This document shows positions 1 to 64,000 of a stretch of DNA of 64,000 bases, piece after piece. This DNA is from Bacteroidales bacterium (GTDB lineage: Bacteria > Bacteroidota > Bacteroidia > Bacteroidales > UBA932). A program made the position numbers and the translations under genes. The notes below the pieces were generated by a model. It made no database searches and was not told the origin of the DNA. It saw nothing but the letters and a program-made list of their open reading frames with translations. How positions within the stretch are numbered: the stretch's first letter is position 1; each line of letters starts with the position of its first letter. The stretch spans positions 1 through 64,000 of the forward strand of contig JAKSJN010000005.1 in assembly GCA_024402135.1 (NCBI GenBank). Direction: 5' to 3'.

Positions 1-106
1 ATCCTCTTAGACCCCAACCATTCGATATTTTTAAAATTTTGTCATGTGCTTAAAAATTTTTGTATAGAAATGCTTATTTAAACTAATATAGATGTATAAA
101 TATGTC

Positions 107-114
107 TATTTTTG
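107..114 (+). promoter_or_regulatory. -7 box of the fimbrial locus promoter
   Basis: TATTTTTG matches the Bacteroidota -7 consensus TAnnTTTG. No convincing TTTG is seen at the expected distance upstream. A start near position 120 would place the first real start codon at 187, and makes the in-frame ATG-like start at 112 unlikely because it lies inside this box. Confidence 0.5.
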
Positions 115-186
115 CACATTAGAAAATGGCAAATTATTAATGGTACGATGAGCTCCGTCTCATCAATAAAACAAACTTACAAAAGT

Positions 187-372
187 ATGAATAAGTCTTA
201 CAGCAAACCATCTACGACACTTCAGTCTCTCAAACTGGAGGGTTCGTTCATGAATTGTTCTGTCAGGGGCAAGATGGGTATCGAGTTCGAGGACTACAAG
301 ACCTTCGAAAGTTTCGACTCTCCAAGTAGAGTTCTTGACGATGGTTCTTGGAGCATTGGCTTCGATGAGTAA
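187..372 (+). CDS. Small Bacteroidales protein of the fimbrial locus (61 aa)
   Basis: Reads MNKSYSKPSTTLQSLKLEG at its start and ends DDGSWSIGFDE. Short proteins opening with a (M)xKxYxKP motif, followed by a hydrophobic LxxEGSFM-type segment and an acidic, Trp-containing tail, recur in Bacteroidales genomes, often beside surface-protein genes; that recollection is the only family evidence. It has no signal peptide and one Cys (about residue 22). The ATG at 187 is preferred over an upstream in-frame start at 112, which overlaps the putative -7 box. It lies 17 bp before the fimbrillin gene and is probably co-transcribed. Function unknown; a role in fimbrial assembly, or as a peptide precursor, would be speculation. 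Confidence 0.6.
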   Translation: MNKSYSKPSTTLQSLKLEGSFMNCSVRGKMGIEFEDYKTFESFDSPSRVLDDGSWSIGFDE

Positions 373-389
373 CAACCAGTAAAAGAAAA

Positions 390-1697
390 ATGATGATGAA
401 AAACATGAAGAAACTCTCGCTGGCTGTTATCACAATTTCTACAGCTATGCTTTCAACCTCTTGTCTTAGAGAGGAAAATTTTGGAAAGGCTGACAGCAAG
501 TTCATCTCGCTCAAGGTCTCAACCGAAGGTATTGCAGAAACCAAGGCTGGCCACGTTGCCGAGCCTCTCGAAGTCGTTGATCTTTCCCAGGACGGTCTCG
601 ACCTCTTCCTCTACGGTTCCGTAAAGGTCAACAAGATGTCTCCATTCGAGCCTATGACCAAGGCTGCTTCTCCTTATGGAAAAGATGATGCTAAGAATGT
701 AAAGCAGTTCGATATCCAGATGAATAACATAGCTGGTTATGCAGATCGTGAAGAGCGTAATGATTTCTGGTACATTTATTCTAATGGAGAGAAGCTTACT
801 TGGGAAAGTGAGACAGCCCCTTCTTTTTATCTGGCATACTATCCCCAAAATGTTGAAGGTGCAACTACCAAGGCTTCTTTTGCAAACTCTACAACTATCG
901 ATTATGTTGGCGATGGTACCCAGGATCTTCTCGTAGCTTATAAGGAGCACTCACATGTAGATTCTACATATCCAACATCTGATGACAACTATATTCCTCT
1001 TGTTTTTAGACACCCTCTCGCTCTCGTCAAGTTCAATGTGGTAGGTGTTGATGTTACCAAGATTGTTATCAATAACGCAGCCGTTTCTGGTGAGATTAAT
1101 GGTGAGACACTCAAGTGTACCCCGGATGCTACTGGACCGGTTGAGGCAACACTGGAGTCTGACGGCGTTTATTCAGTTTACGTGATGCCAGGCGAATTTG
1201 GAGCGGACAAGATGAATGTTACTTTCTATGTTGGTGGAAAAGTTCTTACAACCCTCAATCTCGGTACTGATAAGTGGAATGGTGGTTTTATTTATAATTA
1301 TACCATCGCAAGCGATACTGGAAAACTCGATATTGAATTTGTGGAAGAAGCAGAGCCTATTGAAGTCGCAAATACTCTTGCTACAGCCGTTTATCTCCGT
1401 GCTGCTGTTGTTGCTAATTGGGTAGATAATAAGGGTCGTATCGTAGAGTCTGCTGATCCTGTTACTTTTAATACTGACGGCTGGATAATTGGCATTGACG
1501 GATACCTTTATTATAAGACTCCAGTAATTGGTTACCAGCAGGCTGATGCTCTTATCAAAGAGATCGCTGATTCAGAGAACGGTGACCTTGAACTTCAGGT
1601 TGCAGTTGCGGTTCAGGCGGTTGAATATGATCAGCAGAAGAAGGCCGCAACAAGTGCTTGGGGATCTACTGCAGCTGGTTATCTTGGTACACTTTAA
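390..1697 (+). CDS. Fimbrillin family (FimA/Mfa-like) lipoprotein
   Basis: 435 aa. A lipoprotein signal (K-rich start, hydrophobic core, LSTSC lipobox with Cys25) predicts export and lipidation. The following segment (ISLKVSTEGIAETKAG) and the FYLAYYPQN strand about 150 residues in are typical of the N-terminal beta-sandwich of Bacteroidales fimbrillins, whose subunits polymerise by donor-strand exchange after proteolytic trimming. Several consecutive ATGs (390, 393, 396) make the exact start uncertain. It lies between the small protein and a VWA protein, the arrangement expected for a minor-fimbria locus in which this could be a stalk or anchor subunit. Base composition is visibly more AT-rich than the core genes after 11.5 kb. 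Which subunit it is cannot be decided from sequence. Confidence 0.75.
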   Translation: MMMKNMKKLSLAVITISTAMLSTSCLREENFGKADSKFISLKVSTEGIAETKAGHVAEPLEVVDLSQDGLDLFLYGSVKVNKMSPFEPMTKAASPYGKDDAKNVKQFDIQMNNIAGYADREERNDFWYIYSNGEKLTWESETAPSFYLAYYPQNVEGATTKASFANSTTIDYVGDGTQDLLVAYKEHSHVDSTYPTSDDNYIPLVFRHPLALVKFNVVGVDVTKIVINNAAVSGEINGETLKCTPDATGPVEATLESDGVYSVYVMPGEFGADKMNVTFYVGGKVLTTLNLGTDKWNGGFIYNYTIASDTGKLDIEFVEEAEPIEVANTLATAVYLRAAVVANWVDNKGRIVESADPVTFNTDGWIIGIDGYLYYKTPVIGYQQADALIKEIADSENGDLELQVAVAVQAVEYDQQKKAATSAWGSTAAGYLGTL

Positions 1698-1702
1698 TCA
1701 GT

Positions 1703-1708
1703 AGGAGG
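1703..1708 (+). promoter_or_regulatory. Unusually strong Shine-Dalgarno site
   Basis: AGGAGG, 7 nt before the ATG at 1716. Bacteroidota genes rarely carry such a site and almost none of the other starts in this window do. It sits in the 18-nt gap between the fimbrillin and VWA genes and fixes the VWA start. Confidence 0.7.
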
Positions 1709-1715
1709 AAAAGTT

Positions 1716-3479
1716 ATGAAAAAATCATTTAAAAATATACTTAGCGCAGCAGCGCTTCTCATGCTCACCGCCACCTCAGCCTTCGCTGATGGAGAAGATA
1801 AAGGTGTTAAGACTAACAAGTCAGTAAAAGACAACGGAGACGGTACTTATACTCTAACACTTGAAACTTGGGCAGATGGTGAGATTACCATTGAAACATC
1901 AACTGTACGCCAACCTATGGATGCTGTTCTTGTTTTGGATATCTCTGGATCGATGAATGAAACTTACAGTGGTAGTGGTAATAACAAAGTTACCAGACTC
2001 CAAGCCATGAAAACGGCTAGTAAGAAGTTCATTGATTTGGTAGCTGCAGATGCCGTTAAGGATAATGATAATATAGTTGATCACAAGATTTCTATTGTTG
2101 TATATTCTAGTGGTGATCATAACAAAATAGAAAGAGCCTTAACAGATGTTTCTCTTTCAGGCAATGCTGCTGCTTTGAAATCCGTTATCGATGGTTTAAG
2201 TTATGGTGGTGGAACTGAGCATGATGAGGGTCTTAAACTTGCTCAGAGTGCGTTGGGAACCAAGGATCCTAAGCGTTCTCGAGTAATAGTCTTTCTCACC
2301 GATGGTCAGCCTACTGGTTCAAATACTTCTTTTTTCGGATACACACGATGGGATGAAGATGTTGTTAAGAATGCTATTTCCACGTCTAATGACTTAAAGA
2401 AAGATGGAGTAACTATTTTTGCTATTGACATGGCTAGTGCATCTGAGGGAGGTGATGATGCGTCTACTTCTAGTGTTTATCTGGAGCATTTGTCCTCTAA
2501 TTATTCGACTTCTAGTTACAGGAGGAATTGGGGCCGATATGAATTCTCTGGAACTAGCGCAGGAGCTTCAGCTGATTACTATAAGTATGCTTCCTCAGAT
2601 TTGGATAACGTTTTCTCGAATATTGCTAAAGATATCACCAGTAATCTTGCTAAGACTGAACTGACTAAAGAGAATAGCAGTGTACGTGATTATATTACAC
2701 CTCAGTTTAAGATAAATGGTTCTGCTAGCGATATTAGAACAAAATTGGTGGCAGCAACTACACTATCTGATAAGTCGTTAGGCTGGGGCAGTGTTATTAA
2801 TTCGAGCGAAGACAATATTAAAGTTGAGGCACCTGATAATTCGGTGATTATAACAGGTTTTGATTTTCAAAAGTATGCCGTTGCTCAGAATCCTACAACA
2901 AAGCAGTGGACAGGAGCTAAGCTCGTTATTGAAATTGATATTGTGCAGAATGGCGACAACGCTGGTGGTGTAATTACTACGAATAAACCAGAGTCTGGTA
3001 TTTATCATGGAGAAGGTCAAGAGGCAGATTTTGAATCAACCGGTATCGAGTTCCCTGTACCTCAGGCAATCAATAAGGCTAAGGCGTATCTCCATATCGT
3101 GAAAAATGATCTTGCTGTTGGCGAGAGCGCGATCTTCGAAGTTATGGTCAGTGGTGAGGTTATCAATACCGTCATGGTTCAGAAGACTAGCGATGATGCA
3201 GTTGCTGATGCTTATGTACTTGTTGATTGGCTTACTTCGGCTGGAAAGGCAAAGGAGTACACATCTGCTAATCCACTTACCTTAGACGATATGGTAAAGT
3301 TTGTTGTAGTTGAAAAAGCTGATTGGGCTTGGAATTCTCCAGATCCTGCCTCAATCACTTCAGAACTTTACGAGGTAAATTCAGATACCGATCTTTGGGA
3401 AGAGTATACCTTCACCTTCGAAGCAGGTAATCCTAAATATGAAGGTGCACACAAGGAAATCTCTACCGTGATAGAATAA
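1716..3479 (+). CDS. Secreted von Willebrand factor A domain protein, putative fimbrial tip
   Basis: 587 aa with a Sec signal peptide (cleavage near residue 25, SAFA/DGED). A VWA domain spans about residues 68-300 with an intact metal-ion-dependent adhesion site: D75-I-S-G-S79, Thr167 (GGGTE) and Asp196 (FLTDGQPT). The remaining 280 residues are beta-rich with no domain I recognise. In Porphyromonas gingivalis, Mfa5 is a VWA-containing tip component encoded next to Mfa fimbrillins, so a tip adhesin role is a reasonable inference here. It follows the fimbrillin gene by 18 nt, is in the same operon and ends at a strong terminator. AT-richer than the core genome, which fits horizontal spread of the locus. 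Confidence 0.75.
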   Translation: MKKSFKNILSAAALLMLTATSAFADGEDKGVKTNKSVKDNGDGTYTLTLETWADGEITIETSTVRQPMDAVLVLDISGSMNETYSGSGNNKVTRLQAMKTASKKFIDLVAADAVKDNDNIVDHKISIVVYSSGDHNKIERALTDVSLSGNAAALKSVIDGLSYGGGTEHDEGLKLAQSALGTKDPKRSRVIVFLTDGQPTGSNTSFFGYTRWDEDVVKNAISTSNDLKKDGVTIFAIDMASASEGGDDASTSSVYLEHLSSNYSTSSYRRNWGRYEFSGTSAGASADYYKYASSDLDNVFSNIAKDITSNLAKTELTKENSSVRDYITPQFKINGSASDIRTKLVAATTLSDKSLGWGSVINSSEDNIKVEAPDNSVIITGFDFQKYAVAQNPTTKQWTGAKLVIEIDIVQNGDNAGGVITTNKPESGIYHGEGQEADFESTGIEFPVPQAINKAKAYLHIVKNDLAVGESAIFEVMVSGEVINTVMVQKTSDDAVADAYVLVDWLTSAGKAKEYTSANPLTLDDMVKFVVVEKADWAWNSPDPASITSELYEVNSDTDLWEEYTFTFEAGNPKYEGAHKEISTVIE

Positions 3480-3547
3480 TATTCAAATCGAATAAACAAA
3501 TCACAGTAACCAGTTTACTGTTGATACATACTTTAACTACTACTGAG

Positions 3548-3582
3548 CAGGGCCCGTTGCGAAACGAGCCCTGTTTCTTTTT
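3548..3582 (+). terminator. Rho-independent terminator of the fimbrial operon
   Basis: 11-bp stem with one mismatch (arms 3548-3558 and 3563-3573), GCGA tetraloop of the GNRA class, followed by TTTCTTTTT. Its right part is copied at 5142 and 7810. Confidence 0.8.
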
Positions 3583-3640
3583 CCGCTTTCGCCCTGACGC
3601 GAATGGCTTGGTGACGCACGAGGTCAGACCCTCTGCGTCA
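3552..3640. repeat. Repeat A, copy 1 (89 bp)
   Basis: Essentially identical to 5142-5230 without gaps; the first 31 bp also recur at 7810-7840. It contains the terminator stem and a second long palindrome (3611-3641, arms GTGACGCA and TGCGTCAC with further pairing inside). Confidence 0.8.
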
Positions 3641-3688
3641 CTCGCCTCCGTCTGATTGACGTCTCGCGTTCCTCTTATAATCGTGTTC

Positions 3689-3771
3689 TGCTACGAACAC
3701 TCTTCAAAGTGTAGCGGAAACCGACGGTACCATACGATTTAGCTACGTCTAAGTTGTCATATGTGGCGGAT
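3689..3771. repeat. 52-bp-period repeat cluster 1 (two units)
   Basis: Units at 3689-3719 and 3741-3771. Each is TGCTACG, 14 variable nt, then YGTAGCGGAA; the two are separated by 21 nt. The second unit is degenerate (AGCTACG ... TGTGGCGGAT) but keeps exact spacing. Same family as clusters at 5022, 6426, 7690, 9215 and 11355. Confidence 0.8.
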
Positions 3772-3868
3772 TCTTGCATGTAATCACTAATTCAACCTAC
3801 TAACACACACTTTTCCTCCCTTATCCTCAAATAATGTAAAATACAATCGTACATATTTTATAACACGA

Positions 3869-3899
3869 TTTGTCGATTTCTTACTTGAAGATATGTTTT
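3869..3899 (+). promoter_or_regulatory. Promoter of the first Rpn gene
   Basis: TTTG (3869-3872), 19-nt spacer, TATGTTTT (3892-3899; one mismatch to TAnnTTTG). The same promoter is conserved at 6605-6635 and 10178-10208. Confidence 0.7.
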
Positions 3900-3947
3900 C
3901 TTGCCGGACCTTGCGTCCATGTGTAACCATCAAATCAAGCATGCGCT

Positions 3948-4946
3948 ATGGCAAGAAAATATCGTCCTATCGTCTATGACGAGAATCAGAGATTCATCTA
4001 CCCGACCTCGGACTGGGGTTTCAAGCACATCTTCGGAACAGAGAAGAACAAGGACATACTTCTCGGCGTTCTTCAAAGGCTGCTGCCCGAACTGAACATT
4101 GAGAGCATCGAGTATCTTCCTCGTGACATAACCATTCCTGTGGGAAACATGAAGGATACAAGATTCGATGTGTTCTGTCGGCTCCAGGATGGCAGCAACG
4201 TCGTAGTCGAGATGCAGAACTACGCAGACAAATCCTTCCTGGATCGGTCGCTCGTCTACTCCGCCTCCGCGATTCTCGAACATCACGTGAACTCGAAACT
4301 GAAGAACAAGAGATACAAGATAAGCCGGACGATCTTTCTGGCCTTCCTTGGTGATCCGCTGTTCAGGGATGTGGACAGGACACCGGTTCGACTGTCGCTT
4401 TGCGATATCGACGAAGTGACCACTATCGTCAGGAATGACAAGCTGTTGCAAATCTTTGTTGAATTGCCTAAATTCGCCGGAAGCCTTGATCAGGTGGACG
4501 AGAACACACCGTTCGTGGAGAAACTGGCGCATGTCATGATGGAGATGGCGGATTGCCGGAGCATGCCGGACAACCTTGGCGACCCGATTCTCGAAGACGT
4601 ATTCAAGGCTGCGGACAGATTGCAAATGAGTATGGAAGAGAAAGAGAACTACATGATGTCGGTGCTCGGCGAGTTTGAGTACTACGCCAACATTGAAGAG
4701 GCTCGCGAGGCCGCCCGAGAGGAAGGCCTTGAAGAAGGTCGTGAGCAGGGTCTTGAAGAGGGACGTGAGAAAGGTCTTGAAGAAGGCCGCGAGAAAGGTC
4801 TTGAAGAGGGGCGTGAGAAAGGCTTGGAAGAAGGATTCGATCTGTCAAGGCGTGAAGTGGCCAGGAATATGAAGGCCGAAGGGTTTGCGCTTGACATCAT
4901 CGCGAAATGTACAAATCTCGACCTGGAAATCGTGAAAACTCTCTGA
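3948..4946 (+). CDS. Rpn family recombination-promoting nuclease / PD-(D/E)XK transposase-like protein (copy 1)
   Basis: 332 aa. The N-terminal half carries the PD-(D/E)XK core of the Rpn/PDDEXK_2 family: FKHIFG near residue 25, then D74 (FDVFC) and E88-x-Q90 (VVVEMQ) as candidate metal-binding residues. Rpn proteins are DNA endonucleases that raise recombination and are often annotated as putative transposases. Residues about 250-295 are a charged helical tract of 8-residue repeats (EEGREKGL), encoded by 24-bp DNA repeats; the C-terminus ends in a short helical domain (IIAKCTNLDLEIVKTL). The ATG at 3948 follows a good promoter. Almost identical to 10257-11279; only 30-40% alike by eye to the copies at 5367 and 6655. 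Bracketed by repeat clusters at 3689 and 5022. Confidence 0.85.
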   Translation: MARKYRPIVYDENQRFIYPTSDWGFKHIFGTEKNKDILLGVLQRLLPELNIESIEYLPRDITIPVGNMKDTRFDVFCRLQDGSNVVVEMQNYADKSFLDRSLVYSASAILEHHVNSKLKNKRYKISRTIFLAFLGDPLFRDVDRTPVRLSLCDIDEVTTIVRNDKLLQIFVELPKFAGSLDQVDENTPFVEKLAHVMMEMADCRSMPDNLGDPILEDVFKAADRLQMSMEEKENYMMSVLGEFEYYANIEEAREAAREEGLEEGREQGLEEGREKGLEEGREKGLEEGREKGLEEGFDLSRREVARNMKAEGFALDIIAKCTNLDLEIVKTL

Positions 4947-5021
4947 CGCCCCCATTGATGGTTACTTTGCCGTCCCTAACTGCCAGTTCTCCGACATCAC
5001 AGTCCTTCCTTTCTCGCGTTC

Positions 5022-5104
5022 TGCTACGAACTTTCCTCATACTGTAGCGGAAACCTGCGTCACCCGACGAATCTGCTACGCCATAGCGGACAAACGTAGC
5101 GGAA
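5022..5104. repeat. 52-bp-period repeat cluster 2 (two units)
   Basis: Units at 5022-5052 and 5074-5104, both intact at the conserved arms and 21 nt apart. The 70 bp that follow are also conserved after cluster 4, and partly after cluster 5. Confidence 0.85.
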
Positions 5105-5141
5105 CCCTTTGACTGACATGAAAAGCCCCGAAACCTAAGCC

Positions 5142-5230
5142 GCCCGTTGCGAAACGAGCCCTGTTTCTTTTTCCGCTTTCGCCCTGACGCGAATGGCTTG
5201 GTGACGCGCGAGGTCAGACCCTCTGCGTCA
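5142..5230. repeat. Repeat A, copy 2 (89 bp)
   Basis: Offset of exactly 1590 bp from copy 1 over the full 89 bp. Here it does not follow a plus-strand gene directly, so it seems to have been copied with its terminator hairpin rather than serving a nearby gene. Confidence 0.8.
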
Positions 5231-5264
5231 GCAACAATGTTATTGATGAATCGTATGCGGGAAA

Positions 5265-5302
5265 CAAAAAGAGGCAGCAACTCTTTGTGTCTGCTACCTC
5301 TT
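5265..5302 (-). terminator. Terminator of the minus-strand Rpn gene
   Basis: Arms 5269-5278 and 5293-5302 (10 bp, one mismatch) with a T-run on the minus strand, about 65 nt past the stop codon at 5367. Confidence 0.7.
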
Positions 5303-5366
5303 GGCTGATTCATTATGCGATATATCGCGACTGTCTTATTCTGACAGTTTGTTTGCAATTATTGTT

Positions 5367-6254
5367 TTACAACGCCTCTATTTCTTCGGGAGAAAGTCCG
5401 AGAGCTTCGGAAATCTTTTCCACTGGAACACCGACCTGCTTGAGGCTCTTCGCATTGGCAAGCCTCTCTTCCTCTTTGCCTCTCGCTTCGCCGATAGCAA
5501 TGCCTTCCTCTATTCCCTCCTTGCGGGAATAGTACATGTCGTTGTTGTAGTCTCTTTCGTACATCATGGCCTTCTCGTACTTGATTCGTTTATCTCCATC
5601 GAACAGGGCAATCTCGGCGGCGGTGTAGAGCGACGACATCTCCTCGGAATCGAACCCGTCCGGAACTTCATCCAGGGCATCCATGTGCTTGAGGCTGTAC
5701 AGCCACTGGTCAAGCATGTCCACGCACTCATCGCTCCTCTTGCTGAAAAAGCCCAGTTGTACAAATGTACAAATAATTGTCTTCGGAGCAATCTCGTCCA
5801 CATCTTTTCTCGCCATCGTGTATCTGACTATGCATTTGCTGTCGGTCACATGCGCCAGCTGCCCCTCCATGATGCCCAGGACATAGACCGGCGAAAGATT
5901 GTACATCTTCTTGCCTTTGTTGTGCTGAAGCGAATATACCTTGCTGCCGTAGTAGACGCTCCGCGTGTAGAAATCCTGGCTGTTCTTGATCTTCTGCATC
6001 TCGACCACAAAGCGCGCACCCGTGTCGTCCTTGCAGTGAAGATCATAGCGGACGCCCTTGGTCGTGAACGTCTCTCCCATCTGCTCGTTGTTCAAGAACT
6101 CGATCTCCACGATGTGATGTTCGCCGTCCAGAAATCGGTTGAGCAGGCTGATCACCACACCCTTGTTCCTCTCATCCCCGAAGACTGCCTTGAAGCCGCA
6201 GTCCATCAGCAGTGCCGCATAGCGGGACTCATTCTTTGTCTGTATCTCTTTCAT
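5367..6254 (-). CDS. Rpn family recombination-promoting nuclease / PD-(D/E)XK protein (copy 2)
   Basis: 295 aa from the ATG at 6254 (an in-frame start at 6290 would add 12 residues, MFTSCRQQTYET, with no family support). Core motifs: FKAVFG (residues 21-26), D71 (YDLHC) and E85-x-Q87 (VVEMQ). The C-terminus has a short GIEEGIAIGEARGKEEE helix instead of long tandem repeats, then LKQVGVPVEKISEALGLSPEEIEAL, a small helical domain shared in outline with the other copies. Opposite in orientation to its three paralogues. Bracketed by clusters 2 and 3. Predicted DNA endonuclease; no neighbouring partner gene suggests a multi-protein complex. Confidence 0.8.
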   Translation of the reverse strand: MKEIQTKNESRYAALLMDCGFKAVFGDERNKGVVISLLNRFLDGEHHIVEIEFLNNEQMGETFTTKGVRYDLHCKDDTGARFVVEMQKIKNSQDFYTRSVYYGSKVYSLQHNKGKKMYNLSPVYVLGIMEGQLAHVTDSKCIVRYTMARKDVDEIAPKTIICTFVQLGFFSKRSDECVDMLDQWLYSLKHMDALDEVPDGFDSEEMSSLYTAAEIALFDGDKRIKYEKAMMYERDYNNDMYYSRKEGIEEGIAIGEARGKEEERLANAKSLKQVGVPVEKISEALGLSPEEIEAL

Positions 6255-6284
6255 GGTTTCATAAGTTTGTTGCCGGCAAGATGT

Positions 6285-6484
6285 GAACAACTATCCGTTT
6301 AACCCAATAAAACACGTTTAACGAAAAAAAACGCCGCTGGAGGACACTGAGAGTGCTTTTTGCTTATGACTCTTTCGGGGAATAATTGCAGAAATCAGAC
6401 GCGGAAAGTCCGATATCTTGCGTTCTGCTACGAACTTTCCTCATACTGTAGCGGAAACCTGCGCCACCCGACGAATCTGCTACG
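6285..6484. repeat. Repeat B, copy 1 (200 bp, runs into cluster 3)
   Basis: Aligns without gaps to 9074-9273. It begins GAACAACTATCCG, includes a GACACTGAGAGTGC hairpin followed by TTTTT, and ends inside the second 31-bp unit of the cluster. Confidence 0.85.
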
Positions 6485-6508
6485 CCTAAGTTGTCATATG
6501 TGGCGGAA
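6426..6508. repeat. 52-bp-period repeat cluster 3 (two units)
   Basis: Units at 6426-6456 and 6478-6508. The second ends TGTGGCGGAA, the same variant as in cluster 1, and from there to 6655 the sequence tracks the segment 3741-3922. Confidence 0.85.
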
Positions 6509-6604
6509 TCTTGCACGTATCATCAATTCAACCTACTAACACACACTTTTCCTCCCTTATCCTCAAAAAATGTAAAATACAATCGAACATATTTGAAAAC
6601 ACGA

Positions 6605-6635
6605 TTTGTCGATTTCTTACTTGAAGATATGTTTT
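6605..6635 (+). promoter_or_regulatory. Promoter of the third Rpn gene
   Basis: TTTG (6605-6608), 19-nt spacer, TATGTTTT (6628-6635), identical in layout to 3869-3899. Confidence 0.7.
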
Positions 6636-6654
6636 CTTGTCTGACCTTGCGTCC

Positions 6655-7587
6655 ATGGATAGTTTAAATAAATCAATGGCGCCGGAGTCAGACTTCGAGC
6701 GCGAGCCTTCAAGGAAGGACAAGTATCAACATCTATTGATTGACGACGCGTTCAAGCGCGTCTTTGGAGAGGAGGGAAAGGAAGACCTGATGATCGGACT
6801 GATCAAAGCGGTGCTCCCGGAACTGGACATCGTGTCGTTGACATACATTTCCAACACCGCCCCACACCAAGGCACGGACACGAAGAAAAGCGTTTATGAT
6901 GTGCGATGCAAACTCGCGGACGGGACGTATGTCATAGTGGAGGTACAGCAGAAAGACCAGTTGAACTTCATGGACCGCGCGCTCTACTACGGCAGCATGC
7001 CGATATCGAACCAGGTTGGCGATGGAGGTGAGTATGCCCTTGACCCTGTAATTGTAATCGCATTCCTTAATTTCAAGCTGAAGCACGGCCCCGAGTGGAA
7101 GCCGAGGATAAAGAGCCACTACATGCTCAAGGATGCCGAGGGCAGGGACACGATGACGGACAAACTTCAGTTCGTGTTCATCGAACTCAAGCGCTTCACA
7201 AAAAAGGTCGAGGAGTGCGAGACTTTCGAGGAAAAGCTATACTTTTGTATGCGGCACATGTTCAAGCTGGAGAACCGTCCCGAGAACCTTAGTGGAGAAT
7301 ACTTTGACAATCTCTTCTGGACCGCGGACACCGCGAACATGACGGCAAAGGAACACGAAGCATACGTAAGAGCCATGGCATCAGAACGCGACATAAGAAA
7401 CCAGATCAAATACGGCATCCAGCAAGGTATCGAACAAGGTATCGAACAAGGAATCGAGCAAGGCATTCAGCAAGGTAAAGCTGAGGAAAAGCTTGAAACA
7501 GCAAAGAAGCTAAAGTCCGCAGGAATCGCCGCATCGATCATATCCGAATGCACGGGACTTGATATGGAGGCCATCATGGCTCTATAA
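6655..7587 (+). CDS. Rpn family recombination-promoting nuclease / PD-(D/E)XK protein (copy 3)
   Basis: 310 aa from ATG 6655; an in-frame TTG at 6637 lies at the expected transcription start and is rejected. Core: FKRVFG (residues 33-38), D82 (YDVRC), E96-x-Q98 (IVEVQ). The C-terminal helix is a GIEQ repeat with a 12-bp DNA period, unlike the 24-bp units of copies 1 and 4, followed by LKSAGIAASIISECTGLD. The coding region is clearly diverged from copy 1, yet about 115 bp of leader (6542-6655) stay nearly identical to it. Bracketed by clusters 3 and 4. Confidence 0.85.
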   Translation: MDSLNKSMAPESDFEREPSRKDKYQHLLIDDAFKRVFGEEGKEDLMIGLIKAVLPELDIVSLTYISNTAPHQGTDTKKSVYDVRCKLADGTYVIVEVQQKDQLNFMDRALYYGSMPISNQVGDGGEYALDPVIVIAFLNFKLKHGPEWKPRIKSHYMLKDAEGRDTMTDKLQFVFIELKRFTKKVEECETFEEKLYFCMRHMFKLENRPENLSGEYFDNLFWTADTANMTAKEHEAYVRAMASERDIRNQIKYGIQQGIEQGIEQGIEQGIQQGKAEEKLETAKKLKSAGIAASIISECTGLDMEAIMAL

Positions 7588-7626
7588 TAGAATCTTAGTG
7601 CGATAATAGTATATTAGAAAATAAAG

Positions 7627-7659
7627 TAATCCCGGTTCCAAATCTGGCAACCGAGATTA
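7627..7659 (+). terminator. Inverted repeat after the third Rpn gene
   Basis: 11-bp arms (7627-7637, 7649-7659) with one mismatch and an 11-nt loop, 40 nt past the stop. The T-run is weak, so the terminator role is a guess. Confidence 0.4.
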
Positions 7660-7689
7660 ATTGATGTTTATTGTCGTTCCCCTGCGATT

Positions 7690-7772
7690 TGCTACGGCAT
7701 GGCCGCCAAACGTAGCGGAAACCGGAAGCCACCAATGAATCTGCTACGCCAACGCGGACAAACGTAGCGGAA
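7690..7772. repeat. 52-bp-period repeat cluster 4 (two units)
   Basis: Units at 7690-7720 and 7742-7772. The second unit and the following 70 bp, to 7840, match 5074-5170 closely and include the 31-bp start of repeat A. Confidence 0.85.
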
Positions 7773-7920
7773 CCCTTTGACTTACATGAAAAGCCCAGAA
7801 ACCTAAGCCGCCCGTTGCGAAACGAGCCCTGTTTCTTTTTGCACTATTGCCTCTAGCGTAAGCATCCGAGTAAGCATTCGTAAGCATCCGACGAAGTACG
7901 TGTGACTTATCATAACACCG

Positions 7921-7955
7921 AAGTGGCAGCAACTATCGAGAGTTTGCTGCCACTT
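7921..7955. terminator. Perfect 12-bp hairpin
   Basis: Arms 7921-7932 and 7944-7955 (AAGTGGCAGCAA and its complement), 11-nt loop. Resembles the hairpin at 5265-5302 in its GGCAGCAA core. T-run short on both sides. Confidence 0.5.
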
Positions 7956-7999
7956 TCATCTAGAGACTGTCATTGACCGTCATTCGCTGTCATTGACTG

Positions 8000-8138
8000 T
8001 TACTTTGCCGTCACCGGGTGCCAGTTCTCCGGAAGTAGCATGGTGATGCCCTTTCCGGAGGGAAGACGTCTTACTGTGTCCTCGAACCACGACCTAATTT
8101 CACTATCGTGAGCCTTGCAGTAGGCGAACGATGATTTA
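8000..8138 (-). pseudogene. Remnant of an IS66-type transposase C-terminus
   Basis: The minus strand reads about 45 codons including FAYCKAHDSEIRSWFEDTV, RRLP, then LLPENWHPVTAK and a stop. A CK..(H)...-YL/WF-..VL.RLP...LLP.NW pattern is characteristic of the IS66 transposase C-terminal domain; the match is from memory. The frame is closed by a stop at its upstream end, so nothing else of the element remains. The last 10 codons (ENWxxVTAK) also appear after the Rpn genes at about 4961-4996 and 11293-11330. Confidence 0.5.
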
Positions 8139-8152
8139 CATCATCATATTGA

Positions 8153-8935
8153 CTATTTCTGAGTCAGAAATGATGGTGTTTGTTCAAAATTGTTCCTATA
8201 TTTGCTGTGATGTTTGACTCGTTCAGGCAGCGGGGCCGTCGTCGGCCGGTAAAGGGTTACAGTTTCTGTAACTCTTTTCATTTTAAGACTTTCATGCCTA
8301 GTTCCTTTCCATCTGATACATAGATATTCTTCCTGATTATATCGAATGCAGGGTTTGGTGAGTCCGGCCTGAGGATGTGACATGCGCTCTGATGACACCC
8401 AATAGGTGCCTGTCTCCCTCAGCGTATTGTAACTCTGTGAAAGGGTCTTATCTTCTTCTTTCCCACGTCGCTCCAACATAGCTTCAATATAAGCCCCTAC
8501 TCCGGTGTTTTTGTCATCCACATAGAATACGGCACGCTCCAACAAGAAAGCAAGAGACTGTGAGTAAATATCACCAAGTTTACCATATTTACGAATGTAT
8601 TCATCTTTCAAGACAGCGCTGCTAACAATAACATAGGCGTCATTTGTTCCGAGTATGCGGTCCAACTCTTGATAGAACAGTTTCCTGGCATCCGCATCCT
8701 GGAGTATGGCAAACGCATTCTTATGGCGCCTTATTTCATGAGAATGCAGAATGATGCCTTTGTCGTTCCATATTTTCAGTTTCAAATCCTTCATTTCTTT
8801 CTCAAGGTTACGAGCCTGGTCACGGGATACGATGATTCCGCAGAGCGTAAAGATAGGAAAGTTAGCATCGTACTTTGATAGGCACTGATCACCGCACTCA
8901 TCCGCAAACAGAAAGTATTTCTTTTTCTTCACCAT
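8153..8935 (-). CDS. DUF3800 domain protein with a frameshifted C-terminus (probable pseudogene)
   Basis: 260 aa as an open frame. The first 185 residues fit the DUF3800 family: FADECGDQ near residue 9 (acidic motif at the start of an RNase H-like fold), FTLCGIIVS, HSHEIR and a family-like FYxxLDRIL region. After about residue 185 (MSHPQAGLTK) the frame yields basic, low-quality sequence. In the neighbouring frame the same DNA reads NPAFDIIRKNIYVSD then GKELGMKVLK and a stop at 8278, as DUF3800 proteins usually end; the conserved (G)LQxADL segment that should precede it is missing. A terminator begins right after 8278. I infer an internal deletion with frameshift. Function of the family is unknown; it is frequent in mobile and defence-rich regions. 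Confidence 0.7.
   Translation of the reverse strand: MVKKKKYFLFADECGDQCLSKYDANFPIFTLCGIIVSRDQARNLEKEMKDLKLKIWNDKGIILHSHEIRRHKNAFAILQDADARKLFYQELDRILGTNDAYVIVSSAVLKDEYIRKYGKLGDIYSQSLAFLLERAVFYVDDKNTGVGAYIEAMLERRGKEEDKTLSQSYNTLRETGTYWVSSERMSHPQAGLTKPCIRYNQEEYLCIRWKGTRHESLKMKRVTETVTLYRPTTAPLPERVKHHSKYRNNFEQTPSFLTQK
8251..8277 (-). terminator. Hairpin directly after the original DUF3800 stop
   Basis: 12-bp stem with one G-U pair and a 3-nt loop (arms 8251-8262 and 8266-8277). It lies inside the extended open frame but right after the stop codon of the alternative frame, supporting the frameshift interpretation. Confidence 0.6.
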
Positions 8936-9007
8936 ATAGCTTGTTTCATTAATATAACTGCGTAAACCTGCGAGCTGTTTCTCATCTTTCTTTTTATTGA
9001 TTAACCT

Positions 9008-9030
9008 TTATGGGGCGATTATCCCCATAA
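9008..9030. repeat. Perfect inverted repeat TTATGGGG / CCCCATAA
   Basis: 8-bp arms with a 7-nt spacer, 70 bp upstream of the DUF3800 start on the minus strand. Could be an operator or a structured leader element. Confidence 0.5.
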
Positions 9031-9073
9031 TGAATTCGCCGCAACTATGTTCATATTAATGCTGGTAAGTTGA

Positions 9074-9273
9074 GAACAACTATCCGTTTAACCCAATGAA
9101 ACACGTTTAACGAAATAAAACGCCGCTGGAGGACACTGAGAGTGCTTTTTGCTAATGACTCTTTCGGGGAATAATTGCAGAAATCAGACGCGGAAAGTCC
9201 GATATCTCGCGTTCTGCTACGAACTCTCCTCATACTGTAGCGTAAACCCGCGCCACCCGACGAATCTGCTACG
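9074..9273. repeat. Repeat B, copy 2 (200 bp, runs into cluster 5)
   Basis: Gap-free match to 6285-6484 with few substitutions. Confidence 0.85.
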
Positions 9274-9297
9274 CCAACGCGGACAAACGTAGCGGAA
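9215..9297. repeat. 52-bp-period repeat cluster 5 (two units)
   Basis: Units at 9215-9245 (ends CGTAA instead of CGGAA) and 9267-9297. The downstream flank matches that of clusters 2 and 4 for about 40 bp, then diverges. Confidence 0.85.
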
Positions 9298-9412
9298 CCC
9301 TTTGACTTATATGAAAAGCCCCGAAACCGAAGCCGGCCCTTCGCATGAAACGATGCGCGGGGGACATACCCTCCACGTCACTTGCTATTGTCAGGATTGC
9401 CTCCACATGACC

Positions 9413-9443
9413 TTTGTAATCAAAGACGAAATACCTATCTTTA
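9413..9443 (+). promoter_or_regulatory. Promoter of the hairpin RNA / rhuM
   Basis: TTTG (9413-9416), 19-nt spacer, TATCTTTA (9436-9443). The predicted start is near 9450, exactly where the hairpin begins. Confidence 0.7.
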
Positions 9444-9450
9444 CATCATA

Positions 9451-9508
9451 AGCAAGCAAGATATGACTTTCTACGTGCCCCGCACGTGTGGAGTCTGTCT
9501 TGCTTTTT
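9451..9508 (+). ncRNA. Candidate small hairpin RNA upstream of rhuM
   Basis: Between the promoter and the rhuM start codon the sequence folds into one long stem: 9454-9465 pairs with 9496-9505, continuing inward to a tight apical helix ACGTGC/GCACGT (9473-9478 with 9482-9487) closed by CCC. Several pairs are G-U, which keep pairing in RNA but not in DNA. The stem ends in TTTTT (9504-9508), so promoter, hairpin and intrinsic terminator form a self-contained transcription unit of about 58 nt. It may be a free small RNA or an attenuator for rhuM. I do not recognise it as a known RNA family. Confidence 0.6.
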
Positions 9509-9535
9509 AGTTTAATGATCTTAATACTGTTAAAG

Positions 9536-10288
9536 ATGGAGAACACTGGAATTGGAGAGACTGGAAGAGGAGCAATTGTCCTCTATCAGACGGCTGACGG
9601 CAAGACCAGCCTTGATGTAAAACTTGAAAATGAGACGGTGTGGCTGTCACAGGCGCAGATGGCGAATTTGTTTGAAAAAGATCAGTCTGTGATTGCACGT
9701 CATATTAAGAACGCGCTTGCAGAGGGAGAGATGGGGGAGAGTAATATGCAGATTTTGCATAATAGTCTTTCAAAGTACAGACCGACGACAGTGTATAATC
9801 TTGATGTCATAATAAGTGTAGGATACCGAGTGCATAGTCAGAGGGGCGTTCAGTTTCGCCGTTGGGCTAATACCGTCCTCAAGGACTATATCGTCAAAGG
9901 CTATGCAATCCGCAATGTCCTGTTGGAAGAACGTTATTATGAACTGCGCTCGCTCGTGGACACTATGGGCAAGGCGATGCAATACCTCGATACCGGCTAC
10001 TCTGATCAGATCAAATCAATATTTGATGTCGTAAAAGATTACACCTACGCACTCGATACTCTTGACAGCTATGATTATCAGACGCTTGAAATTGCGTTCA
10101 CGTCGGGTCAAGAAAAGATTCTTCCTCCCTTATCCTCAAATAATGTAAAATACAATCGTACATATTTTATAACACGATTTGTCGATTTCTTACTTGAAGA
10201 TATGTTTTCTTGCCGGACCTTGCGTCCATGTGTAACCATCAAATCAAGCATGCGCTATGGCAAGAAAATATCGTCCTATCGTCTATGA
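9536..10288 (+). pseudogene. rhuM: RhuM family protein, 3' end replaced by an Rpn element
   Basis: Starts at ATG 9536 (an upstream in-frame GTG at 9488 lies in the hairpin). The first 195 codons are RhuM-like: an IVLYQTADGK strand, an HTH-type segment WLSQAQMANLFEKDQSVIARH, then YNLDVIISVGYRVHSQRG, FRRWA and YIVKGYAIR. RhuM-type proteins carry this N-terminal DNA-binding-like region and often a Fic/Doc-like C-terminal domain. At 10121/10122 the sequence switches abruptly into the duplicated Rpn segment, whose leader is read out of context for about 55 codons until a stop at 10288, inside the Rpn gene. The C-terminal domain is therefore missing. Truncation by insertion is the simplest reading; an assembly join at a repeat is the alternative. 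Confidence 0.75.
10178..10208 (+). promoter_or_regulatory. Promoter of the fourth Rpn gene
   Basis: Identical to 3869-3899: TTTG, 19-nt spacer, TATGTTTT. Now embedded in the broken rhuM frame. Confidence 0.65.
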
Positions 10289-11279
10289 CGAGAATCAGAG
10301 ATTCATCTACCCGACCTCGGACTGGGGTTTCAAGCACATCTTCGGAACAGAGAAGAACAAGGACATACTTCTCGGCGTTCTTCAAAGGCTGCTGCCCGAA
10401 CTGAACATTGAGAGCATCGAGTATCTTCCTCGTGACATAACCATTCCTGTGGGAAACATGAAGGATACAAGATTCGATGTGTTCTGTCGGCTCCAGGATG
10501 GCAGCAACGTCGTAGTCGAGATGCAGAACTACGCAGACAAATCCTTCCTGGATCGGTCGCTCGTCTACTCCGCCTCCGCGATTCTCGAACATCACGTGAA
10601 CTCGAAACTGAAGAACAAGAGATACAAGATAAGCCGGACGATCTTTCTGGCCTTCCTTGGTGATCCGCTGTTCAGGGATGTGGACAGGACACCGGTTCGA
10701 CTGTCGCTTTGCGATATCGACGAAGTGACCACTATCGTCAGGAATGACAAGCTGTTGCAAATCTTTGTTGAATTGCCTAAATTCGCCGGAAGCCTTGATC
10801 AGGTGGACGAGAACACACCGTTCGTGGAGAAACTGGCGCATGTCATGATGGAGATGGCGGATTGCCGGAGCATGCCGGACAACCTTGGCGACCCGATTCT
10901 CGAAGACGTATTCAAGGCTGCGGACAGATTGCAAATGAGTATGGAAGAGAAAGAGAACTACATGATGTCGGTGCTCGGCGAGTTTGAGTACTACGCCAAC
11001 ATTGAAGAGGCTCGCGAGGCCGCCCGAGAGGAAGGCCTTGAAGAGGGCCGCGAGAAAGGCCTTGAAGAGGGACGTGAGAAAGGTCTTGAAGAGGGACGTG
11101 AGAAAGGTCTTGAAGAAGGCCGCGAGAAAGGTCTTGAAGAGGGGCGTGAGAAAGGCTTGGAAGAAGGATTCGATCTGTCAAGGCGTGAAGTGGCCAGGAA
11201 TATGAAGGCCGAAGGGTTTGCGCTTGACATCATCGCGAAATGTACAAATCTCGACCTGGAAATCGTGAAAACTCTCTGA
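10257..11279 (+). CDS. Rpn family recombination-promoting nuclease / PD-(D/E)XK protein (copy 4)
   Basis: 340 aa; the first 258 residues are the same as those of 3948-4946, with D74 and E88-x-Q90 intact. The helical tract has one more 8-residue EEGREKGL unit, and its first unit differs at the DNA level (a Lys replaces the Gln of copy 1), so the tract has changed since duplication. The last 45 residues are again identical. It starts 135 bp after the breakpoint in rhuM with its own promoter and is followed by the IS66-like scar and repeat cluster 6. Confidence 0.85.
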   Translation: MARKYRPIVYDENQRFIYPTSDWGFKHIFGTEKNKDILLGVLQRLLPELNIESIEYLPRDITIPVGNMKDTRFDVFCRLQDGSNVVVEMQNYADKSFLDRSLVYSASAILEHHVNSKLKNKRYKISRTIFLAFLGDPLFRDVDRTPVRLSLCDIDEVTTIVRNDKLLQIFVELPKFAGSLDQVDENTPFVEKLAHVMMEMADCRSMPDNLGDPILEDVFKAADRLQMSMEEKENYMMSVLGEFEYYANIEEAREAAREEGLEEGREKGLEEGREKGLEEGREKGLEEGREKGLEEGREKGLEEGFDLSRREVARNMKAEGFALDIIAKCTNLDLEIVKTL

Positions 11280-11354
11280 CGCCCCCATTGATGGTTACTT
11301 TGCCGTCACTGGCTGCCAGTTCCCCGACATCACAGCCCTTTCATTCTCGCCTTC

Positions 11355-11489
11355 TGCTTCGAACTCTCTTCGTAGTGTAGCGGGAACCCACTGCTACCGA
11401 CGAATCTGCTACGACATGGGCGACAAACGTAGCGGAAAACGGTGACTCACTTGGTATTTGCTACGACTTCATTGATATTCGTAGCGGAA
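11355..11489. repeat. 52-bp-period repeat cluster 6 (three units)
   Basis: Units at 11355-11385 (TGCTTCG variant), 11407-11437 and 11459-11489, each exactly 52 bp from the next. The only cluster with three units and the last before the core genome resumes with agcS at 11512. Confidence 0.85.
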
Positions 11490-11511
11490 AGGGCCTTGGC
11501 CTGACTCTCCT

Positions 11512-12948
11512 TTAGTTCCAGAGAGAGATGCCGGTTTGTTCCTTGGCGTCGAGGGATGTCTTGTGGAAGGCAGGTTGCTTGCCGGAAGACAGCTGGGCGA
11601 CGTAGTCCTTGAGCAGCATAAAGGCGCGACGGCTGAGCGGCACGATTGCGATAAGGTTGCAAAGCGTCAGCAGTCCCATCATGATGTCGATGATCGTCCA
11701 GGCGGTCGAGAGGCTGACGAGCGAACCGAGGAATACCATGACGCAGACGAATACGCGATATGCGGTCATGAGCCATTTCTTTCCGGACATGAAGCGGATG
11801 TTTGCCTCGCCGTAGTAGGTATTGCCGAGCACTGAACTGAACGCGAAGAAAAGGATCGCAAGGGTCACGAAGAGCACGGCAGCGCCGCCGACCTCATTCT
11901 GGAGCGCACCCTGGGTCAGGTTGATGCCGTCAAGAGTTCCGTCAAGAGGTGCGCCGCTGACGAGGATGATGAATGCTGTACATGAGCATACGACGAGGGT
12001 GTCAACGAATACGCCGAGAGCCTGGACGAGTCCCTGTTCTACAGGATGATTGACGTCAGCTACGGCTGCCGCGTTAGGAGCCGAGCCTTCTCCTGCCTCG
12101 TTGCTGAACAGACCGCGACGGAAGCCCTGCATCACGGCAGCACCTATGCCGCCACCGACAGCCTGCTCCCAGCCGAATGCGCTTCGGAAGATGAGCGCGA
12201 GGACGTCAGGAATCTTTGTAAAGTTCGTGACAACGACGAAGATCGCGAGCAGCAGGTAACCGACAGCCATTATCGGAACGATCACCGAGCTGACTCTTGA
12301 GATGCTGCGGATACCGCCGAAGATGATCAGACAGGTAAGCGCGGCAAGAGCGATTCCACTGACAATCGGCTTGAATCCGAATGAATTCTCGAGGGCTGAG
12401 CAGATGGTATTGGTCTGCATCATCGAGTTTGCAAGACCGAAAGTCAGGGTTATGAGTACTGCGAAGATGATTCCCATCCAGCGCTTTCCGAGACCGAACT
12501 GCATATAGTACGCAGGTCCGCCGACAAAGGAATCCTTACCTTTTATCTTATAGAGCTGCGCCAGGGTCGACTCGACAAATGATGTCGCGGCTCCGAACAG
12601 AGCCATTACCCACATCCAGAATACGGCGCCGGGACCGCCGACGACGATAGCTGAAGCGACACCGGCAAGGTTACCTGTACCGACGCGTGAAGCGAGCGAG
12701 ACCGCGAATGCCTGGAACGAGGAGATGCTTTTCTTTTCCTTGCCTTTCCCGGCCTGAGCATTCTCCGAAGCTTTTTCCTTTGCAGCCCTGTTGGCCTCGC
12801 CGCCAAAGAGCAGCTTGCACATCTGCGGGAACAGACGGAACTGGACAAAGCCGCTACGGATTGAGAAATACAGCGCACATGCAGCCAGAAGGCCGACCAG
12901 AAGATAACCCCAGAGGAAATCGTTGAATGTCTCTAATAACCTGAACAT
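11512..12948 (-). CDS. agcS: Sodium:alanine/glycine symporter (AgcS family)
   Basis: 478 aa with about ten hydrophobic membrane segments. GGPGAVFWMWVMALFG near residue 105 is the signature of the alanine or glycine:cation symporter family, and SNEAGEGSAPNAAA is another conserved stretch. It would import alanine or glycine with Na+ across the inner membrane. It starts 30 nt after the stop of the M20 deacylase gene, so it is likely the last gene of the arginine operon, although its substrate has no direct place in that pathway. Gene end lies 22 bp from repeat cluster 6, marking the border of the accessory island. Confidence 0.85.
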   Translation of the reverse strand: MFRLLETFNDFLWGYLLVGLLAACALYFSIRSGFVQFRLFPQMCKLLFGGEANRAAKEKASENAQAGKGKEKKSISSFQAFAVSLASRVGTGNLAGVASAIVVGGPGAVFWMWVMALFGAATSFVESTLAQLYKIKGKDSFVGGPAYYMQFGLGKRWMGIIFAVLITLTFGLANSMMQTNTICSALENSFGFKPIVSGIALAALTCLIIFGGIRSISRVSSVIVPIMAVGYLLLAIFVVVTNFTKIPDVLALIFRSAFGWEQAVGGGIGAAVMQGFRRGLFSNEAGEGSAPNAAAVADVNHPVEQGLVQALGVFVDTLVVCSCTAFIILVSGAPLDGTLDGINLTQGALQNEVGGAAVLFVTLAILFFAFSSVLGNTYYGEANIRFMSGKKWLMTAYRVFVCVMVFLGSLVSLSTAWTIIDIMMGLLTLCNLIAIVPLSRRAFMLLKDYVAQLSSGKQPAFHKTSLDAKEQTGISLWN

Positions 12949-12978
12949 ATCGGTAAAGGTAATGAAAAAGTCCCAAAA

Positions 12979-14103
12979 CTAATCCGAGATGACCTCGGCT
13001 AGACACTTGATGAAATCGATGTAGCCGTTGACGCCGCGACGCAGCTCATTGACGGTGATAAACTCATCCTTATGGTGCGAACGGCGCGAATCGCCGGGAC
13101 CCATCTTGACGGCCTCGCAATAGATACGTACCCAGTCTGAAGTGGTCGGAGAAGAAAACTGCTCAAGTCCGAGAAGACCGATAACAGCCATCAGCAGCGA
13201 AGACTTAGGAGTCGCAGAAGAACGATTCTTGAGATTGCGCGCAGTCAGCTTGCTCTCGCACATAGCCTGGAGCTCCTCAAGCAGCTCAGGATTTGAATAC
13301 TGCTCGGTAGGGCGTATGTCGACCACGAACGAACAGGTTCCGGGAATGACATTATGAGCGCTGCCCGCATTGATCTGGGTGACATTCATCTTCACCTCAC
13401 CCATGGTAGGGGAGACACGCTCGAACTTATGGGCACGCAGCTTCGCAATGTCGTCCATCGCGATGTAAAGCGCATTCCGACCCTCCTCTGCACGCGCAGC
13501 ATGGCAGGTCACACCCTCTGCAACACCATCCAGAACAAGAAGACCACGCTCCGAAGTCGCTGGCTTCATTCCTGTAGGTTCACCGACGATAGCCCAGGTA
13601 GGATTGACGTTCTTTGGATGGATAAGTGCCATTCCACCATTGCCGGAACGCTCCTCCTCGGAAGAAATCACCACTTCGATATTGAAAGGAAAACTCTCGT
13701 CAAGCAAAGCGCGGTAAGCTGCAATCATGCTGACAACACAGCCGCCATCATCATTGCTGCCAAGTCCCGCGATGATATCATCGTGCGAATCAGCATCGAC
13801 GGTGGACAGGTCAAAAGCCGCGGCGACGTCAGCAGCCGCAGGCTGATAAGGGTCGAAAGAATAACCGTCGGCGGGACTGACAGTGTCGCAATGGGCGCAG
13901 AGCATGAGAGTCTGGCGCTCTGGATCATGGTCGGGTCGACGGATGATAAGGCTGTTCGCGATACGCTCGTACTGCAGCCCCTTTGAATCGAGGAATCCGG
14001 CAATATGCGAACATACCTTCTCCTCCTCGAAGGTAGGGGAAGGTATGGCAATCATCTCGCGAAGGAGAGCAACGGACTCACTTAAAAGGTTCTCTATGTC
14101 CAT
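12979..14103 (-). CDS. M20 family N-acylornithine deacylase (ArgE-like)
   Basis: 374 aa. M20 metallopeptidase motifs: LMLCAHCDT (first zinc His), GSNDDGG (bridging Asp), ISSEEERSGNGG (catalytic and metal Glu pair), GEPTGM, and a C-terminal SHHKDEF with the last metal His. Place in the cluster, immediately after argB (2-nt gap), and the succinyl-type carbamoyltransferase upstream indicate removal of the N-acyl (probably succinyl) group from ornithine or citrulline. Citrulline is the likelier substrate, because carbamoylation here occurs on the acylated compound. Resembles ArgE/DapE; exact acyl specificity is inferred from context. Confidence 0.75.
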   Translation of the reverse strand: MDIENLLSESVALLREMIAIPSPTFEEEKVCSHIAGFLDSKGLQYERIANSLIIRRPDHDPERQTLMLCAHCDTVSPADGYSFDPYQPAAADVAAAFDLSTVDADSHDDIIAGLGSNDDGGCVVSMIAAYRALLDESFPFNIEVVISSEEERSGNGGMALIHPKNVNPTWAIVGEPTGMKPATSERGLLVLDGVAEGVTCHAARAEEGRNALYIAMDDIAKLRAHKFERVSPTMGEVKMNVTQINAGSAHNVIPGTCSFVVDIRPTEQYSNPELLEELQAMCESKLTARNLKNRSSATPKSSLLMAVIGLLGLEQFSSPTTSDWVRIYCEAVKMGPGDSRRSHHKDEFITVNELRRGVNGYIDFIKCLAEVISD

Positions 14104-14105
14104 TT

Positions 14106-14891
14106 TTATCCTACGATATCGGTTTGAAGAGAAGTCAGGATATTCGCAGCATGCTTGATCACGACTCTCTTTACGCCGGCATTGATAGCCTTGAAAGCGT
14201 TCTCAAGCTTCGGCAGCATGCCTCCCGAGACGGTCCCGTCAGCCTTGAGGGCCGCGAAAGACTCAGGGTTGATCTCGGCGATGACGCTGTTGTCATCCTC
14301 TGGATCAGCAAGGACTCCGTTCTTCTCGAAGCAGTATATAAGCTCGGCAGGCGCAAGAGATGCGATCTCTGTAGCGACTGACTGAGCAACTGTATCTGCA
14401 TTGGTATTGAGCAGCTGGCCGTTGCCGTCATGGGTGATGGCACAGATGACAGGTACGATATCGGCGTCGATAAGTCTCATGAGCAGCTGACCGTCTACCT
14501 TGTCCACATCTCCCACGAAGCCGTAGTCAACAACCTCGCCGGCAGCCTCTGAGAAAACAGGAGGACGCTTGTGCGAACGGATGACGTCACCGTCGGCTCC
14601 GCTGAGACCGAGAGCGTTGCAGTTGTTCTTCTGGAGAAGGGCAACGACAGTCTTGTTGGTAAGGCCGGCATAGACCATGCTCACGATGCGGAGAGTATCG
14701 GCATCAGTCACGCGTCGTCCGCCGATCATGAGCGGCTGCATGCCAAGCTCCTTCTGCATCTTGCTGGCGATGGCGCCGCCTCCATGAACGAGCACCTTCG
14801 GACCAGGGATGGCTGCGAATTCAGCAGTGAAACGCTCCAGCATCTCCGGATTGTCGATGACGTTGCCGCCAATCTTGAATACCTTTATCAT
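14106..14891 (-). CDS. argB: N-acylglutamate kinase
   Basis: 261 aa, normal length for the amino-acid kinase fold. FKIGGNV at the N-terminus and VHGGGAIAS are the phosphate-binding loops; NTNADTVA is the ATP/acylglutamate region. Phosphorylates N-acetyl- or, in this pathway variant, N-succinylglutamate. Starts 12 nt after the argF' stop. I see no N-terminal extension of the arginine-inhibited ArgB type, so feedback inhibition is uncertain. Confidence 0.9.
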   Translation of the reverse strand: MIKVFKIGGNVIDNPEMLERFTAEFAAIPGPKVLVHGGGAIASKMQKELGMQPLMIGGRRVTDADTLRIVSMVYAGLTNKTVVALLQKNNCNALGLSGADGDVIRSHKRPPVFSEAAGEVVDYGFVGDVDKVDGQLLMRLIDADIVPVICAITHDGNGQLLNTNADTVAQSVATEIASLAPAELIYCFEKNGVLADPEDDNSVIAEINPESFAALKADGTVSGGMLPKLENAFKAINAGVKRVVIKHAANILTSLQTDIVG

Positions 14892-14903
14892 AGCTCGGGA
14901 AAA

Positions 14904-15857
14904 CTAGAGTCCGAGAAGAATCTCCTTGATTATGGTCTGGGCTGAAACGACGCGGTTTGCAGCCTCCTGGATAACGATTGACTGAGGACTCTCGATCACG
15001 TCGTCTGTAACGATCATGTTGCGGCGGACAGGAAGGCAGTGCATGAAGTATGCGTTGTTGGTGAGAGCCATCTTGCGGGCATCTACTGTCCAGCTGCGGT
15101 CCATGCTGAGTACCTTGCCGTAGTTCTCTGCCTCGTATGCTGACCAGTTCTTGGCATAGATGAAGTCAGCGCCCTCGAATGCCTTGTCCTGGTCGTACTC
15201 GATGGTAGCGTTGCCGGTGAACTTAGGGTCGAGCTCATATCCGTGAGGGTGGGTGATGACGAACTCATAGTCGGTCATGTTGATACCCTCTGCGAATGAG
15301 TTTGGAACTGCCTGCGGAAGTGACTTTGGATGAGGTGCCCAGGTCATTACTACCTTTGGACGCTCCTTCTTCTTGAACTCCTCGATGGTGATGATGTCGG
15401 CAAATGTCTGGAGAGGATGCACGGTAGCAGTCTCCATGCTGAATACAGGCTTGCCGGAGTACTGGATGAACTGGTTGAGGATAAGCTCGGTGTAGTCGTC
15501 GTTGCGGTTTTCGAAACGTGCGAATGAACGAACGCCGATCATGTCGCAGTAGCTTCCCATGACAGGGATGGCCTCGAGCAGATGCTCAGGCTTGTCGCCG
15601 TCCATGATGACGCCGCGCTCGGTCTCGAGCTTCCAGGCTCCCTGGTTGACGTCAAGGACAATCACATTCATTCCAAGGTTCATTGCTGCCTTCTGGGTAC
15701 TGAGGCGGGTGCGCAGGCTGGAATTGAAGAAGATCATGAGCAACGTGCGGTTGCGTCCGAGTTCCTGGTCTGCGAATGGGTTTGCCTTTACGTACAGGGC
15801 CTTTTCAACGGCCTGCTTGATGTCGCCAAGCTGGGTGATGGATGTGAAATGTCTCAT
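14904..15857 (-). CDS. argF': N-succinylornithine carbamoyltransferase
   Basis: 317 aa, very close along its length to the Bacteroides fragilis enzyme known from crystal structures as a succinylornithine transcarbamylase. The carbamoyl-phosphate loop reads NSSLRTRLST (residues 45-54), and MHCLPVRRN is the C-terminal active-site loop. Residue 90 is Pro (GDKPEHLLEA), the position reported to separate succinyl- from acetylornithine enzymes (Glu in the latter). It makes N-succinylcitrulline. Its start overlaps the argD stop by 1 nt, so the two are translationally coupled. Confidence 0.9.
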   Translation of the reverse strand: MRHFTSITQLGDIKQAVEKALYVKANPFADQELGRNRTLLMIFFNSSLRTRLSTQKAAMNLGMNVIVLDVNQGAWKLETERGVIMDGDKPEHLLEAIPVMGSYCDMIGVRSFARFENRNDDYTELILNQFIQYSGKPVFSMETATVHPLQTFADIITIEEFKKKERPKVVMTWAPHPKSLPQAVPNSFAEGINMTDYEFVITHPHGYELDPKFTGNATIEYDQDKAFEGADFIYAKNWSAYEAENYGKVLSMDRSWTVDARKMALTNNAYFMHCLPVRRNMIVTDDVIESPQSIVIQEAANRVVSAQTIIKEILLGL

Positions 15858-16981
15858 TACTTTGTCAGTTCGTTGTATGCGTTGATGAAACTGTCTGCGG
15901 TCTCCTCGGAAACGGTGAGGGATGGAAGGATGCGGATTACTCCGGCTCCGGCTGCTCCTGTGAAGAAATGCTTCTCGAACAGGAGTCTGTCGCGCAGACC
16001 GATAAATTCTTCCTTGAGTTCAAGTCCGATCATGAGACCCTTTCCGCGGTACTCCTTGAGGCTGTGATGGCCCTCGAGTGCTGCTCTGAAGCGCTCTCCG
16101 ATCTTTGCTGCGTTCTCTACGAGGTGCTCGTTCTCGATGATGTCAAGAACCGCGAGAGCACCGGTACATGCGAGGTGGTTGCCTCCGAATGTGGTGCCGA
16201 GCATGCCGTACTCAGCCTTGACCTTTGGCGAGATGAGCACACCTCCGATAGGAAAACCGTTAGCCATACCCTTTGCAGTGGTGACGATGTCAGCCTCGAT
16301 GCCGGCGTGCTGATGTGCGAAGAACTTTCCGGTACGGCCATATCCCGACTGGATCTCGTCGAGAATGAGCATGGTGCCGAACTTGTCGCAGAGGTCTCTG
16401 AGTGATCTGAGGAAGTTGTCGGTAGGTTCATAGATGCCGGCAACGCCCTGGATGCCCTCGATGATGACACCTGCGTACTGGCCGCTTGCGAGCTCCTTCT
16501 CGACTGCCTCGATGTCGTTCAGAGGAACGAAGGTCACGTTGGAATTCTTGTTGAACGGAGCCTGGATCTTCGGATTGTCGGTCGCCGATACTGCACCTGA
16601 AGTACGTCCGTGGAAGGCCTTGCTGAAAGCGAGGATCTTTGGACGTCCGGTGTGGAATGATGCTACCTTGAAAGCGTTCTCGTTTGCCTCGGCTCCGCTG
16701 TTGCAGAGGAAGAGGCTGTGCTCAGTGTATCCGCTGACCTGGCCCAGACGGCTTGCAAGCTCCTTCTGGATGGAGTTCTGGACAGCGTTTGAGTAGAATC
16801 CGAGCTTGTTGAGCTGTGCGGTCAGCATCTCCACATAGTGAGGATGGCAGTGACCGACGCTGATTACGGCATGACCGCCGTAGAGATCAGTATATACCTG
16901 GCCTTTATCGTCCCAGAGGGTGGTGTCCAGACCCTTTACCGGCTCGATGTCCCAGAGTTTGTAAGTCTTGAAAAGTTCCAT
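15857..16981 (-). CDS. argD: N-acylornithine aminotransferase
   Basis: 374 aa, class III PLP aminotransferase. GAEANENAFKVA binds the cofactor phosphate region, LDEIQSGYGRTG contains the PLP-nitrogen Asp, and TTAKGMANGFPIGG carries the Schiff-base Lys. Converts N-acylglutamate semialdehyde to N-acylornithine. Overlaps argC and argF' by 1 nt on each side. Confidence 0.9.
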   Translation of the reverse strand: MELFKTYKLWDIEPVKGLDTTLWDDKGQVYTDLYGGHAVISVGHCHPHYVEMLTAQLNKLGFYSNAVQNSIQKELASRLGQVSGYTEHSLFLCNSGAEANENAFKVASFHTGRPKILAFSKAFHGRTSGAVSATDNPKIQAPFNKNSNVTFVPLNDIEAVEKELASGQYAGVIIEGIQGVAGIYEPTDNFLRSLRDLCDKFGTMLILDEIQSGYGRTGKFFAHQHAGIEADIVTTAKGMANGFPIGGVLISPKVKAEYGMLGTTFGGNHLACTGALAVLDIIENEHLVENAAKIGERFRAALEGHHSLKEYRGKGLMIGLELKEEFIGLRDRLLFEKHFFTGAAGAGVIRILPSLTVSEETADSFINAYNELTK

Positions 16982-17943
16982 TAGAATGCTGATGCTTTAA
17001 GTTTGAGGCCGGTGTTCTCCGGAAGTCCGAAGATGATGTTCATGTTCTGGACAGCCTGGCCCGATGCTCCCTTGAGGAGATTGTCGATGACTGACGAGAT
17101 GACGAGCTTCTTGCCGTGCTTCTCGACGTTGACGAGGCACTTGTTGGTGTTTACTACCTGTTTGAGGTCGATAGGGAAGTCTGCCACGTGGGTGAATGCT
17201 GCGCCCTCGTAGTAGTTGCGGTACAGCTGGAGAGCCTCTTCGCCTTCGAGCTCGCAGTCGACGGTCGCACTGACAAAGATGCCGCGTGCGAAGTCACCGC
17301 GCATAGGCACGAAGTTGATGTCGGCTTCGAAACCAGGCTGAAGGATGCCCATGTCGCGGCGGATCTCCTTGAGGTGCTGGTGCTCGAATACCTTGTATGT
17401 TGACAGGTTGTTGTTGCGCCAGCTGAAATGGGTGGTCGCACCAGGCTTCACGCCTGCACCTGTCGATCCTGTGATCGCGGTGATGTTGATCTCGCTGTTC
17501 AGCAGACCTGCGGCAGCAAGCGGAAGAAGCGCAAGCTGGATGGCGGTCGCGAAACATCCGGGGTTGGCAACGAGCTTCGCGCCGCGGATCTTTGCGATCT
17601 GCATCTCGGGAAGGCCGTATACGAATCCTTCGCTCTCGTCGCGGAAATCCTGGGCGAGGTCTACGACCTTGAGGTTCTCAGGACGCGCGTTCTCCTGCCA
17701 GAATCCAGCGCTCTTGCCATGCGCCGAGCACATGAAGAGAACGTCGATGGCGTTGAGGTCGAAACTGTCGCTGAAGAGCATGTCGGTGTCGCCGTAGAGG
17801 CCCTCGTGGACCTTCCAGAGCGGATTTCCGGCATTGCTCTCGGAATGCACGAATGTCACTTCCACCTCGGGGTGGTTGATGAGGATTCTGAGAAGCTCGC
17901 CTGCAGTATAGCCTGCACCGCCGATGATACCTACCTTGATCAT
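16981..17943 (-). CDS. argC: N-acylglutamyl-phosphate reductase
   Basis: 320 aa from ATG 17943 (MIKVGIIGGAGYTAGELLR); a longer open frame runs upstream into argG and is rejected because it adds a basic, low-complexity 37-residue extension. GGAGYTAGE is the NADP-binding loop, and NPGCFATA contains the catalytic Cys. Follows the argG stop by 1 nt. Confidence 0.92.
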   Translation of the reverse strand: MIKVGIIGGAGYTAGELLRILINHPEVEVTFVHSESNAGNPLWKVHEGLYGDTDMLFSDSFDLNAIDVLFMCSAHGKSAGFWQENARPENLKVVDLAQDFRDESEGFVYGLPEMQIAKIRGAKLVANPGCFATAIQLALLPLAAAGLLNSEINITAITGSTGAGVKPGATTHFSWRNNNLSTYKVFEHQHLKEIRRDMGILQPGFEADINFVPMRGDFARGIFVSATVDCELEGEEALQLYRNYYEGAAFTHVADFPIDLKQVVNTNKCLVNVEKHGKKLVISSVIDNLLKGASGQAVQNMNIIFGLPENTGLKLKASAF

Positions 17944-17944
17944 A

Positions 17945-19147
17945 TTAAATCTGCTCGTCCTTGTGGTTGCCGTAGTAAACGCGGAGTGGGGTAGAGGTGA
18001 CCTTGATGAAGCCCTTTGCCTCCTCTGCGGTCCAGCCCTTCTGGGTCTCGCCATACTCGCCGAGCTTGCTCTTTACGAGGTCGTCAGCTGAATCTACACC
18101 TACGGTAGAGAAGCCGTAAGGGCGGAGTTCGAGGGTTACGGTACCGTTGACGTTGCGCTGGCTGTTCTCGAGCATGGCCTCGATGTCACGCATCACAGGC
18201 TCGAGATACTGGCTCTCGTGAAGGAACATTCCGTACCAGTTTGCAACCTGGTCCTTCCAGTACTGCTGCCACTTGCTGAGGGTGAACTTCTCGAGGAACT
18301 TGTGTGCGCCGATGATGAGCATTGGAGCAGCTGCCTCGAAGCCTACGCGGCCTTTGATTCCGATGATGGTGTCGCCGACGTGCATGTCGCGGCCGATGCC
18401 GTATGCTGCGCCGATCTCTTCAACAGCCTGGATGGCTGCGATCTTGTCCTCATAGTCCTTGCCGTTGACTGATGCGAGCTCGCCGTTCTTGAAGCCGAGG
18501 CTGAGGATTTCGCTGCCCTCGCGCTTTACCTGCTTGAGGTAAGCGGTCTCAGGAAGACCCTGACGTGAGTCGAGGATCTCGCCGCCGCAGATGCTGGTTC
18601 CCCAGATGCCGACGTTGTATGAATACTTGAGCTTTGCGAAGTCTGCGTTGAATCCGTTTGCGTTGAGGTAGTCCACCTCGTCCTTGCGGCTGAGGTTGCC
18701 GTCGCGGGTAAGGGTGATGATCTCCATGTCAGGACACATCACAAGGAAGGTCATGTCGAAACGTACCTGGTCATTGCCGGCTCCGGTAGAACCGTGTGCG
18801 ATTGCTGATGCGCCGATCTCCTTTGCATAGCGTGCGATAGCCATGCCCTGGAAGATACGCTCCGAAGACACTGAGATTGGATAGGTTCCGTTGCGGAGGA
18901 CGTTTCCATAGACCATGTAGCGGAGGCTCTTGTCATAGTACTCCTTGGTCACGTCGAGGGTAACGTACTTGGTTGCTCCGAGCTTGTATGCGTTCTCCTC
19001 GTTAGTCTTGAGCTGCTCCGGGCTGAAACCGCCGGTGTTGGCGCATGCTGCATGTACTTCATAACCTTTCTCCTTTGCCAGATACATCACGGTATAGGAG
19101 GTATCCAGACCGCCGCTGAATGCGACAACTACTTTCTTCTTGCTCAT
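17945..19147 (-). CDS. argG: Argininosuccinate synthase
   Basis: 400 aa from ATG 19147. AFSGGLDTS near residue 8 is the PP-loop ATP site; GSTGAGNDQVRFD and the EVDYLNANG region fit the family. It joins citrulline and aspartate. The longer upstream frame overlaps the GNAT gene and is rejected. It sits second in the operon, although it acts after the genes that follow. argH is not in the window. Confidence 0.92.
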   Translation of the reverse strand: MSKKKVVVAFSGGLDTSYTVMYLAKEKGYEVHAACANTGGFSPEQLKTNEENAYKLGATKYVTLDVTKEYYDKSLRYMVYGNVLRNGTYPISVSSERIFQGMAIARYAKEIGASAIAHGSTGAGNDQVRFDMTFLVMCPDMEIITLTRDGNLSRKDEVDYLNANGFNADFAKLKYSYNVGIWGTSICGGEILDSRQGLPETAYLKQVKREGSEILSLGFKNGELASVNGKDYEDKIAAIQAVEEIGAAYGIGRDMHVGDTIIGIKGRVGFEAAAPMLIIGAHKFLEKFTLSKWQQYWKDQVANWYGMFLHESQYLEPVMRDIEAMLENSQRNVNGTVTLELRPYGFSTVGVDSADDLVKSKLGEYGETQKGWTAEEAKGFIKVTSTPLRVYYGNHKDEQI

Positions 19148-19164
19148 ATGTCTATTGTTTTTTT

Positions 19165-19719
19165 TTATTCTACTGTAATTGTGATATGTTCCTTCGGGTC
19201 GAAGAGGAGGCCGGTGCAGATGCATCTCTGGAAGTTGTTCTCCTCGAGGATGTGATAGTTCTTGCAGCCCTGGCAGCCCTTCCAGAATTCAGGGTCGTCG
19301 GTCAGCTCAGAGAAAGGAACAGGACGGAAGCCAAGAGAATAGTTCATCTTCATGACTGCCGCGCCGGTGGTGATGCTGAATATCTTTGCGTCAGGGAACT
19401 TCTCGCGGCTGAGGTCGAAGATACGCTTCTTGATACTCTTTGCGAGTCCGAGGCCGCGGAACTTGTGGGCCACGATCAAGCCGGAATTAGCTACAAACTG
19501 CTTTCCGCCCCAGCTCTCGATGTATGAGAATCCGGCGAACTCCTCGCCGTCAGCTATCGCGATGACAGCCTTTCCTGCTTTCATCTTCTCGATGATGTAC
19601 TCAGGGGTTCTCTTTGCGATACCTGTACCGCGCTCCTGGGCGGATACAAAGACCTCATCGCAGATGGCCTGAGCAAACTTTGCGTGGCTTTCGTCAGCCA
19701 CCAATACTTCAATTTTCAT
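19165..19719 (-). CDS. GNAT acyltransferase, probable N-acylglutamate synthase of the arginine operon
   Basis: 184 aa. GNAT fold with a FAGFSYIESW strand, an acyl-CoA loop VAHKFRGLGLAKSIKKR (Q/RxxGxG/A type), and a Cys-rich C-terminus (GCQGC, CIC) not usual for plain GNATs. First gene of the arginine operon, where Bacteroides species also have such a gene and where ArgA activity is otherwise missing. The inferred reaction is transfer of an acetyl or succinyl group to glutamate; the succinyl-type carbamoyltransferase downstream argues for succinyl-CoA. The Cys cluster could bind a metal. Confidence 0.7.
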   Translation of the reverse strand: MKIEVLVADESHAKFAQAICDEVFVSAQERGTGIAKRTPEYIIEKMKAGKAVIAIADGEEFAGFSYIESWGGKQFVANSGLIVAHKFRGLGLAKSIKKRIFDLSREKFPDAKIFSITTGAAVMKMNYSLGFRPVPFSELTDDPEFWKGCQGCKNYHILEENNFQRCICTGLLFDPKEHITITVE

Positions 19720-19846
19720 ATGTTGTCTTTACTTCTTTTCAGTTCGTTTTATTCAATACGTCCGGGCAAAAGACCGCCCTAACGGCAAGACAAACCTAGA
19801 TTGTCCATTGCAATTGACGTGGGGAAAATGTGTTTCCAAGGGTATG

Positions 19847-19893
19847 GGAGGACAGGTTCCGCCGAACCTTCCTCCTATCTTCGGGCACGAAGA
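19847..19893 (-). promoter_or_regulatory. Structured leader of the arginine operon (two hairpins)
   Basis: Within the leader of about 210 nt two stems stand out: GGAGG-AC-AGGTTC / GAACCT-T-CCTCC (19847-19875, loop CGCC) and TCTTCG / CGAAGA (19878-19893, loop GGCA). No ARG-box operator was recognised. Could be a cis-regulatory RNA sensing arginine, or simply a stable 5' UTR. Confidence 0.45.
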
Positions 19894-19934
19894 GAAGTGC
19901 CACGTATGTAACCTGAATTGGTCATAAGCGGCGC

Positions 19935-19965
19935 AAAGATAATCAATCCATTTTAACTTTTCAAC
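19935..19965 (-). promoter_or_regulatory. Promoter of the arginine operon
   Basis: On the minus strand: TTG (19963-19965), 20-nt spacer, TATCTTTG (19935-19942), a full -7 match. It lies just past the stop codon of tadA. Confidence 0.75.
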
Positions 19966-19982
19966 CTATATTATAGGGAAAG

Positions 19983-20417
19983 TTACCTTTTTGACTTGAA
20001 ATAGGAGCTTACAAGACCGGAACATTCCTCGTCCATAAGACCATTCTCGACCACTGTCTTGGGATGGAGAAGGGAAGGGGAGAACAGGCTGAAACCGCGT
20101 TTCGGGTCGGAGGCACCGTAGACGATACGGCCGATCTGGGCCCACGCAAGAGCTGCGGCGCACATGGGACAAGGCTCGACGGTGACGTATAATGTACAGT
20201 CGTTCAGATATTTGCCTCCTTTGGCTTCCGTGGCGGAAGTGATTGCGATCATCTCGGCATGGGCAGTTGGATCGTTGAGCTTCTCGGTCATGTTGTGGCC
20301 ACGGGCTATCACGCGGCCTTTGCAGACTATGACAGCGCCGATCGGCACCTCATCCTCACGCATGGCCTCACGTGCCTCTGCGAGAGCCTCTTTCATGTAT
20401 CTTTCGTCCTGTTCCAT
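19983..20417 (-). CDS. tadA: tRNA adenosine(34) deaminase
   Basis: 144 aa from ATG 20417 (MEQDERYMKEAL); a start at 20432 would add five residues. HAEMIAI carries the zinc His and catalytic Glu, and EPCPMCAAAL the two zinc Cys. Makes inosine at the wobble position of tRNA-Arg. A much longer open frame in the same register continues upstream through the opposite-strand permease gene; its sequence is composition-biased shadow and is not part of the protein. Confidence 0.9.
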   Translation of the reverse strand: MEQDERYMKEALAEAREAMREDEVPIGAVIVCKGRVIARGHNMTEKLNDPTAHAEMIAITSATEAKGGKYLNDCTLYVTVEPCPMCAAALAWAQIGRIVYGASDPKRGFSLFSPSLLHPKTVVENGLMDEECSGLVSSYFKSKR

Positions 20418-20494
20418 GGTTTCTCTTTTCATGACAAAGATAGTCAGAAGATGTTTTGAAACCTTCCTTTGTGCGTTATTTCGAAACAACTTCT

Positions 20495-20502
20495 TAATTT
20501 TG
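20495..20502 (+). promoter_or_regulatory. -7 box of the ABC importer operon, nearly leaderless
   Basis: TAATTTTG is a full match to TAnnTTTG and ends only 5 nt before the ATG at 20508, so the mRNA would begin at or within a few nucleotides of the start codon. Confidence 0.6.
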
Positions 20503-20507
20503 CCGTC

Positions 20508-21476
20508 ATGAGAAAGACCCTGACAATCATCATCTGCCTTGTATGCCTGGCTGCATTTGCGCTGGCGGACATGCTGATGGGTGATGTCCATGTCAGTCTT
20601 TTTCATCCCGATGACCTTGGACGCACGCTGCTGCTGGATTTCCGTCTGCCGCGAGTCGTCACTGCGATTCTGGCAGGAGCCGGTCTGGCGCTGTCCGGAC
20701 TCCAGATGCAGAGCATATTCCGCAACCCTCTCGCCGACCCTCACATAATGGGTGTCAGCGCCGGTGCCGGCTTCGGTGCCGCGCTGGTTTCGATGGCCAT
20801 CCCTTCTGCGGGAATGCTGGCCCTCTCGGCACATGTCGGAACAGCAGTAGCCGCGATGCTTGGCGCAGCCCTTTCCTCTCTGGTCATAATCTTGATTTCC
20901 AGGCGTTTCGGTGACTCGTCGACCATGCTTGTCTTCGGCGTCCTGCTTGGGTATATCTTCAGCGCGGCAAGCTCCGTGATCAGCTATTTCGCATCGGCCA
21001 GGGACCTGAAGGTGTTCTACAGCTGGTCGGCGGGAAGCTTCTCGGCCAATTCGTGGGTCGCCATTGCGGTGCTGGCCCTGGCTCTGCTGATTTCTGTCGT
21101 TCTGGCTGTCATGAATATGCATGCTCTGGACGCATTGCTTTTCGGTGATGAGTATGCACGTCTTGGAGGCTTGAATGTCAAACGCTCCCGCATGATTTCC
21201 ATCGTATCCTGCTGTGTGTTTACCGGAGCGGCTACGGCCCTCTGTGGTCCCCTTGGTTTCGTCGGCATAATCAGCCCCCATATCGCCCGTTCGATGACCG
21301 GATCATCCGTGCACAGTAACATGATCGTTCCTGTCATGCTTGTCGGTGCTGTCATCTGTCTTGCCGCAGATGTGCTGTCGCTTGCATGGAGTATTCCGCT
21401 TCCGGTCGGAAGTACAATGTCGCTGATAGGAATACCGGTTGTGTTCTATATATTGATAAAGGATAGAAATGCTTGA
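20508..21476 (+). CDS. FecCD/BtuC-type ABC transporter permease
   Basis: 322 aa from ATG 20508. Hydrophobic throughout, about nine or ten membrane segments. LPRVVTAILAGAGLALSGLQMQ, NPLADPHIMGVSAGA and CGPLGFVGIISPHIAR are conserved in permeases for iron-siderophore, haem or vitamin B12 uptake. Overlaps the ATPase gene by 8 bp. No substrate-binding protein or TonB receptor is adjacent, so the ligand is open. Confidence 0.85.
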   Translation: MRKTLTIIICLVCLAAFALADMLMGDVHVSLFHPDDLGRTLLLDFRLPRVVTAILAGAGLALSGLQMQSIFRNPLADPHIMGVSAGAGFGAALVSMAIPSAGMLALSAHVGTAVAAMLGAALSSLVIILISRRFGDSSTMLVFGVLLGYIFSAASSVISYFASARDLKVFYSWSAGSFSANSWVAIAVLALALLISVVLAVMNMHALDALLFGDEYARLGGLNVKRSRMISIVSCCVFTGAATALCGPLGFVGIISPHIARSMTGSSVHSNMIVPVMLVGAVICLAADVLSLAWSIPLPVGSTMSLIGIPVVFYILIKDRNA

Positions 21477-22176
21477 TATAAAGGAACTTGTAACCGGCTA
21501 TCCCGGCCGCGTGATGCCTACCCGGTGGAACTTTTCGCTGGGTTGTGGGGAATGCGTCCTTCTTGCCGGCTCCAACGGTAGCGGAAAGAGTACCTTGCTG
21601 AAGACGCTGGCCGGCCTGATCTATCCTGTTTCGGGTGGAATCCTGCTTGATGGCCATGCTCTTTCTTTTCCTTCCGACAACGGAACAATAATGCTTGTCC
21701 CTACCCGTTTACCCAAAGTCAAAGGCTTTACAGTCAAAGATTTCCTTGCGGCTGGAACCTTGGCGGGAAGATTTCTCGGGCGTCTGTCTCCTGAAGAGGC
21801 CGGTGCCATTGACGAGGCTCTGGATATGCTCGGAATCCGGAATCTGTCGGGCCGTGACATCTCCGGCCTGAGTGACGGAGAATTCCAGAAAGCCTGTATC
21901 GCTGCCGCCCTGTCACGCCGTCCGAAGGTCCTGCTGCTGGATGAACCGACGGCTTTCCTTGATGTCGAGAGCCGCATTTCAGTCTTGAAGACGCTGAGAA
22001 ATATTGCTGACCGGGGATGCATTGTCGTCTTTTCTTCCCACGATGTTGTTGATTCACTGAAGGTTGCGACGCGTGTCATCGCTATTAGCCATGATGGCTC
22101 CCAGGTCGTTTCCGATACGACACCTGAGTCGATGTCCGCTGCTGTGGAGTCAAGCTTCAGTAATTGCTTTGCGTAG
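21469..22176 (+). CDS. ABC transporter ATP-binding protein of the FecE/BtuD type
   Basis: 235 aa. Walker A GSNGSGKST (about residues 36-44), signature LSDGEFQKACIAAAL, Walker B VLLLDEPTAFLD, and the H-loop SSHD. Energises the permease encoded just upstream. Its last residues reach within 90 bp of polA. Confidence 0.88.
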   Translation: MLDIKELVTGYPGRVMPTRWNFSLGCGECVLLAGSNGSGKSTLLKTLAGLIYPVSGGILLDGHALSFPSDNGTIMLVPTRLPKVKGFTVKDFLAAGTLAGRFLGRLSPEEAGAIDEALDMLGIRNLSGRDISGLSDGEFQKACIAAALSRRPKVLLLDEPTAFLDVESRISVLKTLRNIADRGCIVVFSSHDVVDSLKVATRVIAISHDGSQVVSDTTPESMSAAVESSFSNCFA

Positions 22177-22207
22177 CAAATCTGTTTGGTCATTTTTTCA
22201 TCACTCC

Positions 22208-22237
22208 TTGAAACCCCAAGAAAAACACCTATATTTG
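22208..22237 (+). promoter_or_regulatory. Promoter of polA
   Basis: TTG (22208-22210), 19-nt spacer, TATATTTG (22230-22237, full -7 match), 25 nt before the start codon. Confidence 0.7.
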
Positions 22238-22262
22238 AAACTTTCGTGACAAAAAGTTTCAA

Positions 22263-24935
22263 ATGACGGGACGCTTATTCCTCATAGACGGTCATGCGCT
22301 CATCTTCAAGATGTATTATGCGCTTCTTCGCCGTCCGATGGTCAATTCGAAGGGAACGGATACATCCATTCTTTTCGGCTTCACCAAGTATCTGCTCGAG
22401 CTAATCTGGCGTGAGAAACCAACCCATCTTGCGGTTGCTTTCGATCCTCCCGGGGGAACTTTCCGAAACGAGATGTTCCCCGAGTACAAAGCCAACCGTC
22501 CTCCGACCCCGCAGCCTGTCATAGATGCGCTTGAACCGCTCCAGCGTATTTGCCGAGCCATGAGCATTCCTGTCCTTATGGTCAAGGGATATGAGGCTGA
22601 CGATGTTATCGGAACTGTTGCGAAAAGATCTGCCGCCCAGGGACTTACAGTCTATATGGTCACTCCGGACAAGGATTATGGCCAGTTGGTTTCACCAGGT
22701 ATATTCCAGATCCGTCCGGGCAAGGGTGGTGGAGATGACGAGGTTCTTGACGAGGCTGCAATCTGTGCGAAATACGGTATTTCCGGTACATCACAGGTGA
22801 TAGACATGCTTACAATCTGCGGAGATACGGCCGACAATGTTCCTGGTGTAAAGGGTGTCGGCGAGGTCGGTGCATCCAAGCTGATCATGAAATATGGCAG
22901 TGTGGATGGCATCTATGAGCATCTTTCCGAACTTACCGCACGTCAACAGGCAATGTTCGAGGAGGCCCGCGGACACATTGATCTCAGCCGCAGACTGGTG
23001 ACGATCGATACTGACGTGCCTGTCGAGACCGGAGACATGAGCGTCGCAGAAGAATATGAGCATGACATCCTTGAAATAATTGATTACTACGAGCTTCCAT
23101 CGCTCAAGAAATATATCTCCAAGGTCAAGCCGGCCCCGGAGGGACAGCCTGCCGCAATCGAGGAGAATCCTGCCGGACCAGCCATGCCGGACCTGAACAG
23201 GGTTGAACCTTCGGTATTGGTCATGAAAGCCCTTGCTGCCGGATGCTGCTCAGTTATCGTTGACTCCGTTCAGAGCGGGTTGCTCGCTGCTGCTCCATCC
23301 ATTACTGCTGCATGCCTTGATTCCGGCCGATGTCTATGGTCTGATGGCCCTGTGGATGCGTTCCGTATGCTGCTGGAGGATGCCAGCGTCGAGAAGTGCG
23401 GTATGGACCTCAAGCGTCAGATAAATGTGCTGGAGGCCTGTGGAATAAGCCTTGCCGGCCATCTGGTCGATATAGAACTTATGCATTATCTGCTCAATCC
23501 GGAGCGCAGCCACGATCTGGATGTTCTCGCCAAATCATATCTTGGTATTGTCCTGGACCGCCCGGTGGAGCCTAAGCCGCTTATGTCGCTGTTTGATGAA
23601 GATCCGATGGATGATGATGGTGCGGCCTGTGACCAGAGCCTCCGCTGCGCAGCTGTGCTGATGCTGGCTGACAGGATCTCCGGCGAGATGCGCGATGCTT
23701 CGCTGATTGAACTGTACAACACTGTCGAAGAGCCGCTGATTGCGGTCCTTGCGCGTATGGAACGTACAGGAGTCCGCGTCGATCCTGCCTCCCTGATGGA
23801 ATTTGCCGGTCATCTTCATGTGCGTATGAACGAGGTTGAGGCTCAGGTGCGTGAGATGGCTGGAGATCCTTCGCTGAATGTTGGTTCTCCGAAGCAGATC
23901 GGTACTCTCATCTTCGAAAAGATGAAACTGGATCCGAAGGCAAAGAAGAACTCAAAGGGCAGCTGGAGTACGGATGAAGAGACTCTTGCAGCGCTTGCGG
24001 ATAAAAGTCCGATTGTCGATGCAATCCTCGAGTACCGTGCAGTGCGCAAGCTTCTTTCGACGTACGTCGAGCCGTTCCCGGGCTATATCTCGCCGGAGAC
24101 AGGACGTATACATACGACTTTCAATCAGGCGCTTACCTCTACAGGACGCCTGTCTTCATCAAATCCTAATCTCCAGAACATTCCGATACGTACCGAACTT
24201 GGAAAGGAGATACGCAAGGCTTTCGTGCCTGGTCTTCCGGGGGCTAAGATTCTTTCTGCCGACTACTCCCAGATCGAACTTCGAATCATGGCTCATCTCA
24301 GTGGTGACGAGCATCTTATCGAGGCTTTCCGCAGTGGAATCGACGTGCATGCCGCAACGGCTGCCAAGATTTTCGGCATTCCTGTCGGGGAGGTTACTCC
24401 GGACCAGCGCCGTATCGCAAAGACTGCCAACTTCGGTATCATGTACGGCATTTCTGCATTCGGACTGGCACAGAGGCTGAAGATTGGCCGCGGAGAGGCA
24501 AAGAAGGTCATAGAAGACTATTTCGCGTCCTTCCCGGCTATATCCACTTTCATCGGGAAGACATTGGAGAATGCCCGCAGGGATGGATATGTGACCACCA
24601 TTTTCGGCCGCAGGCGCTATGTCCCTGACCTGACCTCGCGCAACGGAACCGTCCGCGCCCTGGCTGAGCGAAATGCAGTGAATGCCCCTATCCAGGGAAG
24701 TTCGGCTGACATCATAAAGCTAGCGATGATAGCAATCGATCGCCGTATGCGTGCCGAGGGCATGAAGAGCCTCATGGTGCTGCAGATTCATGACGAACTG
24801 CTCTTCGAGGTTCCAGAGGAGGAGATGGAGCGTATGCGTAAGATTGTAATTGAAGAAATGGAAGGAGTGGCTTCTCTGGCCGTTCCGCTTACTGTTGAAT
24901 GCAATTATGGCGAAAACTGGCTTGAATCACATTGA
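22263..24935 (+). CDS. polA: DNA polymerase I, apparently without a working proofreading site
   Basis: 890 aa. The 5' nuclease domain (about 1-290) is intact (FLIDGHALIF, AFDPPGGTFR, YEADDVIGT, CGDTADNVPGV). The polymerase domain (about 500-890) has motif A DYSQIELR, motif B RRIAKTANFGIMYGIS and motif C QIHDELLFEV. The middle 3'-5' exonuclease domain is present in outline, but the three acidic motifs are gone: the DTE motif reads VDSVQSG, the NLKYD equivalent is DLKRQ, and the DAD/Y-x3-D motif is CDQSLR. Proofreading is therefore predicted absent, as in Taq polymerase. Its 3' end overlaps the sigma factor gene by 29 bp. Confidence 0.93.
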   Translation: MTGRLFLIDGHALIFKMYYALLRRPMVNSKGTDTSILFGFTKYLLELIWREKPTHLAVAFDPPGGTFRNEMFPEYKANRPPTPQPVIDALEPLQRICRAMSIPVLMVKGYEADDVIGTVAKRSAAQGLTVYMVTPDKDYGQLVSPGIFQIRPGKGGGDDEVLDEAAICAKYGISGTSQVIDMLTICGDTADNVPGVKGVGEVGASKLIMKYGSVDGIYEHLSELTARQQAMFEEARGHIDLSRRLVTIDTDVPVETGDMSVAEEYEHDILEIIDYYELPSLKKYISKVKPAPEGQPAAIEENPAGPAMPDLNRVEPSVLVMKALAAGCCSVIVDSVQSGLLAAAPSITAACLDSGRCLWSDGPVDAFRMLLEDASVEKCGMDLKRQINVLEACGISLAGHLVDIELMHYLLNPERSHDLDVLAKSYLGIVLDRPVEPKPLMSLFDEDPMDDDGAACDQSLRCAAVLMLADRISGEMRDASLIELYNTVEEPLIAVLARMERTGVRVDPASLMEFAGHLHVRMNEVEAQVREMAGDPSLNVGSPKQIGTLIFEKMKLDPKAKKNSKGSWSTDEETLAALADKSPIVDAILEYRAVRKLLSTYVEPFPGYISPETGRIHTTFNQALTSTGRLSSSNPNLQNIPIRTELGKEIRKAFVPGLPGAKILSADYSQIELRIMAHLSGDEHLIEAFRSGIDVHAATAAKIFGIPVGEVTPDQRRIAKTANFGIMYGISAFGLAQRLKIGRGEAKKVIEDYFASFPAISTFIGKTLENARRDGYVTTIFGRRRYVPDLTSRNGTVRALAERNAVNAPIQGSSADIIKLAMIAIDRRMRAEGMKSLMVLQIHDELLFEVPEEEMERMRKIVIEEMEGVASLAVPLTVECNYGENWLESH

Positions 24936-25494
24936 TGATCTTGTACGTCAGGCTGTCGGTGGCGATGGCCGTGCCTTCACTTCGCTCTGGGACGAGAACA
25001 TTGCGGCTGTGAAGCAGTATCTGCTGGGCAATTTCCACCAGATGGATGACTTCCTTCTGGACGATATCTGTTCCCGCAGTTTCGAGAAGGCGTTCCGCAC
25101 CATAGATACCTACGATGCCTCAAAGGCTCAGTTCCGTACGTGGCTGACTACCATTGCCCGCAATACGGCCATCGATGTCCTCCAGAAAGAGAGGCGTATG
25201 GGAGAGAATGTCCAGTCGATAGACGGCGAGACCCAGCAGATAGTGAACACCACACCTGATATAATGGATTCTCCTATCGACGTGATTATCAAGAACGAGA
25301 ATCAGGAGAAGATGGAGTCCGGAATCGAGGGCCTTCCAGACCTGTACAGGGACATCGCCAAGATGCGTCTGATTGATGGCATGCAGTACGAAGAGATCGC
25401 GGAGAAACTGGATATTCCGCTGAACACGGTCCGCACCCGTATCCGTCGTGCAAAGGAACAGCTGGAGAAGCTGATGAATGATCCGGAGGATTGA
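24907..25494 (+). CDS. ECF-like RNA polymerase sigma factor
   Basis: 195 aa from ATG 24907. Region 2 around residues 55-105 (SRSFEKAFRTIDTYDASKAQFRTWL then RNTAIDVLQKERR) and region 4 near the end (MQYEEIAEKLDIPLNTVRTR). The start codon lies inside polA, so translation is probably coupled to it. rsmG follows 2 nt after the stop. No anti-sigma gene is adjacent, which is unusual for an ECF factor; the housekeeping setting suggests constitutive or growth-linked expression. Confidence 0.85.
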   Translation: MAKTGLNHIDDLVRQAVGGDGRAFTSLWDENIAAVKQYLLGNFHQMDDFLLDDICSRSFEKAFRTIDTYDASKAQFRTWLTTIARNTAIDVLQKERRMGENVQSIDGETQQIVNTTPDIMDSPIDVIIKNENQEKMESGIEGLPDLYRDIAKMRLIDGMQYEEIAEKLDIPLNTVRTRIRRAKEQLEKLMNDPED

Positions 25495-25496
25495 AT

Positions 25497-26147
25497 ATGA
25501 TTTACGAAGAATTTGAAAAGATACTGCTAGGGGAGTTTCCTGATCTTGATGCAAAGGCACTGGAGCGTTTCCGCGCCATGGATGCTCTCTATCGTGAGTG
25601 GAATGCCAAGATCAACGTTGTTTCCCGCAAGGACATTGATTCTCTTTATGAGCACCATGTCCTTCATTCACTTGCGATTGCGTCTTATATCAGGCGCAAC
25701 GGCATGGATGGGGGAGTCAAGACTGTCCTGGATCTCGGAACCGGTGGCGGTTTCCCTGGTATTCCTCTGGCTGTGATGTTCCCTGAGTGGAAGTTTACCC
25801 TCTGCGACAGCATAGGCAAGAAGGTCCGTGTGGCGACTGAGGTCGCTGCTGCTCTCGGACTTGAAAATGTTACCACTGTCAATGCACGCGCGGAATCCCT
25901 TTCTGGTCCTTTCGACTATGTGGTTTCCCGAGCCGTGACTACTTTGACCAACTTCTATCCTTGGGTCAAGGGCAACTTTACCGACAGCATTCTGTACCTG
26001 AAGGGAGGCGATGTCAATGCTGAAATTGCGGACCTGATGGGTACTTACAGGCTACCTAAGGGTTGCGTATCGACCTGGAACATAGACTCATGGCTTTCTT
26101 GGGATTATTTTAATGAAAAATTTGTCATTCAAATAAAAAATTCCTAA
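25497..26147 (+). CDS. rsmG: 16S rRNA (guanine-527-N7)-methyltransferase
   Basis: 216 aa from ATG 25497 (an earlier TTG at 25491 overlaps the sigma stop). LDLGTGGGFPGIPLA is the SAM-binding motif I of GidB/RsmG; VSRAV near residue 140 is also conserved. Third gene of the polA-sigma-rsmG unit. Confidence 0.92.
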   Translation: MIYEEFEKILLGEFPDLDAKALERFRAMDALYREWNAKINVVSRKDIDSLYEHHVLHSLAIASYIRRNGMDGGVKTVLDLGTGGGFPGIPLAVMFPEWKFTLCDSIGKKVRVATEVAAALGLENVTTVNARAESLSGPFDYVVSRAVTTLTNFYPWVKGNFTDSILYLKGGDVNAEIADLMGTYRLPKGCVSTWNIDSWLSWDYFNEKFVIQIKNS

Positions 26148-26154
26148 CTTTGCC
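26117..26154 (+). promoter_or_regulatory. Promoter of rpmH
   Basis: TTTG inside the end of rsmG, a 20-nt spacer and TAACTTTG, giving a leader of about 35 nt before the ATG at 26191. Confidence 0.65.
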
Positions 26155-26190
26155 GTCCAATTTGTGAAAAAATAATAAAAACATATAACA

Positions 26191-26343
26191 ATGAAAAGAA
26201 CATTCCAGCCTTCAAACCGCAAGCGCGTTAACAAGCACGGTTTCCGTGAGCGTATGAACTCAGCAAACGGCCGTCGCGTGCTTTCTTCACGTCGCCGTCA
26301 TGGCCGCAAGAAGCTTACCGTTTCTTCTGAGGAAAGATGGTAG
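26191..26343 (+). CDS. rpmH: Ribosomal protein bL34
   Basis: 50 aa, [20 protein letters not shown] at the start and highly basic throughout, the standard bL34 pattern ([22 protein letters not shown]). The protein ends in EERW. It has its own promoter and a strong terminator. In many bacteria rpmH is next to dnaA/rnpA; here it follows rsmG and rnpA is not seen. Confidence 0.95.
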
Positions 26344-26383
26344 TCCGATTCATTTCGGAAATGTAGCCCGGTTCGCCGGACAA

Positions 26384-26423
26384 CGAAAGCGCAGGATCCA
26401 CCCGGGTTCTGCGCTTTTCGTTT
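26384..26423 (+). terminator. Terminator of rpmH
   Basis: Arms CGAAAGCGCAG (26384-26394) and CTGCGCTTTTCG (26409-26420) around a 14-nt loop, then TTT; about 40 nt past the stop. Confidence 0.75.
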
Positions 26424-26466
26424 CCTGTACCTGGTGTCTGCAGGGCGAAAAAAAAGTATGCGGAAA

Positions 26467-26497
26467 TTTGGTTTATAAAATAAACTAAGTATATTTG
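26467..26497 (+). promoter_or_regulatory. Promoter with embedded operator palindrome
   Basis: TTTG (26467-26470), 19-nt spacer, TATATTTG (26490-26497): a complete consensus. The spacer contains the perfect palindrome GTTTAT-AAA-ATAAAC (26471-26485), so a bound regulator would block polymerase. Confidence 0.75.
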
Positions 26498-26517
26498 CAC
26501 TCGGATCATTGAAAGTG

Positions 26518-26574
26518 AAAAGAGCGGAATGCTAGCTTGAGCAAGTGAGAGTCGACCTCCTTGCTTCTCTTTTT
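26518..26574 (+). terminator. Leader hairpin with U-run (attenuator-like)
   Basis: AAAAGAG (26518-26524) pairs with CTCTTTT (26567-26573) and AGCAAG (26540-26545) with CTTGCT (26560-26565), ending in TTTTT. It lies 20 nt after the likely transcription start and would release an RNA of about 70 nt unless read through. Confidence 0.5.
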
Positions 26575-26583
26575 ACCAAGATG

Positions 26584-26598
26584 GTTTATAAAATAAAC
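26584..26598. promoter_or_regulatory. Second copy of the operator palindrome
   Basis: GTTTAT-AAA-ATAAAC again, within a 20-bp direct repeat of 26469-26488, 113 bp downstream of the first copy. Two sites suggest cooperative or looping repression. Confidence 0.6.
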
Positions 26599-26657
26599 TA
26601 ATTATCAACCAAGGTATTCCTGAACAAGATAGGGGAGTGCCGAAAAAAAAGACCAAA

Positions 26658-27296
26658 ATGGAAGAAAAAAGAATAAATGAGCAGGAAAGTCTCGCGCTCA
26701 TTACCCGTATGATAAGTCAGACCAAGCAGGAGTCTGCAATAGGTTCAGGCAATGTTTTCCTCGTCTGGGGTTATCTCTGTACATTCATGTCCTTGGCGGT
26801 ATTTGCCATTACACTTGTCACCAAGGGAGGTGGATGGGGATGGTTGTATCTCGCGATTCCACTGTTGGGCTTCGCCATCGCAGCCATCGTAGCCAGAAGA
26901 ACCAGCAAGAAATACAATGGCCCGACCACCTATCAGGGAAAGAGCATCAACGCCATCTGGGGAGTTCTGTCATCACTGTTTGGCGCATATGCCGGTATAT
27001 GTCTTGTTTCTACGATATTCAATTGGGGTGATGCTCATGTGTGGTCTGGAATGTTTCTTCTAGGACTTCTACTTCCCGGAATAGGAACATACGCTACCGG
27101 AGTCATACTCAAGGAAGGACAGGTCCAGTCGTGCGGACTCACAGGATGTATCATTGGACTCTTTTTCCTCCGCGAGTTCTGCAATAGTTCAGCAATCTCA
27201 CCATCATGGTGTCTGGGAATGGCGTTGGCGATGGTCATCTCACTGGTGATTCCTGGTCACATTCTTAACGCAAAGGCAAAACAGGCTAACTCATGA
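26658..27296 (+). CDS. Multi-pass membrane protein of a regulator-membrane protein operon
   Basis: 212 aa from ATG 26658 (MEEKRINEQESLALITRMI); a GTG at 26637 would add a KKKTK segment and is less likely. Cytoplasmic N-terminus of about 35 residues, then about five hydrophobic segments. Bacteroidales have many such small membrane proteins encoded together with a winged-helix regulator; function unknown. Its stop overlaps the regulator start (ATGA). Confidence 0.7.
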   Translation: MEEKRINEQESLALITRMISQTKQESAIGSGNVFLVWGYLCTFMSLAVFAITLVTKGGGWGWLYLAIPLLGFAIAAIVARRTSKKYNGPTTYQGKSINAIWGVLSSLFGAYAGICLVSTIFNWGDAHVWSGMFLLGLLLPGIGTYATGVILKEGQVQSCGLTGCIIGLFFLREFCNSSAISPSWCLGMALAMVISLVIPGHILNAKAKQANS

Positions 27297-27586
27297 TGCA
27301 GGAACTTGATCCATTGCTTCACAGCCAGTTGAGGCTGGCTGTGATGTCCATCCTGCTGGGCGTGGAGCAGGCCGACTTCGTCTATCTCAAGGAGAAGACA
27401 GAGTCTACTGCCGGCAACTTGAGCGTCCAGCTGGAGAAACTGGCCGCGGCGGGCTACATTTCGAAGGAGACCGACGGCTCCGGTGCAAAGGCGAGGACCA
27501 TATGCCGAATGACTGACACAGGCCGTGCGGCCATGCAGGCTTATGTGGATGCGCTGAAGACTTACTTTACCGGCCTTAATCAGTGA
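27293..27586 (+). CDS. Winged-helix transcriptional regulator (HTH_34/MarR-like)
   Basis: 97 aa. LLHSQLRLAVMSILLG, then LKEKTESTAGNLSVQLEKL (recognition helix region) and GYISKETDG (wing) follow the small ArsR/MarR-like family used for self-contained regulators in Bacteroidales. Translationally coupled to the membrane protein. It is the obvious candidate to bind the GTTTAT-AAA-ATAAAC sites upstream; no ligand domain is present, so the signal may come from the membrane protein. Confidence 0.8.
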   Translation: MMQELDPLLHSQLRLAVMSILLGVEQADFVYLKEKTESTAGNLSVQLEKLAAAGYISKETDGSGAKARTICRMTDTGRAAMQAYVDALKTYFTGLNQ

Positions 27587-27632
27587 TTTGTTATCTTTAC
27601 AGGGTATTATTGACGTCTGAAAGACTGGGGAA

Positions 27633-28355
27633 ATGGTGGAGTACCAGACAATCAATGGGCTTGAACTCTCGATCGTCAGGGTCGGGAGTCCTCGCGTATG
27701 CTGCATTCTTCTTCCGAGAGGGCTGATGGGTGATGGCGCTGATTTCCTTGAAAAGGCAGCCGCCAGATATCAAGTGAGTATAGTGGTCGTATCTGGCATG
27801 AACTGGAACGACGACTTGACTCCTTGGGCGGCTGATCCTGTCTTTAAACGTGAGAAACCTTTCGGGGGCAATGCTGCCGCTTTTCTCAGAATCTTGGAGG
27901 ATGACATTATGCCCGAGGTTGAACGCACTCTCGGTTTTGTTCACTCAGGGTCGATGTCGCATGAAGACCAGAGCCCAATCAAGCGATACCTTGTTGGAAT
28001 CTCACTTTCGGGTCTGTTCGCTCTCTGGGCTGCCCACTGCTCCGATTCGTTCGCTGGAATCGCTTCCATCTCGGGTTCATTCTGGTTCCCGCATCTGGAG
28101 AAATGGGTGCAGTCTAATCAACTGTCAAATGCAGTGCACAAGGTGTATATCAGCCTTGGCGACAGAGAGAAAGATACCCGGAACAATGCGATGACTTCGG
28201 TCGAGACAAATACAGTCGGTATCGTCAGTCACTTGAGGAAAACAGCCGTAGATGTAGAATACAGGCTTGAAGAGGGAACCACTCACTTTTCTCCTATTGT
28301 TCCGAGATTGGATGCGGCATTGGACTCCCTTCTCGGACCGACAGGTTCCCTTTGA
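27633..28355 (+). CDS. Alpha/beta-hydrolase esterase-like protein
   Basis: 240 aa, no signal peptide. The nucleophile elbow is GISLSG (about residue 125), followed by FAGIASISGSFWFP and YISLGDRE, typical of the Fes/esterase-D group; GTTHFSPI near the C-terminus supplies the catalytic His. Substrate unknown; siderophore esterase or a general acyl esterase are both possible. Follows the regulator by 46 nt with no recognisable promoter. Confidence 0.7.
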   Translation: MVEYQTINGLELSIVRVGSPRVCCILLPRGLMGDGADFLEKAAARYQVSIVVVSGMNWNDDLTPWAADPVFKREKPFGGNAAAFLRILEDDIMPEVERTLGFVHSGSMSHEDQSPIKRYLVGISLSGLFALWAAHCSDSFAGIASISGSFWFPHLEKWVQSNQLSNAVHKVYISLGDREKDTRNNAMTSVETNTVGIVSHLRKTAVDVEYRLEEGTTHFSPIVPRLDAALDSLLGPTGSL

Positions 28356-28424
28356 ATGCTTAATAAGTTGTTTTGAAATGAAGTGAATTTTATCAAAGCG
28401 GCTTTCCAAACCCGAAATATTATT

Positions 28425-29846
28425 ATGAAAAGAATAGTCAGAACATCCATATGCATCGCGCTTTTCGTGGCGGCAGTATCATGCAGGAATGACAGTATTG
28501 ACTGCAGGTCATACTATAACAAGGCTCTGGAGGAGATTTCCAGTGAGCAGAATTACGGCCGTTCGCTGTATAATGACGGTGATATCAAGGCTGCGAGGGT
28601 GATCATTGACCATGCGCTGAACATCGAAGGTCTGGTTCCGATGGGTGAAAATGCAAGAATCGCCAAGGTTCCTGCACGTCCGGAGTACAAGAGTGTGGTG
28701 AATCCGGGAGGAATCGCCAGATGGGACGCCCAGCCTGAGAATATGAGATATATCCCATATCTCCAGAATTTCCAGTTTGACATGAATGTGATGAGGGGTG
28801 ATATGGCAGTCAGCTTGGACGGCAAGCCGCTCAGGGCGACCTGGGATTTTACGGTCAAAGAGTTCTCCCCGTCATGTCACGGCACGTTCAAGATTCTCGA
28901 GGTTCCTGATGATAAGGTGACCAGCGATGGTTTTGTGGACTATCTCAACAGTGGTGCATTCAAGGGCTGCTTTGCAGTCGTGAACTGGCAGCGGTATCTG
29001 ACTCTTGATGCCCATCATTTCGAAAGATACCTTCCATATATTGGAAAGCTCGACCCGGATAAGATTTCCGGCATAATCATGAAGGACTCGGAGCTGTTCC
29101 CATACTTCAAGGCCAGAAGCTACTACAACAGTCCGGTTCCTGTCCTCATGATGACAGACGACGCAATTGCCGATGGCGGCAAGGAGATAAGTGTCGACAT
29201 CGATGCTGAAATGATCAGCCAGAGAGATGCCCACAACATCATTGCATACCTTCCGGGCACAGACATGGACTCCCACGAGAGGATCACTTTCATCGCCCAC
29301 TATGACCATCTGGGGCTAATGGGCCGCGACAACCTGTATCCCGGAGCCAACGACAATGCCAGCGGTGCTGCCATGCTTCTGACTCTGGCGGAGTATTTCA
29401 GCAGGAACAGACCTTCACTCGGTATCGAGTTCATCTGGCTGGATGCGGAAGAGGAGAATCTGCTCGGTGCATTCTACTACTGCGCGAACCCGACCATGCC
29501 GCTTGACGAAATAAGGTTCCTCGTCAATCTGGACATGATTGCCGACGATGGAGACATTCTTGTTTCTGAGTGCACAATGAATGGCACCGACCACCTTGCG
29601 ACCATCGAAGCTATCAACTCCGACAATGACGGATATCCGCCATTTGAGATTGCCCTTCAGGACCTCTCTGATAACAGCGACCACTATGCCTTTGCCGAGA
29701 AGGGCGTCCCATGCATCTACTTTGAGACTGAAGGCAGCTGCTACGTGCACTACCACACCCCTCGCGATTCCTACGTAAACTCGACAGACGTTAATTTCGA
29801 TCGCTTGTTCAGTCTCCTTGTAAAGTACGTGGAGTCCCAGCGATAG
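28425..29846 (+). CDS. M28 family zinc peptidase, lipoprotein
   Basis: 473 aa from ATG 28425 with lipobox AAVSC. M28 zinc ligands are all visible: AHYDHLG (His), PGANDNASG (bridging Asp), DAEEENLLG (catalytic and metal Glu), NLDMIADDG (Asp) and HYHTPRDSY (His). A PA-like insert precedes the catalytic domain. Probably an aminopeptidase anchored on the periplasmic or outer surface. Its stop codon runs into the inverted repeat at 29846. Confidence 0.85.
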   Translation: MKRIVRTSICIALFVAAVSCRNDSIDCRSYYNKALEEISSEQNYGRSLYNDGDIKAARVIIDHALNIEGLVPMGENARIAKVPARPEYKSVVNPGGIARWDAQPENMRYIPYLQNFQFDMNVMRGDMAVSLDGKPLRATWDFTVKEFSPSCHGTFKILEVPDDKVTSDGFVDYLNSGAFKGCFAVVNWQRYLTLDAHHFERYLPYIGKLDPDKISGIIMKDSELFPYFKARSYYNSPVPVLMMTDDAIADGGKEISVDIDAEMISQRDAHNIIAYLPGTDMDSHERITFIAHYDHLGLMGRDNLYPGANDNASGAAMLLTLAEYFSRNRPSLGIEFIWLDAEEENLLGAFYYCANPTMPLDEIRFLVNLDMIADDGDILVSECTMNGTDHLATIEAINSDNDGYPPFEIALQDLSDNSDHYAFAEKGVPCIYFETEGSCYVHYHTPRDSYVNSTDVNFDRLFSLLVKYVESQR

Positions 29847-29967
29847 GGCGGCGGCAGGTCTTTTCCTCCGACGTCTCGCGCTGCTCGACCCCACCATTCG
29901 CTCCGCTCATGGTCCGTCCCTCTAGTGCCGAGGGTGGCATGTCTCCGGAAAAGACTGCCGTCCGCCC
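29846..29967. repeat. 122-bp imperfect inverted-repeat element
   Basis: Ends 29846-29872 and 29941-29967 are about 27-bp imperfect inverted repeats (GGGCGG, CGGCAG, TCTTTTCC shared). Two inner hairpins: ACCAT/ATGGT (29893-29913) and CCCTC/GAGGG (29918-29934). Much more GC-rich than its surroundings. Either a MITE-like insert or a large terminator. Confidence 0.5.
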
Positions 29968-30112
29968 TCAGCCGCCATTTCTGATCGCCAGATATCTCGT
30001 TCTCGGGCGATTCCGTGCAATCTCCATTGTTGAGGCTAGGTGCTGTAAAAAAACTTGACCGAAGAAGCAATATTTGTGGTATTATTGCGTTTATATTCTA
30101 GAGACGTTGCTT

Positions 30113-30120
30113 TGTATATT
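30113..30120 (+). promoter_or_regulatory. -7 box of the small lipoprotein gene
   Basis: TATATTTG, 17 nt before the ATG at 30138. Confidence 0.55.
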
Positions 30121-30137
30121 TGAAAACGAAACGAATC

Positions 30138-30554
30138 ATGAAAAAGATCGCATTGATTGCCTTTGCAGCCCTTTCGATTCTGACAGGATGCTCAAAGACG
30201 GAACTGGAAGTGAGCAATGAGACCATCCTTGGAGAATGGACCGAGACATACGAGAACTATCCGTATTTCATGCAGGACGGCTTTGTTGAATGGACATTCC
30301 GCCCCGACAGCAAAGTTGACATTCATGTCTATGATGTATTCGCTGGTGATTCCAACCTCAGCAGGTCTTTTGAACTGAAGGAGATGGACGGACAGACAAT
30401 TATCTCTATCGAGGCTGGTACGCTGGAAAGCCACATGTATCCGGATTACATCATAACCAAACTAACTCGAAACGAGATGGAATGGCAGATGGTCGGCACC
30501 GAATTCACCCCGGGCACCGTCGGCTCGGACTTCAGGCATTTCACAAGAAAGTAG
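30138..30554 (+). CDS. Small lipocalin-like lipoprotein
   Basis: 138 aa from ATG 30138. Lipobox SILTGCS. The mature part opens with ILGEWTETYENYP and has alternating beta strands, the usual look of short Bacteroidales lipocalin-like proteins. No enzymatic motif. Converges with the gene at 30562 with only 7 bp between stops. Confidence 0.65.
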   Translation: MKKIALIAFAALSILTGCSKTELEVSNETILGEWTETYENYPYFMQDGFVEWTFRPDSKVDIHVYDVFAGDSNLSRSFELKEMDGQTIISIEAGTLESHMYPDYIITKLTRNEMEWQMVGTEFTPGTVGSDFRHFTRK

Positions 30555-30561
30555 GTCCCTA

Positions 30562-31611
30562 TTACGGCTTCGCGATACGGCAGCGGGACAATTTTGCACC
30601 GTCGGCGGGGGAGAGAATGCCGGCGGCGATGAGGGCATCGACAGTCAGCGACGAATTGGAGTTGTTGTTGCGGAACAGTACGATGCCGTGGGCGGCCCGT
30701 TTGTCGATGTATGGATGTTTCGCCAATGCGGCCTCGTCAAGTGTCCACAGCGACAGCGAGTCGGAAGGCCCGACCACGATCAGATCCGCCAGAGCGTCAA
30801 ACTTCTTCTGATCAAACCTGTAGATATCCATCAGCTGCTCGGGATAGGAGTAGCCGCCAAGCTCTGCGCGGTGACTGACCATTTTGGCGGCGAAATACGG
30901 ACCGATGCCGGGCAGGGCGTCGAATGCGGCCGAGTCGGCGGCATTTATGTCCAGAAGAGGAATGTCGATGAATGGTTCAAGCCGCTCGAAAATGCTGTCG
31001 GCGACGACATAGGACTTGGCGAAGTCGCTCTTGCGACGGAACTGACCGCCCTTTTCACGATAGTTCATGATGGATTGTGCCTGCCGCTCAGTGAAGCCAA
31101 GCCGCTGAAAGTCATCCATGGTCGCGGTATTCGGATTGAAGCGGAAACTCTCGACACGGCGGCTCGGAGAAGCATCGTAAGCCTTCCGCGCCAAATCGCT
31201 GTGGCTCCCGCTGCGGCCGATCACGACGCTTCCACCCTTCCCGTCGGAAATGGGCCCGTCGTTTCTCGGGTTGGAAATGGATCCGTCATTTCCCGACCCG
31301 GAATTGGAACCTCTCGCCCTTGAATGATCATACGAGCCATTCTGTCTCCGAGAGCCTCCGCTACCTCGTGAGCCATTCCGATACCCGGAATCTCCATCGG
31401 AGGGACTCCCTGAGTCCCTTCCGATAATCCGCTCCACAAGAGCCTCATCCGCTACGAATACAGTGTCCGGATGGTCCCGGTTGGCGGCTATCCGAAGCAG
31501 GGCTGCCTTGTGAATGAACAATGATGACTGATAACCTACGATGAGGAAAGCCAGAGCTATCGCTCCGACCTTGAACGAGGCCGACAGGCCTCTCTTGTTT
31601 TCTTTCTCCAC
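30562..31611 (-). CDS. Membrane-anchored helix-hairpin-helix protein (ComEA-like repeats)
   Basis: 349 aa. One membrane segment near residues 15-35, then a Ser/Gly/Asp/Arg-rich disordered stretch (about 65-150), then helix-hairpin-helix repeats: FNPNTATMDDFQRLGFTERQ, DINAADSAAFDALPGIGPYF (the classic one, with PGIG) and a third around SLWTLDEAAL. Such proteins bind DNA non-specifically, as ComEA does in uptake; many Bacteroidales have a version of unknown role. Natural transformation is not shown. Confidence 0.75.
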   Translation of the reverse strand: MEKENKRGLSASFKVGAIALAFLIVGYQSSLFIHKAALLRIAANRDHPDTVFVADEALVERIIGRDSGSPSDGDSGYRNGSRGSGGSRRQNGSYDHSRARGSNSGSGNDGSISNPRNDGPISDGKGGSVVIGRSGSHSDLARKAYDASPSRRVESFRFNPNTATMDDFQRLGFTERQAQSIMNYREKGGQFRRKSDFAKSYVVADSIFERLEPFIDIPLLDINAADSAAFDALPGIGPYFAAKMVSHRAELGGYSYPEQLMDIYRFDQKKFDALADLIVVGPSDSLSLWTLDEAALAKHPYIDKRAAHGIVLFRNNNSNSSLTVDALIAAGILSPADGAKLSRCRIAKP

Positions 31612-31707
31612 AATCTCTCTCTCATATTATTGGCCTTGCGGCCGGTTCAAATGACAATGGTCTTCCGACCAGGTTGATAATAGGGGAATGCCTTAGGCAA
31701 TTGATGA

Positions 31708-32505
31708 TCAGGACTCCTCGTCAGCCTCCGCTGCGTGCTTCATCCTGTACTTGGACATTCTTCTGGGAACCTCAGGAACATCTTCGGCGATGACAGCCGG
31801 TTCCTGGACGTTTTCTCCTGCACCTTCGACGACAATCACGATTTCGCCTTTCGCTTCATTTTCCTTGAACCATCCGGCAATCTCGGCAAGAGTGCCGCGG
31901 TGATGGGTTTCATGAAGTTTTGAGATTTCACGGGCTACACTGCATCTGCGATCCGGACCGAATGCTTCTGCAAACTGCTCCAAAGTCTTCGCCAGCCTGT
32001 GAGGCGATTCATAGAATATCATGGTGCGGCGCTCGCTGGCAAGCGCCTGGAGTATGGTCTGGCGGCCCTTCTTCTGTGGCAGGAATCCCTCAAAGCAGAA
32101 CTTGTCGCAAGGAAGTCCCGAAGACACGATGGCAGGGATGCAGGCTGTCGCTCCGGGAAGAGTCTGAACCTCGATTCCTTCGTCGGCGCAGGCCCTTGCA
32201 AGCAGGAAACCCGGATCGGAGATGCCCGGAGTTCCGGCATCGCTGACCAGTGCGACGTCAAGGCCTCCGAGGATGCGCTCCTTTACCATCTCCACGGTCT
32301 GGTGCTCGTTGTATTTGTGATGGGACTGAAGCTTGGCATGGATGTCATAGTGGTGCAGCAGGACGCTTGTGGTGCGTGTATCTTCCGCGAGTACGAGGTC
32401 TACTTCCTTGAGTATGCGTATCGCCCTGAAAGTCATGTCTTCCAGGTTACCGACAGGAGTCGGGACAATGTACAGTCTGCCGTGTCCGCGCGATGTCTTT
32501 TCCAT
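31708..32505 (-). CDS. rsmI: 16S rRNA (cytidine-1402-2'-O)-methyltransferase
   Basis: 265 aa from ATG 32505. LYIVPTPVGNLEDMTFRA, VLAEDTRTT, SDAGTPGISDPG and FEGFLPQKKGRQ are conserved through RsmI of the tetrapyrrole-methylase fold. It has an acidic C-terminal tail (about 30 residues). Shares its promoter region with the divergent sigma factor gene. Confidence 0.92.
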   Translation of the reverse strand: MEKTSRGHGRLYIVPTPVGNLEDMTFRAIRILKEVDLVLAEDTRTTSVLLHHYDIHAKLQSHHKYNEHQTVEMVKERILGGLDVALVSDAGTPGISDPGFLLARACADEGIEVQTLPGATACIPAIVSSGLPCDKFCFEGFLPQKKGRQTILQALASERRTMIFYESPHRLAKTLEQFAEAFGPDRRCSVAREISKLHETHHRGTLAEIAGWFKENEAKGEIVIVVEGAGENVQEPAVIAEDVPEVPRRMSKYRMKHAAEADEES

Positions 32506-32516
32506 ACCAGTTTCAG

Positions 32517-32534
32517 TATATTTGCACAAATATA
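32517..32534. promoter_or_regulatory. Face-to-face -7 boxes of rsmI and the sigma factor gene
   Basis: TATATTTG (32517-32524, plus) and its complement CAAATATA (32527-32534, minus) form a perfect palindrome with a 2-nt centre. The plus box serves the gene at 32596 and the minus box rsmI; polymerases could not occupy both. Confidence 0.6.
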
Positions 32535-32595
32535 GAAAAAACTGTAGCAAATCGGAATGTGCCTGCGTCTAACGGGCAAAGAGTTTACAAAACAG

Positions 32596-33081
32596 ATGAA
32601 CGCAAAGGAAATGGAATTCACCAGGATGGTGAAAGAAAACAAGGGAACGATATACACGGTCTGCTATATGTTCTCGAAAGATCCTGCTGAGGTCGAAGAT
32701 CTCTTTCAGGAGGTGCTTGTCAATCTGTGGAAGGGTTTCGAAAACTTCCGCGGAGAGAGCGGACCAGGCACCTGGATCTGGAGGGTGAGCCTGAACACCT
32801 GCATCTCACAGGACCGTAAGAGCAAGCGCAGACCGGATACCGTTCCTCTTACGATGGACATCAATCTCTTCGAGGACAATGATTCCGATTCAAGGCAGAT
32901 CCGCCAGCTTTACTCGAGAATCTCGCGTCTGGGACCTTTCGACAGGGCAATCGTGTTGCTCTGGCTAGAAAGCATGACTTATGAAGAGATCGGCGACATC
33001 GTTGGATTGTCCGCAAAGAACATTTCCGTGCGACTCGTCCGCATCAGGGAAGAACTCAAGAAAATGTCTAACAAAGAGTAA
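32596..33081 (+). CDS. ECF sigma factor
   Basis: 161 aa from ATG 32596. Region 2: EDLFQEVLVNLWKGFENFRG and TWIWRVSLNTCISQ; region 4: LESMTYEEIGDIVGLSAKNI. Immediately followed (12 nt) by a membrane-protein gene, the pattern of an ECF sigma with its regulator. Confidence 0.88.
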   Translation: MNAKEMEFTRMVKENKGTIYTVCYMFSKDPAEVEDLFQEVLVNLWKGFENFRGESGPGTWIWRVSLNTCISQDRKSKRRPDTVPLTMDINLFEDNDSDSRQIRQLYSRISRLGPFDRAIVLLWLESMTYEEIGDIVGLSAKNISVRLVRIREELKKMSNKE

Positions 33082-33093
33082 ACAGGCTTGATT

Positions 33094-33693
33094 ATGGAAA
33101 ACAACTTCAATGAACTCGAAGCATTGCGCCAGGATATGGCATTGCTCAAGAATAAACTCGATACTCAGGAAATCATCAATGAGGAGCTGATACACAGGAC
33201 AGTCAGGACTTCTCTCAAGGGGATGAGCCGCGATCAGCTCATATGGATATTCATAGCACTGTTCGGCATTCCGTACTGCACATGGGTCTTCCACGGCGCC
33301 GGATTCTCCATGGCATTCACAATCGCAACTGCCATTTTCCTGGCCGTATGCGCGGTGATAATGGTATATAACAGGATTAAACTCGCCAACCTGATGGATG
33401 TTTCCGACAAGGACCTCCTGAGTTGCGCAGAGGAACTCCAGAAGATGAAGAAGCAGGATATGACCAGGATCAAATACAGCCTTTCTGTTGTGGCGGTATG
33501 GCTGATCTGGTTCTATTACGAGATATTCCGCATGGCTCAGGTAAGCGGAAATCCTGAGTACTACATAGGAATGGGATTCGGTGGTCTTGTCGGTGGTTTG
33601 ATCGGAGGTTTCTTTGGAGTCCGCTACTTCATCAGATGCCAGAGGGAGATGCAGGAAAATATCGACAGCATCGAGGCATACAAGAATAATTGA
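33094..33693 (+). CDS. Membrane protein paired with the ECF sigma factor
   Basis: 199 aa from ATG 33094. A cytoplasmic N-terminus of about 45 residues, two adjacent hydrophobic segments (about 50-95), two more (about 130-185), then a charged tail. No zinc-binding HxxxCxxC motif of typical anti-sigma factors is visible. Inferred to regulate the neighbouring sigma factor; direct evidence is lacking. Confidence 0.6.
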   Translation: MENNFNELEALRQDMALLKNKLDTQEIINEELIHRTVRTSLKGMSRDQLIWIFIALFGIPYCTWVFHGAGFSMAFTIATAIFLAVCAVIMVYNRIKLANLMDVSDKDLLSCAEELQKMKKQDMTRIKYSLSVVAVWLIWFYYEIFRMAQVSGNPEYYIGMGFGGLVGGLIGGFFGVRYFIRCQREMQENIDSIEAYKNN

Positions 33694-33706
33694 CAGATTT
33701 CAGCGT

Positions 33707-33732
33707 CCCCGCACATATTGTGTGGGGATTTT
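33707..33732 (+). terminator. Terminator after the sigma-membrane protein pair
   Basis: 9-bp stem (33707-33715 with 33719-33727, one G-U) with a 3-nt loop, then ATTTTCTT. The next -7 box (TATTTTTG, 33735-33742) begins right after it. Confidence 0.7.
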
Positions 33733-33788
33733 CTTATTTTTGCGTCAATAGCTTAAGAAACTGAACAACAAAACATCCGCTGACTGTC

Positions 33789-34904
33789 ATGAATCAAGGC
33801 CTTCTGAAAAAGATTGCGTCAGTCGTAGTCGTACTGATAGTGATTTTTTTCCTGTGGTATTTCCGCGGGATCGTTCTTTATGTTGCACTTGCGGCAGTAG
33901 TATCCCTGATCGGACGTCCGCTGATGTCCCTTTTCGGGCACATAAAGATCGGCCGCTGGACCTGCCCGCCATGGATCTGCGCTATCATGACCCTGATAGT
34001 CATCGTTGCCGCTCTGGCAGGCCTTGTCCTGCTTCTCATCCCTCTGTTCCATCAGGTCAGCGCAAACTTCAGCGGCTGGGAGGTACAGGCTTCGAGAGGT
34101 ATGCTGGCAGACCATCTGGACAGCTTGAATGAATGGATCATCACTACATTCCCTACTGCTCTTGGAGAGAACTTCACCATCCAGACAGCCCTGTTCGACT
34201 ATGCCCGCGACCTGATCGGCGCCGGTGGCAGCGTTCCCGATATGGTAAAGGGAGCATTCTCTACTCTTCTCGACATTTTCATCGGGGCATTCTCGGTGGT
34301 GTTCATCTCATTCTTCTTCCTGTCTTACGACAATCTCCTTACCAAAACCATAATCAATCTGGCTCCGGAGAAGTTCAGCGACCAGATACAGCGTGCATCC
34401 GATTCGATCAGCACGCTCCTTTCACGCTATTTCGTGGGAATCTCATTCGAGGCTATCTGCATCGCCATTCTGAACAGCCTTGGATTCATCTTCATCCTCA
34501 GGCTGAACCCTTCATTGGCTATACTCCTCGCGCTGATTACAGGACTTTTGAATATCATCCCTTACGCCGGTCCATTCATCGGCCATGTGCTTGCCCTGGC
34601 TGTCAGCCTCATGACCTATCACTCAACCGGCATGTCTCTGGGAGTATTCCTTGCGGTTACTTTCGCGATTACAATGACAACCCAGCTGGTCGACAACTTC
34701 CTGTTCCAGCCTCTGATCTATTCCAGCAGCGTAAAGGCACATCCGCTGGAGATATTTCTTGTGATTCTTATGGCCGGTACGGTGGCCGGCATGCTTGGTG
34801 TGTTCGTTGCAATCCCTGTCTACACCATGCTCCGCGTCGTCGCCGGCGAGTTTCTCGGCCAGTTCCGTTTCTTCGAGAAGATATCCCAGAGCCTGAGGGA
34901 CTAG
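33789..34904 (+). CDS. AI-2E family transporter
   Basis: 371 aa, about eight membrane segments in the order typical for the YdiK/PerM/AI-2E exporter family; [23 protein letters not shown] is the conserved core and [14 protein letters not shown] follows it. The family includes autoinducer-2 and ion exporters; substrate not predictable. Its stop shares CTAG with the convergent tdk stop. Confidence 0.85.
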
Positions 34905-35488
34905 GCTTTCGCTGCTTCCTGCTCAGCCTCGATGGCTGCATTGTAGCACTGACGGCAGAGCGGCTCGTAACTATCCTTCTCTCCGAGTACAACGAGTTTC
35001 TTCGATGCCGTGAGACGGTGTGAATGATTGGCGAGATTTCCGCATTTCACACAGATGGCGTGAACCTTCTGGACGTCTTCTGCTATTGCCATGAGTGCCG
35101 GCATGGGACCGAACGGCTTTCCCTTGAAGTCAGTGTCAAGGCCGGCGATGATGACGCGTAGGCCGCGATTCGCCAATGTCTGGCAGACTTTTACGATGGA
35201 ATCTCCGAAGAACTGCGCCTCATCGATTCCTACAACCATTACATCCGGCTCCAGGTTCAGCATCTCCTCCGGCTCCCTGATCGGTGTCGAGGTGACGCTG
35301 TGGAGATCATGTGAAACGACTTCCTTGTCCGAATAGCGTGTGTCGATAGTAGGCTTGAAGATCGCTATCTTCTGGTTTGCAAACTGTGCGCGCTTGAGGC
35401 GACGTATGAGTTCTTCGGTCTTTCCCGAGAACATCGAGCCGCAGATGACTTCGATGCAGCCGTAGCGTATAGTGCTTTCTGAGAACAT
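34901..35488 (-). CDS. tdk: Thymidine kinase (type II)
   Basis: 195 aa. Walker [21 protein letters not shown] (catalytic Glu), and a four-Cys zinc site (CVKC ... CRQC). Standard length; salvages thymidine. Minus-strand -7 box TATTTTTG at 35512-35519 lies about 25 nt upstream. Confidence 0.93.
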
Positions 35489-35524
35489 TCCTATGTGGTT
35501 ATTGGTTGGTGCAAAAATAGCAAT

Positions 35525-35556
35525 TTTTGTATTTATCGGCTAGAATCCATACCTTA
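35525..35556 (+). promoter_or_regulatory. Promoter of the CE15-like esterase gene
   Basis: TTTG, 20-nt spacer, TACCTTAG (one mismatch in the -7 box), 24 nt before ATG 35580. Confidence 0.5.
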
Positions 35557-35579
35557 GTGACAACTATATAACCAATATC

Positions 35580-37097
35580 ATGAAAAAGATACTTGCATTG
35601 GCAATCGCCACAATGCTGTGCATGCCTTCTTATGCACAGAAGCCTGTGACCTTCACGGCCCAGGAAGATTTCCAGAACATGCTCGACCAGCTGGGCATCA
35701 AGTCTGTAAGACCTGGCTTTGATGCTGACCAGAGCAGCCCTCGGGCAGCAAATTATGATGAGTCCAAGGCAAATCCATACCCAGTAATCCCTGAACTCAT
35801 GAAGACAAACAAGGGAAAGAAGGTCAAGACCGCCAAGGATTGGTGGGAGGTCCGCCGTCCTGAGATCAAGGAAGGATTCGAAAGTGAAGTATATGGCCGT
35901 CTTCCTGAGAACATCCCTGGAGTTACATGGACAGTCGAGTGCGAGGAAGTAGAGAGAGTCGGCATGATCGCTGCAAAGGCAAAGAAGCTTGTCGGCCATG
36001 TTGACAACTCGGCATGCCCTGAGATCAACGTCGACATCCAGATGGTAGTAGTCACTCCTGCTGACGCAAAGGGTCCCGTTCCGCTTCTCATGATGTTCGG
36101 CGGCGCCAACCTGCCTAACCCTGTGACACCTGCAAGAGGTGACATGGAGGTCATCAACAAGGTGCTCCGCCAGATGCTTGCAAGCAATCCTGAGACAGCC
36201 GAACTTATGAAGAAGTACCCTGCATGGCAGCCATTCGAGGCCGCAAATCCATTCGCAGGCTTCGGAAGGCAGCAGCTCGCACCAGGTCAGGATCCGCCTT
36301 CAAACCAGCAGCTTCTCGCGGCAGGATGGGGATATGCAATGATCGATCCTTCCAGCATCCAGGCTGACAACGGTGCAGGCCTCACCCGCGGCATCATCGG
36401 TCTCGTGAACAAGGGACAGCCACGCAAACCGGACGACTGGGGCGCACTCAGAGCATGGGCATGGGGTGCTGCACGCGGCCTCGACTATCTTGAAACAGAC
36501 CCTGACGTAGATGCTAAGCACGTCGGTATCGAAGGTGTATCACGTTACGGAAAGGCTGCTCTTGTCACCCTCGCATTCGAGGAGAGATTCGCAATGGGTC
36601 TCATCGGTTCATCAGGCAAGGGTGGTGCAACCCTTCACAGAAGGTTCTTCGGCGAAGGCCTCGAGAACCTCGCAACCTCTGGTGAGTACCACTGGATGGC
36701 TGGAAACTATATCAAGTACAATGCAGTAGAAGGCAAGAAGGGACCTGGCAACGCAGACCAGCTTCCTGTCGATTCACATGAACTCATCGCTATGTGCGCA
36801 CCACGCCTCGTATTCATCAGCTACGGTATTCCTGAGCAGGGCGACGCACAGTGGCTCGACCAGTACGGCAGCTGGCAGGCTACCATTGCGGCAGGTGAGG
36901 CTTTCACTCTCCTTGGCTCGACAGACCTCGGACTCGGCAATGACTATCGTTCAGTCCCTATGCCAGCCGTAAACCAGGATGTCCTCGAAGGTAACCTCGC
37001 ATGGCGCCAGCATGACGGCGGCCATACCGACGCTCCGAACATGAAGCACTTCATCAAGTGGGCTACCGCCAAGATCGGCTACGAATACAAGAAGTAG
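35580..37097 (+). CDS. Secreted CE15-like glucuronoyl esterase
   Basis: 505 aa with a signal peptide (MKKILALAIATMLCMPSYAQ). The GVSRYGKAAL elbow (Ser321), the following GSSGKGGATLHRRFFGEG segment, ENLATSGEYHWMAGN and the HDGGHTDAPN His match the carbohydrate-esterase family 15 pattern. Such enzymes cut ester links between glucuronic acid of xylan and lignin, or related esters, in the periplasm or outside. No polysaccharide-utilisation susC/D pair is nearby. Confidence 0.75.
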   Translation: MKKILALAIATMLCMPSYAQKPVTFTAQEDFQNMLDQLGIKSVRPGFDADQSSPRAANYDESKANPYPVIPELMKTNKGKKVKTAKDWWEVRRPEIKEGFESEVYGRLPENIPGVTWTVECEEVERVGMIAAKAKKLVGHVDNSACPEINVDIQMVVVTPADAKGPVPLLMMFGGANLPNPVTPARGDMEVINKVLRQMLASNPETAELMKKYPAWQPFEAANPFAGFGRQQLAPGQDPPSNQQLLAAGWGYAMIDPSSIQADNGAGLTRGIIGLVNKGQPRKPDDWGALRAWAWGAARGLDYLETDPDVDAKHVGIEGVSRYGKAALVTLAFEERFAMGLIGSSGKGGATLHRRFFGEGLENLATSGEYHWMAGNYIKYNAVEGKKGPGNADQLPVDSHELIAMCAPRLVFISYGIPEQGDAQWLDQYGSWQATIAAGEAFTLLGSTDLGLGNDYRSVPMPAVNQDVLEGNLAWRQHDGGHTDAPNMKHFIKWATAKIGYEYKK

Positions 37098-37119
37098 TAT
37101 TCATTACATAATATTTGCG

Positions 37120-37159
37120 AAGATTTGGTACTTTGTATTGCATAGTACCAAATCTTTTT
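37120..37159 (+). terminator. Terminator of the CE15-like gene
   Basis: Perfect 13-bp stem (37120-37132 with 37144-37156), 11-nt loop, T-run to 37159. Confidence 0.85.
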
Positions 37160-37169
37160 CATATCTTTG
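37138..37169 (+). promoter_or_regulatory. Promoter of the PspC-PadR-PspC operon, overlapping the terminator
   Basis: TTG (37138-37140) in the terminator loop, 21-nt spacer, TATCTTTG (37162-37169). Promoter and upstream terminator share bases. Confidence 0.65.
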
Positions 37170-37200
37170 CATCAACAAATAGAACCTTAATAACAAAACT

Positions 37201-37761
37201 ATGAAAAAAGTCATTACAGTATCAGTTGGTGGAAAGAGTTTCCACATGAATGAAGAGGCCTGTGCGCTTCTTGAAGCATATCTCGCGGCTTTTCGTGAAA
37301 AGGTTGGGCAGGATACCCAGGTCGAGGACGTGATGAATGCCATCGAAGAGCGCATAGCGGAACTGTTCAACGAGTCCGCTCCTTCATTGAATTCAGTCGT
37401 GGATTGCAATCTTGTACGGCGTGTTGCAACCCAGTTGGGAATGCCGGACGGCACTGCGGCGTTCGGAGAAGGTGCGGTTGACAACCGTATGGTTGAGCTG
37501 CCTCCTGTACACAGATATTACAGAGATCCTGACGGAAAGAAACTGGGGGGAGTGTGCAGCGGCATATCGGAATATCTGGGCATAGATATCCTTCTTGTCC
37601 GCATTCTGTCGGTCATTCTCTTTTTCGCCGGTACATTCGGTTTCTGGCTCTATATTGCTCTGTGGATTCTTGCTCCTGTCGCCGAAACTCCTACACAGAA
37701 GTGCGAGCTGCGCGGTCTGAGACCTACGGCGGATAATATACGCAGGTTTTCGAACATTTAA
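37201..37761 (+). CDS. PspC domain membrane protein
   Basis: 186 aa. The N-terminal 90 residues (VSVGGKSFHMNEEACALLEAYL, IEERIAELF) form a helical domain also present in the gene at 38118. The PspC domain (YYRDPDGKKLGGVCSGISEYL, then two membrane helices) follows. PspC proteins sense envelope stress in proteobacteria. First gene of the operon. Confidence 0.85.
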   Translation: MKKVITVSVGGKSFHMNEEACALLEAYLAAFREKVGQDTQVEDVMNAIEERIAELFNESAPSLNSVVDCNLVRRVATQLGMPDGTAAFGEGAVDNRMVELPPVHRYYRDPDGKKLGGVCSGISEYLGIDILLVRILSVILFFAGTFGFWLYIALWILAPVAETPTQKCELRGLRPTADNIRRFSNI

Positions 37762-37772
37762 TCGATCCGGCT

Positions 37773-38114
37773 ATGGAAGTCATTGAAATAAATGCTGAGA
37801 ATGTAAGGGTCCAGATGCGCAAGGGCATTCTGGAATACTGCATACTCCAGATTCTGGCACATAAGGATGAATACCCTTCTTCATTGCTGGCGGCACTGAA
37901 AGAGGCGGATATGATAGTGGTGGAAGGGACCATCTATCCGTTGCTCATACGACTCAAAAACCAGGGCCTCCTGACCTATCGCTGGGAGGAGTCGACCCAG
38001 GGTCCTCCACGAAAGTATTATTCCATTACTGAAAAGGGCCGGGCCCAGCTTCGCGAGATGGATGCGGCATGGGATGAAATGGTTGGCGCAATATCGAAAT
38101 TGAGAAACAGTTAA
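37773..38114 (+). CDS. PadR family transcriptional regulator
   Basis: 113 aa. RKGILEYCILQILAHKDEYPS and PLLIRLKNQGLLTYRWEE are the PadR winged helix; PPRKYYSITEKG is the conserved wing end. It likely represses its own operon in answer to envelope or membrane-active stress, as many PadR genes paired with PspC proteins are thought to do. Confidence 0.9.
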   Translation: MEVIEINAENVRVQMRKGILEYCILQILAHKDEYPSSLLAALKEADMIVVEGTIYPLLIRLKNQGLLTYRWEESTQGPPRKYYSITEKGRAQLREMDAAWDEMVGAISKLRNS

Positions 38115-38117
38115 ACT

Positions 38118-39209
38118 ATGAAAAGCACGATAAAAGTCAGCATAGGAAAGCTGGCATTCACTCTGGAGGAAGAGGCATATCAGGAACTGAAGGCATATCT
38201 GGATTCTCTGGAACATCATTTTGCAGACAATCCTTCGGGCAGGGAAATCATGGAGGAGATTGAAAACCGGATCGCCGAACTGCTCCAGGAGGGACTGTAT
38301 GATGGTGATGCGGTAAGCGTTTCCAAGGTCCGTGAGATCATTACAAAGCTTGGCAGTGCTTCCGATATGGATGGAGAACCTGAATCAAAGACTGCTGGAG
38401 CTGCTCCGGAAGAGACCCCAAAGGCTTCGAAGAAACTTTACAGAGATACAAAGGACAAGGTTCTGGGTGGAGTCTGCAGCGGCCTGGCCGCCTATTTCGG
38501 CAAGGAGGCTTCGCTTTTCCGCATTCTTTTCGTCGTATTCACGCTGGGTTTGGGATCCGTGACGGTATTCTCCCATCATCTTGGGCCCGGTGCCGGTACA
38601 TGTGTCCTGATTTATCTTGCAATGTGGCTGATCATACCGCCCGCCAAGACGGTGGATGAGCGCTGTACCATGCGTGGTGAGGCAAACAATGTCGACAGCA
38701 TCCAGCGGAACATTGAAACCGGCGCTCACGAGATAGAACAGGCTGCCAGAGATTTCAGCAACAGCCATCCCGGTTTCTGGCAGGGATTCGCGCGTTTCTG
38801 GCAGATTCTTTTCGGTCTGGTATTGATCCTTGTGGCATTCGGATATCTCTTCGCGATGCTTATGACATCGCTTGGCGTGTCTGTCCTCATGCCTGCAACG
38901 GTATCGCTGGCATCTGCGGCGATGCTTGGTCCGACCTGGGAAATGGTCTTCAGCATCTCCATATTTCTCGCGGCTTTCCTGCCTGTGATAGGAATGCTGT
39001 ACGGAGGCGTCCAAGGTGTGACCGGCTTCAAGTCTCCAAAGTGGCAGCCGGGGCTGGTTATTTTTCTTCTGTGGCTGGCGGCTCTTGTGGTGGTTGCCGT
39101 TTTCATAGTGAAGATCGCCCTTGTGGATCCCGGCCTCCTCGAACTGCTGAGGAAGGATATAATCGAAGCGGTCGAGGACCTGCGTGGCTTCCGGTTCATG
39201 TCCATTTAG
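38118..39209 (+). CDS. Large PspC domain membrane protein
   Basis: 363 aa, starting 3 nt after the PadR stop. Same N-terminal helical domain as the first PspC gene, a PspC domain (YRDTKDKVLGGVCSGLAAYF, about residue 105), then four or five further membrane segments. It ends before a strong terminator. Probably acts with the smaller PspC protein in the inner membrane. Confidence 0.85.
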   Translation: MKSTIKVSIGKLAFTLEEEAYQELKAYLDSLEHHFADNPSGREIMEEIENRIAELLQEGLYDGDAVSVSKVREIITKLGSASDMDGEPESKTAGAAPEETPKASKKLYRDTKDKVLGGVCSGLAAYFGKEASLFRILFVVFTLGLGSVTVFSHHLGPGAGTCVLIYLAMWLIIPPAKTVDERCTMRGEANNVDSIQRNIETGAHEIEQAARDFSNSHPGFWQGFARFWQILFGLVLILVAFGYLFAMLMTSLGVSVLMPATVSLASAAMLGPTWEMVFSISIFLAAFLPVIGMLYGGVQGVTGFKSPKWQPGLVIFLLWLAALVVVAVFIVKIALVDPGLLELLRKDIIEAVEDLRGFRFMSI

Positions 39210-39215
39210 ACCTAG

Positions 39216-39258
39216 AGTACTTGTCCGTCCGATAAGGGGATCGACAAGTACTTTTTTT
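39216..39258 (+). terminator. Terminator of the PspC operon
   Basis: Perfect 10-bp stem AGTACTTGTC / GACAAGTACT (39216-39225, 39243-39252) followed by seven Ts. Confidence 0.88.
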
Positions 39259-39282
39259 ATGGGCAATGCAAAAGTTTTATCG

Positions 39283-39290
39283 TATATTTG
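39283..39290 (+). promoter_or_regulatory. -7 box of the recA operon
   Basis: TATATTTG, about 45 nt before ATG 39335. No TTTG at the expected distance and no SOS-box-like palindrome seen. Confidence 0.55.
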
Positions 39291-39334
39291 CTATGTCGGA
39301 AGAACCGCGACAAAACTAAACAAGTACATTCATT

Positions 39335-40366
39335 ATGGCTAAGGAAAACGAAGAAGTCAAGGCTGCTGAGATCAATGCTGCGAAACTGAAGGCATTGCAG
39401 GCAACCATCGACAAGATTGAGAAAGATTACGGAAAGGGTACGATCATGAAGCTGGGGGATCAGCCACAATGGGACGTGCAGGTTATTCCGAGCGGCAGCG
39501 TGGCTCTCGACCACGCACTTGGAATCGGTGGATATCCGAGAGGAAGAATAATCGAGATCTATGGACCGGAGTCCAGCGGTAAGACCACCCTGGCCATCCA
39601 CGCTATTGCGGAGGCACAGAAGCAGGGCGGTATTGCTGCCATGATCGATGCCGAGCATGCATTCGACAGAACCTATGCAAAGGCTCTTGGTGTAAACCTT
39701 GAGACACTGCTTATTTCTCAGCCGGACAACGGAGAGCAGGCGCTCGAGATTGCCGACAACCTCATCCGTTCGGGTGCCATCGACATCGTTGTAATTGACT
39801 CGGTTGCTGCTCTTACCCCTAAGGCAGAGATCGAGGGTGAGATGGGCGACAACAAGGTCGGCCTCCAGGCACGACTCATGAGCCAGGCGCTCCGCAAACT
39901 CACTGCAAACATATCAAAGACCAATACATGCTGCATCTTCATCAACCAGCTCCGCGAGAAGATCGGTGTCATGTTCGGCAACCCTGAGACCACCACCGGT
40001 GGCAACGCCCTGAAGTTCTATGCTTCGGTACGTCTGGACGTCCGCCGCACCACCCAGCTCAAGGATGGCGAGGAGGCTACCGGTAACCGTACACGTGTAA
40101 AGGTTGTGAAGAACAAGATGGCCCCACCTTTCAAGAAGGCCGAGTTCGACATCCTCTTCGGCGAGGGTATCTCGCATACCGCAGAGATCGTGGATCTCGC
40201 AGTCGAGCTGGACATCATCCACAAGAGTGGAAGCTGGTTCTCTTACAATGGAGAGAAGCTTGCCCAGGGTGGCGCCGCTGTGAAGCAGCTTATGAAGGAC
40301 AATCTCGAGCTCTGTGAAGAGATCGAGGCAAAGATTCGCGAGGCACTCGCACAGATTCAGGACTAA
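39335..40366 (+). CDS. recA: Recombinase RecA
   Basis: 343 aa. Walker [20 protein letters not shown] (Walker B), and the L2 loop with [20 protein letters not shown]. Full length. The stop codon is followed directly by the trpS ATG, so expression of the two is linked. Confidence 0.97.
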
Positions 40367-41521
<1,155 letters not shown>

Positions 41522-41537
41522 AACCAGTTAAAAAATA

Positions 41538-42773
41538 ATGATGAGAAACAGATCAGTTCTATTCTCCATCGTCATGACTGTCATCGCATTCACTTCATGC
41601 GATGACAGATTTTTAATAGACGATATCAAGAGTACTCCAAAGAAAAGGACGGACATTGTCCTTACCAAGGCACAGCAGGAGATTGTTCCGGCAACCAGGG
41701 AATTCACGTTCGACCTGGTGAGAAATGTCGTGTCGCAGGATGAAAAGAACGTGTTTGTCTCTCCATTCAGTTTACAGGCAGCACTTGCGATGGCTTCGGT
41801 GGGTGCGACAGGTCAGACTCAGGAGGAAATCAATGCCGCCATCGGTCTGGAAGGCTTCCAGACTTCCGACGTTGCATCGTTCTACAAGATCCTGGTGCCC
41901 GCATTGATCAAGGTTGACAATACTGTTGAGCTGGCTATCGCCAATTCGGTATGGGCCAGTGAACGTGCCGGCATCAAAAAAAGCTACAAGTCTATTCTTG
42001 AAGATGATTTCCATGCATCGGCTCATCCCCTTGACAAAGACTCGCGGTCGGCAATCAACAAGTGGGTAAGCAAGTCGACCAAGGGCATGATCAAGGGCCT
42101 TGATGTGGATCTGTCCCAGGCTGAGATTCTGCTTCTCAATGCCATGTACTTCAATGGTATCTGGTCTGATCCTTTCGAAAAGGAGTCCAGCCGCATGGAT
42201 ACTTTCGTGAACTATGATGGAAAATCTACGCAGACCATGTTCATGCATATGAGCAAGTACCTGCGTTATTATTACGGTGATGTTGCATCGGCCGTCAGTC
42301 TTCCGTATGGAAATGGAGCATTCCGTATGACCATAGTAATCCCTACGGATGAAGAATCGACCATTGATGATGTTCTGGACGTGCTTGACGAAGATATCTG
42401 GGCCGAGATGGTCAATCCTTCGGCTTCCGGTAAGGTATCGTTATCGATGCCGCGTTTCGAGAGTGAGTACTCTGTCAGCATGAATGACGCCCTCAAGGCA
42501 ATGGGTATCAGACGTGCGTTTACAAATGATGCAGAGTTCGGAGAAATGGCGGAAGAGCCTCTCAAGATCAGCGAAGTCGGCCAGAAAGCCAAGATCAAGG
42601 TTGATGAGAAGGGAACCGAGGCTTCGGTAGTCACTCATGTCGTAATGGGTGCTACATCGGCGGGTCCTGATCGCGATCAGTTCGTGTTCAAGGTGGATAC
42701 TCCTTTCTTCTATGCGATAAGTGAGGTCAGCACCGGTACAATCCTCTTTGCGGGTGTACAGAAATGGATGTAA
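41538..42773 (+). CDS. Serpin-type protease inhibitor, lipoprotein
   Basis: 411 aa with lipobox AFTSC. Full serpin fold: NVFVSPFSLQAALAMASVGA, NAMYFNGIW, SLSMPRFESEY; the reactive-centre hinge is DEKGTEASVVTHV and the C-terminal strand DTPFFYAISEVSTGTILFAG. Hinge residues are small enough for loop insertion, so an inhibitory serpin is likely. The loop after the hinge contains the probable scissile region (MGATSAGP). On the cell surface it could protect against host or rival serine proteases. Confidence 0.9.
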   Translation: MMRNRSVLFSIVMTVIAFTSCDDRFLIDDIKSTPKKRTDIVLTKAQQEIVPATREFTFDLVRNVVSQDEKNVFVSPFSLQAALAMASVGATGQTQEEINAAIGLEGFQTSDVASFYKILVPALIKVDNTVELAIANSVWASERAGIKKSYKSILEDDFHASAHPLDKDSRSAINKWVSKSTKGMIKGLDVDLSQAEILLLNAMYFNGIWSDPFEKESSRMDTFVNYDGKSTQTMFMHMSKYLRYYYGDVASAVSLPYGNGAFRMTIVIPTDEESTIDDVLDVLDEDIWAEMVNPSASGKVSLSMPRFESEYSVSMNDALKAMGIRRAFTNDAEFGEMAEEPLKISEVGQKAKIKVDEKGTEASVVTHVVMGATSAGPDRDQFVFKVDTPFFYAISEVSTGTILFAGVQKWM

Positions 42774-42775
42774 TC

Positions 42776-43564
42776 ATGAAACGACTGTTCTCTATAGCTG
42801 CTGGCATGCTGCTGGTATGTGCGTCAATGTCGGCCCAGACTCACGAGGCCCATCTCGGAAGCGGTCTGTCCATGTATGACGTTCTCGGTGTGCCGCTTCA
42901 GGATGGGATCGAATCAGTCGGCCCGGCCGTCAATATCGGCTATAAATATCTGAAACCGATAAAAGGAGGCCTCCAATGGTATGCCGGGGCGGATGTGTAC
43001 GGACGCAGCGTGCACTTCGAGGGACCATGGTATGTCGGGGTCAATAAAATGAAGGATAATTCCGGTTTCTTTGTCAACATTCCAGTGGAGGCAGGTCTTC
43101 GCTACGGTTTTCCTCTATCGGGAAAGTTTTCAGCCTATGCGGATCTGGGGATTGGCTTGAACATAGACCTGGGTCACGAGACCGAGAAAGAAGGTCATGC
43201 CATAATTGACTATAATCCATATAACGGACTGCCAATCGAGAAGGACTACCAGAAGATGAGGTATAACAAGGGCATTCGTGTTGAGAATTCATTCTCAGGC
43301 ATTCTTTCCCTCATGAATGATTTTCCATCAACCCTCTCAACCTGCTTTTCCTTCGAGCTGGGGGCAGTATATGGAAAGCATTGGAGTCTGGGACTGAGCT
43401 ATGCCAATTTCGGCCTTGTTGAAGTTGAGAGATATCAGAATCTGATCGCTTCCAGCTTTGTTCCAGGTTTGGAAATAGAGTCTGAGATGATGGCATCCGC
43501 CTGCTCAGGGCGAGGCACGATGGTCCTCAGCTCTCTTTCGTTGAGACTTGGCTATCTTTTCTAG
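42776..43564 (+). CDS. Outer membrane beta-barrel protein
   Basis: 262 aa from ATG 42776. Signal peptide to SMSAQ; then alternating aromatic strands and a C-terminal Phe (LRLGYLF) as for BAM substrates. Starts 2 nt after the serpin stop; the two may be exported together. No specific family recognised. Confidence 0.7.
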   Translation: MKRLFSIAAGMLLVCASMSAQTHEAHLGSGLSMYDVLGVPLQDGIESVGPAVNIGYKYLKPIKGGLQWYAGADVYGRSVHFEGPWYVGVNKMKDNSGFFVNIPVEAGLRYGFPLSGKFSAYADLGIGLNIDLGHETEKEGHAIIDYNPYNGLPIEKDYQKMRYNKGIRVENSFSGILSLMNDFPSTLSTCFSFELGAVYGKHWSLGLSYANFGLVEVERYQNLIASSFVPGLEIESEMMASACSGRGTMVLSSLSLRLGYLF

Positions 43565-44847
43565 GCAATCGTTTCCGTGACGAACAGATAACGTGCGCTG
43601 CTGCGGTCCTCGAAGTCGCATCCTGCGCCGAAGATATGGATGTTGGATCCCGATCCGACACCCATTTTCTTTTTTAGTTCTTCGCTTGTCAGGGGAAGAT
43701 TGCGGGCGCTGACCTCGCAACGTGGCCATTCCTTTGCGATGGCCTTGAATTCCGACTTGCCGAATGGACGCACAGACTTTATTGTAAACAGCTTGCCGAG
43801 ATGACTAAGTTCGTCTTTGTCCAGTTCCTTTGGAGCCAGATACAGCTGTACGTTGCGTCCCAGCCTGGTCAGCCCGAAACGCTCTGCGAGCAGTCTGTAT
43901 GGCCCGGCCTTCATCATTGCACTGCTTGGCTCGAACAGCATTGCCCCCGTGACAATGTCCATGAGCTCTGACTGACTGGCCGCGAACCTGACACCTGCCT
44001 TGGATTCTTCTTCTTTGGTGAAAGAGAAGGCATGTAGAGGTTCATCTGCGTCGATACAGACCAGTTGGGTGCCGTCTGTCCATCCGCGCTGCATCCATAC
44101 CAGCAGTTCCTTGCATTCTCCGTGGACTCCGCCACTTCCGACGATATGTATTTCGCGGACACAGGATCCCAGCCTGTCGACAAGCATGCTGATGTCTGCC
44201 ATCGGGGAAAGCTTTACAAGGGCATCACCTGCTAACTCGAGGAGGGCGTCCTTCAGTGTCATCAGATCAGGACTGCAATCCTCGAGCATGAACACCTTGC
44301 GGCCACTCTCGGAACGTCTCGCCGGATCCAGGTAGATGAGTGTCGGAGAGAACCCTTCCAGCAGCTCACGGACGTTGTCACGCCCGACCATGACCGATGT
44401 GAAAACCACGTTGGAAACACCCAGACGGGCATAATTGTGACGGGTTGCTGCGCACAGATCCGGGTTCATTTCGTTGTACAACAGCCTTCCGCAGACCTTT
44501 GAAAATTCATATGAGTCGGCACCAAGACCACCTGTGAGATCTGCAATCCTCCTGTCACTTTCCGCGACATCTTCGAGTATGCGTGAAGCCAGGATAGCTT
44601 TGTATGCGGCGGTGGACTCCGAACTGCACTGCTCGCCGCAGAGCCGGTTGGGATAGACCATTCCGGCATCGCTGTACCAGTGCGGAAGCTTGTTGCGAAG
44701 CCTTCTCCGGACCTCGATGGTGCTGACGCATAGATTCCGCGCGTCCAGCCCCTCGACAGGGGAGCCCGGCCACTCTGCGGAACTCATCAGAAGTCTCGCG
44801 CAGTCAGCATTTTCATTGTCTATTATGAAGTCCTCGAATTTCTTCAC
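43561..44847 (-). CDS. SAM-dependent methyltransferase with THUMP-like domain
   Basis: 428 aa from a GTG at 44847; a longer frame to 44934 runs over the promoter. ADLTGGLGADSYEFS is SAM motif I; LIYLDPARR is motif IV-like; the C-terminal third (SEFKAIAKEWPRCEVSARN, LTSEELKKKMGV) fits the THUMP-like domain seen in Bacteroidota proteins of this type. Probably modifies RNA. Its stop overlaps that of the outer-membrane protein by CTAG. Confidence 0.75.
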   Translation of the reverse strand: MKKFEDFIIDNENADCARLLMSSAEWPGSPVEGLDARNLCVSTIEVRRRLRNKLPHWYSDAGMVYPNRLCGEQCSSESTAAYKAILASRILEDVAESDRRIADLTGGLGADSYEFSKVCGRLLYNEMNPDLCAATRHNYARLGVSNVVFTSVMVGRDNVRELLEGFSPTLIYLDPARRSESGRKVFMLEDCSPDLMTLKDALLELAGDALVKLSPMADISMLVDRLGSCVREIHIVGSGGVHGECKELLVWMQRGWTDGTQLVCIDADEPLHAFSFTKEEESKAGVRFAASQSELMDIVTGAMLFEPSSAMMKAGPYRLLAERFGLTRLGRNVQLYLAPKELDKDELSHLGKLFTIKSVRPFGKSEFKAIAKEWPRCEVSARNLPLTSEELKKKMGVGSGSNIHIFGAGCDFEDRSSARYLFVTETIA

Positions 44848-44851
44848 ATCA

Positions 44852-44879
44852 GCACTGTTGAACAGTGCAAATTTAGTCT
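44852..44879 (-). promoter_or_regulatory. Promoter of the methyltransferase gene with a palindrome at the start site
   Basis: Minus-strand -7 box TAAATTTG (44872-44879); directly downstream lies the perfect palindrome GCACTGTT-G-AACAGTGC (44852-44868), covering the likely transcription start. Confidence 0.5.
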
Positions 44880-44888
44880 TTATTTTCC

Positions 44889-44897
44889 TATATTTGT
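44889..44897 (+). promoter_or_regulatory. -7 box of the phosphohexomutase gene
   Basis: TATATTTG, about 53 nt before ATG 44950. Confidence 0.55.
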
Positions 44898-44949
44898 GAA
44901 TTGCAGTACAAGCCCATACTGAAACTGATAACATAAAAATCTATAGACA

Positions 44950-46611
44950 ATGAAAGATTACAAAGAAGTTGCCCAGAGCTGGCTCGACGGTGATTTTGAC
45001 GCCGAAACCAAAGCCCAGATCCTTGAGCTCAAGGAGAACGATCCTGCAGGATTCGAGGACGCATTCTACAGAAATCTTGAATTCGGTACCGGTGGTCTCC
45101 GCGGAATCATGGGAGTCGGCACCAACCGCATGAACAAGTACACTGTGGGAATGGCTACCCAGGGCCTTGCAAACTATCTCAAGGCAAACGTGCCAGGAGA
45201 GAAGAGCGTTTGTGTATCATTCGACAGCCGTAACAACAGCCAGGCTTTCGCAAAGATTACCGCTGACGTTCTCTCTGCAAACGGCATCCATGTATATCTC
45301 TACACCGAGCTTCATCCTGTACCGCTCCTCAGCTACGCGGTGCGCAGCAAGAAGGCTACCGCAGGTGTGATGCTCACCGCTTCGCACAACCCTAAGGAGT
45401 ACAACGGCTACAAGGTGTTCTGGTCTGACGGTGCTCAGGTCATCTCTCCTGTCGACAAGGATATCGTTGCCGAGGTTGCAAAGATCACCGAGCCTTCACA
45501 GGTCCTCTTCAGCGCTCCAGACGGCAAGGAAGGCGGAATCGAGATGATGGGCAGCGAGATGGACGGACTCTACATGAAGGACATCATGACCCTCATGCTT
45601 TCTCCTGAGGCCCGCGCAAAGCACAACAACTTCAAGATCGTATACACCCCGCTCCATGGTACCGGCGTGCGCGTCGTTCCAAACTGCCTTGGATTCATGG
45701 GCTTCAAGAATATCATCCACGTTCCTGCACAGGACATTCCTGACGGAAACTTCCCGACTACCATTTCTCCAAACCCTGAGGAGCATGCCGCTCTCGAGAT
45801 GGCTCTTGCAGTGGCTGACAAGGAAGGTGCAGATCTCGTCATGGCAACTGACCCTGATGCAGACCGTATCGGTATCGCAGTACGTGACAATGAGGGCAAG
45901 ATGGTGCTCTTCAACGGCAACCAGACAGCTGCAATGCTGACCTACTACATCCTCACCCGCCGTCAGGAACTTGGTACTCTCGACAGCAGCAAGTATGTAG
46001 TTAAGACCATCGTTACCACCGAGCTCATCGCACAGATCGCAGCAAAGTTCGGCATCAAGTGCTACAATGTGCTTACCGGCTTCAAGTTCATCGGCGACAT
46101 CGTGCGCAAGAACGAGGGTACCGGCGAGTTCCTTTGTGGTGGAGAGGAAAGCTACGGCTTCAATATCGGTGAGTTCGTACGCGACAAGGACGCTCCGATC
46201 ACATGCTGCATGATCGCAGAATGCGCTGCGTGGGCTGCTGATCAGGGAATGTCGCTTTATCAGCTTCTTGAGAAGATCTACAAGGAATTCGGATACCGCA
46301 AGGAAGGCCTCACATCCCTCGTTCGCAAGGGCAAGACCGGAGCTGAGGAGATCCAGCAGATCATGGCTGACATGCGTGCAACCCCTCCAACCGAGCTTGC
46401 AGGCTCGAAGGTTGTAAAGGTTATCGACTACAACAAGCCGGAGGAGACCGGACTTCCTAAGTCAAACGTACTCCAGTTCTTCAGCGAGGTCGGTGATGTG
46501 GTTACCGTACGTCCTTCAGGTACCGAGCCTAAGATCAAGTTCTACTTCGGAGCTGCCGGAGCTGACGCCGATGCAAAGATCGCTCAGCTCAAAGCTCAGT
46601 TCGTGAACTAA
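44950..46611 (+). CDS. Phosphohexomutase (phosphoglucomutase/phosphomannomutase)
   Basis: 553 aa. TASHNPKEYNGYK carries the phospho-Ser, DPDADRIGIA the Mg2+ loop, GGEESYGF the sugar loop and RPSGTEPKIKFY the phosphate loop. Length and insertions fit the PGM2-like branch common in Bacteroidota. Its 3' end overlaps that of nth by 23 bp (convergent). Confidence 0.92.
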   Translation: MKDYKEVAQSWLDGDFDAETKAQILELKENDPAGFEDAFYRNLEFGTGGLRGIMGVGTNRMNKYTVGMATQGLANYLKANVPGEKSVCVSFDSRNNSQAFAKITADVLSANGIHVYLYTELHPVPLLSYAVRSKKATAGVMLTASHNPKEYNGYKVFWSDGAQVISPVDKDIVAEVAKITEPSQVLFSAPDGKEGGIEMMGSEMDGLYMKDIMTLMLSPEARAKHNNFKIVYTPLHGTGVRVVPNCLGFMGFKNIIHVPAQDIPDGNFPTTISPNPEEHAALEMALAVADKEGADLVMATDPDADRIGIAVRDNEGKMVLFNGNQTAAMLTYYILTRRQELGTLDSSKYVVKTIVTTELIAQIAAKFGIKCYNVLTGFKFIGDIVRKNEGTGEFLCGGEESYGFNIGEFVRDKDAPITCCMIAECAAWAADQGMSLYQLLEKIYKEFGYRKEGLTSLVRKGKTGAEEIQQIMADMRATPPTELAGSKVVKVIDYNKPEETGLPKSNVLQFFSEVGDVVTVRPSGTEPKIKFYFGAAGADADAKIAQLKAQFVN

Positions 46612-47236
46612 GAGAATAATATCTACAGCATTGCTGCAGCCCGCAGTCGGAGCACTTCGGGTTGCGTGCAGTGCAGACATAACGCCCGTGGAGGATGAGC
46701 CAATGGTGAGCCGTTGCCCTTTTCTCCACGGGTATGTTCTTTTCAAGCTCGAAGCTCACCGCTTCGGGCGTTTTTCCGTCGGAGAGACCCATTCTGTGAG
46801 ATACGCGGAATACGTGTGTGTCGACGGCTATGACTGGCTTGTCATAGACTATCGATGCCACGACATTGGCTGTCTTGCGTCCCACGCCAGGCAGGCTCAT
46901 CAGGTCGTCGATGTCTGATGGGACCTTGCCGTCGAAGCGGTCGATAAGCATCTGAGCCATCCCTATGAGGTGGCGTGTCTTGGCGTTCGGATATGAGATG
47001 GACTTGACCAGCTCGAAGAGCTCTTCTTCCTTTGCGGCAGCCATTGATGCAGCATCGGGATAGTGCATGAAAATACGCGGCGTGGTCATGTTGACGCGCT
47101 TGTCTGTACACTGGGCGGAAAGTATGACCGCCACTATGAGTTCAAAAGGGGAGTTGTAAGCGAGCTCGGAACGGACCTCGGGCATGTTGGTCTCGAACCA
47201 TTCGATGGCGAGCTCATAGCGTTTCTTTTTCGTCAT
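46589..47236 (-). CDS. nth: Endonuclease III
   Basis: 215 aa. LPGVGRKTANV (HhH with catalytic Lys), VDTHVFR (catalytic Asp), and the iron-sulphur cluster Cys pattern C-x6-C-x2-C-x5-C near the end. Removes oxidised pyrimidines. Its ATG overlaps the stop of the upstream FtsE-like gene. Confidence 0.94.
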   Translation of the reverse strand: MTKKKRYELAIEWFETNMPEVRSELAYNSPFELIVAVILSAQCTDKRVNMTTPRIFMHYPDAASMAAAKEEELFELVKSISYPNAKTRHLIGMAQMLIDRFDGKVPSDIDDLMSLPGVGRKTANVVASIVYDKPVIAVDTHVFRVSHRMGLSDGKTPEAVSFELEKNIPVEKRATAHHWLILHGRYVCTARNPKCSDCGLQQCCRYYSLSSRTEL

Positions 47237-47931
47237 ACTACGGCTCTGTCGTCTCCGGCCTCAAGCTCGTGGCATTTCTCTTCCTTGCACTCGAAGACCC
47301 TGCCTTTGTATTTCTCGAAGATTGCGCGGTTATGCGTTACCATGACTATGGCTGTGCCTTTGTCCTTGTTGATGGAAGTCAGGAGGTTCAGGATGCCCTC
47401 CGCGGTCTCCGTGTCAAGGTTTCCGGTGGGCTCGTCGGCGATTATGACCTGAGGTGAATTGAGCAGTGAACGTGCGATCGCTATGCGTTGCTGCTCTCCT
47501 CCGGAAAGCTGGTGAGGCATCTTGTGTGCCTTTGTCTCCATGCCGACGGACTCGAGTACTTCCATGATACGCTTGTCTGTGTCGTCTTTTTTCCATCCTG
47601 TGGCGACGAGCACGAACTCCAGGTTGTCATATACCGTCCTGTCCATCAGAAGCTGGAAATCCTGGAAAACCACGCCGAGCTTGCGTCTCAGATGGGGGAT
47701 GTCCCTGTTGCGGATTCCGTTCAGTTCATAGCCGCATACGGAGCCTTTTCCTTTGTGGAGAGGATTTTCCGCCGTCATGGTCCTGATGATGGAAGTCTTG
47801 CCCGTTCCGACCTTTCCGACAATGTACGCGAAATCTCCCGGGAAAATGTCCATGTCAAGTCCGTAGATGACAGTTTCTTCACCGTTTATGATGTCGGCTT
47901 CCCTGAATGAGATTATTGGCGTATTTTCCAT
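47233..47931 (-). CDS. ftsE: FtsE-like ABC ATPase
   Basis: 232 aa from ATG 47931. Walker A GKVGTGKTS, signature LSGGEQQRIAIARSL, Walker B VIIADEPTGNLD, and the FtsE/LolD-type VFQDFQLL Q-loop. FtsE with FtsX controls peptidoglycan hydrolases at division; ftsX is not next to it here. Assignment to FtsE rather than a LolD/MacB-type ATPase is moderately sure. Confidence 0.75.
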   Translation of the reverse strand: MENTPIISFREADIINGEETVIYGLDMDIFPGDFAYIVGKVGTGKTSIIRTMTAENPLHKGKGSVCGYELNGIRNRDIPHLRRKLGVVFQDFQLLMDRTVYDNLEFVLVATGWKKDDTDKRIMEVLESVGMETKAHKMPHQLSGGEQQRIAIARSLLNSPQVIIADEPTGNLDTETAEGILNLLTSINKDKGTAIVMVTHNRAIFEKYKGRVFECKEEKCHELEAGDDRAVV

Positions 47932-47985
47932 AAAAATGAGTCGTTTAAGGCACAAGATTTGAACAAAGATATGGAAAAAAATGAT

Positions 47986-47993
47986 TAAATTTG
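47986..47993 (+). promoter_or_regulatory. -7 box of the TPR protein gene
   Basis: TAAATTTG, 29 nt before ATG 48023; the divergent gene has its own -7 box (complement of TATCTTTG) at 47964-47971. Confidence 0.55.
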
Positions 47994-48022
47994 TGAGTTG
48001 ATATCAAAGAAAAACCTAAGAT

Positions 48023-51000
48023 ATGAAAAATAAGATATTGATCTCGGCGGTGTCGCTGGCAGCCCTTGTGCAGCCCGCTGTGGCCGGGACTCTGACTTCG
48101 GTGGGTCAATTTGCTGTTCCTCAGGAGCTTGGCATCAAAGCTGGAGATCAGTTTTCACGTGCTCTGGAGCTTTATCAGAATGGTCTCTATCCGGAGGCCC
48201 GCAAGCTCTTCAGCTCGGTTCCTGTCCCTGATGCTCTGAGCGAAGGATATGCCCTGATGTGCTCACTGAAGATGAAGGATTCCGATTCGCGTTCACTTAT
48301 CAGCGAGTATGAGACAAAGTGGCCGGAGTCATCGATGTTCGCCCAGATACATTATCTCCAGGGCTTGAATGAATTCGATGCTGAATCCTATGCTGCAGCG
48401 CGCGAGGAGTTCTCCCGCTTCGAACCTAAGCATCTTTATGCAAGCCAGGTTTGCGAATATACGTTCAAGAAGGCTTACAGCGATTTCTCTATGGGCCGTT
48501 ATGACAGTGCCCGCGACGGTTTTCTCGAGGTCGAGGAGATGCCGCATTCGAGTTTCACTGCGCCTGCGCAGTATTCCATCGCATACATCGACTATTCAGC
48601 GAACGATTTCAAGGGTGCCATCGAACGTTTCGATCTTGCCGGCCGCGATCCACGCTTTGCCGACAACTCGGAGTATTACAAGCTCGAGTGTGAGTTCATG
48701 CTGAAGGATTACGACTATGTCGCAAAGTATGGCCCTATGGTATTTGACAAGGCTCCGGATGAACGCAGGGCACATCTTGCCCGCATTCTCTCCGAGACCT
48801 TCCTGGTCCGTGGCGAGAATGAACTTGCCCGCAGGTACTTTGACGACTACCAGGTTGACGGCGATACTCCGAAATCGCGCAAGGACTACTTCTATGCCGG
48901 TTCGCTCCTGTATGCGACAGGCGACTGGAAGGGTGCGGCAGAAAACTACGCCAAGATGACTGACCGCAGCGACTCTCTCGGCCAGATTGCATCTTACAAT
49001 CTTGCTGACGCTTACATCCAGCTGAAAAACAAGGTTGCGGCTATGGACGCTTTCCGCGATGCTGCGGCTCCTGCGTACGATGCCGACATCAAGGAGGATG
49101 CTTTCTTCAACTACGCAAAGCTTGCATTCGACCTCAATCATGATTCTCAGCCGTTCCTCGATTACATCGACGCGTATGGCAAGAGCAAGCGCGGAGATGA
49201 CATCTACAGCTATATGGCGCTTGCCGCGCTGAATAACCGCGACTATGCGGCGGCAGTAGAGGCTTACGACAACATCGATGAGTTCACTCCTGACATGAAG
49301 GGAAACTACATGAAGGCAAACTACCTTCGTGCGAATCAGCTGATCAACAGCGGCTCATATCGCGATGCGATCCAGTGTCTCAAGGCAGCGGCTTTCTATG
49401 CTGACAGGAACAGTCCTGTCGCTCAGCTGTCAAGCTACTGGCTGGCGCAGAGCCAGTATCGTGCAGGCAACTACAGTGCTGCCGGCGAGTCGTTCACGGA
49501 CCTGTACAACCAGTCTGCGCTTGACTATAGACCTGAAGGCAAGGCGATCCCTTACGATCTTGCATATTGCTATTTCGACCAGGGTGACTACGTCAATGCT
49601 GCCAAGTGGTTCAACGTGTACAATGCGTCTGGTGCCAAGGACTTCCTCAAGGATGCGATGACACGTGTGGCTGATTGCTCGTTCATCGCTGCTGATTATC
49701 CGAATGCAATCACCCTGTATGAGAATCTTCTTGCGAAATATGACGACGTTAATGACGTCTATCCGTACTACCAGCTTGGTCTTGCATACGGCCTGAACCG
49801 CAATGACAAGAAGAAACTCGAAGTTCTTTCGCGTGTCAAGAAGGCTTCTCCAAACGCAATGCTCTATTCAGATGCTCTTTATGAGCTCGGACGCTCATAT
49901 GTTGCGACCAAGGATCAGGCAAAGGCAATCGAGTGCTTCACCCTTCTCAAGGACAGTTCGAAGGACAACAACTTCGTTGCAAAGTCCCTCATCGAGCTCG
50001 GTATGATTTCCCGCAACAAGTCGAACTATGACGAGGCTCTTTCTTACTACAAGCAGGTAGTGGAGCGTTTTCCTGGCAGCGAGAACTATGATGATGCTCT
50101 CGTTGCTATCGAGTCTATCTACCAGACCAAGGGCGAGCCTCAGGCTTACTTTGCATACGTTGACAATATCGGAGGCAAGCGCAGCGATGCCGAGAAGGAA
50201 CAGGTGTTCTTCAACTCAGCCGAAGAAATCTACGTTTCAGGTAACTATCAGAAAGCTCTTGTGCTCCTCCAGCAGTACATGGATGCATATCCGCAGGGTG
50301 ACAAGATGAGCCAGGCGCTCCTCTATACCGCTGAATGCTACAAGAGCATCGGTGACAAGGAGAAGGCTTGCGACAACTACGCAAAGGTTCTCGAGCGCGA
50401 GAAGTTCGGCAATTATGCCGAGATGGCGCTGTCTTCATATTCTGCTCTGGCTTACTCGATGGAGCGCTATGATGATGCATACAGAGCTTACGAGCAGCTC
50501 AGCCGTGTCGCTCAGCTTGACGATAACAAGACCAATGCCGCTATCGGAATGATGCGTGCCGCATACCGTGGTCACGGATACAACAATGCAATCAGCGCTT
50601 CCGATGCCCTTATCGCATCCAAGGACAGCGATGCAGCCCTCAAGCGCGAGGCGCAGTGGACAAAGGCAAAGTCATGCCTGTCTCTCAGCCGTCGTGACGA
50701 GGCGTTCAAGCTGCTCGAGCAGCTGAGCAAGGAGCCATCTACCGACGAAGGAGCCGAGGCTGCATATCTCGTGATCCAGGACGCTTACGACCAGGGCCGA
50801 TTCAACGTGATCGAGGACAAGGTTTATGCTTTCGCTGCCAAGGCTGGAAGTCAGAACTACTGGCTTGCAAAGGCGTTCATCGTACTTGGTGATTCTTTCG
50901 CCGAGCAGGACAACATCGCTCAGGCAAAGGCTACTTTCGAGAGCGTGGCAAACGGATATGAGGCATACGGTCCTGACGACGATGTCCCTGAGGCTGTCAG

Positions 51001-51031
51001 CATGCGTCTCAAGAAACTTGCAAACCTGTAA
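48023..51031 (+). CDS. Exported tetratricopeptide-repeat protein (1002 aa)
   Basis: Signal peptide to about residue 21 (PAVAG). Almost the entire rest is TPR-like helical repeats, e.g. ALELYQNGLYPEARKLFSSV, AIECFTLLKDSSKDNNFVAKS and YDEALSYYKQVVERFPGSEN. No catalytic motif. It lies 11 nt before a beta-barrel gene, and this pair recurs in Bacteroidales; an envelope scaffold or assembly role is inferred. Confidence 0.8.
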   Translation: MKNKILISAVSLAALVQPAVAGTLTSVGQFAVPQELGIKAGDQFSRALELYQNGLYPEARKLFSSVPVPDALSEGYALMCSLKMKDSDSRSLISEYETKWPESSMFAQIHYLQGLNEFDAESYAAAREEFSRFEPKHLYASQVCEYTFKKAYSDFSMGRYDSARDGFLEVEEMPHSSFTAPAQYSIAYIDYSANDFKGAIERFDLAGRDPRFADNSEYYKLECEFMLKDYDYVAKYGPMVFDKAPDERRAHLARILSETFLVRGENELARRYFDDYQVDGDTPKSRKDYFYAGSLLYATGDWKGAAENYAKMTDRSDSLGQIASYNLADAYIQLKNKVAAMDAFRDAAAPAYDADIKEDAFFNYAKLAFDLNHDSQPFLDYIDAYGKSKRGDDIYSYMALAALNNRDYAAAVEAYDNIDEFTPDMKGNYMKANYLRANQLINSGSYRDAIQCLKAAAFYADRNSPVAQLSSYWLAQSQYRAGNYSAAGESFTDLYNQSALDYRPEGKAIPYDLAYCYFDQGDYVNAAKWFNVYNASGAKDFLKDAMTRVADCSFIAADYPNAITLYENLLAKYDDVNDVYPYYQLGLAYGLNRNDKKKLEVLSRVKKASPNAMLYSDALYELGRSYVATKDQAKAIECFTLLKDSSKDNNFVAKSLIELGMISRNKSNYDEALSYYKQVVERFPGSENYDDALVAIESIYQTKGEPQAYFAYVDNIGGKRSDAEKEQVFFNSAEEIYVSGNYQKALVLLQQYMDAYPQGDKMSQALLYTAECYKSIGDKEKACDNYAKVLEREKFGNYAEMALSSYSALAYSMERYDDAYRAYEQLSRVAQLDDNKTNAAIGMMRAAYRGHGYNNAISASDALIASKDSDAALKREAQWTKAKSCLSLSRRDEAFKLLEQLSKEPSTDEGAEAAYLVIQDAYDQGRFNVIEDKVYAFAAKAGSQNYWLAKAFIVLGDSFAEQDNIAQAKATFESVANGYEAYGPDDDVPEAVSMRLKKLANL

Positions 51032-51042
51032 AACTGAAGATT

Positions 51043-52869
51043 ATGAAAAGACTTGCGATATTTTTTGCCGGACTCGCAATGTGCGGAACTGCAGCGGCCC
51101 AGGGCTTCAATCCTGTGGTTGAGGTCACAAATGCCTACAAGGGAAAGCTTATGGAGGTCCACAAGCAGGAGATCCAGATGGCTGTGCCTGATACTCTGCT
51201 GAAGTTCGACTATGATTTCGACTATACGACATTCGAGAATCCGTACAAGGGCGCGTACGATTTCAGCCCTTACAAGATGAACATGACTCCCGAGCCCAGG
51301 GCTTACGATGGCCGCAACCTGTTCGTAAAGGCGGGAGCGGGCTATTCTCTTAATCCAGAGGCTCGCATCGTGTGGGCTCCCAAGCTCAAGGGGAAGGCCG
51401 GGGACAAGCTCAGTCTTACTTTCGAGGATGATTTCAATGGCTATTGGGGACAGTATCATGAACTCAAGTCTGTCAACAGGGATTCATGGAGTGTTCTGAA
51501 GAAATCCAATGTCTACAATAATGGTCATGATGCTGCCAACCAGTTGAGGATGGGTGCGACGATCAATGCGAGCAAGGCTCTCGTGACCGCGGCCTTTGAC
51601 TGGAATCTTGTCAATTCCGCCTATGATGGAAGGAATCATTTTTCTCAGTCATTGGTCAATACCGTGCCTCGATATGGTAACAGCCTGAACAGTCTGGGTG
51701 GAACTCTTGGTGTCCAGAGCAAGGGACATGGCAGCACTTTCGCGGAATTCAATCTTGGATACCGCTATGGCATTGGTACTTCTACATTCACCGTCGAAAG
51801 GCTGAACGATTTGATCTATGAACACAATGTAAAGGCTCAGTCGCGCGTAGGAAAGCGACTCTCGCGTCCGGGAATGATGGCGTTTGTGGACATCGATGTG
51901 GAAAATGAAAACTTCCATTTGCTGCAGAATACCTGGTCATCGGCCATCGGAGATTTGGGACCTTTCCGTTCCAATCTGTTCCTTCTCTCCGCAACTCCGA
52001 CTATCAGCGGACATACTGACAGGCTGAACTATTCCGCAGGTATCAAGCTCTCGATGACCTCGCGTGGCAGTGAGCCTGATTCGGTTTCTACCAGCATAGG
52101 CAAGGGACACATATTCTATCCTCAGATGCATATCGACTACGCGCTGGTCAAGGATGCTCTCAAGATTTATGCGAACTTTGGCGGTGGAGACAGAATTGAT
52201 ACTTACAATTCCCTTGTATCCCAGTATCATTTCCTCAATCTTTCTCCGGCGGATGGCATGGAGCACGTGGTTGATGTATATGATTTCAATGCCGGTCTCA
52301 GCGGCCGTGCCCATGCACGTTTCCAGTATGAGATAGAGGGTGGCCTGGGAAGGACTGACAATGCAGTCTGCGAGTCTATCGGTACGTCTAGGTTCATGCT
52401 CGTGAAGGATTATGTTCGAGCTAATGTATTCAGCGCGTATGCCAAGGCTTCCGGTGCGTGGACTTCCGAGGCGTTCGATGTGAAGGCGAACTTCATGTTC
52501 CGCAACAGCGAAGTCCTCGACGATACTCCGATGCTCCTTCCTTCACGTTTTACGGGTGGCTTCAGCGCGACCTGGAACTGGAGACAGAGAATCTACCTTG
52601 GAGCAACCATGGATGCGGCTTCGTACCGCAGGATGGTAAATGTTCCTGATTGGAATCTGCCTCTCTGGAGCGAGTACAATCCATACGACACCCCTGCAGC
52701 CCAGATACCTGGATACATTGATCTCGGCCTCAATGCGGAGTACCGCGCGTCAAGCAAGGTGGCTGTATGGGCGAAGGGCGGGAATCTCCTCGGAAACGCT
52801 ATCCAGAGAGAGGCGATGTTCGCTCGTCGAGGTGCTTTTTTCACCCTCGGACTTAGCGTTAATCTCTAG
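51043..52869 (+). CDS. TonB-receptor-like outer membrane barrel without plug
   Basis: 608 aa. Signal peptide to TAAAQ, then a conserved opening (EVTNAYKGKLMEV, TFENPYKGAYDFSPY) and beta-barrel strands to FTLGLSVNL. Usually annotated as TonB-dependent receptor, but no N-terminal plug or TonB box is visible, so it is better seen as a barrel-only relative. Probably functions with the TPR protein encoded upstream. Confidence 0.7.
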   Translation: MKRLAIFFAGLAMCGTAAAQGFNPVVEVTNAYKGKLMEVHKQEIQMAVPDTLLKFDYDFDYTTFENPYKGAYDFSPYKMNMTPEPRAYDGRNLFVKAGAGYSLNPEARIVWAPKLKGKAGDKLSLTFEDDFNGYWGQYHELKSVNRDSWSVLKKSNVYNNGHDAANQLRMGATINASKALVTAAFDWNLVNSAYDGRNHFSQSLVNTVPRYGNSLNSLGGTLGVQSKGHGSTFAEFNLGYRYGIGTSTFTVERLNDLIYEHNVKAQSRVGKRLSRPGMMAFVDIDVENENFHLLQNTWSSAIGDLGPFRSNLFLLSATPTISGHTDRLNYSAGIKLSMTSRGSEPDSVSTSIGKGHIFYPQMHIDYALVKDALKIYANFGGGDRIDTYNSLVSQYHFLNLSPADGMEHVVDVYDFNAGLSGRAHARFQYEIEGGLGRTDNAVCESIGTSRFMLVKDYVRANVFSAYAKASGAWTSEAFDVKANFMFRNSEVLDDTPMLLPSRFTGGFSATWNWRQRIYLGATMDAASYRRMVNVPDWNLPLWSEYNPYDTPAAQIPGYIDLGLNAEYRASSKVAVWAKGGNLLGNAIQREAMFARRGAFFTLGLSVNL

Positions 52870-52878
52870 TTTTTTTCG

Positions 52879-52886
52879 TAAATTTG
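52879..52886 (+). promoter_or_regulatory. -7 box of gyrB
   Basis: TAAATTTG shortly after the barrel gene stop, 26 nt before the ATG at 52912. Confidence 0.55.
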
Positions 52887-52911
52887 CTTGATTTATCAAG
52901 TATCGCGACAA

Positions 52912-54921
52912 ATGATTGAAAACGAAGAAATGAAGAAGGCGGAAGAGCAGTATTCCGCGAGCAGCATACAGGTCCTCGAAGGACTCGAGGCCGTCAGGAA
53001 GAGACCGTCGATGTACATCGGAGATATCTCCGAGAGAGGTCTCCATCATCTCGTCTATGAGGTTGTGGACAACTGTATCGACGAGGCCATGGCTGGCTTC
53101 TGCGACTCCATCGATGTGACTATCAACGAAGACAATTCAATCTGCGTAAAGGATAACGGACGAGGCATTCCTACCGGAATGCATCCAAAGGAGCATCGCT
53201 CGGCTTTGGAGGTCGTTCTCACCGTGCTCCATGCCGGTGGTAAGTTCAGCAAGGACAGCTACAAGGTTTCCGGAGGTCTCCACGGTGTCGGTGTATCCTG
53301 CGTGAATGCGCTTTCGGATCTCCTCATTGCCGAGGTCCACAGAGAGGGCAAGATCTTCATGCAGAGATACTCAAAGGGCAAGCCAACCTCGCAGGTCGAG
53401 GTTATAGGCGAGTGCTCCGATACCGGTACCACCATCACCTTCCTTCCGGATCCGACCATCTTCACCCAGACCACGGTCTACAAGTACGATACTCTCGCAA
53501 ATCGTCTCCGCGAGCTTGCATACCTGAACAAGGGTATCCACATCAAGCTCACCGACCAGCGTGAATTCGTCGATGAGTATGTCCAGGACGAGAATGGTGA
53601 CAGCAAGGCTACCGGCCGCAAGGTCCTCAAGGGCGAGGAGTTCTACTCTGAGAAGGGTCTCCAGGAGTTCATCCAGTACATGGATGCCGGTTCAGACCAT
53701 CTCATCCCTGATCCTGTCTGCATCGAGTCCGACAAGATCATTCCAATCGACATCGCTCTCCAGTACAACAACGGTTTCTCGGAGAAGATATACTCATACG
53801 TAAACAACATCCACACGATCGAAGGTGGTACCCACCTCCAGGGCTTCAAGATGGGCCTCTCAAGATCTCTCAAGGCTTTTGCAGAGAAGAACAAGCTCCT
53901 TGACAAGTTCAAGGGAGACCTCGATCCTGCAGACTTCCGTGAGGGTCTGACCGCTGTGATCTCGGTCAAGGTGGCTGAACCTCAGTTCGAAGGCCAGACC
54001 AAGACCAAGCTCGGTAATCCGGAGGTTACTTCAGCTGTTTCCCAGGCTACTTCTGCAGCCATGGAGATCTTCCTCGAGGAACATCCGAAGGAGGGCCGCG
54101 TAATCATCGAGAAGATCGTACTTGCAGCCAATGCCCGTATGGCAGCGCGCAAGGCAAGGGAGATGGTGCAGCGCAAGACAGTCATGAGCGGTGCCGGAAT
54201 GCCCGGCAAGCTCGCAGACTGTTCGGAGCGCGATCCTGAGAAGTGCGAGATCTTCCTCGTCGAGGGAGATTCTGCGGGCGGTACCGCAAAGCAGGGCCGT
54301 GACCGCCGTACCCAGGCGATCCTTCCACTCCGTGGTAAGATCCTTAACGTAGAGAAGGCTGCAGGCGGCAAGGCTCTTGACAGCCAGGAGATCATCAATA
54401 TCTATCGCGCTCTCGGTGTTACTGTGGCAAAGGAGGACGAGACTGGCGAGAAGCACATGGACCTCAGCCGTCTCCGCTATCACAAGGTTGTGATCATGAC
54501 CGATGCCGACGTCGATGGAAGTCATATCGCATGTCTTATCCTGACATTCTTCTTCCGCTACATGTTCGACCTTATCAAGAACGGATACGTATATCTCGCC
54601 ACCCCGCCTCTCTATCTCGTGAAGAAGGGCAAGGAGGAAGTGTACTGCTGGACAGACGAACAGCGTGCTGAGGCAACCCAGCGTCTCGGAAACGGAAGCG
54701 ACAGGGGAGTGACCGTACAGCGCTACAAAGGTCTTGGTGAGATGAGTGACGTACAGCTCTGGGAGACAACCATGAATCCTGAGAAGCGCCTTCTCCGCCA
54801 GATCACCATCGAGAATGCACTGGAGGCAGAGAGAACATTCTCAATGCTCATGGGTGATGACGTTCCGCCTCGCCGTCAGTTCATCGAGGAGAATGCTCAC
54901 TACGCAAATATTGACGCATAA
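52912..54921 (+). CDS. gyrB: DNA gyrase subunit B
   Basis: 669 aa from ATG 52912 (an ATG at 52930 is possible). GHKL ATPase motifs: DNCIDEA, KDNGRGIPTG, GGLHGVGVSCVNAL; TOPRIM: EGDSAGGTAKQGRD and MTDADVDGSHI; C-terminal QRYKGLGEM. Short form without the insert seen in some proteobacterial GyrB. Confidence 0.95.
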   Translation: MIENEEMKKAEEQYSASSIQVLEGLEAVRKRPSMYIGDISERGLHHLVYEVVDNCIDEAMAGFCDSIDVTINEDNSICVKDNGRGIPTGMHPKEHRSALEVVLTVLHAGGKFSKDSYKVSGGLHGVGVSCVNALSDLLIAEVHREGKIFMQRYSKGKPTSQVEVIGECSDTGTTITFLPDPTIFTQTTVYKYDTLANRLRELAYLNKGIHIKLTDQREFVDEYVQDENGDSKATGRKVLKGEEFYSEKGLQEFIQYMDAGSDHLIPDPVCIESDKIIPIDIALQYNNGFSEKIYSYVNNIHTIEGGTHLQGFKMGLSRSLKAFAEKNKLLDKFKGDLDPADFREGLTAVISVKVAEPQFEGQTKTKLGNPEVTSAVSQATSAAMEIFLEEHPKEGRVIIEKIVLAANARMAARKAREMVQRKTVMSGAGMPGKLADCSERDPEKCEIFLVEGDSAGGTAKQGRDRRTQAILPLRGKILNVEKAAGGKALDSQEIINIYRALGVTVAKEDETGEKHMDLSRLRYHKVVIMTDADVDGSHIACLILTFFFRYMFDLIKNGYVYLATPPLYLVKKGKEEVYCWTDEQRAEATQRLGNGSDRGVTVQRYKGLGEMSDVQLWETTMNPEKRLLRQITIENALEAERTFSMLMGDDVPPRRQFIEENAHYANIDA

Positions 54922-54951
54922 CAAATTGAAAATTAAATCAAACCTGATATT

Positions 54952-56217
54952 ATGGTAGATATTTTTGACAGAATCGCAAGAGATTCGGGCGGCCCTATCG
55001 GCCAGTATTTCGAGCAGGGCTTCGGCTATTACTTCTATCCTCGTCTTGAGGGAGAGCTCGGTCCACATATGACTTTCAACGGTACTCCGGTCCTTAACTG
55101 GAGCCTTAACAACTATCTCGGCCTCGCGAACCATCCTGAGGTCCGCAAGGCTGATGCCCAGGGCGCAGCTGACTGGGGTCTCGCATACCCTATGGGTGCG
55201 CGTATGATGTCCGGTCACTCTCGCTATCATGAGAAGCTCGAGAGAATGTTCGCTGATTTCGAGAAGAAGGAAGATGCATTCCTCTTCAACTTCGGCTATC
55301 AGGGAATCGTTTCTACAATCGATGCCCTTACCGCCCGTCATGACGTGATCGTATACGACGCAGAGTGCCATGCATGTCTCCTGGACGGTATCCGTCTCCA
55401 CATCGGCAGCAAGTACAAGTATCGTCACAACAATATCGCTGACTGCGAGAAGGTGCTTGCAAGAGCATGTGCCGAGGCTGAGGCTGCCGGCGGCGGTGTG
55501 CTCCTCATCACCGAGGGTGTATACGGTATGACCGGTGCGCTCGGAAAGCTCGATGAGATTGCCGCTCTCAAGGACAAGTACCAGTTCCGTATCCTCATCG
55601 ACGATGCACACGGATTCGGTCTTCTCGGTGAGCATGGCCGCGGTACTTCAGAACACTTCGGCGTTATGGACAAGATCGACCTCTACATCGGTGCTTTCGC
55701 AAAGAGCATGGCATCTATCGGCGGTTTCGTAGCCGGCCCACGTCACATCATCAACTACCTCCGTATGAACATGCGTTCACAGATGTACGCGAAGTCGCTT
55801 CCTATGCCGCTTGTCATCGGTAACATCAAGCGTATGGAGATCATCGACTCACCTGAAGGCGACGAGCTCCGCAAGAAGTGCTGGGCTATTACTCACGCTA
55901 TCCAGAAGGGCTTCACCGACATGGGTCTCGATATCGGCGAGGCTGAGGCTTGCGTAACTCCTGTACATATCAAGGGTGGCGTAGGTCAGGCTACCAAGAT
56001 GGTCAAGGACCTCCGTGAGAACTACAAGATCTTCTGCTCTATCGTGGTTTACCCTGTTATTCCAAAGGGCATGATCATCTTCCGTATCGTGAGCACCGCA
56101 GCCCACACCATGGAGGACGTGAACTATACACTCAACGCATTCAAGGAGATCAAGGCGAAACTCGATGCCGGCGAGTACGACGGCGATGACGTAGCAGCAA
56201 TGACTGTCATGGAGTAA
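54952..56217 (+). CDS. Alpha-oxoamine synthase, probable serine palmitoyltransferase
   Basis: 421 aa. PLP fold type I: NWSLNNYLGLANHPEV, DAECHACLLDG (His stacking on PLP), DDAHGFGLLGEHGRG (Asp/His) and GAFAKSMASIGGF with the Schiff-base Lys. The ASIGGF after the Lys is commoner in serine palmitoyltransferases than in KBL or BioF. An SDR gene follows by 26 nt, as expected for 3-ketosphinganine reductase. Both fit the sphingolipid synthesis known in Bacteroidales. 2-amino-3-ketobutyrate CoA ligase is the main alternative. Confidence 0.7.
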   Translation: MVDIFDRIARDSGGPIGQYFEQGFGYYFYPRLEGELGPHMTFNGTPVLNWSLNNYLGLANHPEVRKADAQGAADWGLAYPMGARMMSGHSRYHEKLERMFADFEKKEDAFLFNFGYQGIVSTIDALTARHDVIVYDAECHACLLDGIRLHIGSKYKYRHNNIADCEKVLARACAEAEAAGGGVLLITEGVYGMTGALGKLDEIAALKDKYQFRILIDDAHGFGLLGEHGRGTSEHFGVMDKIDLYIGAFAKSMASIGGFVAGPRHIINYLRMNMRSQMYAKSLPMPLVIGNIKRMEIIDSPEGDELRKKCWAITHAIQKGFTDMGLDIGEAEACVTPVHIKGGVGQATKMVKDLRENYKIFCSIVVYPVIPKGMIIFRIVSTAAHTMEDVNYTLNAFKEIKAKLDAGEYDGDDVAAMTVME

Positions 56218-56243
56218 ATCCTTGATCCATAACACCTTCAAAT

Positions 56244-57065
56244 ATGAAACCTGAGTTCTTTAAAGACAAGGTGATTATTGTGACAGGAGCCAGCTCGGGA
56301 ATCGGGTTGGCTTCTGCCCGATTATTCGGTTCCTGTGGAGCGAAGGTCGTAATGGCCGCCCGCTCGTATGAAAAACTCCAGGAGCTGGCACCAAGCGTAT
56401 CGTCGGATCCGGCAAAAGTCCTTTGTGTCAAAACTGATGTGACCAGCGAGGATGACTGCCGTGCTCTCATCGATGCTGCAGTCGAGCGTTTCGGCGGCAT
56501 CGATATCCTGGTCAACAACGCAGGCATCTCCATGCGTGCCATGTTCAAGGATCTCGAGCTCAAGGTCATCCGCTCACTTATGGACGTAAATTTCTGGGGC
56601 ACAGTACAGTGTACCAAATTTGCCCTTCCTTGGCTCTTGAAGAGCAAGGGCTCTGTCGTGGGCGTGATCTCAATCGCCGGATACTCGGCGCTCCCTGCCC
56701 GCACAGGTTATTCTGCATCGAAGTATGCAGTACGCGGATTCCTTGATACCATCCGTATCGAACATCTCAAGGACGGTCTCAATGTACTTGTTTTCGCGCC
56801 TGGATACACTTCTTCCAACGTGCGCAATGCGGCTCTTACCGCAGATGGAAGCGCCCAGGGAGAGACTCCTTTGGCTGAGGATAAGCTCATGAGTGCAGAG
56901 GAGTGTGCAATGCGCATGGCAAAGGCTCTCGAGCGTCGCCGCTCAGAGGTTACCCTTACCCTGCTCGGCAAGGCTACAATCCTGGCACACAGACTCTTCC
57001 CACGTCTGACCGACAAAATGACCTACAAATACATAGCAAGAGAGGCAAACAGCCCATTCAAGTAG
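56244..57065 (+). CDS. Short-chain dehydrogenase/reductase, possible 3-ketosphinganine reductase
   Basis: 273 aa. TGASSGIGLASA (cofactor), NNAGISMRA, and the catalytic Ser and YSASK (Tyr/Lys). The C-terminal extension after about residue 225 (LLGKATILAHRLFPRLTDK) is amphipathic and may touch the membrane. Function inferred only from its position after the oxoamine synthase gene. Confidence 0.75.
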   Translation: MKPEFFKDKVIIVTGASSGIGLASARLFGSCGAKVVMAARSYEKLQELAPSVSSDPAKVLCVKTDVTSEDDCRALIDAAVERFGGIDILVNNAGISMRAMFKDLELKVIRSLMDVNFWGTVQCTKFALPWLLKSKGSVVGVISIAGYSALPARTGYSASKYAVRGFLDTIRIEHLKDGLNVLVFAPGYTSSNVRNAALTADGSAQGETPLAEDKLMSAEECAMRMAKALERRRSEVTLTLLGKATILAHRLFPRLTDKMTYKYIAREANSPFK

Positions 57066-57071
57066 TCCGAT

Positions 57072-59156
57072 ATGACCAATCTGCTCCGCAACAGACGACT
57101 TCTGATCGTTTTCTCCATCCTTACGCTTATTCTCGCGCTGATACTTCCACGCACGTCGAAGTTCAACTACGATTACAGGCAGGGATCGGTATGGAAGTAT
57201 GACGATCTCGAGGCCCGCTTCGATTTTCCTATCTTCAAGTCCGCTGAACAGCTGGCTGCTGATGAAAGATATGTTTCATCGATAGAAACTCCTTCATACT
57301 CATATGTTTCTGATGCGGAAAAGAATAGTCTTGATAAAGTCTGGAATGCAGACCTGTGCAAGTATTCAGGTCTGCGCCAAGGCATAGTGAACGACCTGAG
57401 GAAGATTTATTCCAATGGAGTCGTTTCCGATGAGGGACTGAAGCTCAGCCGAAAGGCGGATATCGGCCAGTCAATCATCTATCTCAGCAAGGGAAAGACA
57501 GTCGAGCAGGTTCCGGCATCCGAAATCATCACCGTCAAGCAGGCTAAGGATGCTCTCTGCGAGTCTCTCGCCGAGAGGTCTCCGGGAGTAAATGCCGATT
57601 CTCTTCTCAAGAAGAGTGGCATATATGATGCTGTCGAAGCTGTTCTCCAGTATGATGAGGCTCGCACAGCCCTAATGAATGAGACCGCATATAAGGACGT
57701 ATCTCCGACTGAGGGCTATGTTGAAAAATACGATATCATTGTAAAGAAGGGTGAAATCATTACAGAAGATATCGCCAGGAAGCTGGATTCGTACAAGGCT
57801 GAATACGAAAGACGTCGTACCGGTATTGAAAGAGATGGCTTTGACGGCTTTGACAAGTTCGCCAATGCTGTATCTCCATGGATCGGCAATTTCCTGATTG
57901 CTCTTGCGATTTCGGTCATTCTGTGCCTTTCGGTATTCTTTTCTAACGCTAACATACTTGACGAGATGGGCAGGCTGCTGTTCATCATCCTCGTATTCCT
58001 GCTTCTGACAATCGTGACCCTGATTGTTGACAAGTACAATTCTGCGTTCCTGTTCATGGTTCCGTTCACGATAGCGGCGCTGTGGCTTCAGTCATTCTAC
58101 AGGCTCAGGGTGGTGATCCCGGTCTATACGGTTTCACTTCTTCCGCTTCTGATATTTGCACATAACGGTCCGATTCTGTTTGTGATGTTCCTCATGGCCG
58201 GCTATGTTTCGGTCTACGTATACGACATGTTCAACAGGGGACTGATGCAGTTCATGGTTTCCCTGATCTGTTTCGCCATGCTTCTGATATCCCTTGCGGG
58301 CTTCCGTATGATAGGCGCGCTCAGCGGTGGCATGGCCGGTCAGGTGATGCTTCTTGCTGTAGGCTCGCTTGTCAGTGTCATCGGTTACCCGCTGGTCTTC
58401 CTGTTCGAGCGTATGTTCAAACTCGTGTCAAGCGCTCGTCTCATGGAGCTCTGCGATACCGAGTCGAAACTCCTGCGCGAACTTGACGACAAGGCTCCTG
58501 GAACCTACAATCATTCCGTGGCTGTAGCCGGAATGTGCGAGGCTGCGGCCCGTGCAATCGGTGCCAATCCTCTGGTTGTGAAGGCTGGAGCTCTGTATCA
58601 TGATATAGGCAAGATGGCCAATCCGAATTGCTTTGTCGAAAATGAGAGCGCTGAGGCACGCCAGGAAGGTGGATATCATTCCAAGCTGTCTCCAAAGGAG
58701 AGTGCCCAGGCAATCATCTCTCATGTCAGGAGTGGTATGGAACTGGCAGGCAACAATGGACTTCCACAGCTTTTGAAGGATTTCATTCTGACTCACCACG
58801 GAACGACCGTGACTGGATATTTCTACACCAAGTATGTCAATGACGGCGGTGATCCTGATGACAAGGAAGCGTTCACATATGACGGCAAGCGCCCTTTCTC
58901 CAAGGAACAGGTAATCCTTATGATATGTGATTCCGTAGAAGCGGCTTCGCGTACGGTGACACCGTCAAAGGAAGCTTACTCCGAGCTTGTCGAGAAGCTT
59001 GTTGCCGGCAAGATGAAGGAAGGACAGCTTGAGGATGCCGATATCTCGCTGAAGGAACTCAATATGGTGAAGGAGAGCATCAAGTCTTACCTTATGCAGT
59101 CGCACCACGAGAGGGTTGTATATCCAACAAGAAAGCGCTTCGGAAGAGGCCGCTAG
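57072..59156 (+). CDS. 7TM-HD phosphohydrolase (PgpH-like, probable c-di-AMP phosphodiesterase)
   Basis: 694 aa. An N-terminal membrane helix, an extracytoplasmic domain (about 35-270), seven membrane helices (about 275-450), and a cytoplasmic HD domain with APGTYNHSVAVAG, ALYHDIGKM and LTHHGTT. Same architecture as Listeria PgpH, which cleaves c-di-AMP. Starts 6 nt after the SDR gene. Confidence 0.85.
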   Translation: MTNLLRNRRLLIVFSILTLILALILPRTSKFNYDYRQGSVWKYDDLEARFDFPIFKSAEQLAADERYVSSIETPSYSYVSDAEKNSLDKVWNADLCKYSGLRQGIVNDLRKIYSNGVVSDEGLKLSRKADIGQSIIYLSKGKTVEQVPASEIITVKQAKDALCESLAERSPGVNADSLLKKSGIYDAVEAVLQYDEARTALMNETAYKDVSPTEGYVEKYDIIVKKGEIITEDIARKLDSYKAEYERRRTGIERDGFDGFDKFANAVSPWIGNFLIALAISVILCLSVFFSNANILDEMGRLLFIILVFLLLTIVTLIVDKYNSAFLFMVPFTIAALWLQSFYRLRVVIPVYTVSLLPLLIFAHNGPILFVMFLMAGYVSVYVYDMFNRGLMQFMVSLICFAMLLISLAGFRMIGALSGGMAGQVMLLAVGSLVSVIGYPLVFLFERMFKLVSSARLMELCDTESKLLRELDDKAPGTYNHSVAVAGMCEAAARAIGANPLVVKAGALYHDIGKMANPNCFVENESAEARQEGGYHSKLSPKESAQAIISHVRSGMELAGNNGLPQLLKDFILTHHGTTVTGYFYTKYVNDGGDPDDKEAFTYDGKRPFSKEQVILMICDSVEAASRTVTPSKEAYSELVEKLVAGKMKEGQLEDADISLKELNMVKESIKSYLMQSHHERVVYPTRKRFGRGR

Positions 59157-59172
59157 GCTCCGTCCCGGGAGG

Positions 59173-59203
59173 TTGCGTATCCCGTTATTTTTTAGTATAT
59201 TTG
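59173..59203 (+). promoter_or_regulatory. Promoter of tig
   Basis: TTG (59173-59175), 20-nt spacer, TATATTTG (59196-59203), about 70 nt of leader before ATG 59276. Confidence 0.65.
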
Positions 59204-59275
59204 CCGCCCGGTTTTGTTCCGAGCTGGACAAGGCTGTGGAATGATATTGAAAGAAAAATATAAACATAAGATAAT

Positions 59276-60595
59276 ATGAACGTTACAAAACAGCAGATCG
59301 ACGATCTGAACATCGAGCTGACCATCAACGTAGCAGCTGATGATTATGCTCCTGTAAAGAAGGAAAAGCTCAAGGAGCGCAAGAAGACCGCAGAGTTCAA
59401 GGGCTTCCGCAAGGGTATGGTTCCTATGGCTCTCATCGAGAAGGTATATGGCGACCAGGCTATGGGCGATGCAGTGAATGACATCGTTTCAAAGGCTCTC
59501 AACGGTTTCATCGAGGAGAACAAGCTCAACGTTATCGGTGAGCCTCTTACCAGCGAGAACCAGCCGGAGATCGACTGGACCGACGGCAAGGACCTCGAGT
59601 TCAAGTTCGACATCGCTACCGCACCGGTGCTTGACTTCGAACTTAACGCTGATGACAAGATCACTTACTACAAGATCAAGTCAAGCGCTGAGGCAAAGGA
59701 GGAGATGAAGAAGAACATGCTCATGCAGTATGGTGATCTTCAGCATGTAGAGAAGCCAGGTGAGACCTCATATGTATATGTTGACCTCGAGCAGGAGGGA
59801 CGTGACAAGGTTGAGAACACTTTCATCTCAATGCGTGACGTTACCGAGGCAATGAAGCCTGCAATGCTTGGTGTAAAGGCTGGCGACAAGCTTACCATCA
59901 ACATCAACGAGCTTCTCGAGAGAGAGGGTGACAGAGCTACCCTCATTCATGTAAAGAAGGAGGCTCTTGCAGAGATCAACCCTGAATTCACCGCAACCGT
60001 AGTGGAGATCAAGGATTTCTGTGCTGCCGAGGCAACCCAGGAGACCTTCGACAAGATCTTCGGTGAGGGCGTCATCACTTCTGAGGACGCATTCGACAAG
60101 GAGATTGCAAAGCGTCTTGCTGATAACTACAAGCAGGAGTCTGATTTCCGTTTCGGCAAGGATGCAAAGGATTATCTCCTTGCAAAGACCGACATCAAGC
60201 TTCCTGAGGCATTCCTCAAGAGATGGCTCAAGGCAATCAACAAGGACAAGTTCACCGATGAGCAGATTGATGCAGAGTTCGATGCATTCCTCGTTGACTA
60301 CCGTTGGCAGATGATCCGCGACTACCTCATGACCAAGTATGAGCTTAAGGTCGAGGCTGCCGAGATCGAGGAGGCTGCTTATTCATATGTTCAGTATCAG
60401 TATGCAATGTACGGTATGAGCGGTGTTCCAGAGCAGTTCATCAAGGATTCAGCAAAGAAGATTCTCGAGGATCGCCGTCAGGTTTCCAACCTCGCCGAGA
60501 ACGTTGCTGACCAGAAGGTGATCGAGAAGATCCGTGAGAATGTGACCCTCGCTGACAAGCAGATCTCAGTCGAGAAGTTCAGAGAGCTCAAGTAA
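59276..60595 (+). CDS. tig: Trigger factor
   Basis: 439 aa. Ribosome-binding N-terminus with FKGFRKGMVP (the GFRxGxxP signature, residues about 42-51), a poorly conserved PPIase-like middle, and a long helical C-terminal domain. Followed by a perfect terminator, so not co-transcribed with clpX. Confidence 0.93.
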   Translation: MNVTKQQIDDLNIELTINVAADDYAPVKKEKLKERKKTAEFKGFRKGMVPMALIEKVYGDQAMGDAVNDIVSKALNGFIEENKLNVIGEPLTSENQPEIDWTDGKDLEFKFDIATAPVLDFELNADDKITYYKIKSSAEAKEEMKKNMLMQYGDLQHVEKPGETSYVYVDLEQEGRDKVENTFISMRDVTEAMKPAMLGVKAGDKLTININELLEREGDRATLIHVKKEALAEINPEFTATVVEIKDFCAAEATQETFDKIFGEGVITSEDAFDKEIAKRLADNYKQESDFRFGKDAKDYLLAKTDIKLPEAFLKRWLKAINKDKFTDEQIDAEFDAFLVDYRWQMIRDYLMTKYELKVEAAEIEEAAYSYVQYQYAMYGMSGVPEQFIKDSAKKILEDRRQVSNLAENVADQKVIEKIRENVTLADKQISVEKFRELK

Positions 60596-60618
60596 TATCA
60601 TAACTGATATATAACTAT

Positions 60619-60649
60619 AAAAAATCAGGATCCAGTATCCTGATTTTTT
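60619..60649 (+). terminator. Terminator between tig and clpX
   Basis: Perfect 13-bp stem (60619-60631 with 60637-60649), 5-nt loop, six Ts within the right arm. Confidence 0.9.
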
Positions 60650-60663
60650 CATAATAGGCATAT

Positions 60664-61881
60664 ATGGCAAAAAAACCTGCACATTACTGCGTGCTCTGCG
60701 GTCGCAGCCAGTCTGAAGTCCCGATGCTCATGAGCGGTCTGGACGGACATATCTGCAGCGACTGCGCCAAGATGGCATATGAGTATGTGGTCGGCGTAGA
60801 GAAAGAAAACCAGGACAGAACCTCCGGAAAGCGTCTGGACAGCCTCCAGAAACCTAAGGAGATCAAGGAATACCTGGATCAGTATGTTATCGGACAGGAC
60901 AGAGCCAAGAAATTGCTTGCCGTTGCGGTATACAACCACTATAAGAGAGTCAACCACAACATCGTTGACAAGGCCGGTGACGGAGTAGAGCTTGGCAAGA
61001 GCAACATACTTCTTGTCGGTCCGACCGGTACAGGCAAGACCTTGCTCGCCAAAACTATCGCAAAGCTCTTGAACGTACCTTTCACAATAGTTGATGCCAC
61101 AGTCTTGACCGAGGCCGGTTACGTCGGTGAGGATGTAGAGAGTATTCTGTCAAGACTCCTCCAGGAAGCGGATTTCGACGAGAGACTCGCCGAGAGAGGT
61201 ATCGTATTCATCGATGAGATTGACAAGATTGCCCGCAAGAGCGACAATCCTTCTATCACCAGAGACGTGTCTGGTGAGGGAGTACAGCAGGCAATGCTGA
61301 AACTTCTTGAAGGAAACGTGGTCAATGTACCGCCAAAGGGAGGTCGCAAGCATCCGGAGCAGGAGTTTGCACATATCAATACCGAGAATATCCTGTTCAT
61401 CTGCGGAGGTGCTTTCGAAGGTATCGAGAGAAGGATAGCGCAGAGACTCAACACCAGTGTCATCGGCTTCGGTGCTGCAGCCAAGGACGTCATCGACAAG
61501 GAGAATCTTCTTCAGTATGTCGAGCCCGAGGATCTCAGAGCCTACGGACTCATCCCGGAGATCATCGGCCGACTTCCGGTCGTGACCCATCTTGACCACC
61601 TTGACAGAGAGTCGCTCAAGCGTATCCTTACCGAGCCGAAGAATGCGATCATCAAACAGTACGAGAAGATGTTCGAACTTGACGGCATGAAGCTTACTAT
61701 CGATCCAGAGGTCCTTGACATCATTGTCGATACTTCTATCAAGAATAAGCTTGGAGCCCGTGGACTTCGTGCAATATGTGAGAAGATCATGTCGGACGTG
61801 ATGTACGAAGCTCCGTCGTCAGACAAGAAGGAATACCATCTTACAGCCGAGTACGCCAACTCCCGTCTGGAAATGAAGTAA
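60664..61881 (+). CDS. clpX: ATP-dependent protease ATPase subunit ClpX
   Basis: 405 aa. Zinc-binding C4 domain (CVLC ... CSDC, residues 9-34), Walker A GPTGTGKT, Walker [10 protein letters not shown], and the IGF-type loop (SVIGFGAA) that docks onto ClpP. clpP, usually between tig and clpX, is absent here. No clear -7 box upstream was found in the 15 nt after the tig terminator. Confidence 0.95.
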
Positions 61882-61917
61882 AGAAAAACAGCAATCCGAA
61901 AGGGTTGCTGTTTTTCT
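61882..61917. terminator. Bidirectional terminator of clpX and the ABC exporter gene
   Basis: 16-bp stem with one mismatch (61882-61897 and 61902-61917), GAAA loop, A- and T-rich ends in both directions. It fills the whole gap between the convergent stops. Confidence 0.88.
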
Positions 61918-63840
61918 TTAACTTATCTCATTACCAGTGTACAGTTCGTAGTATTTTCCCTTGAGGGCGAGAAGTTCCTCGTGCTTTCCTCTCTCGATGA
62001 TGCGGCCCTTGTCCATTACCATGATATAGTCGGCATTGCGTACGGTTGAGAGACGATGTGCAATCACGAAACTTGTACGTCCTTTCATCAACGAATCCAT
62101 GCCTTTCTGGATCAGCTTCTCGGTACGGGTATCGATCGACGATGTCGCCTCGTCAAGAATGAGCACAGGAGGGTCTGCGACAGCTGCGCGGGCAATGGCC
62201 AGCAACTGGCGCTCGCCCTGGCTGAGATTGCTACCGTCAGCGTTCAGCATGGTCTCATATCCGAGAGGAAGGCGTCGTATGAACTGATCTGCACATACAA
62301 GTCTTGCAGCAGCCTTGCATTCCTCATCTGTTGCGTCCAGGCGTCCATATCGTATGTTTTCCATAACGGTTCCGGAGAAGAGATGAGTCTCCTGCAGCAC
62401 GGTACCAAGACTCCGTCGGAGGGAATCCAGACTGATGCCGCTGACAGGGAAACCGTCGTAGAGTATGGTGCCATCCTGGATTTCGTAGAATCTGTTGATG
62501 AGGTTGGTGATAGTCGTCTTTCCTGCGCCTGTACCACCGACGAACGCAATCTTCTGACCAGGATATGCCGTCAGTGTGATATCATAGAGTACCTGCTTCT
62601 CGGGAACATAGCCGAAATCAACGTCCTGGAGGGACACGAGGCCCTCAAGAGGGACTTTCTTTTCTCCATCCTTCCACTGCCATGAGCCCTTGCCGTTGCT
62701 TTCGAGGGTAACATCTCCCTTGTCTTCCTGGGCGATCTCATCAAGCATGGCATAGACTCTGTCGGAACCGGCGGAAGCCATCACGAGACTGTTGATTTCA
62801 TTGGAAATCTGTGATATCGGTCGGGTAAAATTCCTCTGGAGAGTAAGGAACGATACCAAGGTTCCCAGGGTCAGCATGGTGCCGTCAAGCCCACGGAAGA
62901 ATGCACCGTCAAGACCTTTGATAGCGATAAGTGCACCGATGACTGCCAACAGAACGTATCCGAAGTTTCCGAGGTTGTGATTGACAGGCATGACGATGCT
63001 TGTAATCTTGTTCGCGTTGAAGACGCTTTTACGCAGTTTTTCGTTGAGCTCGGCAAACTGTTCCATCGCCTGTTTTTCGTGACAGTAGACCTTTACGACC
63101 TTCTGGCCCGAAACCATCTCCTCGATGAATCCGTTCACCGCGCCAAGATTCTCCTGACGCTGCTTGAAATATACCTTGGAAAGTGACCCCAGCTTACGTG
63201 TTGCATAGAACATTATTGCGGCAATGCCCATGGTGACGATTGTCAGTGGAATGCTGAGTGCAATCATGCTGACAAAGGTCGCGCAGAGGGTGATCATAGC
63301 GCTGAACAGATTTGGAACCGTGCTGCCGATGACCTGTCTCAGCGTGTCGACGTCATTCGTGAATGTAGACATGACGTCGCCGTGGGAGTGGCTGTCGAAG
63401 TACCTGAGCGGCAGTTTCTCCATATGCTGGAACATGTCCCGTCGCAGTCGCAGCATGGTTCCCTGGCCGACTTTGATCATGAGCATGCTGCTGAGATAGC
63501 CGGCGATTATGCCTGCCAGAAGGACTGCCGAGAGCCTTAGGATAGCAAAAGCCAAAGGACCATAGTCTGGTCCCACTCCGACATCTCCGAACAGGCCGCT
63601 GATGGCAGGAGAGTCCAGCATGGGCAGGATATAGTCGTCGATGAGGTTTCTGGTGAACAGGGCAGATGCTACAGAAGTCACAGATGATATGACGATGCAC
63701 AACAGTACCGCAGCTATGCGTCCTTTGTACAGTTTCCAGATCAGCTTGAAAAGTCTTCCGACGCTGGCCGATTTCTTGAGATCCTTGAATGTGGCACCGG
63801 AGCCCCGCTCCATTCTGCCACCTGGCTGAAACTGTCTCAT
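61918..63840 (-). CDS. ABC exporter, membrane and ATPase domains fused
   Basis: 640 aa. Six membrane helices in the first 330 residues, then the nucleotide-binding domain: Walker A GGTGAGKTT, signature LSQGERQLLAIARA, Walker B VLILDEATSSID and H-loop IAHRLSTV. MsbA/multidrug type. Its start overlaps the stop of the upstream exporter gene (ATGA), so the two probably form a heterodimer. Confidence 0.88.
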   Translation of the reverse strand: MRQFQPGGRMERGSGATFKDLKKSASVGRLFKLIWKLYKGRIAAVLLCIVISSVTSVASALFTRNLIDDYILPMLDSPAISGLFGDVGVGPDYGPLAFAILRLSAVLLAGIIAGYLSSMLMIKVGQGTMLRLRRDMFQHMEKLPLRYFDSHSHGDVMSTFTNDVDTLRQVIGSTVPNLFSAMITLCATFVSMIALSIPLTIVTMGIAAIMFYATRKLGSLSKVYFKQRQENLGAVNGFIEEMVSGQKVVKVYCHEKQAMEQFAELNEKLRKSVFNANKITSIVMPVNHNLGNFGYVLLAVIGALIAIKGLDGAFFRGLDGTMLTLGTLVSFLTLQRNFTRPISQISNEINSLVMASAGSDRVYAMLDEIAQEDKGDVTLESNGKGSWQWKDGEKKVPLEGLVSLQDVDFGYVPEKQVLYDITLTAYPGQKIAFVGGTGAGKTTITNLINRFYEIQDGTILYDGFPVSGISLDSLRRSLGTVLQETHLFSGTVMENIRYGRLDATDEECKAAARLVCADQFIRRLPLGYETMLNADGSNLSQGERQLLAIARAAVADPPVLILDEATSSIDTRTEKLIQKGMDSLMKGRTSFVIAHRLSTVRNADYIMVMDKGRIIERGKHEELLALKGKYYELYTGNEIS

Positions 63841-64000
63841 GCTGTAACCTCCTTCTTTGCAGCTTCGTCGAAGTCTCCTTCTCCGCCACTGGTCTGCATT
63901 TCGTGGATATCACGATATATCTCATTGTCCCTGAGAAGATTCTCGTGAGTGTCGAATCCGTTTATGCGTCCCTGCTCCATCACTATTATCCTGTCCGCGT
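63837..64000 (-). CDS. ABC exporter, partner subunit (C-terminal end only)
   Basis: Only the last 53 codons are in the window: ADRIIVMEQGRINGFDTHEN is the standard end of an ABC exporter nucleotide-binding domain, followed by an acidic tail. The gene continues beyond position 64000. Confidence 0.85.
   Translation of the reverse strand, partial: ADRIIVMEQGRINGFDTHENLLRDNEIYRDIHEMQTSGGEGDFDEAAKKEVTA

Follow-up and report, generated by a model that had tools for sequence, protein, structure and literature searches.

A gene array centred on rpn genes in a Bacteroidales genome, probably reshaped by recombination at its repeated leaders and palindromic spacers

In a genomic island of a Bacteroidales bacterium, near-identical intergenic frames, made up of leaders B and F, trailer T and palindromic clusters, surround genes that are divergent or unrelated; the halves of these frames have recombined inside the clusters. 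The island lies in the 64,000-nucleotide stretch analysed here (the window; positions 1 to 64,000 of contig JAKSJN010000005.1, assembly GCA_024402135.1). We consider it fairly likely to be a hypervariable, rpn-centred and probably antiphage gene array in which recombination at repeated leaders and REPIN-like palindromic spacers has moved genes around. Arrays of rpn genes are a known kind of locus; what is new here are the unrelated genes in common leaders and clusters and the flanks that switch inside the clusters.

As the original prediction had it, six clusters split the island into five gene segments, and Pfam profiles recovered the domains expected from the predicted genes (PF12784 four times, PF12686 and PF13310). 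The cluster family starts at 3679, 5012, 6416, 7680, 9205 and 11345, with start-to-start distances of 1333, 1404, 1264, 1525 and 2140 bp. The first three segments contain Rpn1 (3948..4946, + strand, 332 aa, PDDEXK_2/Rpn family with charged C-terminal repeats), Rpn2 (5367..6254, - strand, PDDEXK_2, 295 aa) and Rpn3 (6655..7587, + strand, PDDEXK_2, 310 aa). The fourth holds a DUF3800 protein (8153..8935, - strand, 260 aa; PF12686, E 1.9e-9), and the fifth a rhuM gene truncated at its 3' end (9536..10121, + strand; PF13310, PADLOC PDC-S23/PDC-S05) followed by Rpn4 (10257..11279, + strand). All four Rpn proteins have an N-terminal PD-(D/E)XK domain, with PF12784 and TIGR01784 above cut-off (PF12784 E 9.7e-32 for Rpn1 and 2.1e-47 for Rpn2). 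A PDB sequence search with Rpn3 gave no match. Rpn4 does lie within the rhuM segment, as predicted, but rhuM does not simply carry it: rhuM breaks off near 10121, at the point at which the copied Rpn4 stretch begins. The PADLOC profile PDC-S23 aligned to rhuM over positions 5-188 of 327, and six-frame translation beyond Rpn4 revealed no rhuM end. A C-terminal remnant of a lost gene was found at 8000..8140 (- strand), and this same gene end has left traces at two further places, 4953-4993 and 11286-11326. The island genes are in part unrelated to one another and probably have an antiphage role. The window contains no tRNA gene, and its promoter-like and terminator-like sites do not exceed those in shuffled sequences.

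The clusters are built from a unit of the form CTGCTACG-N14-CGTAGCGG, i.e. 8+14+8 bp, of which we found 13, all on the + strand. Pairs of units start at 3688 and 3740 (cluster 1, 3688..3769), 5021 and 5073 (cluster 2, 5021..5102), 6425 and 6477 (cluster 3, 6425..6506), 7689 and 7741 (cluster 4, 7689..7770) and 9214 and 9266 (cluster 5, 9214..9295), while cluster 6 (11354..11487) has three, at 11354, 11406 and 11458. Within clusters the unit-to-unit step was exactly 52 bp in seven of seven cases. Together the clusters form one 103-nt family, in which five copies are 67-94% identical to the reference copy. With at most one mismatch, GTAGCGGAAA occurs 19 times in the window, compared to 2.7 expected and a maximum of 6 in 100 shuffles, and 11 of these 19 occurrences lie inside the island. 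The unit arms were 87% identical where the loops were only 26% identical (54 of 78 unit pairs), and although the loops are unrelated, all 13 keep a length of 14 bp. This fixed geometry despite unrelated loops suggests a role beyond mere homology.

Flanks A and B, predicted to be shared beside the clusters, were indeed found, together with three further ones (F, T and G). Repeat A (3552..3640) recurs at 5142-5230 with 88/89 positions identical, and its first 42 bp are repeated at 7810-7851. Leader B (3783..3921, + strand) precedes Rpn1 and has copies at 6519-6657 and, from 10122, before Rpn4. Leader F (6271..6424), upstream of Rpn2 on the - strand, has a copy at 9060-9213 upstream of the DUF3800 gene, also on the - strand; the two are 92% identical over 238 bp including the cluster. 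Trailer T (5103..5183) lies to the right of cluster 2 and has two copies in the corresponding position, one beside cluster 4 that runs to 7851 and one beside cluster 5 that ends near 9353. Most leaders and spacers agree at 89-99% of positions, and spacer DNA set against the proteins gave 89-97%, while the Rpn proteins are only 23-32% identical and the other proteins unrelated. Rpn1 and Rpn3 have leaders that are 89% identical and proteins that are 30% identical, and for Rpn2 and the DUF3800 protein the upstream DNA is 92% identical with no detectable protein similarity.

Among the six clusters, left and right flanks combine independently of each other, and the switch point lies within the clusters, at the border of unit 1 and unit 2. 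Clusters 3 and 5 have a common left flank (92%) and different right flanks, clusters 1 and 3 a common right flank (93%) and different left flanks, and clusters 2 and 3 a common unit 1 (98%) with neither flank shared. Cluster 5 is a hybrid, with a left flank like that of cluster 3 and a unit 2 and right flank like those of clusters 4 and 2. Because the flanks assort independently and switch inside the clusters, we conclude that the segments bounded by clusters have recombined. The segments appear to be interchangeable contents of common frames. A two-gene unit recurs in its spacers, but its genes are 23-32% identical or unrelated. Divergence after plain tandem duplication was rejected, since Rpn proteins at that level stand against spacer DNA that is at least 89% identical.

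Rpn4 arose recently as a copy of Rpn1, and the two differ in the C-terminal (RpnS) repeat block only. Over 3813-4974 there are zero substitutions outside this block, and within it Rpn4 carries a 24-bp (8-aa) insertion, so that the number of repeats varies. Rpn3 has four clear DNA relatives elsewhere in the genome, one of which, on contig C29, is identical over 749 bp. Copying of rpn genes in this genome is recent and still ongoing. The ends of related copies differ within this one genome, unlike the defined ends and target-site duplication of an insertion sequence. The Rpn family is a gene-within-gene antiphage toxin-antitoxin system, in which an internal start yields RpnS that blocks RpnL. 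Zhong et al. (2023; PMC10327210), who describe such RpnL/RpnS genes, trace rpn arrays to tandem direct duplication, with no transposase-like ends involved. The island resembles the arrays described there in having several rpn genes, no visible transposon terminal repeats and short C-terminal repeats of varying number. It differs from the arrays described there in that it also holds DUF3800 and rhuM, in that unrelated genes have common leaders and palindromic clusters and in that the flanks switch inside clusters.

We favour the recombining rpn-centred array. It may have grown by duplication of a two-gene unit, after which genes would have been swapped, copied or lost through homologous recombination or gene conversion among the repeated leaders, the clusters and the dispersed rpn copies. 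We infer homologous recombination here from sequence comparison. The entry of DUF3800 and rhuM is not explained by duplication alone. On this reading the clusters, with their 8-bp arms, 14-bp loop and 52-bp step, are REP/REPIN-like intergenic palindromes that supply homology and perhaps breakage-prone sites, and a dedicated site-specific recombinase would be unnecessary. A bolder version, distinctly unlikely in our judgement, would make clusters and leaders the working exchange sites of an integrase-free shuffling of defence genes, with Rpn nucleases cutting DNA in or close to the palindromes, after which repair between clusters and leaders would swap toxin cores, antitoxin tails and whole genes (rhuM, DUF3800) behind ready-made leaders. 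If the favoured reading is right, the island shows one route to an ever-changing stock of self-inhibited antiphage nucleases, with swap points readable in sequence; the upstream DNA, plus the antitoxin-coding tail in some related genomes, would stay shared while the cores are exchanged. Zhong et al. suggest that RpnL proteins help to make duplicated rpn genes (PMC10327210), and the island makes this idea testable.

The strict unit geometry also fits operator arrays, in which a dimeric regulator would bind 8-bp half-sites in inverted orientation, with their centres 22 bp apart and successive units 52 bp (about five helical turns) from each other; the gene array would then have been copied along with its regulatory DNA. 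The conservation of arms over loops and the constant loop and step point in this direction, as do clusters 1, 3 and 5, which lie upstream of genes. Against it, gene ends are where clusters 2, 4 and 6 are found, one position consistently differs between the half-sites of a unit, and no regulator was identified, so that we regard this reading as unlikely.

REPINs, as portrayed by Bertels and Rainey (2011; PMC3116915), have inverted conserved ends, a less conserved spacer and an ordered tandem arrangement in intergenic clusters. The island clusters share all of these features, and a RAYT-type transposase could have spread them as mobile REPINs, with their adjacency to rpn genes being incidental. 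A dispersed element of like architecture in a related genome (G028), unrelated in sequence, with an 84-bp step and 23 units at 12 places, lends this some weight. That element was dropped as rpn-specific, as only three of its 12 places are near rpn genes and no Rpn frame was found in the nine other stretches. Compared to the REPINs of Bertels and Rainey, the island arms are just 8 bp long, 13 of the 14 recognisable units are confined to the island instead of being dispersed over intergenic DNA, and no RAYT gene was found in the genome. Its single Y1_Tnp gene is IS200-like (122.9 bits; 21.3 with the REP-associated model, cut-off 80) and has no unit on its contig. We therefore consider mobile REPINs very unlikely. 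With the GTAG- and CGTC-tagged palindromic repeats (PMC3733652), the clusters share short intergenic palindromes, G-T stem pairs, tandem grouping and a small family size, which is found in some of the tagged families, but we identified neither a GTAG nor a CGTC tag at the end of a unit beyond its stem, and the 52-bp step is strict. The clusters put on record a palindromic element whose 52-bp step is unusually strict and which has a sequence-unrelated counterpart, with the 84-bp step, in another species.

Integron cassette arrays combine an integron integrase, one attC site per gene and mixed cargo. The original prediction had likened the island to a gene-cassette array, and the part of it that holds is the exchange of segments in shared frames, seen in the flank switching and in the contrast of leaders and proteins. 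The island has one gene between successive repeats and mixed cargo as well, but unlike an integron array it has leaders, genes on both strands, no integrase above cut-off and no attC site that we could see (judged by eye only, against the attC core consensus). Each boundary has two or three hairpins at 52-bp spacing instead of one attC. The absence of an integrase from the window was borne out, as the integron-integrase model had no match on the contig. In the draft genome (98.1% complete) no hit exceeded the cut-off, and the weak hits on C14 and C31 had comparable counterparts in 14 of 14 control genomes. A true cassette system, in which a site-specific recombinase encoded outside this contig would act on the clusters and move segments of one gene each, would agree with one gene per segment, the switch inside clusters and the strict geometry. 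Furthermore, the contig extends no more than about 3.5 kb leftwards of the island before its base 1, and two related genomes have tyrosine recombinase genes close to rpn genes. A dedicated system nevertheless appears highly improbable, because no integrase exceeds the cut-off, boundaries have several hairpins, rpn copies elsewhere in the genome lack clusters, and clusters and leaders hold enough homology for ordinary recombination.

Transcribed RNA hairpins, such as an RNA antitoxin or leader, would agree with the pairing of the + strand, where 96.9% of cells pair, G-U pairs occurring at several positions, against at most 58% with the partner slid. They are extremely improbable, since no pair has changed on both sides, the covariation score was not above shuffles, Rfam gave no match up to E 1 and whole-cluster DNA reached folding z values of -0.6 to -2.1 only.

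Searches in other genomes found no cluster sequence by DNA in 100 relatives and no exact cluster pattern in 199 other genomes of the genus. A search of genome contigs for the cluster sequence gave five isolated hits, all lacking a second unit 52 bp away; one, read in context, lay inside a coding frame. Both hits in viral contigs were within reading frames, phages held nothing matching leader F, cluster 3 or leader B, and a plasmid search with 5000-9400 returned a single 62-bp hit, within an E. coli rpn gene. An empty-site comparison via the neighbouring transporter gene was abandoned, as the best long matches (65-67% identical) were too distant and served as control genes only. A first look at flanks, in which 22 of 53 Rpn genes had repeats, was biased because many loci had been picked after repeats or tandem rpn pairs were noticed, and we rely on a freshly drawn sample of the genus, in which 3 of 20 Rpn genes had direct repeats on both sides, and on a score-ranked one (6 of 26, with three further loci too short). 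Since both-side repeats occur in only those 3 of 20 genes, frames like those of the island are not the rule in the genus; this count and the strict unit geometry are points against the rpn-centred array. Several RhuM and Rpn flank repeats turned out to be ordinary, being a promoter-like stretch (L094), a palindrome of the common GTCATTCTGAGCG type or the terminal part of the preceding frame (L092). Upstream DNA and 3' tails are shared by divergent rpn genes in several related genomes, a point in favour of the rpn-centred array.

The window forms the beginning of contig C30 in a draft genome of 2.6 Mb (34 contigs, 98.1% complete). The island is bordered on the left by a fimbrillin-like gene and a VWA-domain gene, and on the right by transporter and arginine genes, whose reading frames were judged by eye. 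This gene content points to a Bacteroidales genome. Repeat comparison of the window confirmed that the six repeat clusters of the original prediction are real. All units (CTGCTACG + 14 bases + CGTAGCGG) lie on the + strand; five clusters contain two units and the last contains three, and the unit-to-unit step is exactly 52 bp in 7/7 cases. The first four intervals between the clusters hold Rpn1 (+), Rpn2 (-), Rpn3 (+) and DUF3800 (-), and the last one holds truncated rhuM (+) with Rpn4 (+) behind it. One arrangement is present in two consecutive rounds: cluster, leader B, Rpn (+), cluster, trailer T, gene (-), leader F. Since a gene remnant is left at about 8000-8140, with traces of its end also behind Rpn1 and Rpn4, genes have been lost too.

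Within this layout, alike spacers accompany unlike genes. The DNA upstream of Rpn1 and Rpn3 is common over 234 bp at 88.9%, up to the ATG of Rpn3, and the two proteins are 29.6% identical. The Rpn3-type ATG is also present before Rpn1, but there it leads into another frame, and Rpn1 is annotated to start 29 bp downstream of it. Similarly, a 238-bp stretch upstream of Rpn2 matches one upstream of DUF3800 at 92%, and comparison of these two proteins detected no similarity. Identity is 23-26% between the Rpn1 and Rpn2 proteins and 31.8% between Rpn2 and Rpn3. Duplication with later divergence cannot account for both the alike spacers and the unlike genes. Either the genes have changed places inside common frames, or the frames have been copied from gene to gene.

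All 15 cluster pairs were compared for left flank, unit 1 with spacer, unit 2 and right flank, flank pairs scoring <50 being counted as none. Shared flanks scored 73-289, and the best of 300 shuffled comparisons reached 24. Clusters 3 and 5 have the left flank in common (92%) and no right flank, clusters 1 and 3 the right flank (93%) and no left one. Only the left flank is common to clusters 2 and 6 (97%), and only the right to clusters 2 and 4 (93%). Clusters 2 and 3 share neither flank, and their first units are 98% alike. The type of unit 2 tracks the right flank (clusters 1 and 3 versus 2, 4 and 5). Cluster 5 is a hybrid, with its left side as in cluster 3, the unit 2 of cluster 4 (100%) and a right side like that of clusters 2 and 4 (86% over 58 bp). 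These alignments require at least one crossover within a cluster. This flank switching is the best support for the predicted exchange of cluster-bounded segments, but a special enzyme is not required at this homology length. A cassette recombinase moving the segments could lie beyond the end of C30 left of the island, and we consider it very improbable.

A recent event is visible in Rpn4, which together with part of its leader is a copy of Rpn1. The two show zero differences over 3813-4974 except in the C-terminal repeat block, where Rpn4 has a 24-bp insertion and four substitutions. The left edge of the copy lies inside rhuM, from TTCCTCCC onward (some bases may be rhuM's own), and on the right it continues into homologous DNA toward cluster 6. 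Zhong et al. (2023, PMC10327210) describe Rpn as antiphage toxin-antitoxin genes with a separately produced C-terminal RpnS, whose 4-aa repeats vary in number; one extra repeat altered RpnS-RpnL blocking partners. We infer that Rpn4 carries a new self-recognition type. Four clear relatives of Rpn3 at the DNA level lie at other places in its genome. The relative on contig C29 shows 749 identical bp (6679-7427) alongside a different C-tail and different flanks, and two on C33 (4910-5272 and 26697-27359; stretches L141 and L142) have the same internal deletion, one being reduced further. The ends differ from copy to copy. A unit search of the genome found no palindromic unit at these dispersed relatives, and the clusters are therefore not a general agent of rpn copying.

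Common frames, flank switching in clusters, the recent rpn copy and the dispersed copies back our reading, which we hold to be probable, of an rpn-centred defence array that is remodelled as leaders, clusters and dispersed rpn copies recombine with one another. The agent would be homologous recombination or gene conversion, phage pressure might drive the change, and DUF3800 and rhuM could have an antiphage role. The rhuM gene matches the PADLOC candidate families PDC-S23 and PDC-S05; the DUF3800 protein matched no PADLOC family. In the boldest reading, Rpn cutting at the palindromes may initiate the exchanges; that RpnL proteins may start recombination duplicating rpn genes is suggested in Zhong et al. 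(PMC10327210). Arrays of rpn genes and palindromic repeats are already known. A limited search of the open-access literature found no prior account of unrelated genes with common leaders and palindromic clusters in an rpn array. The same limited search also yielded nothing on RhuM together with DUF3800, nothing on point for PDDEXK tandem duplication, defence-island cassettes or rpn gene conversion, and no Rpn works beyond those cited.

Among the unit pairs, 54/78 have unrelated loops (mean 26% identical), and their arms are still 87% identical. Loop and step length are invariant, and arms and geometry look to be under constraint. Folded as a hairpin on the + strand, the units have 96.9% of cells paired, against at most 58% when slid; covariation analysis of the hairpin found no pair changed on both sides and a score not above shuffles. 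The units are similar in form to REPINs as portrayed by Bertels and Rainey (2011, PMC3116915). Unlike REPINs, they come with no RAYT gene found in the genome and are not dispersed, 13 of the 14 recognisable units being inside the island. The 14th, an orphan with a loop of 14 (G000:C23:96980; 4981-5010 of stretch L007), has a tRNA-Met gene about 115 bp away. The cluster was not found in the other genomes searched (DNA in 100 relatives, exact pattern in 199 others of the genus). The related genome G028 carries an element that is built in a similar way from unrelated sequence (TGTATGTACAG + 26 bp + YTGTACATACAG), with 12-bp arms, loops varying in sequence at constant length, and steps of 84 bp in 10/11 cases and 83 bp in one. 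Its 23 units occupy 12 places, three of which lie near rpn genes; stretches L067 and L143-L151 hold such units. The tandem groups contain four units at most, and several lie at contig ends.

Matches to PDDEXK_2 occur in 81/120 genus genomes and to RhuM in 52/120 (own included in both). Direct repeats between the 600 bp on each side of a gene (E <= 1e-3), part of them trivial, flank 3/20 freshly drawn Rpn genes (one-sided Fisher 0.007 versus controls), 6/26 score-ranked Rpn genes (three more too short; 6.5e-5) and 6/23 RhuM genes (the 25 best-scoring loci, minus one too short and one where no reading frame was present; 3.3e-5), compared with 1/135 control genes (0/127 in one set and 1/8 in another, in which seven more were too short). 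The majority of Rpn and RhuM genes therefore lack a flanking repeat of this kind. One full-length rhuM (L092, G132:C15) is flanked by 74-bp direct repeats (99%; 1228-1301 and 2341-2414) that are copies of the end of the upstream frame.

Ten pairs of Rpn or Rpn-like genes from other genomes were compared, each within one fetched stretch and partly picked for two rpn genes or repeats. In seven, the proteins are 26-39% identical and 47-434 bp of upstream DNA are common at 79-99%, at near-equal distance from the start (<=75 bp apart) in L065, L066, L067, L069 and L070, and offset by 140 bp in L064 and 379 bp in L068. The L061 pair has merely 23 bp upstream in common, and the L063 and L071 pairs are plain recent duplicates. 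The gene 3' end is common in six pairs (L064-L068, L070; 110-217 bp at 70-89%). Common ends with a divergent core therefore recur in other genomes, most clearly in L067 (434 bp, 90%, proteins 27.5%) and L070 (83 bp, 99%, proteins 30.5%).

In L067 (G028:C63) the Rpn C-terminal region is repeated directly downstream of both rpn genes (2880-3324 and 17371-17825; 86% and 91%), resembling the separate rpnS genes reported in Zhong et al. (PMC10327210). Palindromes of the GTCATTCYGAGCG type adjoin rpn genes in the genus stretches L053, L062, L067, L069 and L135. A tyrosine recombinase gene lies between two rpn genes with a common upstream 56-bp repeat in L066 (G110:C27, 9438-10367). Another (12709-13653) is flanked by 58-bp inverted repeats (95%) in L058 (G135:C3, 12277-14084), with an rpn gene nearby and repeats of about 180 bp around it in both orientations, and this locus looks invertible.
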